NCBI GenBank assembly: GCA_019749935.1 | Contig: JAIEPD010000009.1 | Location: forward strand, 1-34,238 | DNA from: Alphaproteobacteria bacterium | Lineage (GTDB): Bacteria; Pseudomonadota; Alphaproteobacteria; Paracaedibacterales; CAIULA01 | Reading direction: 5' to 3' | Length of the DNA stretch: 34,238 nucleotides | Shown here: positions 1 through 34,238 of the stretch, piece by piece | Layout of the letters: each line of letters opens with the position of its first letter | Position numbering within the stretch: position 1 is the first letter of the stretch | Notes under the pieces: model-generated | The model's input: only the letters and a program-made list of their open reading frames with translations | What the model was told of the DNA's origin: nothing | The model's database searches: none | Translations under genes and position numbers: made by a program

Positions 1-211
1 TCCACTTTCAGGATAAGTCACACCTTTTCAATCTGGCAAATTTTAAAAATGTCCATCGCTTTTATCTAAAATTTTATTTATACAGAATGATGACCTTTAA
101 GATACATGGATGGCCACCTCCTCAAGGGAACTCGTGATGACGAAGATGGTTGGCTAGAGCCATACATGTGTGATGGACACAATCCTCCGTCGTCTTTGTG
201 AATCCATTCGG

Positions 212-250
212 CGTAGTTATCCAGTGTACTTCTGGATAACTACGTTTTTT
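212..250 (+). terminator. Hairpin plus T-run, probable intrinsic terminator
   Basis: A 13-bp perfect stem (212-224 with 232-244, 7-base loop) is followed by six T residues, the form of a rho-independent terminator on the plus strand. No gene is visible upstream in the window, so it would end a transcript entering from the left. The stem sequence (TTATCCAG/CTGGATAA) also resembles the degenerate intergenic repeats near 9.18, 10.5 and 12.57 kb, so it may be one of those that happens to precede a T-run. Confidence 0.6.
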
Positions 251-297
251 ATAAATTCAGCTCAATCACATCCATACAATATCCAGTAAAAATTTAT

Positions 298-625
298 TTA
301 GATATATAAACTATATATTAATCTTTTTTTGATAATTTATATCCTGAGGGCACACTTATGGTTGGGCATCGGCTTAAATGTGGCTGGTGGACAATACTCT
401 GGTTTTTCTCTTAGGAGAAAAACTTCCGTCCCCTCAGGACCTGGATGGGTATAAGAGCGCGATCGAGCTCTCTGTATTCATTATATCGACACTTGTTTCG
501 TGTTGAGACCCTTTGCTGTCATGTTTTTTAAACAAAACACAAAGGCTTAGGTGAGTATTGCTCTCGTGGTGGAGGAGGCGGAGGTCAAACACATTTTTGG
601 GGCAGTGCGGAGGCCCCATCAGACC
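298..625 (-). repeat. 328-bp long inverted repeat, left copy
   Basis: This segment is the reverse complement of 8488-8815. I found no indels and only a rare mismatch near the outer end. Identity stops abruptly on both sides. It contains a perfect 9-bp hairpin (402-410 with 415-423), a long-range 8-bp pairing (343-350 with 431-438) and, on the minus strand, a TATAAT hexamer (480-485). It has an open frame of about 61 codons shared by both copies, but that frame has no ribosome binding site or recognisable domain. No transposase lies inside or beside it. The two copies enclose about 7.9 kb of core genes. Confidence 0.9.
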
Positions 626-790
626 TAGTAGTGTGCTTAAATTAATACACCACCATCATCATTTTTTCAATCCAATCTCTTGAACAAACTCTTGGTATTT
701 GGTCCTACTTTAGGATCTGAGCATATAGCACCATACTCAGAACCTGCGGCCTCTCTACGCTAAAAAATGATACCTTGAGAGAAATGACTT

Positions 791-1372
791 CTACCCTCTC
801 AGATCAACGATTCTCTTTTCAATTTCTTGACAGAAATAATGATAAAGGGCGATATGAACTTGTTGAATAAGTGGCGTCATTTTAGAAGGTGCAGAGATTA
901 GAATATCCGCATGAGCTGCAAGCTTGCCGCCGCCCTCACCTGTCATGGCTATTGTTGTCATCTTCATTTTTTTAGCTTGGATAAATGCATTTACAACATT
1001 CGGTGAATTACCACTCGTCGACAAGCCCAAGATGACGCCCTTATCGCTGCCGTAAGCCTCGACTTGTCTAGAAAATACAGTTTCATAACCATAATCATTC
1101 CCCAGCGCTGTTAGAACAGCTGGGTTATCGGATAAACAAATAACATTTAAGGCTTCACGTTCTTTTAAATAACGCCCGACAAGCTCACCTGTTATGTGCT
1201 GCGCATCGGATGCTGATCCACCATTTCCGCACACCAAAAAGGCATGGCGATGAAAAAGGCAATTGAGGGTCACCTTAATCGCTTCTTCAAGGTTTTTTGC
1301 AAGCTTCTCTTCATTTAGAGTATCTTCTAAAACCTTAAGGGATGACTTTAAATAAGCTTTAAATTCTGGCAT
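791..1372 (-). CDS. gmhA: Phosphoheptose isomerase GmhA
   Basis: GmhA converts sedoheptulose 7-phosphate to D-glycero-D-manno-heptose 7-phosphate, the first step of ADP-heptose synthesis for the LPS inner core, in the cytoplasm. The 193-residue protein is a single SIS domain of normal family length. Family motifs are visible: CGNGGSASDAQH at about residues 48-59, GLSTSGNSPNV near 116-126, and a C-terminal helix with TPLIQQVHIALYH that supplies active-site residues. It is the last gene of a minus-strand run after glyA, nrdR and chpT, with 15 bases between the upstream stop and its ATG, so co-transcription is likely. No other heptose genes are in the window. DiaA is a related SIS protein, but the motifs fit GmhA better. 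Confidence 0.93.
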   Translation of the reverse strand: MPEFKAYLKSSLKVLEDTLNEEKLAKNLEEAIKVTLNCLFHRHAFLVCGNGGSASDAQHITGELVGRYLKEREALNVICLSDNPAVLTALGNDYGYETVFSRQVEAYGSDKGVILGLSTSGNSPNVVNAFIQAKKMKMTTIAMTGEGGGKLAAHADILISAPSKMTPLIQQVHIALYHYFCQEIEKRIVDLRG

Positions 1373-1387
1373 TAATCTTTCCGCAAC

Positions 1388-2008
1388 TTAACAAATGGTT
1401 AGACACAATTTATGAGGACTTTCCAGCTCACAATCAATCTTTTTTTGATAGTGAGTCGCCATCATTTTTAAATAAAAAGGCAAAATAGTGCGTGAGGATT
1501 GGTCTTTTAAAGTTTGCTCCCCTTTCAAAGTTTCCATATATCCAGGCCTAAGCTGCACCATCTCACCTTCAGAAACCAGCATCAATTCCATGCTTTCATC
1601 ATTAGGAAATGGCTTAATGTGAATGGAAAGAACTCCTCCTTTATGAAGGGCCTCAATAACCATAAAACAAGCTCCCAAAACAAGACGGCAAAATAACCCC
1701 TCAGGCAACATCGAAGCCTTAATATTAAAATCTAATCGAACTTTACTGCTCTGACATAAGTCCGTGATGATTTGCTGAACATCCGCAAAGGTTGGAGAGT
1801 TGCTAGAGGCACTTAAAAGAGCCCTATAAACTTTTAGTCTTTGCTTAGCTGTTTCAGAGCTTGTTAGTAAAAGATCTTGCGTGTCATTATCAATTTTCTC
1901 ACTGCTCATTGCCATTTCAAGGCCAAGCCCAAGCGCCCCTAAAGGCGTTGCAATATCATGACAAAGCTTTGCTGTCATCAAATGCATGAGAACAAACTGA
2001 TCAGACAT
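1388..2008 (-). CDS. chpT: ChpT-like histidine phosphotransferase
   Basis: The N-terminal helix carries KLCHDIATPLGALGLGLE, the H-box of the ChpT family, with the phospho-accepting His at residue 17 of the ATG-started protein. The rest (about 206 residues) matches the usual length, and its C-terminal half would be the degenerate ATPase-like domain. In Caulobacter, ChpT relays phosphate from CckA to CtrA and CpdR to control the cell cycle; neither partner gene is in this window. I prefer the ATG at 2008 because AAGG lies six bases upstream. A longer version from a TTG at 2038 lacks a ribosome binding site. It sits between nrdR and gmhA on the same strand. The family call rests on the H-box and length, as the C-terminal part is divergent. 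Confidence 0.72.
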   Translation of the reverse strand: MSDQFVLMHLMTAKLCHDIATPLGALGLGLEMAMSSEKIDNDTQDLLLTSSETAKQRLKVYRALLSASSNSPTFADVQQIITDLCQSSKVRLDFNIKASMLPEGLFCRLVLGACFMVIEALHKGGVLSIHIKPFPNDESMELMLVSEGEMVQLRPGYMETLKGEQTLKDQSSRTILPFYLKMMATHYQKKIDCELESPHKLCLTIC

Positions 2009-2067
2009 AAAAGGCCTTTTTGTGAAAATAAACTTCAAGGTTTATTTTAGACCAGGCATCCAATATA

Positions 2068-2526
2068 TCAAGTAGATGTTTCTTCCATCTGCTTAATAAA
2101 TTCAATAAAATCGCCAACGTTGCTAAATTTGTGATAAACACTGGCAAAACGCACATAGGCGACAGGGTCCAAATTAATAAGCGCGTGCATAGCCATCTGA
2201 CCAATGGCTTCTGTTGTAATTTCACCATCTCCAGAGGTTTCTAGTTGCCTTACAATACTCGAGATAACGCGCTCGACTCTGTCTGATTCAATGCCGCGCT
2301 TATGAAGGGCCGTTGTAATGGACTGCGCCAATTTGTCTCTGTCAAAAGGCACACGTGCTCCACCTTTTTTGATAACAGTCAAATCCCTTAGCTGTATGCG
2401 TTCAAACGTTGTAAACCGTGACCCACATTCGCCGCAAAAACGACGACGACGAATGGATGCATGATCATCAGCTGTGCGGGAATCTTTAACAGACGTATCG
2501 GGATGACCACAAAAAGGACAACGCAT
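2068..2526 (-). CDS. nrdR: Transcriptional repressor NrdR
   Basis: NrdR is a nucleotide-sensing repressor of ribonucleotide reductase genes, binding NrdR boxes. The 152-residue protein has the full architecture: an N-terminal zinc ribbon with Cys3, Cys6, Cys31 and Cys34, a basic stretch SIRRRRFCG, then an ATP-cone domain beginning [13 protein letters not shown]. Length is typical. Its start codon directly abuts the glyA stop codon, the common glyA-nrdR order of alphaproteobacteria, so translation is probably coupled. Its ribonucleotide reductase targets are not in the window. Confidence 0.96.
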
Positions 2527-3786
2527 TTAAAGGTCCTGATAGATAGGAAATTGTGAACAAAGATTCAAGACCTGCTCTTGCACAGTCGGAATCACTTTTT
2601 CCGACTTTCCAGATTTTAGCCCCTTCAAAATTTCTGCCATTAAATCTGCAACTAATTTAAATTCATTTTGTCCAAAACCGCGACTGGTTGCAGCTGGAGA
2701 TCCAATCCTGATACCTGACGTTGTCATAGGAGGAAGAGGATCAAAAGGAATGCCATTTTTGTTACAGGTGATATTGGCATGCTCTAAAGTAATGGCTGCA
2801 TCTTTACCCGTAATGTTGTATTTCCTAAGATCCACTAGCAACAGGTGTGAATCCGTACCGTTTGAGACCAAATCAAGGCCATGACTGACTAACGTTTCAC
2901 CCAAAATCTTGGCATTATCGACAACATTTTTGGCATAAATCTTAAATCCTGGCTGCAAGGCCTCTTCGAAAGCGACAGCTTTTGCTGCAATAACGTGCAT
3001 CAAAGGGCCACCTTGCAGGCCTGGGAAAACAGCTGAATTAATTTTTTTACCCAAATCCTCATCATTACTTAAAATAATACCACCTCTTGGACCTCGAAGG
3101 GTTTTATGAGTGGTGGATGTCACAACATGCGCATGAGGTAGGGGGCTTGGGTAAACGCCGCCCGCAACAAGACCCGCAAAATGCGCCATATCAACCATAA
3201 GGTACGCGCCAATCTTGTCTGAAATGTCTCTAAATCTTTTAAAGTCAATCACGCGCGGGTAAGCAGAACCACCGGCAATAATTAAACGAGGTTTGTGTTC
3301 GATGGCAAGCTGTTCAATTTTATCATAGTCAAGAGTTGCTGTTTTTTCATCCACATCATAGCTTACTGCTTGAAACCATTTCCCTGACAAACTGACATTA
3401 GATCCATGTGTCAGATGCCCACCTGAGGACATAGACATTCCCATTAAGGTCTCACCCGGTTGTAATAGGGCAAGCAAAACTGCCTGATTCGCTTGTGCCC
3501 CTGAATGAGGCTGAACGTTGGCGAAATTGCAATCAAAAAGCCGCTTTATACGATCGATCGCTAAGGTTTCTACGACATCCACAAACTCACACCCGCCATA
3601 ATACCGGCGACCTGGATAACCTTCGGCATATTTATTAGTTAAAATAGAACCTTGAGCCTCTAGAACAGCCTTTGATACAATATTTTCGGACGCGATTAAT
3701 TCTATTTGCGTTTGAAGACGCAACTTTTCGTCTTCAATAGCCCTTGCGATTAAAGGATCTTTATCTTTAAGAAAAGAGTTAGGCAT
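2527..3786 (-). CDS. glyA: Serine hydroxymethyltransferase
   Basis: This PLP enzyme interconverts serine and glycine with transfer of a one-carbon unit to tetrahydrofolate. The 419-residue length is standard. The PLP lysine is Lys228 in [14 protein letters not shown]. Other family blocks include [15 protein letters not shown] near the N-terminus, [10 protein letters not shown] at about 57-65, [11 protein letters not shown] near 93-103 and the C-terminal [10 protein letters not shown]. It is the first gene of the glyA-nrdR-chpT-gmhA run. The ATG has a GAGG-type ribosome binding site about ten bases upstream. A tRNA-Thr gene lies immediately upstream on the same strand. Confidence 0.97.
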
Positions 3787-3804
3787 TCAGAAATACACCT
3801 CGGA

Positions 3805-3879
3805 TGGTGCCGCAGGAGGGAATCGAACCCTCGACCTCACCCTTACCAAGGGTGTGCTCTACCACTGAGCCACTGCGGC
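3805..3879 (-). tRNA. tRNA-Thr (anticodon GGU)
   Basis: The reverse complement folds as a complete tRNA: acceptor GCCGCAG pairs with CTGCGGC, the D-arm uses GCTC/GAGC, the anticodon stem CACCC/GGGTG encloses loop TTGGTAA (anticodon GGT), and the T-arm contains GGTTCGATTCC. Discriminator A and an encoded CCA follow. It reads ACC/ACU codons. Confidence 0.95.
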
Positions 3880-3970
3880 TTTACCTATTAGAAAAGTACT
3901 TATGAATATCTCACAAGGCACGCAATCTTGGCAAGCCGAAAAGTGGTCAGAGAATGCTTAGCGTTTAACG

Positions 3971-4584
3971 TTATTTTGGCTTTATATCGTAAAAGATCTC
4001 ATTCGCAATATTAATCATCTTCTCTATCTCATCATGAGGAGCTTTCAGAGATGTTTTTGTTTTTTCTGATTGGCGTTCCCATGCGGCAAACCAGTCATCC
4101 TCAACATCTAGAAGACCGCCTTGCCCACCAAAAGAAGATCCACGCTTTAAACACATTTTTAAAAGAGATACAAGCTTATAACTTTTATCAACAAAATCGT
4201 TATTTCCTCTAGCTGCAATTTCCTTTAAACAATTTCCACTAATTTTTCCTAAAGCAGTCTGAATTTCAGGATCATCTAGCAGACTCGGAGCTGATGCAGA
4301 TGAAAAATACCTTACCCCATTCGGAGCAGAAACTTGTTCTGGTAAAGAAGAAAAAATAGGAACACTATGACGAGGAACAGATGACATTAGCCTTCTAGAA
4401 TCAAAGGTAGGCGCACGTAACAAATCATCAGAGATTACAGAACCATAATACCTCGTCCCAATAGTCTGCATTAGTCTAAAGGACTTCAAGACTCTTCCAA
4501 CCACTCCAAATAGCTCACATCTTGCCTTAGCTTCTTCTATTGCAAAAAAACTTATGATTAATGCGAGAATCGTTTTTTATGCAT
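3971..4584 (-). CDS. Secreted protein of unknown family, frame broken after start codon
   Basis: I do not recognise the family. The uninterrupted reading frame runs from a GTG at 4504 (177 codons), but that GTG has no proper ribosome binding site. The same frame stays open further upstream and encodes TILALIISFFAIEEAKA, a convincing signal-peptide core. Just before it, a GGAAAG ribosome binding site precedes an ATG at 4584 reading M-H-K-K in another frame. A run of six A residues (plus-strand T at 4573-4578) lies at the junction. One more A would join the two frames into MHKKTILALIISFF..., a typical signal peptide. The mature part is Arg/Ser-rich at first, then a hydrophilic helical region ending near EIFYDIKPK. 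The gene is either newly frameshifted, slippage-controlled, or affected by a sequence error. It is followed by tRNA-Thr and preceded by the tamA-like gene on the same strand. Confidence 0.55.
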
Positions 4585-4665
4585 TTTTCTTTCCTTCATC
4601 TATTATTTCCGACGATTATACTATGTTTATAAAATTGAGGAAAAATATCTGTATTAGATACAAAC

Positions 4666-6546
4666 CTAAAACGCCTGTCCAACGCTGATGTAAAATTGGT
4701 AAGCAGCGTCGATGGCTTTGCCGCTGATGGGGTCTTTTCTACGCTTTAAAGGAATGGCTATATCAAGGCGAATGGGACCAACCGCGCTATAGTAACGCGC
4801 GCCAACACCTGTGCCCCACAACATATTTCGCCCTCTAAAATCAGGCATTTTATGAGCGCTGACAGAACCTCCTTCTAAAAAGGTTACAAATCCGACTGTT
4901 TCTGTGGTTTTAATCCTAAGCTCAGTTCCGACTTCAGCCAAAGACCGTCCACCAAGAGGGACGTTTTGGCTATCAAGAGGCCCCAAAAGCTGATAACCAT
5001 ATCCACGAACCGATCCACCGCCACCAGCGTAGAACCGTTTATTAGGCGGGACAAAGTCTAAGGATTTAATAAAGATGCTGCCCCCTTTAACAAACCCCGC
5101 CAAGACTCCATCACTTTCTCCAAGCTCATTGCTCATAAACGGCAAGTATCCAGTCAAATTACCTTGCGTAACCGTCATACCCTTGCTTGTGTGCAGCCTT
5201 CCAATATAAGGAGTGACTTTAAAGTCAGCTCGTCCTCCATGAGTTGGGTTCAAAAGATCATTGCTGCCATCTAGTTTAAGCTCGGCAGGAACTCCAGTAA
5301 GGTGGGTGTTATAGGTTACATTTTCACGGCGGATATGCCCTGCCTCCCATAACAATCCCATAGATCCACCGACTGCGTCATTAAAAGGCCTTTGGATACG
5401 CGTTCCAACGTTAAACGTTCTACCCACATAAGCGCGATTTCGCTCGTGAATTAAAGAAACTTCATTCATTAATTTTTGTTGAGGGGAAAGAAAATCAGGT
5501 TTGTCATATCCTAATTTCATACTTTTCTCTATTTTCGAAGACTTAATAGACGCCCCTAAACGTTCTCCTCCGCCATAAAGGTTATTATGACTCCAGGATA
5601 AATTTCCGCCAACACCCTCATAGGTTGCATATCTTGCGCCGGCCCCAATGGAACGCGGCGGTGCCTCTGACGTTTTTATGTTCATAATAACGTCTTCTTC
5701 TTTTGAGGATGTCTGGCTTTGTTTAAGCGCTTTTTCAGGCGTAATTGTAACGGTTGATAAAAGGCCAGTTTCAATCAAACGACGTCTTGTTTTATCGACC
5801 AGTTTTTGATCATAAATTTGACCGCTATGCCATAAAACACGGTTTCTTACAAATTGGGGAGAAAGCTTTTTTAACCCCTCGACGTTGGTCCCTTGAATAT
5901 GCGCTAGAAAACTAGTGGTCAAATGATACGTTATATGGAGTTCTTTTTTTTCATGATTAATAATGGCTTCAGGATCTTGAATTTCAACAAAAGGATAACC
6001 AATGTGCTGAAAGTATTTTTTTACCTTTTCACGGCTATTGTGAATTTTAGCAAGATCGACAAAATCTCCGGGTTTAATCCCAATGACATCATAGGTCAAC
6101 TTAATTGATTGCTTGGTCATTAATTCAGGGTTGTCAGAACTTATCAAAGTAAGCCCTGCAATTTTGTAGCGCACGCCTGGGTGAATTTTAAATTTAACCT
6201 TCACCGGTTTTGACTTTTCAAAAAGTTTAAAATCCATTTTCCCCGCAAAATATCCATGGGCGGCTAAAACTTTTTTAAACTGGATGATATCTTTTTGAGC
6301 GCGTTTAATAATCCCGCTTCTAACGACAGGAGGTCTGTCTTCTAATTTAATTAAAGTAGACTCAGCTTTAAGCGCCTTTAAAAGCTCAGGATCTAAAGTT
6401 GAAGACCAATTAACCTCATACTTTAAACCCTCAATTTTAGGAACAGAAACTTCTTCTTTTAGAGGGGATTCTTTGGGTTTTTCTTCCAAAGCATAGCCAC
6501 ATCCAATCACCAATAGGATCGCAAGAATGTAAAATAGTTTTTGCAA
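4666..6546 (-). CDS. tamA: TamA-like Omp85 outer-membrane assembly protein
   Basis: This 626-residue protein has an N-terminal signal sequence (about residues 1-20), a periplasmic region of POTRA-type repeats to about residue 290, and a C-terminal 16-strand barrel of the Omp85 superfamily. The conserved loop-6 motif VRGY appears in GGGGSVRGYGYQLLGP, and the last residue is Phe, as in outer-membrane beta-signals. Length and layout fit TamA, which works with TamB in outer-membrane assembly and lipid transport. BamA is usually longer with five POTRAs, so TamA is preferred. The signal region contains LVIGC, which could be read as a lipobox, though cleavage after GYA is equally possible. No tamB neighbour is present. 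It follows ispB by 12 bases, suggesting one transcript. Confidence 0.85.
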   Translation of the reverse strand: MQKLFYILAILLVIGCGYALEEKPKESPLKEEVSVPKIEGLKYEVNWSSTLDPELLKALKAESTLIKLEDRPPVVRSGIIKRAQKDIIQFKKVLAAHGYFAGKMDFKLFEKSKPVKVKFKIHPGVRYKIAGLTLISSDNPELMTKQSIKLTYDVIGIKPGDFVDLAKIHNSREKVKKYFQHIGYPFVEIQDPEAIINHEKKELHITYHLTTSFLAHIQGTNVEGLKKLSPQFVRNRVLWHSGQIYDQKLVDKTRRRLIETGLLSTVTITPEKALKQSQTSSKEEDVIMNIKTSEAPPRSIGAGARYATYEGVGGNLSWSHNNLYGGGERLGASIKSSKIEKSMKLGYDKPDFLSPQQKLMNEVSLIHERNRAYVGRTFNVGTRIQRPFNDAVGGSMGLLWEAGHIRRENVTYNTHLTGVPAELKLDGSNDLLNPTHGGRADFKVTPYIGRLHTSKGMTVTQGNLTGYLPFMSNELGESDGVLAGFVKGGSIFIKSLDFVPPNKRFYAGGGGSVRGYGYQLLGPLDSQNVPLGGRSLAEVGTELRIKTTETVGFVTFLEGGSVSAHKMPDFRGRNMLWGTGVGARYYSAVGPIRLDIAIPLKRRKDPISGKAIDAAYQFYISVGQAF

Positions 6547-6558
6547 AGAAATTTTCCA

Positions 6559-7548
6559 TCAAGATTGTCTACTTAAAGAATACGCTATTAATTTCTTTAG
6601 GTCATTCCAAATTATAGTTTTAGGAAATTTGTTTATAGATTGCAGGGCTTTTGCATGATACTTGTGAGCTATTTTATGGCAAGACTCGAATATATCATTA
6701 TCTTCCAAAATACTGACGGCTGTTTTCAATTCGGACGGATTGTTTTCATTTCCGCCCGTAAAATGCTTTTTCCAAAAAGCAGTTTCCAGGCCTTTTTGAT
6801 ACGCTAAAATAACAGGTAAGGTGACTTTTCCTTCCAGGAAATCACATCCCCTCTCTTTTCCAGAGTCAGAGCTAACCGCAAGATAATCCAAAACATCATC
6901 CCTGATTTGAAATATCATGCCTAGACTGTGCCCAAATTCATAGAGATCTCCTCGAAGATGAGAGTCCATGCCAGCAATCATTCCTCCAACTTCGCAAGCA
7001 GAGGCAAACAAAGCTGCTGTTTTAGCCGAAATGATCTCCAGATAAGTTTCAACAGATAAATCTAAGCTGTAAGCGGAGGTCAGCTGCAAGACCTCTCCTT
7101 CGGTAATGCGTGCTGCCGCATTTGATAGTGATGCCAAGACATCTAAATTTCTGGTTTCAACCATTAGCTGAAAAGCCCTTGAGAAAAGAAAATCGCCAAC
7201 AAGAACGCTGGCGTTATTGCCCCAAACGTCATTAGCTGTTTTTTCTCCTCTTCGCATGTGGGAATCATCAACCACATCATCATGTAACAAGGTTGCGGTA
7301 TGAATCAATTCAACAGCGGCTGCTAAATGAACCGCAAAACCAGGGAATTCTTGAAAAAGACGACTGCATGCCAAGGTTAACAAGGGACGGATTCGCTTTC
7401 CCCCACTTAGGACTAAGTGTTTTCCAACTTGTTCGACCAATTCAACCTTGCTTTGTAATCGTTCAAGAATCAGCGTATTCACATGGTGCATCTCGGTGTA
7501 CAATGTGTTATGGAGTTGTTGAACAGGGTTTGAAGTATGATTACTCAT
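6559..7548 (-). CDS. ispB: Octaprenyl/polyprenyl diphosphate synthase
   Basis: A trans-polyprenyl diphosphate synthase that builds the isoprenoid side chain of the respiratory quinone. The 329 residues carry both aspartate-rich Mg2+-binding motifs: LLHDDVVDD (about residues 88-95), followed by SHMRRG, and QIRDDVLDY (about 216-224). GGKRIRPLL near residue 50 binds the diphosphate. The small residues upstream of the first motif are consistent with a long-chain product, but chain length cannot be fixed by eye. It is divergent from the trmN6-like gene at 7635, an arrangement seen in many alphaproteobacteria, with an 86-base shared promoter region. Confidence 0.93.
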   Translation of the reverse strand: MSNHTSNPVQQLHNTLYTEMHHVNTLILERLQSKVELVEQVGKHLVLSGGKRIRPLLTLACSRLFQEFPGFAVHLAAAVELIHTATLLHDDVVDDSHMRRGEKTANDVWGNNASVLVGDFLFSRAFQLMVETRNLDVLASLSNAAARITEGEVLQLTSAYSLDLSVETYLEIISAKTAALFASACEVGGMIAGMDSHLRGDLYEFGHSLGMIFQIRDDVLDYLAVSSDSGKERGCDFLEGKVTLPVILAYQKGLETAFWKKHFTGGNENNPSELKTAVSILEDNDIFESCHKIAHKYHAKALQSINKFPKTIIWNDLKKLIAYSLSRQS

Positions 7549-7634
7549 CAGATTTATAGTTTGGAAAATTAAAAACCTTTAATGTCTGACTGTAACCTAT
7601 TAATCTGACTTAGAAAAATGGTTAATTAGAAAAT

Positions 7635-8393
7635 ATGATGTCGCAAGAAAATATTACAGATGGTTTTTCCCAAGATTATTTGCTGGGTGGAAAAGTTCTT
7701 ATAAAGCAGCCAACGCAGGGCTATCGGGTGGCAATTGACCCTATATTCTTGGCAGCATCAATTGATGTTCACCCAGGAGATGCTATCTTGGATATTGGGG
7801 CTGGCGTTGGCGCTGCATCTTTGTGCCTTGCAACGCGCGTTCCTTATGTCAAAGTGACAGGGGTTGAATTACAGCGTGATTATGTCAGGTGTGCCGCTGA
7901 AAATGTTAAGCTCAATAATTTAAGAGATCGTGTTGAGATTTTGCATGGCGATCTTTTGCGCCCGCCGCCAAGGCTTGCGGCTGGGACGTTTTCTCATGTT
8001 ATGACCAACCCTCCTTATTTGGATGCAACGCGAAATAATATCTCGCCGTATGAAAATAAAGCTATGGCAAATTTAGAAGGAGAAGCAAGTCTTGATCAAT
8101 GGGCTAAATTTTGCCTTTTAATGGTAAAGCCAAAGGGCAGCATTACGTTTATTCACAGATCCGATCGCCTCGATCAAATTTTATCCTTTTTTTCAAACAA
8201 ACTTGGCAATATTACGATATATCCCTTATGGCCCGGTAAAAATAAGCCAGCAAAACGTGTTCTGATAAGGGGGATAAAAAACACTCATGGCGCGCTTCGT
8301 TTGTTACCAGGTATGGTTTTACATAACGATGATGGAAGATATACTGCTGAGGCTGAAGGCGTTTTAAGAGACGCAAGCGCAATTGTGATGTAG
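7635..8393 (+). CDS. TrmN6-like tRNA1(Val) A37 N6-methyltransferase
   Basis: A class I SAM-dependent N6-adenine methyltransferase of the YfiC/TrmN6 group. Over 252 residues it shows the group's opening (YLLGGKVLIKQPTQGYRVAIDPIFLAAS), the SAM-binding motif ILDIGAGVGAASLCLA at about 51-66, the acidic GVELQ near 76-80, and the catalytic NPPY at residues 125-128 that marks N6-adenine or glutamine methylation. The E. coli homologue modifies A37 of tRNA1(Val); the substrate here is inferred. ATG is preceded by an A-rich leader with little ribosome-binding sequence. A perfect 8-bp palindrome (8422-8442) lies just downstream but lacks a T-run. Confidence 0.85.
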   Translation: MMSQENITDGFSQDYLLGGKVLIKQPTQGYRVAIDPIFLAASIDVHPGDAILDIGAGVGAASLCLATRVPYVKVTGVELQRDYVRCAAENVKLNNLRDRVEILHGDLLRPPPRLAAGTFSHVMTNPPYLDATRNNISPYENKAMANLEGEASLDQWAKFCLLMVKPKGSITFIHRSDRLDQILSFFSNKLGNITIYPLWPGKNKPAKRVLIRGIKNTHGALRLLPGMVLHNDDGRYTAEAEGVLRDASAIVM

Positions 8394-8487
8394 GGAGAAT
8401 GACTGGCTGATGAACTTTTGAACCTTATACAGTTTATAAGGTGGGGAATGAAGTGGTTAGTGAGGATTTGTTTTAGGCATGATTTTG

Positions 8488-8815
8488 GGTCTGATGGGGC
8501 CTCCGCACTGCCCCAAAAATGTGTTTGACCTCCGCCTCCTCCACCACGAGAGCAATACTCACCTAAGCCTTTGTGTTTTGTTTAAAAAACATGACAGCAA
8601 AGGGTCTCAACACGAAACAAGTGTCGATATAATGAATACAGAGAGCTCGATCGCGCTCTTATACCCATCCAGGTCCTGAGGGGACGGAAGTTTTTCTCCT
8701 AAGAGAAAAACCAGAGTATTGTCCACCAGCCACATTTAAGCCGATGCCCAACCATAAGTGTGCCCTCAGGATATAAATTATCAAAAAAAGATTAATATAT
8801 AGTTTATACATCTAA
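8488..8815 (+). repeat. 328-bp long inverted repeat, right copy
   Basis: Inverted copy of 298-625, collinear over its whole length. In this orientation the order is a GGGGC/GCCCC hairpin near the left end, a TATAAT hexamer (8628-8633), an AGAGC/GCTCT hairpin, then CCTGAGGG (8675-8682) pairing at a distance with CCCTCAGG (8763-8770) around a perfect 9-bp hairpin with a four-base loop. The sequence is more GC-rich than its surroundings. It may be a small mobile or RNA-encoding element; nothing in it matches an insertion sequence I know. Confidence 0.9.
8640..8770 (+). ncRNA. Candidate structured RNA inside the inverted repeat (speculative)
   Basis: A perfect TATAAT at 8628-8633 would start a transcript near 8640. 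A weak -35 (TCAACA) lies about 15 bases upstream. The transcript would fold with a short AGAGC/GCTCT hairpin, then a closing 8-bp stem (8675-8682 with 8763-8770) around a 9-bp perfect hairpin. No T-run follows on this strand. I compared it by eye with tmRNA, 6S, SRP and RNase P hallmarks and found none. The same element occurs on the minus strand of the left copy. Confidence 0.2.
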
Positions 8816-9270
8816 CAGAGTTTGCCATATATTATGTAGATGTGATTTAACCGGATTTATAAAGGACGTAGCGAGCTATTATATTCCGGTATCACAACGG
8901 AGCTAACGCCCCTCACAATGACGGCTGTGGGCATATATCACGATAAACCTCACTCAAAATCGAGACTGACCGCCCGATGGACCCTTGGGTCAAGCCCAAG
9001 GGTGAATTAGGTTTTTAGTAAAGAAAAATAGAGAACAACTCCACAAGAATTAGTTTCCCTGTGGCTTAAAACCACAGGGTCCATGGAAATACAATTAAGA
9101 TGTTAATTCATAGGAAAATCCATATAAAATGACAGCATTCTCGTCATCAAGGGCGCCATAAGGTACTGTGACGATCCTGTGTATTTCTGAATAACCACCT
9201 CTTTCGTCGGCCCTCCATAACTTCATCAATTGAAACAAGATTGTAATGAATAAGTCAAATCGAGCTTACA
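8816..9270. other. Gene-free stretch with palindromes and degenerate repeats
   Basis: No coding region is supported here. It contains a 9-bp palindrome ACCCTTGGG/CCCAAGGGT (8981-8989 with 8995-9003), an 8-bp palindrome CCCTGTGG/CCACAGGG (9057-9064 with 9072-9079), and near 9177-9210 a degenerate copy of the intergenic repeat whose better copies are at about 10490 and 12564 (ATTTCTG-AT-ACCAC...TTCGTCG). This is a graveyard of small dispersed palindromes rather than a gene. Confidence 0.6.
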
Positions 9271-9271
9271 A

Positions 9272-9303
9272 AAAAAGCCCCGCTTCAAGAAGAGGGGCTT
9301 TTT
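9272..9303 (-). terminator. Intrinsic terminator of the secreted-protein gene at 9323
   Basis: A 10-bp stem AAAAAGCCCC/GGGGCTTTTT (9272-9281 with 9294-9303, 12-base loop) lies 20 bases beyond the stop codon. On the minus strand the T-rich side follows the stem, as in rho-independent terminators; the symmetry could make it bidirectional. Confidence 0.88.
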
Positions 9304-9322
9304 GAAGTTTTAAAAACTTACT

Positions 9323-10117
9323 TTACTTTTTTGTTCCAAAAAAGTAGGTGAATTGACTTAATGGAAGAAGGCCTCCTCCAAAATCAACAGTACCAGTATT
9401 CAAGTTAATTTGGCTATCTGTTGCACCCGTTTCTGCCTTAAAAGCATCAAGCTGATCTTCTGTAATTCCTAATCTGGCTAAATCATCTGCTCTGGAACTA
9501 GCACTTCTGCTACTGCCCCCCAGATAAGAGCCTGCATACGGCAGGGAAACAGTAACACCAACGGTTCCAATGATCCCAGACTCTTCTAATCTTGCAGCTG
9601 TTTGCTGCCTTGAAACTTCGCGCATCTCTTCAATAAAATCTAAGCCGCCACCGGGTATTCGCGCTCTTGTTTTTGCTGCAATCTCCCGGCCTACTTTATC
9701 AATTTCACTGGCAGACAGTCCCAAAAAACCTTGCTTTGTATCAAACATAAAGTCATCAAAATGGAGCATTCCTCCCGGTAATCCAGATATACCTGAAATG
9801 AATAAGTCTAGGTTATTTTCTGCATAAGCTTCGATTAAAAAGGAAAAAAGCCCTTTAACCCCATAGAATAGTTCTTTCGTAGGGAGTGATGTAAAATCAT
9901 CAGGATTTATGCGAACGAAAGATGGCACAAGGTTTGAGTTAAAATTTAAGATTTTTGCTGTTCCAGTATCATTATCTATAAGACCAAGAGCATTCGCAGC
10001 AGCTTTACGTTTGATATCTTTAGGTAAGTCACTAAGATCCCCAACAGATGCCATACTAGCATTAGCTAAAATAGCCAACACCAAAGCAGCTAATATATTT
10101 TTTGAACCCTGTTTCAT
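9323..10117 (-). CDS. Secreted protein of unknown family (cluster member 1)
   Basis: No known family recognised. The ATG at 10117 is chosen because GGAGGGG lies four bases upstream; the alternative GTG at 10129 overlaps that site. The 264-residue product starts with a clear signal peptide (KQGSKNILAALVLAILANASMA, cleavage likely before SVGDL). The mature protein is acidic to neutral with helical stretches, a Gly/Ser-rich segment (SYLGGSSRSASSR) near residue 210 and a C-terminal FTYFFGTKK. It has its own terminator and appears monocistronic. The N-terminal part may be distantly related to the two secreted proteins upstream (similar cleavage site, ALGL/NLGL region), but it lacks their C-terminal coiled-coil-like domain; that relation is weak. 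Confidence 0.75.
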   Translation of the reverse strand: MKQGSKNILAALVLAILANASMASVGDLSDLPKDIKRKAAANALGLIDNDTGTAKILNFNSNLVPSFVRINPDDFTSLPTKELFYGVKGLFSFLIEAYAENNLDLFISGISGLPGGMLHFDDFMFDTKQGFLGLSASEIDKVGREIAAKTRARIPGGGLDFIEEMREVSRQQTAARLEESGIIGTVGVTVSLPYAGSYLGGSSRSASSRADDLARLGITEDQLDAFKAETGATDSQINLNTGTVDFGGGLLPLSQFTYFFGTKK

Positions 10118-10487
10118 TGTCCCCTCCACAAAATCTAAAATATCGCAATATTCTAAATTTGATTAAATATTCTTTAGTTTACAATAGAGCTCTGCACATC
10201 ACAAGGTATGAAAAGTACATAATCATTTTAGGTCAGTTTTGCTAGATTATTCTTTCCAATCCGATTTTCAATCCCAGCTAAAGGCTACAAAATCTAAGGC
10301 CGTAAATAGAGTTTTCATTGAATATAGTCTGAGGTCTTTTATTTGATAGAGAAGATGAAATTTCTAACTAAAGCAGAAAAGAGTAAATATAGAATAGAAT
10401 TAGAGGTTTTAGATAACTAGCGATTGATATGTTTACAAATTTTATATAAATAAAGATTTTTGAATTGATATAAATATTTTGCTCCAT

Positions 10488-10580
10488 GCACTTCAAAATA
10501 CCTGAATGACCACGCAACTTCGTCGCTCGCCATAACAAAATAGATTACGTGATCGCGGGGGGAGCCTGGCAATCCAGAAA
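10488..10580 (+). repeat. Degenerate dispersed intergenic repeat
   Basis: The stretch contains ATACCTGAATGACCACGCAA, then CTTCGTCGCTCGCCAT, and ends with a segment containing GGCAATCCAG. Close relatives are the reverse strand of about 12564-12605 and a weaker one at 9177-9210. These look like members of one repeat family that sits in gaps between genes. Confidence 0.5.
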
Positions 10581-10612
10581 ACAAGTATCTTCATTTTCAT
10601 TGGCTATATACA

Positions 10613-10646
10613 AAAAACCCCTCTTTTTTTCAGAAGAGGGGTTTTT
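10613..10646 (-). terminator. Intrinsic terminator of the secreted-protein gene at 10683
   Basis: A 13-bp perfect stem AAAAACCCCTCTT/AAGAGGGGTTTTT (10613-10625 with 10634-10646, 8-base loop) lies 37 bases past the stop codon, with the T-rich side downstream on the minus strand. Confidence 0.9.
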
Positions 10647-10682
10647 CATTCATATAATTTTTACATTATATTTAGTAGAAAG

Positions 10683-11930
10683 TTACAGTCCAAATGTTTT
10701 CACTGCATCAGCAATACTAAAACCAGTACCTACATCAGTATCGAATGTACCTTTATCAAAATCAAAATTTCTTGGATTTTCATGTGCTAGCGCAGCTGTA
10801 ATGCCATTCGCAATTCTTGAATGATCTGATGTTGGGGTTGAGGGGCGAGAAGGAATGTGACCGCCGCCGCCTATAGCCCCGCTGCTGCCAGCCTTAGCAT
10901 CAGCTAATTCTTGCTTCAATTGAGCTATCTGAGTGATGAAACCTCTTGCTTGTTTTGAAGCAGCCACTAAAAGAGCCACGATTTGCTTTGCTTCAGCTTT
11001 GCCTGCGTGAGCAGTTGTTGCATCATCAAAATTAAGTCCTTTTGCTTCTGGTAATGCTTTAAGAGCAGCGAATTGACCACCTTCAAATGCTTCATTCAAC
11101 GCTTGGTAGAAATCGATAGCAACTTGTTGATCAGGAGTAATTTTTACTAAACCAGCTACTGCATCATTTTTTACTTTACGAACTTCTGGAGTTGTCCAGT
11201 CAGCCTTTGCTTCAAATGCAAGAACTTCAGCAACAGTTTTGTCACCAGCTTTTGTTGTAACTTTCATAGCTTTAAGCTCAGCTAATGCTTCCTTAGCAGC
11301 ATCTAGATCTTTTGCATCCTTTGATGTTGCATAAGCTTTTTTAGCTCCAGCATAGGCATCAATTGCGTCTTGGATTGTGTGGTATTTAGTACCACCCTTT
11401 GCAGCCATGCCTGCAACCTTAGCTTTATCCAACTTTAATGCACTTTCGTCAAAACCTTTGAATGGATCATCAACAACAGCGGCTTTCAAAGTTGCTCTTG
11501 CTTTAGTGTTTACTGCCTGGTCCCACTTACCAGCTACTTCTGTTAAATCAAGATTAAAGGTAGCAGTTAAAGGAGATGTTAATTTACCTAATTGTGTTTT
11601 CAATTCAGCCGCACCACCACCTGCTGATGCATAAAGATCAGCGTAAATCGCTTTTAAAGCATCCATCAAATGCTCTACTTGACCACCGCTTCCTGTAAAG
11701 CGTTTACCGTTTGGCATAGCTTCTAATGAATCAACAAGGTCTGGATGAATTGTAACATTATAATTTATGTCGTCAGTGGTTGCTACTTTCACAGCAGCCA
11801 ATGCTGTGCCAATCTTAGCTTTATCAGCAATTGTAGCAGCATCGTTAACATCGATAGGCGCTGCCATGCTTGCTGCAGAAATCGCTGTTGACAGCAATGC
11901 AGCTGCCGTAACTTTCGTAAATAACTTCAT
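10683..11930 (-). CDS. Secreted Ala-rich protein, paralogue of the 12729 product
   Basis: Unrecognised family. The ATG at 11930 is supported by GGAGG six bases upstream; an in-frame ATG at 11984 has no such site. The 415-residue product has a signal peptide (KLFTKVTAAALLSTAISAASMA, cleavage before APIDV). The mature protein is rich in Ala, Lys and Asp and mostly helical in appearance. The region TPDQQVAIDFYQALNEAF...FAALKALPEAKGLNF...QARGFITQIAQLKQELADAK aligns along its length with the product of 12729-13943, ending in a likely short coiled coil, then a Gly/Pro/Ser linker and a distinct C-terminal tail (GFSIADAVKTFGL). It has its own strong terminator. The sequence suggests an exported periplasmic or surface protein, but function is unknown. 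Confidence 0.8.
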   Translation of the reverse strand: MKLFTKVTAAALLSTAISAASMAAPIDVNDAATIADKAKIGTALAAVKVATTDDINYNVTIHPDLVDSLEAMPNGKRFTGSGGQVEHLMDALKAIYADLYASAGGGAAELKTQLGKLTSPLTATFNLDLTEVAGKWDQAVNTKARATLKAAVVDDPFKGFDESALKLDKAKVAGMAAKGGTKYHTIQDAIDAYAGAKKAYATSKDAKDLDAAKEALAELKAMKVTTKAGDKTVAEVLAFEAKADWTTPEVRKVKNDAVAGLVKITPDQQVAIDFYQALNEAFEGGQFAALKALPEAKGLNFDDATTAHAGKAEAKQIVALLVAASKQARGFITQIAQLKQELADAKAGSSGAIGGGGHIPSRPSTPTSDHSRIANGITAALAHENPRNFDFDKGTFDTDVGTGFSIADAVKTFGL

Positions 11931-12124
11931 TATTTCCTCCAAAATTTTAATCACATTGTTAATGACGATCACATTGATCATCATCTTTACAATTTTAATA
12001 TTAGTATCTCATAGTTAACAAAACGTTAAAAAACACTCTTCATCCCGAATATTTTTTTCCGATAGTTTTCTATAGCAGAAACTATGGTTAGCTACAAGAA
12101 ATAATTCACCCTTTGAAAGGCATC

Positions 12125-12198
12125 TGGAGGCCAGGACCGGAATCGAACCGACGTACAAGGATTTGCAATCCTCTGCATAACCACTCTGCCACCCGGCC
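12125..12198 (-). tRNA. tRNA-Cys (anticodon GCA)
   Basis: The reverse complement folds fully: acceptor GGCCGGG/CCTGGCC with one G-U pair, anticodon stem GAGGA/TCCTT around loop TTGCAAA (anticodon GCA), T-arm with GGTTCGATTCC, discriminator U73 typical of tRNA-Cys, and encoded CCA. It lies between the two paralogous secreted-protein genes on the same strand. Confidence 0.95.
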
Positions 12199-12269
12199 TT
12201 AATACTTTCCAAAAAACAAATCAAGTTTTGTAACAAACCGATACTCACCATATAAGCACATAATACCAT

Positions 12270-12630
12270 TTGGTCAAGAGCATCCGTTAAAATTTTTTGA
12301 AATTATGCGCAATATTGTTGTAAATTGTGCCTTATTTGCCCCTGTTTTTTATTCTTGGAAGATGATTATTGTCATTCAGGGATTTAGATGAGCAAACATC
12401 TTTAGACGTTTTGTGAATCTTAAGACCCGGAATCTTAGGCCAATTTGTTAATCAACTCATAAAGATCCCGGATGCCAAGCCTCATAAACGCACCTAAAGT
12501 GCGATTCGACTAATCTCCGGGATGACATTGCAAAATTAAACAGTCTGTCGAATGATAACAACCTATGTTGAACAACGAAGTTGTGTGGCCATCCAGAAAT
12601 ACTCTGGATCACCGCGATAAAGAGCTTACC
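12270..12630. other. Gene-free stretch with nested palindromes
   Basis: No coding region is supported. ATCCCGGA (12465-12472) pairs with TCCGGGAT (12516-12523) and encloses a second hairpin CGCAC/GTGCG (12489-12493 with 12499-12503). On the minus strand, about 12564-12605 holds a good copy of the intergenic repeat found at 10488 (CCAGAGTATTTCTGGATGG, then CCACACAACTTCGTTG). CCGGGATGAC-type palindromes of this kind are common dispersed elements in alphaproteobacterial genomes. Confidence 0.55.
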
Positions 12631-12637
12631 TTTAAAA

Positions 12638-12663
12638 AAAAGCAGCCCTTAAGGACTGCTTTT
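12638..12663 (-). terminator. Intrinsic terminator of the secreted-protein gene at 12729
   Basis: Stem AAAAGCAG/CTGCTTTT (12638-12645 with 12656-12663) has further C-G pairs inside, with a long A-run on the plus-strand left side that becomes a T-run after the stem on the minus strand. It lies about 66 bases past the stop codon. Confidence 0.85.
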
Positions 12664-12728
12664 ATCATCTGACGATTTTATTTTTCAGAACTACACAACA
12701 CTACGGATGCGCAGATCTGCAAGCTATT

Positions 12729-13943
12729 TTAGTCGTCCACATCGTCAAATATACCCATCTTTTCTGCATCATCTTTGCTGTCGCTGGAATCGCCGCCAGT
12801 AGGCTTTCTTGAACCAGATTCACTATCTACTTTTTTCCTAACAGCCTCTGCAATAGCTAAAGCTGCTGCATCTTGTGCATCAATAATTTGTTGCCTTATA
12901 ATACTGATTTCTGTTATTAACGCCCTTTGCTGTTTTGCAGAGGCTATAAGAGCCTTTAATAATTGATTTGATTGAGACGCAGTTCTCAATGAATCAACAT
13001 CTGAGAAATCGAGCGCAGAAGCCTCTGGCAGTGTCTTAAGAGCCGCCAATCTTCCTGCATCGATTTCCGTCAAAAAGGCCTCAAAAAAATCAACAGCCAC
13101 CTGACCCTCAGGCGTTAAACCTCCTCCTTTGGAAGCCTTAGCTTTTGCCTTATCTCTCTTTGCACGCATTTCAGCCGTAGTATAAGTCGCTTTCTCTTTA
13201 TCAGCTAAATACTCGAGAGTACGATCGCCTCTCGGGCCAAACCTTAAAGCATCAGCTTGAGTCAAGGCAAGTCTTGCCGCTACATAAGCTCTGGTCTCAT
13301 CCGTAGCTCTTAATGCTAATGCCTGAGCATAGGCATCATAAGCCGCTTGCGCGTTATCATATTTATCTTTCCCCACAGTAGCAGGCCTTTTAGCGCCAAC
13401 TGTGCCATTTAACTCATTCAATAATTCAGCGGTTTTTCTACTCTCAAGCAAATCCCATTTAACTTTGTTTGCTAAGGTTCCCTGCACTGCTGCATTATCA
13501 GAAGCTAGAGTTTCCTTGACACCGTAGTTTGCAAAACTAAGGGTTATTTTTCTGTCAGACTCAGCAGCAGTGCCTAACCACAAACGTGCAGCTGCCTTAG
13601 GATCTGACCTACCACTACCATGAGCAGCAGCAGCCTCCAAAGCAGTATAAATGTCTTTTACTAATGCAACAGCATTTTGAGCTAAGGGTAATTTTGAACC
13701 CTTATTGTCAATCTTTTCAATGTTTGAAAATTGGACAGCTTCAACTTTTAGAAGCTTATTATAGACCGTCGTACTTAACGTAAGCTCATAACTATCATCT
13801 ACAGTATGAACCAGACCCAGGTTTCGTGCCACATCTGCGAACTTTCCCTTCTTACCACCAAGATCATCATAATCATCTGCCATTACATTTGTTCCGGTGA
13901 CAGCAAACAGCATCACCACTAAAAAATACCGAATAAAATTCAT
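12729..13943 (-). CDS. Secreted Ala-rich protein, paralogue of the 10683 product
   Basis: Unrecognised family. The ATG at 13943 has GGAGGAAG just upstream; an upstream in-frame start at 13988 is less likely. The 404-residue product has a signal peptide (NFIRYFLVVMLFAVTGTNVMA, cleavage before DDYDD). Its middle and C-terminal parts match the 10683 product: YTTAEMRAKRD versus WTTPEVRKVKN, then TPEGQVAVDFFEAFLTEID...LAALKTLPEASALDF and KQQRALITEISIIRQQIIDAQ. Unlike its paralogue it ends in an acidic low-complexity tail (SDSKDDAEK...FDDVDD). Composition is Ala/Lys/Asp-rich and helical. It is divergent from the rhodanese gene, with a 227-base gap, and has its own terminator. Probably a periplasmic or exposed protein; function unknown. 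Confidence 0.8.
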   Translation of the reverse strand: MNFIRYFLVVMLFAVTGTNVMADDYDDLGGKKGKFADVARNLGLVHTVDDSYELTLSTTVYNKLLKVEAVQFSNIEKIDNKGSKLPLAQNAVALVKDIYTALEAAAAHGSGRSDPKAAARLWLGTAAESDRKITLSFANYGVKETLASDNAAVQGTLANKVKWDLLESRKTAELLNELNGTVGAKRPATVGKDKYDNAQAAYDAYAQALALRATDETRAYVAARLALTQADALRFGPRGDRTLEYLADKEKATYTTAEMRAKRDKAKAKASKGGGLTPEGQVAVDFFEAFLTEIDAGRLAALKTLPEASALDFSDVDSLRTASQSNQLLKALIASAKQQRALITEISIIRQQIIDAQDAAALAIAEAVRKKVDSESGSRKPTGGDSSDSKDDAEKMGIFDDVDD

Positions 13944-14005
13944 TTCTTCCTCCGAAAAATTCTTTTTACTTTGTAAAAATACACACAAAGATTAGATGCT
14001 TATAG

Positions 14006-14022
14006 ACTACTTTTTTAGTAGT
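14006..14022. promoter_or_regulatory. Small palindrome in the divergent upstream region
   Basis: ACTACT and AGTAGT form a 6-bp hairpin with a T5 loop, about 65 bases upstream of the secreted-protein ATG at 13943, in the gap shared with the divergent rhodanese gene. It could be an operator or chance; no clear promoter was assigned. Confidence 0.2.
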
Positions 14023-14170
14023 TTCCACCTTTTTTCTAATATGAAGCATATTTAGTTAATAAACACTTAATCAGATTAACCTTATTTGATTCTAAAAACA
14101 CCCTCTCATCATGTAAAAAATTTCAATTAGATTTTATAAAAAGAATGCGTTACTAATAAGATAAAGGTAG

Positions 14171-14518
14171 TTGTTAAATTTTATATCATTGATGGATTTG
14201 CCTCACATTGTTTCGGTACTTGATGTAAAGGGTTTATTTGACTCAAAGGCAGATTTTTGCTTAATTGACGTGCGCCAAGATTGGGAATTTGAGCTTTGCC
14301 ATATAGAAAATAGCCTTCATTTACCCCTGGATCAATTGGCTGAAAAGCTTCATGAAATTCCAACGGATAAGCCTCTATATACTTTATGTCACCATGGAAT
14401 CCGAAGCGGGCATGCCGCTATACTGTTAAAGAATGCTGGATTTAAAGACGTTTCTAATATAAAAGGGGGAATCGATGCTTGGGCAAAAGAAATAGACTCC
14501 ACCTTAAAAACTTATTAA
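14171..14518 (+). CDS. Single-domain rhodanese-like sulfurtransferase
   Basis: A compact rhodanese fold of about 110 residues. It contains FCLIDVRQDWEFELCHIENSLHLPL near residues 29-53 and the active-site loop CHHGIRSGHAA with catalytic Cys73, the CHHGxRS form seen in GlpE-like and many alphaproteobacterial single-domain proteins. Such enzymes move sulfane sulfur between carriers in the cytoplasm; the acceptor is unknown. The start is uncertain: a TTG at 14171 has AAAGG a few bases upstream, while the ATG at 14192 lacks a ribosome binding site. It precedes tolC by 15 bases, so the two are probably co-transcribed, an order seen in other alphaproteobacteria. Confidence 0.85.
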   Translation: MLNFISLMDLPHIVSVLDVKGLFDSKADFCLIDVRQDWEFELCHIENSLHLPLDQLAEKLHEIPTDKPLYTLCHHGIRSGHAAILLKNAGFKDVSNIKGGIDAWAKEIDSTLKTY

Positions 14519-14533
14519 TTTAAAGGATCATCG

Positions 14534-16063
14534 ATGCGCTATTTGTTACTTATGACTGTTGCCTCTTCGCTCTTTTTACAGACCTCCTTAGCTGAATCTC
14601 TTGCCCCCCAAAAACAAGAGTCCGCCCCTAAAGAAGAATCTGTCACCCTTGACACGGAAACAACAGAACCATCAAAGGCTTTGACGATTGAAACCACTGA
14701 AAATCACGTCAAAGTTTCCAATGAATCACATACCCTTGTTGCAGCCATGATTGGGGCTTATAAAAACAACCCTGATCTGCAACAAAAGCGCCATGCTGTT
14801 CTAGCAACGCACGAGCAATACGTGCAAGCAACAGCCGGTTGGCGCCCTAATATCACAATGGGTGGCAGCATCACAGGAAATGCCAAAAATGTGTCTGGAA
14901 ATTCAAAAGACGGAGACGCAGGTCCATTTCCTAGCGCATCAGGAAGCAGCGCAAATACCCGCGAAGGAAACTTACAATTAACGCAGAACTTATATAATGG
15001 TGGAGCGACAACAGCTGATATCAGTAAAGCCGATCAAAGTGCCAGATCTGCTTGGGCAGGATTACAGTCCGCCGAGCAAAACGTTTTATTTTCTGCAGTG
15101 AAGGCCTTTTTAGATCTATTGTCACAATATTCGCAAGTCGAACTTTATAAAGCAAACAAAGTCGCTTTGCAAAAAAGCTATGAAGCTGCTGTTGAAAAAA
15201 GAAACATCGGTGAAGAAACTCAAACCCAAGTTGCCAATGCGGAAGCTAAATTAGCCGACGCAGAAGCCCAGCTTTTAACAGCAGAAGCACAATTAGAAGG
15301 ACTGAAAGCAACCTATAGTCAAATCACAGGCCTTCAACCCGCATCACAGATGCAAAAACCAGAGCCAAGCTTAAGCCTGTTACCTGCTGACCTTAAAAGC
15401 GCGGTTCAATTAGCAAAAGATCAACATCCCGATGTTATCGCGGCACAGTTTGACCATTTAGTAGCGCAATCAGAAACGCAGCGTATTGGAGGAGCCTTAC
15501 TACCATCTGTTAACGTAACGGCCACCTCAAGCCGCAACGAATCGAGAAGCAGTACATCTTATCTATCGTCAGATCATGACTATCGTTCAAAGGATTATTA
15601 CACAGATAACAGAGTGGTACTTGAAGTTAAGGTTCCCTTGTATGAAGGCGGATCCGTTCGTTCACAAAAAAGGCAGGCGCATGAAACGGCAGTGTCAAAA
15701 CGCGTTGCTATCGAAACAGCTAGAACTCAGGTTATCCAAGCAGCCATTCAAGCGTGGCAAAATTTCCAAGCAGCTAAAAACAATATCGAAAACTATCAAA
15801 AGCAAGTTAAGGCCAGCCAGGTCAGTCTAGAGGGAACGCAACAAGAAATGATGGTTGGAACCAAGATATTGCTAGACGTTTTAAATGCTCAGGCAGCCCT
15901 TTTAGAAGCACAGCTTAAGCTGGTTCAAGCAGAGCAAGCTTATGCCTTGGAATCATTCCGTTTGATGGCCGCAGTTGGTTTATTAAATGCAAGGCACCTG
16001 AAGTTACAGGTTGATTATTTCAACCCAGAAACCCATTATCATATTACAAGTGGGAAATTCTAA
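14534..16063 (+). CDS. tolC: TolC-family outer-membrane efflux protein
   Basis: TolC proteins form trimeric outer-membrane channels for type I secretion and drug efflux. The 509-residue protein has a signal peptide (RYLLLMTVASSLFLQTSLA), an unusual Glu/Thr/Lys-rich N-terminal extension to about residue 65, then two OEP repeats with the helical pattern typical of the family: LTQNLYNGG near 155, the long Ala/Glu-rich helix NAEAKLADAEAQLLTAEAQL near 235, and the second repeat LEVKVPLYEGGSVRSQKRQA near 365-390. AAAGGA lies upstream of the ATG. Its partner transporter and adaptor are not in the window. It is followed after two bases plus a short leader by popZ. Confidence 0.93.
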   Translation: MRYLLLMTVASSLFLQTSLAESLAPQKQESAPKEESVTLDTETTEPSKALTIETTENHVKVSNESHTLVAAMIGAYKNNPDLQQKRHAVLATHEQYVQATAGWRPNITMGGSITGNAKNVSGNSKDGDAGPFPSASGSSANTREGNLQLTQNLYNGGATTADISKADQSARSAWAGLQSAEQNVLFSAVKAFLDLLSQYSQVELYKANKVALQKSYEAAVEKRNIGEETQTQVANAEAKLADAEAQLLTAEAQLEGLKATYSQITGLQPASQMQKPEPSLSLLPADLKSAVQLAKDQHPDVIAAQFDHLVAQSETQRIGGALLPSVNVTATSSRNESRSSTSYLSSDHDYRSKDYYTDNRVVLEVKVPLYEGGSVRSQKRQAHETAVSKRVAIETARTQVIQAAIQAWQNFQAAKNNIENYQKQVKASQVSLEGTQQEMMVGTKILLDVLNAQAALLEAQLKLVQAEQAYALESFRLMAAVGLLNARHLKLQVDYFNPETHYHITSGKF

Positions 16064-16089
16064 TCTTGAAATCACTTAAAGAGGATCAA

Positions 16090-16650
16090 ATGACAACAAG
16101 ACGTGATGATGAAGAAATGTCAATGGAGGACATACTTGCCTCTATCCGCCGTTATGTGGCCGATGAAACATCATCAGAACAAATAGACAGATCGCACGCT
16201 TCCGTTCATCAAGAAACTGCCTTTCGGGACAAAAAGCTTTATCCACACATGAATCACGAACCTTCCTTTGATACATCTGCCCCTGAAGTTATTCATTTAA
16301 CAGAAAGAAGAGAGCCTGTATCTGACCCCGCCCCTACTTATGCTGATACGATAGATCAGGATTCCCGTCCTGAAATCAAATTCACATCAGACCCCCTTGT
16401 GTCTGATATGGCACAAACAGTGACTTCCCAGGCTTTTTCTCGTCTAGCAGAAGCGGCGCGCCCGCAAGCTACGCCTTCTTTTAAACCAGCGCCTTCTTCA
16501 GCAGGTGGCAATTTAACGCTCGATCATTTAATTTCAGAACTTGCTCGTCCTATGATCAGACAGTGGTTAGATAATAACCTTCCAGGCCTTGTGGAATCGC
16601 TCGTTAATAAAGAAATTGAACGTATCACGCGTTTAAACAACAGCCGTTAA
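16090..16650 (+). CDS. popZ: PopZ / DUF2497 polar organising protein
   Basis: The protein has both conserved ends of the PopZ family: an N-terminal SMEDILASIRRYVADE helix, a variable acidic and proline-containing linker, and a C-terminal oligomerisation region TLDHLISELARPMIRQWLDNNLPGLVESLVNKEIERI. In Caulobacter, PopZ builds the polar matrix that anchors ParB-parS and recruits cell-cycle regulators. I choose the ATG at 16090 (186 residues) because AGAGGA lies just upstream; a TTG at 16066 gives eight more residues. The tolC-DUF2497 order is common in alphaproteobacteria, where valS often follows; here an rluC-like gene follows instead. The ChpT-like gene in the same window is another piece of that cell-cycle network. 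Confidence 0.85.
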   Translation: MTTRRDDEEMSMEDILASIRRYVADETSSEQIDRSHASVHQETAFRDKKLYPHMNHEPSFDTSAPEVIHLTERREPVSDPAPTYADTIDQDSRPEIKFTSDPLVSDMAQTVTSQAFSRLAEAARPQATPSFKPAPSSAGGNLTLDHLISELARPMIRQWLDNNLPGLVESLVNKEIERITRLNNSR

Positions 16651-16654
16651 ATTT

Positions 16655-17566
16655 GTGTCTTTAGATTCCCCTCTCCTCTCGCGCCTTGATAGATGGTTAA
16701 AGCGCCAATACCCCAATCTGACTCAAGGAATGATTGAAAAGCTTTTAAGGCAAGGCAAAATTAGAGTCAATGGCCAAAAAGCCACCTCAGGAACCCGAGT
16801 GAGCGAAGAAGACACGATCAGCGTTCCCGATAGCTTTTTAAAAACACTAACCCAAACACCAGCACCCATGGTGACTTATAAGCCGGAAGATATTGATTAT
16901 CTTGCCTCGTTGATTATATGGGAAGATGAAGAGATTTGCGTCCTAAATAAACCTTCAGGTCTTGCAACCCAAGGGGGGACCAAAACAACCAGGCATCTTG
17001 ATGGGCTGCTGCAAGCATATGGATGCGGGAAACCCTTTCGATTGGTGCATCGCCTGGACCGAGACACAAGCGGTGTTTTGATTGTGGCAAAAACACTAAA
17101 GATGTCTGTTTCTCTAAGCGATGCTTTTAAAAAGAAACTTGTTAAAAAGGTTTATTGGGCCATTGTTCACAAAACCCCAGCCCTCAAACAAGGCACGATC
17201 AATGCCCCGATTGCAAAAATCGTGGACGGTAGCAAAGAGAAAATGGTTGTTGATTTTGATGCTGGGAAAGCAGCCATCACTGAATATCGCGTTTTAAAGC
17301 CTTTAAAAGATGGGTCATCTTGGCTAGAACTGAAACCTGAAACGGGTCGCACACATCAATTACGTGTTCATACGTCCTATATAGGTCACCCTATTGTCGG
17401 AGATAAAAAATACGGATCAACTGAAGACGAATCCTTGCATCTCCATTCCCGCAAAATTACAATTCCAGTTTCTTCAGGTAGGACATTGACATTTGTAGCT
17501 CCTCCCCCCCATCATATTGAAGAGAAGTTAAAAAACTCTAAAATTAATTGGGAGAGTTATGCATGA
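16655..17566 (+). CDS. RluC/RluD-family 23S rRNA pseudouridine synthase
   Basis: The 303-residue protein has an N-terminal S4 RNA-binding domain (about residues 8-60, QGMIEKLLRQGKIRVNGQKA) and an RluA-type catalytic domain with HRLDRDTSG, catalytic Asp135. ELKPETGRTHQLRVH and HPIVGDKKYG are further family blocks. It would isomerise uridines in 23S rRNA; RluC is most likely from the S4-plus-catalytic layout and length, but RluD is not excluded. It starts with GTG four bases after the popZ stop and has a weak ribosome binding site, so translational coupling is likely. Its stop overlaps the next start as ATGA. Confidence 0.88.
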   Translation: MSLDSPLLSRLDRWLKRQYPNLTQGMIEKLLRQGKIRVNGQKATSGTRVSEEDTISVPDSFLKTLTQTPAPMVTYKPEDIDYLASLIIWEDEEICVLNKPSGLATQGGTKTTRHLDGLLQAYGCGKPFRLVHRLDRDTSGVLIVAKTLKMSVSLSDAFKKKLVKKVYWAIVHKTPALKQGTINAPIAKIVDGSKEKMVVDFDAGKAAITEYRVLKPLKDGSSWLELKPETGRTHQLRVHTSYIGHPIVGDKKYGSTEDESLHLHSRKITIPVSSGRTLTFVAPPPHHIEEKLKNSKINWESYA

Positions 17567-18492
17567 GTATAGTCAAAAAAATTGAAGAAGATCAAATCTT
17601 TAACCTTAGAACCCATCAAGTTTTTTCTTCTGATTTTCAGCATGTTTACAATCAATGCCGAACCCGATTAATTAATGAAGGTGAAAAATCTTTATCAACA
17701 CTCAAAGAACAACTCGATATTTTAGATCAGCTTTCTGAATTTCCGTTAGGGAGATTTATTATCGAAAATAAGGGAATGAATGGTTATTGGACTGATTACA
17801 CCCTAAGGCCCCCTCAAAATACAGCCCTTAAACCTTTGGAAAAATTTTACTTAGAAAAAGCCCCAAGCACTTTGGCGACAAGAGAATCCTTTTATATCTC
17901 TCAAGAGATTATGCAGCAAAACTTAAAGAATGGTATCAAGATTGCCTCTCTTCCTTGCGGCGTCATGGCAAATATATTAACGCTTGATTTTTCAAAAATT
18001 GAAAATATGCGCTTGGTTGGAATTGATCTTGATTTTGAAGTTCTGATTTATGCCAATAAATTGGCTGAAGAAAGAAAATTACAAAACCATCTTGAATTGC
18101 TTCAACATGATGCCTGGCAATTTGAAAGTCAATCAGAATACGATATGGTGTCTAGTCATGGATTAAATCTTTATATTACCAATGAAGAAGAGCTCCTCTC
18201 TCTTTACACTAAATGCTGTACTGCCTTGAAACCAGGCGGGCTTTTTATCGGAAGCTTTTTAACGCCTTCTCCTTTTGATTCAGAAAATTCCCCTTGGGAT
18301 ATGACAAAGGTCAATGAAGAGGATTTGCGCTATCAACGCGTCATTTTTAATGATGTAGCTAAGGTTAAATGGCGACATTTCTATACCTATGACCAGGTTG
18401 CAGATCAATTAACCAAAGCAGGGTTTGCAGACATCGAATTTATTCCCGATTCAGCCAACATCAGGCCTGTTATTGTGGCGCAAAAGGGTTAA
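17563..18492 (+). CDS. Class I SAM-dependent methyltransferase, substrate unknown
   Basis: The 309-residue protein (ATG at 17563, GGGAGAG upstream, start overlapping the rluC-like stop) shows a Rossmann methyltransferase core. IKIASLPCGVMANILTLD at about 130-147 takes the place of motif I, GIDLDFEVLIYANKLA carries the acidic residue of motif II, and YDMVSSHGLNLYI followed by LKPGGLFIGSFL forms the later strands. A helical N-terminal region of about 110 residues precedes the core. I cannot assign the substrate; the fold fits small-molecule or protein methylation better than rRNA methylation. It is probably expressed with rluC. Its stop codon overlaps the convergent ccmA end by four bases. Confidence 0.75.
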   Translation: MSIVKKIEEDQIFNLRTHQVFSSDFQHVYNQCRTRLINEGEKSLSTLKEQLDILDQLSEFPLGRFIIENKGMNGYWTDYTLRPPQNTALKPLEKFYLEKAPSTLATRESFYISQEIMQQNLKNGIKIASLPCGVMANILTLDFSKIENMRLVGIDLDFEVLIYANKLAEERKLQNHLELLQHDAWQFESQSEYDMVSSHGLNLYITNEEELLSLYTKCCTALKPGGLFIGSFLTPSPFDSENSPWDMTKVNEEDLRYQRVIFNDVAKVKWRHFYTYDQVADQLTKAGFADIEFIPDSANIRPVIVAQKG

Positions 18493-19052
18493 GCTAGCTC
18501 TAGACAGGTACCTTCTTCTTTCAAAAAGTCGTGAGATGCAATGATGGCAGCTCTGGCTTTTTGAAGATGGTCCTTTAAAAGGTATTTAAATACATCTTTC
18601 GCGCTATTATCTAAGTTGCTAAAGGGTTCATCCAATATCCAAAGCGGCTTGTTTGAAAGAAATGCGGAAACAAGTGCCAATTGCCGTTTTTGCCCCATCG
18701 ATAAAGTTCCAACAAGACGCTTTTTGATCTTATTTAAATGAAATAAAGACAGTGCGTTTTCTTGCTCAACCTTCGTCCCGCTCCCGTACACACTGCAGCG
18801 GAAATCTATATTTTCCTGAATGCTTAATGACTCCTTTAAACCCGTTTCATGACCGCAATAAAAAAAAGTCTTTGTTTCAATGCTGCCTTTTTGAAGAGGA
18901 GAAATTTTAGCGATTAAACTAAGAAGAGTTGATTTGCCAGATCCATTATGCCCTGTAACAAATAAGACCTCGCCAGACTTTACTGTAAACGTCAAAGGCG
19001 AATTGATTGTTGAATATATTCGCGGATCAACGAGATGATTAACTTTCAGCAA
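18489..19052 (-). CDS. ccmA: CcmA-like heme exporter ATPase
   Basis: A short 187-residue ABC ATPase with Walker A GHNGSGKST, a CcmA-type Q-loop region (FFYCGHETGLKESLSIQENIDF), signature LSMGQKRQLAL, Walker B WILDEPFSNLD and the H-loop ASHD. CcmA with CcmB drives heme handling in system I cytochrome c maturation at the inner membrane. No ccmB lies next to it, so it stands alone here. It is convergent with the methyltransferase gene and is the last core gene before the tRNA-Arg fragment that begins the island. Confidence 0.85.
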   Translation of the reverse strand: MLKVNHLVDPRIYSTINSPLTFTVKSGEVLFVTGHNGSGKSTLLSLIAKISPLQKGSIETKTFFYCGHETGLKESLSIQENIDFRCSVYGSGTKVEQENALSLFHLNKIKKRLVGTLSMGQKRQLALVSAFLSNKPLWILDEPFSNLDNSAKDVFKYLLKDHLQKARAAIIASHDFLKEEGTCLELA

Positions 19053-19076
19053 GACAAATCACAATAATTAAGAAAA

Positions 19077-19121
19077 TGGCGTTCCCGGCGGGATTCGAAC
19101 CCACGGCCTCAAGATTAGGAA
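19077..19121 (-). other. 3' half of tRNA-Arg(CCU), attachment-site remnant
   Basis: The reverse complement reads from an anticodon loop TTCCTAA (anticodon CCT) through TCTTG, the variable loop, T-arm GTGGGTTCGAATCCCGC, 3' acceptor CGGGAAC, discriminator G and CCA. The matching 5' half (GTTCCCG..., D-arm) is not in the adjoining sequence. Integrases of the P4 group commonly recombine in tRNA 3' ends and leave such a duplicate on one side. Here it lies 164 bases left of a truncated integrase, so it should be one end of the island, with the intact tRNA-Arg outside the window to the right. Confidence 0.75.
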
Positions 19122-19284
19122 TTTAGACTCCAGCTGTTTTCTCCTGACTAATTTTCCCTAATAAAGCTTTACAAAATAAGGGTTATAGCCTATTTTTAGT
19201 TTAATAGAGTTACACAAAAATATGTCATTTTTTACCTATCTTGTAACCCCGACGTAACCCCAATTCGACCCTCTAATTAGTGGA

Positions 19285-19531
19285 ATGTTTAATATGTCAG
19301 AGAATAAAATCAACTTTACGAAAGCTATTTTAGATACTTTGCCACTTCCTCGTCAAGGCCAACGGACGGTCTACCATGATAAAAAGACGAATGGTCTACA
19401 GATTCGTGTTACGAGTGCTGGTGTAAAAACCTTCTGTCTATATCGACGCATTAAAAATGGTAGTCCTGAACGTGTAACCCTAGGACGGTATCCTGATATG
19501 TCTATTGAACAAGCCCGTAATGAAAGTATAA
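19285..19531 (+). pseudogene. P4-type tyrosine integrase, N-terminal fragment
   Basis: The reading frame encodes the N-terminal arm-binding domain of P4-like integrases: LPLPRQGQRTVYHDKKTNGLQ, IRVTSAGVKTFCLYRRIKNG, SPERVTLGRYPDMSIEQAR. The normal protein has about 400 residues with a C-terminal R-H-R-Y catalytic domain; here the homology stops after about 83 residues, where an IS3-family element begins. The open frame runs on a few codons into the IS. No catalytic half was found on the other side. It faces away from the tRNA-Arg fragment, as integrases usually do. An ATG at 19294 is an alternative start. Confidence 0.85.
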
Positions 19532-19603
19532 TGGTCCCAGAAAACTGGACAGAAAAATGGCACTAAGTGAGATATAATTCTCTGGCTTAGATAGGAGCTA
19601 GAG

Positions 19604-19900
19604 ATGAGCAAAAAAGCAAGAGAATACAGTTCAGAAGAAAAAGCGAAGGTTGCGCTAGAAGCCCTAAAGGGTGACCTGACCATGGCGCAAATTAGCAGTA
19701 AATATGGGGTTCACGCGACTCAAATCAATCGGTGGCGTAAAGAGGCTTTAGAATCGATGGTCTCTGGGTTTAAATCAAAATCGAAGGCCAAGGATACCAG
19801 CCAAGAGGAGTTAATCAAGCAGCTTTATGAACAAATAGGTCAATTAACAGTAGAGAGGGACTGGCTCAAAAAAAAATCTACTCTCTTTGGCAAAAGATAA
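19604..19900 (+). CDS. IS3-family transposase OrfA
   Basis: A 98-residue helix-turn-helix protein: YSSEEKAKVALEALKGDLTMAQISSKYGVHATQINRWRKEAL at about 8-49, then a leucine-zipper-like C-terminus (EELIKQLYEQIGQLTVERDWLKKK). OrfA binds the IS ends. AGGAG precedes the ATG. The 3' end carries nine consecutive A residues (19868-19876), and the frame overlaps orfB by 14 bases, as is usual for IS3 elements that make a fused OrfAB. Confidence 0.92.
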   Translation: MSKKAREYSSEEKAKVALEALKGDLTMAQISSKYGVHATQINRWRKEALESMVSGFKSKSKAKDTSQEELIKQLYEQIGQLTVERDWLKKKSTLFGKR

Positions 19901-20822
19901 AAGAGGATTAATTGACAAAGAACACAAGAGGCTGAGTATAAAGAGGCAATGTGAGCTTTTGGGGTTAAATCGATCCAGTTATTATTTTAAACCCAAAGGT
20001 TTCAGCGTTGAAGATTATGCGATCATGAGGCGGATGGATGAAATTTTTACAGAACACCCCTATTATGGCACAAGACGTATGAAGGCTATTTTGGAAAAGG
20101 AAGGTTATACAATTGGGCGCAAGCGGATTAGCCGTTACTATCAGATTTTGGGGATAGAAACGATTTATCCCAAGATGAATTTAAGTAGGCGTAATCAGGC
20201 TCATAAGGTTTACGCGTATTTGTTGAAAGGGTTAGAAATTCAAAAACCGAATCAGGTTTGGAGCGCAGATATAACTTTTATTAGGCTAAGGCAAGGATTT
20301 GTATACTTGGTTGCCATTATCGATTGGTACAGTCGTTACGTTCTGAGTTGGAGGGTATCGATTAGTTTGAGCAGTGACTTTTGTGTGGATGCTTTAGAGG
20401 AGGCTTTATCTCTGTATGGTAACCCTGACATTTTTAACACGGATCAAGGTGTTCAGTTTACCTCTCAAGCCTTTGTATTGGTTTTAGAGGCAAGGAAAAT
20501 TTCCATCAGTATGGATGGAAAAGGAAGAGCTTTAGACAATGTTTTTATTGAACGGTTTTGGCGTTCTTTGAAGCAGGAAAAAATTTATAGAATTGAGCTT
20601 GATACTGTAATGGAGGCAAAGCAAGCGGTGAAAGAATATATGGATTTTTACAACAATCGAAGGCCTCATCAGGCTTTGGATTATCGAGTGCCAAGAGAAA
20701 TCCATTTTCAAGGGTCCAAGCCTGTTGAAATGATGGATAAGTCTAACGACTTACCCACAGTTCAACAAGCACAACCACCACATAACTTAATTTTAACAAG
20801 GGAGGATTATATCTCAAATTAA
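19887..20822 (+). CDS. IS3-family transposase OrfB (DDE)
   Basis: A 311-residue integrase-core protein. An N-terminal KRQCELLGLNRSSYYFKP is followed by HTH_21 (HPYYGTRRMKAILEKEGY) and the DDE catalytic core: Asp in WSADITFI, Asp in NTDQGVQFTS and Glu in DNVFIERFWRSLKQEKIY, ending with YNNRRPHQALDYRVP. The first in-frame start is a TTG; normal expression would be as an OrfAB fusion. The frame is offset +1 from orfA, whereas IS3 elements usually need a -1 shift, so the nine-A tract matters for whether this copy is active. The coding region is otherwise intact. Confidence 0.92.
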   Translation: MAKDKRGLIDKEHKRLSIKRQCELLGLNRSSYYFKPKGFSVEDYAIMRRMDEIFTEHPYYGTRRMKAILEKEGYTIGRKRISRYYQILGIETIYPKMNLSRRNQAHKVYAYLLKGLEIQKPNQVWSADITFIRLRQGFVYLVAIIDWYSRYVLSWRVSISLSSDFCVDALEEALSLYGNPDIFNTDQGVQFTSQAFVLVLEARKISISMDGKGRALDNVFIERFWRSLKQEKIYRIELDTVMEAKQAVKEYMDFYNNRRPHQALDYRVPREIHFQGSKPVEMMDKSNDLPTVQQAQPPHNLILTREDYISN

Positions 20823-21126
20823 GCTAAAAAATTGTCTAGACAAACGGGGCCACCTCATCAGGTATAGAAAATCTGTATTTGTATTACGGAATACCTTGCT
20901 GATGATTTTTATGATGATACGGCTTATAGCACGGAAGAAGATAACCTAAATTATTCAAAAACCATGTTTCTTCCTTAAAAAATGACACAACAAAATTAAG
21001 AATTCAACCTCATGAAAAACATATCTTTTTTGTTGTTCAAAAAGAAAAAATGTGGCTATTTGCCAGAACCATTGAACTCAAAAAGGGCAAAAGTCAAAAT
21101 AGAGCCATAGCAAATATCACCTACAA

Positions 21127-22100
21127 ACCCGAGTTATGGATTAAATTTTAGTTAAAATTGAGGGGTGAACTGGCTAAATTGAAATTGTTTAAAAAGCAAT
21201 TTAGGAGCCAGTTCATGAAGCAAGATATCACGGAATTATTTTATTGTGTTGATGAATTTACAGAAGGTAGGGAGAAAGAGATAAGAACCCATCAACTCTC
21301 TTCGCAGTCAAGTTGCTCTTTGCCGACAAGAGTACCAGGACTTTCTATGGGGGAAATCATAACAATTATCTTAATGTTTCCGTATTCTCCTTGTCGTAAT
21401 TTTAAATATTTTTATAAATCCTATATGGTTCTTTACCGGGAAGAATTTCCTCTTATGCCCAGTTATGAACGTTTTATAAGTTTAATGCCAAGAGCGCTTA
21501 TTTTTTTGGCTCTTTTGCTTTATTCCTTATTCACTCCTGGAAAAGGAATAGGATTTATCGATGCAACTTCTTTAGCTGTTTGCCATCCGAAAAGAATCTC
21601 GAGAAATAAAGTATTCAAAGGACTTGCTGCGCTTGGTAAAACAACAAAGGGTTGGTTCTTTGGATTCAAACTTCACGTCATTGTTGATGATAAAGGAAAC
21701 TTAATAAAAGCTAAACTTACGAAAGGAAACGTTGATGATAGGCATGTTGTTTCAGAAATGACGGAAGGACTAATAGGGCTTCTTTTTGGGGATAAAGGCT
21801 ATATTGATAAAGATCTGTTTTTAAAGCTTTATAGAAGAGATCTTAAGTTAGTAACAGGGCTCAAGAAAAACATGAAAAATAAGTTAATGATTTGGCATGA
21901 AAAAATCCTTTTGCGCAAACGCTCTTTGATTGAAACTGTCTTTGACTATTTAAAAAACAAACTACAACTTGAGCATACTAGACACAGATCTCCCTTTAAT
22001 ATGCTTGTCCATGTGATCTCAACTCTTATAGTCTATCAATTAAAATCTTCAAAGCCCGCTATCTCTCAAAATTACGCCCTACCTAATCCATAACTCGGGT
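21127..22100 (+). mobile_element. IS982-family insertion sequence, complete
   Basis: Perfect 17-bp terminal inverted repeats ACCCGAGTTATGGATTA (21127-21143) and its complement (22084-22100) bound a 974-bp element. A direct 5-bp repeat TACAA flanks it (21122-21126 and 22101-22105). The ACCC ends are those expected for IS982. The intact ends, target repeat and full-length transposase suggest a fairly recent insertion. Confidence 0.93.
21215..22093 (+). CDS. IS982-family transposase
   Basis: The ATG at 21215 is preceded by AGGAG; an upstream TTG at 21158 is less likely. The 292-residue product has the IS982 pattern: SMGEIITIILMFPYSPCRNFKYFY in the N-terminal half, then a DDE core with FIDATSLAVCHPKRI, KVFKGLAALGKTTKGWFFGFKLH, LFGDKGYIDKDLF and the C-terminal LLRKRSLIETVFDYLKNKLQLEHTRHRS. 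All blocks are present in one frame, so the enzyme is probably functional. Confidence 0.94.
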   Translation: MKQDITELFYCVDEFTEGREKEIRTHQLSSQSSCSLPTRVPGLSMGEIITIILMFPYSPCRNFKYFYKSYMVLYREEFPLMPSYERFISLMPRALIFLALLLYSLFTPGKGIGFIDATSLAVCHPKRISRNKVFKGLAALGKTTKGWFFGFKLHVIVDDKGNLIKAKLTKGNVDDRHVVSEMTEGLIGLLFGDKGYIDKDLFLKLYRRDLKLVTGLKKNMKNKLMIWHEKILLRKRSLIETVFDYLKNKLQLEHTRHRSPFNMLVHVISTLIVYQLKSSKPAISQNYALPNP

Positions 22101-22300
22101 TACAACATAAAGCGCTTTATCTTTTTTTGGAGACAATCTTATGTCATCTAAAAAATCTACATAATGACTTGAGATATCCTATATTTTTTGATTTTAAAAA
22201 TCTAATTCTTTTAATTTGCTCTATCTCATATTTTATCTAGATAAGGAATTAATGATAATTTACCCTATCGCACTAATGTCTTTCCACCTTTGCTCTTCTT

Positions 22301-25231
22301 TCAGTTTTCCATCTTCTTCAAAGCCCCCCTACTATTTAGTTTTTGCAAACTGTAAATGTTATAACATATTGGTTTATCTTGGAGTAAATAGGTCATTCTA
22401 GGCTTATCATGTTTAGAATCTATGTTATTTTCTGACTTGCTTGCTGCAGCTTTGGCTTTTGCAAACGCTTCTTGTGTTGATAACCCTATTCCCATTACCT
22501 CTCCCGTTGATTTCATTTCTGGTCCTTTTTCGTCCTTAGTCCCAGGAAACTTGTTAAAGGGGAAGACAGGGATTTTGGCTGTATGTAATGAACTTTTCTT
22601 CCAAGTTTCATAATCTGATTGTGGTAAAATATAACCAAGCATACAATTTACAGCCAGTTTAACTAAGGGAATATTCGTAGATTTGGCTACATAAGGTATG
22701 GTTCTTGAAGCTCTTGGATTGACTTCAATGATATATAACTGATCATCTTTTATAGCGAATTGAATGTTGATAAACCCTCTAATTTTTAAAGCCTTTGATA
22801 CCTTATGCGTGCACTCGTAAATCTCATTTTCAAGTGATTCTTGAAGATTTATTGGTGGCATCACACAAGATGAATCACCAGAATGAATGCCTGTCAGCTC
22901 AAGTTGCTGCATGATTCCACCAATTAATATATTATTACCATCTGTAACAGCATCAACCTCCATCTCAATTGCATTATCTAAAAATTCTTCTATTAAAACA
23001 GGGTAGCCATTGAGAGAGTAATCATTTAAATAACCCTCTAAGCTTTCTGCATCTTTAATTATAATGATACCGCTTCCCCCTATAACATAAGAAGGCCTTA
23101 AAACTAAGGGATATCCTATTTCTGTTGCTAAGCTTCTTGCTTGATCTGCAGTAACAAAAGTTTCGTTAAACGGTTGAGGTAGTTTTAATTTTTCAAGAAG
23201 TTGTTTAAACCGTTGTCTATCTTCAGCTAATTGAATTTGATTAGAACTTGTCCCTAATAAAGTAACACCAGCCTCCTCAAGTGACCTTGCAAGATGTAAA
23301 GGTGTTTGTCCTCCAAGTTGAACAATTACCGCTTTGGGTTTTTCGACTTTTATAATCTCCAAAATATTTTCAGTAGTTAGCGGCTCTAAATACAATCGTG
23401 TTGATATGTTATAGTCGGTTGATACTGTACTGGGGTTACAATTAACCATTATGGTTTCATATCCTAGCTCTTGCAAACTCAATGAAGCGTGAACACAACT
23501 GTAGTCAAACTCTATTCCTTGTCCAATTCGATTAGGTCCGCTGCCGATAATAAGAATTTTTTCTTTATTTGTAGTAGGAACCTCACACTGTTTCTCATAA
23601 CTAGCGTAAAAGTATCCAGTTGTTGTTGGAAATTCTCCAGAACAACTATCTATTCTTTTAAATGCAGGATAAATTTGATATTTTTCTCGATAATTTTTTA
23701 GGGTGGATTCATTTGTGCCTAAAAGTTCTGCTAAGCGTGCATCAGAAAAACCTTTATCTTTTAAAAATAAGAGGTCTTGCTGAGATAAAGAACTAATCTC
23801 TTTTTGCATTAACTCTTTTTCTGTAAAGATAATATCTTCAACCTGAGATAAGAACCAACGATCTATGTACGTATGTTTATAAATATCTTCTATATTAAAA
23901 CCAGCTCTAAAAGCATCTGCAATATATAACAAACGATCAGGGGTAGGCTTTTGAATTTTAGGAATTAATTCATTCTTTGTTGTATTTAAAGGTAATATTG
24001 GGTTGAATCCTGTAATTCCTGTTTCCAAACTTCTTAAGGCTTTTTGAATTGATTCTTGAAAACTCCTTCCTATAGCTATGACTTCTCCTACAGATTTCAT
24101 CTGAGTTGAAAGAGTAGTATCAGCATTTGGGAATTTCTCAAAATTAAAACGGGGGATTTTTGTTACCACATAATCAAGAGTAGGTTCAAAAGAGGCTGGC
24201 GTTAACCCTTGTGTTAAATCATTTTTTAATTCATCTAAAGTATATCCCAGAGCAAGTTTAGACGCGATTTTTGCTATCGGAAAACCTGTAGCTTTTGAGG
24301 CAAGAGCGGAGGATCTTGAAACACGAGGATTGACTTCAATTACAACAATATCACCATTTTCAGGATTAAGAGCAAACTGAACGTTACAACCCCCAGTTTT
24401 CATCCCCAGCTCTCTCATAAGTGAGAAAGCAGCATTCCTCATAAACTGATATTCTTTATCTGTTAAGGTTTGAGCAGGAGCAATTGTAATTGAATCACCT
24501 GTATGAACTCCAACCGGGTCAAAATTTTCAATGGAACAGATAATAATGCAATTTCCTACACCATCACACATAACTTCAAGTTCATATTCTTTCCAGCCCA
24601 TGATAGATTTTTCAAGCAAGATGCCGTTATTATGATTAACTTCAAAGGCTCTATTACATAATATAAGCAGGTCATCTATGGTATGTGCGATGCCACTTCC
24701 GCTGCCTCCTAAAGCAAAGGAAGCTCTTATCATAATTGGGAAACCAAAACTTTGAGCGCATTTTAAAGCTTCCTTTATTGTAAAAACTGTTTCCGACAAA
24801 GGAGTGTTTAACCCCAAAGAGTTAACAATCTTTTTAAATTTTTCTCTGTTTTCAGCTTTTTCAATGGTGTCTATAGATACACCAATCAAACTTACATCGA
24901 AACGTTCTAATACTCCTTGTTCAGAGAGTTCAAGAGCGCAATTAAGGGCTGTTTGGCCACCCATAGTTGCTAAAATAGCATCTGGCCTTTCTTGTTCAAT
25001 TATTTTGGTTAAGAATTCAAGTGTAAGAGGCTCTATATAAGTTGCATCTGCAAACTCAGGATCCGTCATAATGGTTGCAGGATTGGAATTTACTAATATA
25101 ACACGACAATTTTCTTCTTTTAGGGCAAGGATTGCTTGCGTTCCAGCGTAATCAAATTCACATGATTGCCCAATAACAATTGGACCTGCTCCTATCACAA
25201 GCACACTATTAATCGACAAATCTTTTGGCAT
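22301..25231 (-). CDS. carB: Carbamoyl-phosphate synthetase large subunit, no allosteric domain
   Basis: CarB makes carbamoyl phosphate from bicarbonate, ATP and ammonia channelled from CarA. Both ATP-grasp halves are present: the first with VLVIGAGPIVIGQSCEFDYAG and RASFALGGSGSGIAH, the second with ILIIGSGPNRIGQGIEFDYSC and RPSYVIGGSGIIII, plus paired EVNPRxSR motifs. Homology ends at EAFAKAKAAASK, about residue 930, where the E. coli protein (1073 residues) passes into the C-terminal MGS domain that binds UMP and ornithine. The last 45 or so residues (SENNIDSKHDK...) are unrelated, so the protein is 976 residues and lacks the regulatory domain. ATG at 25231 is preferred; a TTG at 25237 overlaps the carA stop. 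Likely in one operon with carA. Confidence 0.93.
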   Translation of the reverse strand: MPKDLSINSVLVIGAGPIVIGQSCEFDYAGTQAILALKEENCRVILVNSNPATIMTDPEFADATYIEPLTLEFLTKIIEQERPDAILATMGGQTALNCALELSEQGVLERFDVSLIGVSIDTIEKAENREKFKKIVNSLGLNTPLSETVFTIKEALKCAQSFGFPIMIRASFALGGSGSGIAHTIDDLLILCNRAFEVNHNNGILLEKSIMGWKEYELEVMCDGVGNCIIICSIENFDPVGVHTGDSITIAPAQTLTDKEYQFMRNAAFSLMRELGMKTGGCNVQFALNPENGDIVVIEVNPRVSRSSALASKATGFPIAKIASKLALGYTLDELKNDLTQGLTPASFEPTLDYVVTKIPRFNFEKFPNADTTLSTQMKSVGEVIAIGRSFQESIQKALRSLETGITGFNPILPLNTTKNELIPKIQKPTPDRLLYIADAFRAGFNIEDIYKHTYIDRWFLSQVEDIIFTEKELMQKEISSLSQQDLLFLKDKGFSDARLAELLGTNESTLKNYREKYQIYPAFKRIDSCSGEFPTTTGYFYASYEKQCEVPTTNKEKILIIGSGPNRIGQGIEFDYSCVHASLSLQELGYETIMVNCNPSTVSTDYNISTRLYLEPLTTENILEIIKVEKPKAVIVQLGGQTPLHLARSLEEAGVTLLGTSSNQIQLAEDRQRFKQLLEKLKLPQPFNETFVTADQARSLATEIGYPLVLRPSYVIGGSGIIIIKDAESLEGYLNDYSLNGYPVLIEEFLDNAIEMEVDAVTDGNNILIGGIMQQLELTGIHSGDSSCVMPPINLQESLENEIYECTHKVSKALKIRGFINIQFAIKDDQLYIIEVNPRASRTIPYVAKSTNIPLVKLAVNCMLGYILPQSDYETWKKSSLHTAKIPVFPFNKFPGTKDEKGPEMKSTGEVMGIGLSTQEAFAKAKAAASKSENNIDSKHDKPRMTYLLQDKPICYNIYSLQKLNSRGALKKMEN

Positions 25232-25233
25232 TT

Positions 25234-26388
25234 TCAAGCATATTTTAGTTTAGAAGAGCCGGAATAAAGTGTTACAGCTAGGAGAAACTCTTGAAAGAAA
25301 TCATCCATATCATCGGGACCTGGTCCTGCTTCTGGATGTCCTTGAAATCCCCACACTGGTTTGTCTATCATTTTGATCCCTTGTACCGTACCATCAAATA
25401 AAGAAATGTGCGTTACCATAAGACGATCAGGCAGATTTTCTTTCTCTACTGCATAATTGTGATTTTGGCTTGTTATATAAACTTTGGCTGTTTCAAGGTT
25501 TTTAACCGGATGATTTGTGCCATGATGACCAAATTTCATTTTATTGACCTGCGCATTACTTGCTAACGCAATCAATTGGCACCCAAAACAAATACCAAAA
25601 ATTGGTATATTGGTGTTTTGTATAAGCTCTTTTACAATTTGTAATTCTTCTTTACTTGCTTTGGGATCTCCAGGGCCATTCGATAGTAAGATTCCATCCG
25701 GTGACAAGGCTCTTAATTGGCTAGGAGATGTAGTGGCAGGAACAACAGTTATTTTACAGCCTAAATCAGCTAATTTCCTTAGAATGCTTTGTTTTACTCC
25801 ATAATCATAAACAACGATATGATAAGGAAATAAAGTATTATCTTTCCTTAAACAATTCTTCTTATATTCGTTTTTCTCAACCCATGGATACGGTTTCTTG
25901 GTCGTAACGATAGGTATCAGATTGCCTCTATTGGTTTTTATAAAACTCTCTAAACAAGAGAATGCCTCTTTTTTATCAGCATTTATTGTTGCCATAATAC
26001 ACGCTGACTGAGAGCCTGAATCTCTTATAACTTGAGTTAAAAATCTGGTGTCAACTCCAGCTATTCCAACAATGTTATGGTTAAGTAAATATTCATTTAA
26101 AGAACCTGTTGTCCTCCAATTGCTTGGTATGAAAGAAGGGTTTCTTAATACAATCCCAGAAGCCCATATACATTCAGATTCTTGGTCTTGCTCATTAATG
26201 CCAACATTACCGATATGAGGATAAGTAAATGCTATAATTTGACCTGCATAAGATGGGTCTGTAAGTACTTCTTGATAACCAAACATGCTCGTATTGAAAA
26301 CGATTTCCGCACAAGAAAACCCCTGTTTTCCTATGGAAGTACCCTCAAAAACCTTACCGTTCTCCAAAACTAATAGCGCTGCATTCAT
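25234..26388 (-). CDS. carA: Carbamoyl-phosphate synthetase small subunit
   Basis: CarA hydrolyses glutamine and channels ammonia to CarB. The 384-residue length is normal. The N-terminal CPSase domain (GTSIGKQGFSCAEIVFNTSMFGYQEVLTDPSY) is followed by a class I glutamine amidotransferase with nucleophile Cys267 in FGICFGCQ, and His351 and Glu353 in FQGHPEAGPGPDD. The usual Cys-x-Gly-His-Gln has Cys in place of that His, a non-triad position. VVYDYGVKQSIL and LLSNGPGDP also match. It is the first gene of a carAB operon; the stop lies two bases before the carB ATG. Upstream (26389-26526) is AT-rich, with AAGGA somewhat far from the ATG. Confidence 0.95.
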   Translation of the reverse strand: MNAALLVLENGKVFEGTSIGKQGFSCAEIVFNTSMFGYQEVLTDPSYAGQIIAFTYPHIGNVGINEQDQESECIWASGIVLRNPSFIPSNWRTTGSLNEYLLNHNIVGIAGVDTRFLTQVIRDSGSQSACIMATINADKKEAFSCLESFIKTNRGNLIPIVTTKKPYPWVEKNEYKKNCLRKDNTLFPYHIVVYDYGVKQSILRKLADLGCKITVVPATTSPSQLRALSPDGILLSNGPGDPKASKEELQIVKELIQNTNIPIFGICFGCQLIALASNAQVNKMKFGHHGTNHPVKNLETAKVYITSQNHNYAVEKENLPDRLMVTHISLFDGTVQGIKMIDKPVWGFQGHPEAGPGPDDMDDFFQEFLLAVTLYSGSSKLKYA

Positions 26389-26526
26389 ACCGATTTAATT
26401 AATTTCCTTTTAGTAACATCTTACTACAACAAGCTTCTTATTTGAATCAAATACTTCATAAAATATGTATTTTAATTTTTATAATTGTAGAGCGTAAACT
26501 AGAATTTTCTTTGGCCTTAGATAAAG

Positions 26527-27057
26527 AACTCGGCCGCAAGAGACCGAGTTTTCAGAACAGCTTTAACTGCCTGTATTTTGCTTCTACCTTATCCATTTCT
26601 TTGAGCTGATTCGTTACATATTCTCGGATAACTGTTTCATTAGCATTTCCTATGGTTTCTACAAAATAACTCTGCGTCCATAACTTCCCACCCCAAAAGA
26701 ATTTTCTCTTAATGTCGGGGCAAAGTTTGAAAAATTGCCTCGCTGAAATACTTTTAATAATCTGCATAATATCTGAAGGAGAATAGGCTCTGAACGCACA
26801 ACCATATAAATATGATCCACTGGAACTTCAATTTCTACAATCTCAATATTGTAGTCATAGCCTATAGCTTCAATTATATCTTTGAGAGTTGTTCGGTAAG
26901 GCTCTTGAAAAACTTTGTGACGGTATTTCGGAATTCAAACGAAATGGTACATAATCCGAAAAACATGATGACTATTTCTCTGAAGTTGCATAAGTGGATA
27001 CGCCGTAATGGGCTTTCGCCCATTATACCTATCCCTCTCGGCGGCAAGCCACCGAGA
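26527..27057 (-). mobile_element. Decayed IS200/IS605-type element
   Basis: A broken tnpA is flanked by hairpins like those processed by IS200/IS605 transposases. AACTCGG/CCGAGTT (26527-26533 with 26544-26550) lies at the left. At the right are TAATGGGC/GCCCATTA (27006-27013 with 27018-27025) and TCTCGG/CCGAGA (27036-27041 with 27052-27057). The two outer hairpins share a CTCGG...GCAAG...CCGAG core. No tnpB is present. Confidence 0.7.
26552..26991 (-). pseudogene. IS200-type tnpA (Y1 transposase) pseudogene
   Basis: Reading from an ATG at 26991, the frame gives NSHHVFRIMYHFV, then a stop where the family has Trp (HFVW), and continues IPKYRHKVFQEPYRTTLKDI and VEIEVPVDHIYMVV. A frameshift follows before YSPSDIMQIIKSISARQFF, whose intact last part (71 codons, 26552-26767) ends with FWGGKLWTQSYFVETIGNANETVIREYV. 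The HIY of PVDHIYMVV corresponds to the HUH motif. With one nonsense and one frameshift it cannot make an active enzyme. Confidence 0.85.
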
Positions 27058-27776
27058 TTTTCGCTATGTGGTTAAATATTAGGAATATCTGGAACCCCAT
27101 TAATTACTGCAACTTAATTTTTTACAAAAAATAACTATCTTAACTGCAAATAGAAAAATGAAAACTATGGCTACAAATACCAAAATTTCTAAAAAAGGTT
27201 TAATTGAAGTCTAGATGCTTTTTCGCATAGAAAATGCAAGGCTATTTACTTAATTGTTAGCTTTTAGTTTTTTGGTGAGTTAAAAACTGAAGAAAAATGG
27301 CACTCAATATTTTCTCAGAGTGGCAAAAAGATCCAATTAATCAATTTCAAAAGATGCCATTTTGCAAAAGATGTTATTTTTGTTAAGTCAACTCGTATGC
27401 ACTTTCTCCTACTTTAAAAAATTATAAGCATGCAAAAAATCTAATAAAAATATATAGAGCAGAAGTGGAGTAGAACTTGATTACGCAACCGTTAATAGGT
27501 GGATTTTAAGCATTCCTCAACTTTAGAATTTGAGTTTAAGCAAGCCAAAACTTAATAAGCATGAGAATGGATATAAGCAAGTTTAATAGAATAAAAACAA
27601 ATTGGTTTATTATATCAAAAACCTTCGCATAAGTAGGGTAATTTATGGTGAGTTAGGTATTTTTTAGCAAAGAGAAGGGCAGTTGCTCAGAAGACCTCGT
27701 AAATTTAGCGATTATTGTTTTGATTTTTCCTCTTTTTTTATGCCTTTTCTCATAACATAAAGACGCAATGGTGGTA
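27058..27776. other. Gene-free AT-rich stretch with one fossil transposase
   Basis: No intact gene is supported in about 700 bases. Apart from the IS6-type remnant at 27461-27590, I see only AT-rich sequence with scattered stops in all frames. It lies between two decayed IS elements and looks like IS debris. Confidence 0.6.
27461..27590 (+). pseudogene. IS6-family transposase remnant
   Basis: One frame reads RSGVELDYATVNRWILSIPQ before a stop. A shifted frame continues LEFEFKQAKT, and another gives SMRMDISKF. These match in order the IS6-family pattern: GVEVDHATxNRWV, LEKEFR, then SWRMDETYIKVKG containing the first catalytic Asp. Stops and shifts every few dozen bases mark an old fossil. Confidence 0.5.
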
Positions 27777-28053
27777 TCAATATTCTAAAGTTGTTTTGTT
27801 TAAGGCCTTTAATAGATTAAAAACCATCACTTTTAAGGCTATTTGCCCCTGAACTTTTGAATCCGCGGTTAAAGTAAGAAGCTCTAGAAAAATTGAATCA
27901 GCGTTTTTTAAGGTACTCAAACATTGCTCCACACGATAACGAACCTTTGAAGCCATCTGGTTAAATGTCTTCTGCCAATGCGTTAACCGGTTTATTTTTC
28001 TTGGCTTTTTCCATGAGTCCATTCTTGATTTCTTTTTCGTTTAAGATATCTCT

Positions 28054-29097
28054 GTTCTTTGTTGAACTATAGTCCTTATTTGTGAGATTCACAGAGATGG
28101 TTTCAACATTTTAGGGGAAGAGGCTGTCTGGTAATTATGAGGGATGATAGTTTCTTTTTTAGGATCAAAAATTTTATCTATGTCGTCCCATAAGGGGGTT
28201 TTGTCTAAAAGTTCTATATGTTTTTCTTGTGGTGTTTTTCCATTAAGAGAGCTATGAGGTCTATGCCAGTTATAGTAAAACTCCCAATCAGACAGTAATT
28301 CTTCCAAATTAGGATCCTTAATATCTACAGCTGAATAAAATTCATCCAAGTCTGTTCGTTGAGATCTTTCTACTTTGCCATTGAGGTGAGGAGAAGCAGG
28401 CCTAACAGGTCGGAACTTAATCCCCCATTCTAAAAGCTTTTCTTGGACTTCATAGGCCATAAACTCTTGGCCTCTATCTGTTTGGATTCGTTGAATAGGA
28501 AAAGGTAGACGGTAAAACACTTGATTTTCTATAAAATCTAAAGTGTTTTTGGCTGTGCGTCTTTTATAAAGAGCTATGACCTTGTAGCGAGTGCAATCAT
28601 CAATAGCTGTATATTGATAAAGTCTATTGGCAATTTTACAAACATCCATTTGTACTCTTTGACCAGGAAGTTTGCAATTATACCGCTTAGCTTGCTTGCG
28701 ATAGTTTCGCTTCTTTTGTAAATAAGGAAGCTGATGCTTCTTTAGAATCTTATGAATTGTTGCTAGAGATAGAGAAAGCTCATGATGGCGTTTAAGTTCA
28801 CTCTGAATGCGCCTAACTCCTAATTTACGCTCTTGACGCAAACTAAGAATAATCAATTCTTGTTCAGAAAAGATCTTTCTAGAAGGGCTATTGATAGGTT
28901 TACGGCTATAATCCTCTAAACCATCCAGCCCCTTTTCTTCATACCGTTTTAACCATTTACGTAAAATAGAACGAGAGATACCACAGCGCCTACATACTTT
29001 TCCAGCATCCCCTATCTCTTGATAGAGTTCAATCCACCCTAAACGTGTCTTTACATGCTTGCATAAACACGTTCTAGCATACTGTTTTGTTTGAAAC
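28054..29097 (-). mobile_element. IS481-like element inserted in the IS5 transposase
   Basis: A 7-bp direct repeat TATCTCT (28047-28053 and 29098-29104) flanks the segment, and the IS5 protein resumes on the other side. Terminal similarity is poor (both ends start GTT on the outside), so exact limits are tentative. The element is about 1.04 kb with a single transposase. Confidence 0.55.
28089..29080 (-). CDS. IS481-like transposase, start unclear
   Basis: The clear frame from 28856 down carries an integrase core: Asp in QMDVCKIANRLYQYTAIDD, Asp in IQTDRGQEFM and Glu in PHLNGKVERSQRTDLDEFY, ending WEFYYNWHRPHSSLNGKTPQEKH. The same frame continues upstream to about 29056 and encodes the expected helix-turn-helix (WIELYQEIGDAGKVCRRCG, ISRSILRKWLKRYEEKGLDGL), so the real protein is longer than the 255 residues from the TTG at 28856. 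I find no start codon in frame upstream. An ATG at 29080 opens a nearby frame that ends after nine codons, suggesting a one-base frameshift near the start. It may be inactive. Confidence 0.7.
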
Positions 29098-29740
29098 TAT
29101 CTCTTTGAAGCATACACCTTATTGCCATACATCTTTTTATCTTGGCGATCTTTCATCACGGTTGCAAACTCAGTCATCTCGGATTGATGAGCAGGCGTCA
29201 CATGAACTTGATCGATATAGCCGTCTTCTTGATCCACAACCGCGTATCCCTTATAACCAAAGCAACTTCTCTTACCTTTCTTAAGCCCCATGTTGCATCC
29301 GAATCCTTTGATAAACTCTCTGTCTCGCTGACCTTATAATCAGCTTGATCTTATTCTCGATCCGCGGCTATCGCTTCCCTTTCTCTTCTAGGCTTTGTTG
29401 CTGATTCAATAATCGTGACACCAATAATGGCACCTTGAGATTCTTTCGCCTTTAAACTCGCTTTTATAAGTTGACAATTGACTTCTTTTAACAGCCCATA
29501 GCTTAAATATGTCAGTAAATCTCAGAAGCGGAAAAAAGTTGTATGATCAGAAATTTCCACAAAGTCAGCGATGACTATAAAATCAAGCCTTACTCTTAAG
29601 GCTTCTTCTGATCTCTTGTCACTTAAATTATGCCGTGCTTGTAATATCAAGACTTTTAACAAGTGAGTCGAATTATAACCCTTGGGCCCCTCTACCCAGA
29701 TCTTCCCAACTCCTCTAGCTTTTTCCCTGATAAATTCCAA

Positions 29741-29944
29741 TCAATAATACGAGTGAGCTTCACTAACCTGTTCTCTTTCATCCTCTGTTCGGCTTCATAC
29801 ACTAAAAATAACATTGATCTCTCTGCTTCATATCTATTGCTAGCTTCTAACCCTCACTATACCAAATTCCTTTTTAACTCGCTTATACAAAGGTCTTTAT
29901 CAGTCTACAACAGTACCAATTTATTATTTTCTTGATAATTAGTA
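29741..29944. other. Short intergenic stretch, nothing recognised
   Basis: About 200 AT-rich bases between the IS5 remnant and the carbamoyltransferase stop codon. No gene, clear terminator or terminal repeat was found. Confidence 0.5.
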
Positions 29945-31678
29945 TTATTTCTGCACAATGATTTTATCATTAAAAATCAGAGTATCAAGTTGAGAACCAT
30001 AAAAAGCGTTCAGTGCATCCTGTGGTGTTCTGCAAATTGGAAGGCTCCGAACATTAAAGGATGTATTAATTAAAATAGGGATACCATTTCTTTCATTGTA
30101 TTTTTTGAGGAGAGCTAACAACATAGGATCACCATTGGGGGGGACAATTTGAATCCTACAGGTTTTATCAACGTGAACTAAAGAAGAAATTTTATTTTCC
30201 CATTTCGATTTTACACGATAAACAAATGACATATAAGGAGCTTCAATATGTTCATTTTCAAAATCAAATAAGTTTGTCACATCCTCACTTCGTATAAAGC
30301 CTCCATATGGTCTAAAATACTCTCTGTATTTTACATTTTTATTGAGATGATCAAGCATTCCTTTAACGCTTGGATCTGCAATTATGCTTCTATGACATAG
30401 TGCCCTCGGACCTCCCTCCATTTGTTTTCTAAAAACGGCTATTACCCTTTCTTTGGATAATTCATTTACCATAAAATCTACTATATTATCCTCTACTTTA
30501 TAATTAATTTTATTGTTATCTAGAATCTTGATAATTTCTTCATTGTGAAATTCCTCCCCAAGAAAAGCTGTTTCAGTATATTCAGGTAGTGATTTATATA
30601 ATTTTCGATGTAGGGAAACAGCCGCTCCAATACTACAGCCAGCATCGTGAGGTATTGGGGGAACAACAAATTTAATTGATGGATATTTACAACTTAATAT
30701 ACCGTTAGCAACACTATTTTGTGCAACACCACCGGTAAGAATTATAGATGATGAAAATTGAGATAAATATTTAACTTGATGATCAAGGATCTTCTCTGTG
30801 ATTTTTTGTAAACCATAAGCTATATCAAAATGATGCTGATTAAGCTCTTCATCATTATCTCTTGGGTTACCAAATCTTTCATAAAAACTATTAGTTAATC
30901 TTTGCTCTTTTCCTGGCTTAAAAGATCTATCTATAATAAAATTTTTATTAATTTTAAATCCACCCTTTTCTTTAAAAATAATATTTTTTTCAAAGTATTC
31001 TAAATATTTATCAGTTCCAAAACTTGCAAGAGCCATGACTTTACCTTCTCCATCTACTCTTTTGTAACCAAGAAACTCTGTCACAGCCCCATATAAATAA
31101 CCAATAGAATGGGGATCATTTTGTGTTAATAAAATTTTGGGTTTTGTCTCAGAATTAGATAAATTAAATACCATTCCTAAAGTAGAAATACCTTCCCCCA
31201 TGCTATCATTTGACAAGACCACACCATTCTTTAACTCCGAAGCATATATACCATACCAAGCATGACATTCGTGATGAGTCATAAAATGGACCTTAACATT
31301 TCTTTTGTCGAATAATCTTTCAATAGAAGAAGAAACACTAAAATAAAAGTTTGTAAGCCAAAGCGCTTCATAAAAAAAACGTTTTCTTTTAAATACTTCA
31401 AAATTATAAAGAATAGCTAATGGATTATTTTTTATAAGGTACTGAATTAAGCATTTTTTCATATTAAAATAAAAGGCAATATCTGTAATATCATCTTTTT
31501 TTAGTTCTGCAGCATTTAAACAATATTCAATAGCTTTTAAAGGAAATTTACTCGTGTGTTTATCATAGTTAAATCTTTCTTCTTCTGCAAATGCAACTAA
31601 TTTATTTTTATTTATAATACAGGCAGAGGCATCATGATTAAAACACACAATCCCGAGTATAGTTCTCTGCTTGCTCAT
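29945..31678 (-). CDS. NodU/CmcH/TobZ-family O-carbamoyltransferase
   Basis: These enzymes use carbamoyl phosphate and ATP to form carbamoyl-adenylate and transfer the carbamoyl group to a hydroxyl of a sugar or natural product. The 577-residue protein shows the two-domain plan. The N-terminal Kae1-like domain has GIVCFNHDASACII at the start, EEERFN, metal-ligand HHECHAWYG, SNDSMGEG, GEGKVMALASFG, LTGGVAQNSVANG and PHDAGCSIGAA. The C-terminal YrdC-like domain has EGGPRALCHRSIIADP, KYREYFRPYGG and NTSFNVRSLPICRTPQDALNAF. The usual GPRALGHRS has Cys in place of Gly. GAAGGA lies upstream of the ATG. It is on the same strand as carAB 3.6 kb away, with only IS debris between. The acceptor is unknown. 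Confidence 0.9.
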   Translation of the reverse strand: MSKQRTILGIVCFNHDASACIINKNKLVAFAEEERFNYDKHTSKFPLKAIEYCLNAAELKKDDITDIAFYFNMKKCLIQYLIKNNPLAILYNFEVFKRKRFFYEALWLTNFYFSVSSSIERLFDKRNVKVHFMTHHECHAWYGIYASELKNGVVLSNDSMGEGISTLGMVFNLSNSETKPKILLTQNDPHSIGYLYGAVTEFLGYKRVDGEGKVMALASFGTDKYLEYFEKNIIFKEKGGFKINKNFIIDRSFKPGKEQRLTNSFYERFGNPRDNDEELNQHHFDIAYGLQKITEKILDHQVKYLSQFSSSIILTGGVAQNSVANGILSCKYPSIKFVVPPIPHDAGCSIGAAVSLHRKLYKSLPEYTETAFLGEEFHNEEIIKILDNNKINYKVEDNIVDFMVNELSKERVIAVFRKQMEGGPRALCHRSIIADPSVKGMLDHLNKNVKYREYFRPYGGFIRSEDVTNLFDFENEHIEAPYMSFVYRVKSKWENKISSLVHVDKTCRIQIVPPNGDPMLLALLKKYNERNGIPILINTSFNVRSLPICRTPQDALNAFYGSQLDTLIFNDKIIVQK

Positions 31679-31764
31679 TCGCTTTTTCCTTCTCTTTTTA
31701 GAAATAAAAATATTATACTCACTACTAAAATCTAGCCAACTTCTACAAAAAACGGCAGATTGTT

Positions 31765-31789
31765 ATCAGTTAGATAAAATCTAACTGAT
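31765..31789. promoter_or_regulatory. Perfect 10-bp palindrome upstream of the carbamoyltransferase
   Basis: ATCAGTTAGA (31765-31774) and TCTAACTGAT (31780-31789) form a perfect hairpin with a TAAAA loop, 86 bases upstream of the carbamoyltransferase ATG. No T-run follows directly on either strand, so a plain terminator is unlikely. It could be an operator, an mRNA leader structure or an IS end. The rest of 31679-31942 holds no gene. Confidence 0.35.
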
Positions 31790-31942
31790 AGAGTTCTTGT
31801 GAAGTAAACTCTCTAAAACTAAACTTTTAATAAAGTAGCCTTACTTTTCCTACTTTAAAAAAGGTGATTAAATCACTTCTCAAATCAAATTGAAAAATCA
31901 ATTCTAAATCGCATTATTGAAATAAAAATTGTTTAAGAAAAT

Positions 31943-32425
31943 GTGCAAAGAGTTTATGAAAGACTTAACATTCATATTGAGAATCAAATACAAGCTGTCA
32001 ACTTAGCTATAGAAAAATTATTATTATCTCAAGAAAATATAAAAAAAGATTATGATAATCTACAAACCATAACAGGTATTGGCCCTATAACAGCAGTAGC
32101 GATTTTAGCCGAAATCCCTACTTTTTCTTCTTTAGAAAATGCTCGTCAACTTGCTGCTTACGCTGGCTTAATACCTTGTCATAAAATCTCTGGAACTTCT
32201 CTTAAAGGAAAGCCGTGTCTTGCTAAAATGAGATCCTCTTCTCTAAGAAAAACTCTTTATTTTCCAGCTATTGTTGCAAAAAATCATAATCCTATATTTA
32301 AGGAATTTGCACACAAGCTCGAACTGCAAGGAAAACATACAATGGTTATTATCGGAGCAATTATGAGAAAACTACTTCATATTATTTTTGGCATATTAAA
32401 ACATAAAACACCCTTCAACCTTTAA
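31943..32425 (+). pseudogene. IS110-family transposase, C-terminal fragment
   Basis: The 160-codon frame matches the C-terminal Tnp_20 domain of IS110/IS1111 transposases: LQTITGIGPITAVAILAEIPTFSSL, ARQLAAYAGLIPCHKISGTSLKGK, then RSSSLRKTLYFPAIVAKNHNP and the closing helices. The N-terminal RuvC-like DEDD domain (about 180 residues) is missing, and the frame upstream is closed by stops, so the protein is truncated. A GTG at 31943 happens to open the frame. No matching N-terminal piece is within the window. Confidence 0.85.
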
Positions 32426-32890
32426 TGCCCAAATCTTACATAGTTTGCTTTTTCTGACAAAAACTGCATAAAGATAAGCACATACGAAAGAAAAAAGTTT
32501 AGGAGCTAACGCTAAAGCTACCTCCTTAATAATGCCTAATTCATAAGCATGAGTCTTAACTCTTTATGAGCCTTTTTTGCTTCTCTTTATCCACAGGGTA
32601 TTCCCGGATTTGAACTTAATTATTTTTTATCAAATTAACAAATACTGTCTCGGAATTTTGGAGTGTTTGGGCCCAGAAGGCCTAAAAACAAAAAATTCTA
32701 TAAATCGCTATCCACGATAGCCTTTCTCAAAAAACTGTACATTCATTGTATAAGCAGATAGATATGAGGATAAAATTTCAAAAGTACCCGTAATTTTTAC
32801 GGATGTATCTCTTGAATCCTGCGGTTTATAAATGAAACTATAACTATTTTTTTGAGAGAGTCGTTAATTTAAAAAGAAAGGAAAATAGGG
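32426..32890. other. Gene-free stretch of about 465 bases
   Basis: No coding region is supported. A short GGGCCC-centred imperfect palindrome is near 32669. The end of the stretch gives the ribosome binding site (GAAAGGA) of the gene at 32891. Nothing else was recognised. Confidence 0.5.
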
Positions 32891-33289
32891 GTGCTTATAT
32901 TCAACAGATTTTTGGTGTTTTTTATCCTTATCCTTATGTTTATTTACAAAGTTTGCAACGCGGATACTTCAAAAATTATTTTAGAAGACGATGGCAACAA
33001 TGTCTTGCTACGGACGTCTCTTTCTCCCTCAAAAAAACTACCAGAAGATTCTGCAATAAAAATATTCGAAAAACAGAGTAGAAGATTTTATGAATATTAT
33101 TTAACGCAAGTGACAAGTATAAGACGTCTATCGAAGATAGGAGTCGCTTTTACTGGAAGGAATAACTGTCCAAAAACTCTACAGGATCTAGAGAATGAGC
33201 TCGAAGAAGAGGCTAAGAAAAATCTAGATTGGACACATGATATAATGGACCCAGAAATAAGAGCCTTTGCTAGAAGTGGGTGGCTTTAA
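32891..33289 (+). CDS. Small secreted or anchored protein, unknown family
   Basis: The 132-residue product starts with GTG, with GAAAGGA upstream. Residues about 5-24 (NRFLVFFILILMFIYKVCNA) are a signal peptide with likely cleavage after CNA; uncleaved anchoring is possible. The mature part is hydrophilic and charged: IKIFEKQSRRFYEYYLTQV, then a helical acidic stretch LQDLENELEEEAKKNLDW and C-terminal AFARSGWL. I recognise no family. It is the only apparently intact non-IS gene right of the carbamoyltransferase, and could be an exported protein of the symbiont. No operon partner is visible. Confidence 0.65.
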   Translation: MLIFNRFLVFFILILMFIYKVCNADTSKIILEDDGNNVLLRTSLSPSKKLPEDSAIKIFEKQSRRFYEYYLTQVTSIRRLSKIGVAFTGRNNCPKTLQDLENELEEEAKKNLDWTHDIMDPEIRAFARSGWL

Positions 33290-33665
33290 GAGCTTAGGTC
33301 TTTGAAATGTTTTGCAACTTATCACCGCTCAATTAATTTTATATTATCATTTAATCTTGTGGACAATTTTTGCTTTCATGATATATTTTTATAGCCCTAG
33401 ATAAAAATGAAAAACTCATAGTCAACTGTTTTTCTAATAAAAATTATTTTTTAATTTTGTATCATTTCTTTTGTCTGATTGTTTTTATTGTTTTATACTA
33501 TTCAATGAATTTGTATAGGTTAAGTTTATGGAAGATACAAACAGTTTTTTATTCTATAAGAATGAATCCATAAATAAGGAACTGCTAACTGATCTTGCTA
33601 AGATTTAGTAGACACAGAGAAGCCGGACAAAGAAAATAAACTTTGTAAGGTTTTAGAGGTGACTA
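33290..33665. other. AT-rich stretch with a possible tiny broken gene
   Basis: Mostly AT-rich non-coding. From an ATG at 33528, with AGG upstream, 26 codons (EDTNSFLFYKNESINKELL...) end at a TAG. A neighbouring frame then continues VDTEKPDKENKLCKVLEVTNEY into the next feature. This could be a decayed small gene, but it has no recognised family. Confidence 0.25.
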
Positions 33666-33939
33666 ATGAATATAGGGAAAAAAAAGAACATATGATAAAG
33701 AGCTTAAATTAAGCGCAATTAAACTTCATTTAGAGGAAGGCCGCACAATTAGGCAAGTCAGTGAAAAATTAGGCATTCCCAGTGCGACATTCAACGGCTG
33801 GGTAGAAAGCTATAAGGATGATGGGAAAGAAGCTTTTCCTGGCAAGGGTCATTTGAAAACATCAGATGCAGAAATGGCGCAGTTACGTAAAGAATTGGCA
33901 ATTGCTCCTGAAGAGAGAGATATATTAAAAACTACCTAA
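33666..33939 (+). pseudogene. IS3-family OrfA remnant
   Basis: One frame reads TYDKELKLSAIKLHLEEGRTI, RQVSEKLGIPSATFNGWVESY, KDDGKEAFPGKG, then AEMAQLRKELAIAPEERDIL before a stop, an IS3-type helix-turn-helix OrfA with its leucine-rich tail. The likely ATG at 33666 reads M-N-I-G and then eight A residues (33678-33685); one A fewer would bring it in phase with TYDKE. No orfB follows, so the element is truncated. Confidence 0.75.
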
Positions 33940-33984
33940 AGGGGCTCCCTTTCCCTGTTAAATAGAAACTCACTCCTTTTATCT

Positions 33985-34095
33985 GGTATAATCATGCCGT
34001 CAAAGAGAGCGGCTGTCTGCTTATTGGTGGGCTACCCCGTTAAAAAACATGGCCCAGGGAGTATAACGAACCCGGCATTGGAGACTGTTTAAATA
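33985..34095 (+). ncRNA. GC-richer structured segment, possible IS110-type bridge RNA (speculative)
   Basis: A TATAAT (33987-33992) precedes about 100 bases that are clearly richer in GC than the surroundings. They can form GCCG/CGGC, then an outer GTCT/AGAC around an inner GTGGGC/GGCCCA pairing with open loops. IS110-family elements carry non-coding bridge RNAs of roughly this size with internal loops near one end. An IS110 transposase fragment is 1.6 kb to the left and another could lie beyond the right edge. Nothing here proves it. Confidence 0.2.
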
Positions 34096-34238
34096 AAAAA
34101 CTCAAAATAAATCTTAATCAATGAACATAGGTAAATAGCCACTTTTAGACTTTTTGATTGCTGAGACCATTGCATAAAAGGTGATTTTGAGTGATGAGAG
34201 GTAAATGAGTCTGCAGCAGGACATAATCTGCCGTTATT

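What the first reader, a model, noticed from the sequence alone, without database searches (positions are those of the whole stretch)
9323..13943. Paralogous secreted proteins arrayed around tRNA-Cys
The products of 10683-11930 and 12729-13943 share an ordered series of motifs (TTxExRxxK, TPxxQVAxDFxxA, FAALK/LAALKxLPEA, KQxRxxITxI) and similar signal peptides ending in MA, but have entirely different C-terminal tails (Gly/Pro/Ser linker versus acidic Asp/Ser tail). The gene at 9323 has the same setting, a strong GGAGG-type site, a signal peptide and its own terminator, and may share the N-terminal part. This looks like a small, fast-evolving exported family without a recognised domain.
Basis: partly seen in the sequence, partly recalled or inferred. 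Interest (0 to 1): 0.55.

Follow-up and report, generated by a model that had tools for sequence, protein, structure and literature searches.

The report
Fast-evolving exported protein family array
Three neighbouring genes encode exported proteins of a previously undescribed, very fast-changing family with a shared front part and swappable ends, probably tools that this bacterium uses at its interface with a host cell, although their function is untested.

Summary
The products of 10683-11930 and 12729-13943 are paralogs (37% over 135 aa, E 9e-20); 9323-10117 shares the N-terminal part (profile E 1e-5). The genome holds three more members. The array recurs around tRNA-Cys in one congener; deeply diverged members lie beside the same flanking genes in another congener and, on the right side, in a second genus. 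Most members have a ~130-residue N-domain (AlphaFold pLDDT 91.5, pTM 0.88; no fold match found), followed by interchangeable C-terminal modules. Counterparts are 26-69% identical between species, neighbouring genes 85-97%. No curated family matched. Correction: the two tails are not private; the acidic tail recurs as acidic-[MVIGS]-[LI]F motif in 7 of 24 members and 0 of 288 sampled genes. Best reading: Sec-exported, lineage-specific host-interface proteins (candidate effectors); function and release are inferred. Most novel open reading: the acidic tail imitates the C-terminal peptide of the eukaryotic ribosomal P-stalk (post hoc).

The parts
9323..10117 (-). W3: exported protein, 264 aa: signal peptide, divergent N-domain, C-terminal tail module (TGTVDF...PLSQF)
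   Evidence: N-domain profile E 9.9e-6; tail profile also hits two places of congener G002
9326..9493 (-). tail module of W3, shared with G002:C4:4232-4378 (in R3a) and G002:C4:6083-6259 (out of frame after R3b)
10618..10638 (-). terminator-like stem-loop after W1
10683..11930 (-). W1: exported protein, 415 aa: signal peptide, N-domain, C-domain, Gly/Ser/Pro linker, tail
10887..11405 (-). C-domain of W1 (aa 176-348), predicted helical at low confidence, ends in a long helix
11463..11858 (-). N-domain of W1 (aa 25-156), confidently predicted fold
11859..11930 (-). signal peptide of W1 (aa 1-24), by inspection
   Evidence: not called by the crude script
11936..11940 (-). GGAGG ribosome-binding site of W1
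12125..12198 (-). tRNA-Cys (GCA) between W1 and W2; in G002 a tRNA-Cys lies between their counterparts
12729..13943 (-). W2: exported protein, 404 aa: signal peptide, divergent N-terminal part, C-domain, acidic tail
12732..12776 (-). acidic tail motif of W2 (KDDAEKMGIFDDVDD), of the kind found in R2p, X2, Y6, Z1, Z2, W96
12867..13385 (-). C-domain of W2 (aa 187-359)
7635..8393 (+). left flank of the array: methyltransferase, beside family members also in G001 and G002
14171..16063 (+). right flank of the array: rhodanese and TolC-type outer-membrane efflux genes, beside family members also in G001, G002 and G006

Best explanation
The three genes belong to one lineage-specific family of Sec-exported, modular proteins. 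Shown: common descent of W1 and W2 and, over the N-terminal part, of W1 and W3; a conserved chromosomal slot; separate gene units, in the window each with its own ribosome-binding site and stem-loop; rapid protein divergence; presence or absence of a member at another locus; an N-terminal part joined to different C-terminal modules (helical C-domain with acidic tail, TGTVxF tail, or a His-rich CxPCG tail). Inferred: the proteins cross the inner membrane by Sec, lose the signal peptide, and act outside the cytoplasm at the interface with a eukaryotic host, released from the periplasm or shown on the surface. The N-domain would be the common delivery or docking part and the C-terminal module would carry the partner-specific contact. 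Divergence would be driven by the host partner.
For: Paralogy. Further members in the same genome: C66, C46 and C96. Synteny with G002: methyltransferase - two W3-slot genes - W1 counterpart - tRNA-Cys - W2 counterpart (3' part) on one contig, its 5' part beside rhodanese on another. Same slot in G001, and the right flank in G006, with members so diverged that only profiles link them: C-domain hhalign E 3.7e-8, score 58.9 against at most 18.0 in 100 column shuffles. Fast evolution: W1/R1 dN 0.50, dS 1.04, against dN 0.020-0.089, dS 0.56-0.85 for seven neighbouring genes. Presence/absence: R48 lies between a LuxR gene and a penicillin-binding-protein-like gene (named by eye) in G002, while the same two genes are 28 bp apart in G000. 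N-domain prediction pLDDT 91.5, pTM 0.88. LuxR-type regulators with autoinducer-binding domain lie upstream of two members. Precedent: a periplasmic protein of Holospora is secreted into the host nucleus (PMC9866348, abstract).
Against: No experiment and no homolog of known function. No outer-membrane release route was identified, and I did not test for one. The host association of this genome is inferred, not shown. Mean dN/dS is below 1 for each of the four pairs, so relaxed constraint without host-driven selection also fits. The N-domain link between the G000/G002 branch and the G001/G006 branch is not significant without the signal peptide (hhalign E 0.11); with it E is 3.7e-8, but that comparison had no shuffle control and includes the signal peptides. 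W2 is not found by the N-domain profiles.
Confidence: 0.5

Rival explanations
1. Periplasmic or envelope proteins with a bacterial role (structural filler, chaperone-like or metal-buffering), diverging fast because constraint on sequence is low.
For: Signal peptides by eye; Ala/Lys-rich helical C-domain with low-confidence prediction; His-rich tail in the C66 member and its counterpart; dN/dS below 1.
Against: The N-domain is well predicted and keeps invariant positions; the acidic tail motif is found in 7 of 24 members across four genomes while the rest diverges; presence/absence of a member is unusual for envelope housekeeping.
Confidence: 0.3
2. Surface antigens under diversifying selection, exposed on the outer membrane and recognised by hosts, predators or phages.
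For: Paralog arrays, fast divergence, presence/absence; signal peptides by eye.
Against: No lipoprotein cysteine or membrane anchor seen by eye in W1-W3; no sign of gene conversion among the three window copies: the repeat scan gave only pairs of 22-33 bases at 73-83%.
Confidence: 0.15
3. A mobile-element or phage cargo family.
For: Single genes present at varied loci; a tRNA gene inside the array.
Against: No relative in viral contigs (profiles A4 and A3), in phages (W2 only) or in plasmids (W1 only); flanks are housekeeping genes in the same order in the window and two congeners; PHROGs gives nothing below E 0.028.
Confidence: 0.05

Closest known systems
Secreted periplasmic proteins of Holospora (63-kDa PRP1, 89-kDa protein)
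   Same: Exported proteins of alphaproteobacterial protist symbionts; PRP1 is reported to be secreted into the host macronucleus (PMC9866348, abstract); the 89-kDa protein is in a Holospora-specific group (PMC5911502, passages).
   Different: No sequence comparison was made here. PRP1 is reported to have a DNA-binding domain; these proteins match no domain. Of 102 Holospora-specific groups, 97 contain no paralogs (PMC5911502, passage), whereas this family is an array.
Lineage-specific expanded secreted effector families of host-associated microbes (general kind, recalled)
   Same: Signal peptide, shared N-terminal part, variable C-terminal modules, clustered paralogs, rapid divergence.
   Different: No effector function, delivery system or host target is shown here.
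[quoted passage not shown]
   Same: Acidic run, then hydrophobic residues with F near the very C-terminus; the G002 tail ending SDEDAMGLFGLDD scores 35 against a best of 20 among 288 other C-termini of this genome.
   Different: Spacing differs, three of the seven tails have GMPLF or GVPLF, W96 does not exceed background, and the proteins showed no relation to P-proteins (one search gave no PDB match for the W2 tail).

Membership tests
This new family (N-domain and/or C-domain exported proteins) | N-domain by profile A2 or A4 | tested here: met
   W1 by construction; W3 E 9.9e-6. W2 is not reported by these searches; its N-terminal part has only weak pairwise matches (W46 E 0.002)
This new family (N-domain and/or C-domain exported proteins) | C-domain by profile A3 or A10 | tested here: met
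   W1 and W2, both part of the profiles; independent pairwise E 9e-20; W3 is not hit
This new family (N-domain and/or C-domain exported proteins) | cleavable signal peptide | tested here: inconclusive
   clear by inspection; no dedicated predictor available; crude script called W2 and W3 but not W1, 14 of 26 entries in all
Pfam, NCBIfam and PADLOC families | score above the curated cut-off (PADLOC: E up to 0.1) | tested here: not met
   best Pfam hit DUF4398 at 16.6 bits against a cut-off of 27.9; best NCBIfam hit 14.1 bits against 436
TAL effector repeats | a matched stretch that passes on its own | tested here: not met
   one search lists 22 TAL/Hax3 sequences at E 1.7e-6 to 3.4e-5 for the C-domain profile, with 0 stretches passing on their own; I read this as many copies of a repeat (its form is recalled) adding up a chance match
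Known fold of the N-domain | significant structural match | tested here: inconclusive
   Foldseek best E 4.8 in PDB, 1.2 in BFVD; VIA best Z 2.5
Host-delivered effectors | delivery into a host cell and a host target | not testable with these tools
   none
P-stalk C-terminal mimics | C-terminal peptide resembling SD[D/E]DMGFGLFD beyond background | tested here: inconclusive
   6 of 24 tails score above all 288 background C-termini; 6 to 98 of 2000 shuffles of the same tail reach them; the peptide was chosen after seeing the tails
P-stalk C-terminal mimics | binding to translation factors or other stalk partners | not testable with these tools
   none

The most novel reading that the evidence does not exclude
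Part of the family consists of host-delivered proteins whose conserved acidic C-terminal tail imitates the eukaryotic ribosomal P-stalk peptide and so engages host translation GTPases or stress-kinase machinery. My paper searches listed no bacterial example of such mimicry (2 of 2 papers listed, 15 of 44, 1 of 1; titles and abstract starts only).
Probability: 0.07. Interest if true: 0.85.

Novelty: new variant of a known kind. Interest (0 to 1): 0.52.

Why it matters
It adds a protein family, found under no curated name here, whose relatives in neighbouring species sit in the same chromosomal slot yet are nearly unrecognisable by sequence. Such behaviour is a usual signature of host-interface proteins. 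[quoted passage not shown] The confident N-domain prediction without a match, the swappable ends and the conserved tail motif give concrete handles: one domain to solve, one peptide to use as bait.

Tried and rejected
Families: Pfam, NCBIfam, PHROGs and PADLOC gave nothing above cut-off or below E 0.01 (lowest 0.011, DUF4398). PDB by sequence: N-domain profile best E 0.31, W2 tail none; the C-domain profile hit TAL/Hax3 sequences at E 1.7e-6 and weaker, rejected as summed chance matches to repeats. Viral contigs (A4, A3), plasmids (W1) and phages (W2): none. Class sample: A4 hit 2 of 385 genomes, the window's own and G043 at 23.7 bits with three stops inside, rejected as chance; A3 hit 1 of 385, the window's own. 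Whole-model fold search of W1: best Foldseek E 4.1, best VIA Z 4.3 over 51 residues. That the N-domain is a new fold is not claimed: a missing match is no proof.

The exported-looking ORF beside rhodanese in G003 scores no better than shuffles with five profiles (best BLASTP E 0.007, to X2 over its first 67 residues, signal peptide included), so it is not counted. Tail alignment A6, which tried to unite the tails of W1, R1 and R28b with those of W3, R3a and R3b, has one invariant column; I do not claim that union. Tail profile hits at E 0.01 or weaker (G000:C78, C75, G002:C101) were not accepted. In the global-mode control one of 60 C-domain shuffles scored 125.5, above the real 51.6, the next 5.7; N-domain 9.0 against at most 7.2. 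I rely on the local mode, where none of 100 C-domain shuffles reached the real score. The strict N-domain comparison (without W2, W3, R48 and the second half of R3b) scored 10.9, below the best shuffles (20.8). The first full-length comparison of the two branches gave E 0.024. Paper searches: the listed titles and abstract starts describe no such family (5 of 5 listed; 10 of 10,903; 1 of 1; 8 of 92); the contig prefix of G002 is in no held paper.
Full report
Names. W1 = window 10683-11930(-), W2 = 12729-13943(-), W3 = 9323-10117(-). W66, W46, W96 = further members of the window's genome (G000, contigs C66, C46, C96). R names = members in congener G002, X and Y names in congener G001, Z names in G006 (same family, another genus). 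Three G002 contigs have the same lengths as contigs of a metagenome-assembled genome titled 'Alphaproteobacteria bacterium'.

Observation. The stated parts are there. W1 and W2 align over 135 residues at 37% identity, E 9e-20. W3 shares only the N-terminal part with W1 (E 2e-4), and a profile built without W3 finds it at E 9.9e-6. The tRNA-Cys lies between W1 and W2.

Extent. In the same genome, W1 finds C66 (E 7e-26) and C46 (E 7e-5), and the G001 profile finds C96 (E 5e-4; W96 then matches Y3 at E 6e-33). In G002 one contig carries R2 (3' part), tRNA-Cys, R1, R3a and R3b, followed by the same methyltransferase, polyprenyl synthase, Omp85-type and later genes as in the window; the 5' part of R2 lies at the end of another contig beside rhodanese and TolC. 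R28a/R28b (two consecutive reading frames), R47 and R48 are on other contigs. R3b ends at a stop, and a W3-type tail follows out of frame.

The diverged branch. P0001 (W1) finds nothing in G001, but G001 has three other ORFs in the same slot next to the methyltransferase: X1 and X2 with signal-peptide-like starts, X3 cut by the contig end. A profile of these finds 12 places in G001 (about ten genes), 2 in G006 and 1 in G000 (3 of 42 genomes of the order). Two members, Y7 in G001 and Z1 in G006, sit beside rhodanese and TolC, as W2 does. Their C-domains are homologous to those of W1 and W2: hhalign probability 95, E 3.7e-8, score 58.9, none of 100 column shuffles above 18.0 (Y7 itself has no C-domain). 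With full-length proteins and a smaller set the same kind of test had given only E 0.024. For the N-domain without signal peptide the test is not significant (E 0.11, score 15.1, best of 100 shuffles 13.8); a stricter set scored 10.9, below its shuffles (up to 20.8). With signal peptides included the profiles align over 103 N-terminal columns at E 3.7e-8, without a shuffle control. A joint C-domain profile finds 4 of 42 genomes of the order: G000, G001, G002, G006. In a class-wide sample of 385 genomes the C-domain profile hits only the window's own genome and the N-domain profile the own genome plus one chance-like place with stops.

Evolution. Between G000 and G002, protein identity and dN are: W1/R1 47%, 0.50; W2/R2 part 40%, 0.58; W3/R3a 26%, 0.99; W66/R47 69%, 0.23. 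Seven neighbouring genes (six beside the array, one beside W66) have 85-97% and 0.020-0.089. dS is 0.70-1.98 for the family pairs and 0.56-0.85 for the neighbours, so part of the difference for W2 and W3 may be alignment error and saturation; for W1 (1.04) and W66 (0.70) dS is close to that of the neighbours. The four mean dN/dS ratios are below 1: fast, not proven adaptive. R48 of G002 lies in a 1360-bp gap between a LuxR gene and a penicillin-binding-protein-like gene (named by eye); in G000 the same genes are 28 bp apart: a clean presence/absence.

Structure. AlphaFold on W1 with 9 sequences gave a mean pLDDT of 60, with block means of 83-93 for residues 31-150. The N-domain alone with 8 sequences gave pLDDT 91.5, pTM 0.88: helix, two strands, helix, long helix, helix, strand, two helices. 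Foldseek found no match below E 1 in PDB or BFVD; VIA's best Z is 2.5. The C-domain is helical and of low confidence.

Tails. A motif of acidic residues, then [MVIGS][GP]?[LI]F near the end, is in 7 of 24 members (R28a and R3b, of 26 entries, left out because they end at internal stops), 0 of 109 other ORFs of the loci then held and 0 of 288 genes of a 320-kb sample of G000; 0 of 2000 shuffled sets reach 7. The motif was written after seeing the tails, so the family count is descriptive. Against the published P-stalk consensus (PMC3280276, abstract start in the listing) six tails (R2p, Y6, W2, X2, Z1, Z2) score above all 288 background tails, and 6 to 98 of 2000 shuffles of the same tail reach them; W96 does not stand out. 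Against the recalled SSB tail, three do (R3a, Z1, W96). I treat the stalk resemblance as a lead only. W66 and R47 instead end in a His/Asp-rich stretch with C-x-P-C-G, a possible metal site.

Regulation and expression. GGAGG sites and stem-loops with T runs suggest single-gene expression in the window. LuxR-type genes with an autoinducer-binding domain lie on the same strand upstream of R48 and of W96 (for W96 with a short ORF between); one LuxR homolog was found in the 320-kb sample, so such genes are not common, but two cases are few.

Conclusion. A lineage-restricted, modular, fast-evolving exported family under no curated name found here: well supported. Host-interface function: the likeliest reading, inferred from export, divergence, presence/absence and precedent in Holospora (PMC9866348, abstract; PMC5911502 and PMC11909080, passages). 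The review PMC11909080 names a non-standard type VI system as the most credible candidate machine of that group; I did not test it here.

Noticed in passing
L017:1730-2521 and L064:4608-5330: LuxR-type regulators with autoinducer-binding domain lie upstream, on the same strand, of family members R48 and W96; possible quorum-type control.
   Followed up: partly
L018:3653-4246 (W66) and L016:3306-3959 (R47): Members with a His/Asp-rich C-terminus and a C-x-P-C-G motif in two species: a possible metal-binding tail.
   Followed up: no
window 10567-10580 and 12586-12599: Short intergenic repeat (TGGCCATCCAGAAA) near the family genes, 2 places against 0.25 expected, though 4 of 100 shuffles also reach 2; similar stretches are seen by eye downstream of genes in G002.
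   Followed up: partly
window 29945-31678: Carbamoyltransferase with Pfam N- and C-terminal domains, between transposase-like ORFs (by eye).
   Followed up: no
window 3971-4504 and 32891-33289: Two further short ORFs without a Pfam match; the second starts with a signal-peptide-like stretch by eye.
   Followed up: no
window 19285-22093 and 27777-28856: Transposase-like ORFs (by eye); the one at 21158 matches IS982 transposases, first listed hit a Megaera plasmid at 48% identity; the short ORF at 19285 looks like an integrase N-terminus (by eye).
   Followed up: partly
L074:1279-1830 (G003): Another Ala-rich ORF with a signal-peptide-like start beside rhodanese, not detectably related to the family.
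   Followed up: yes
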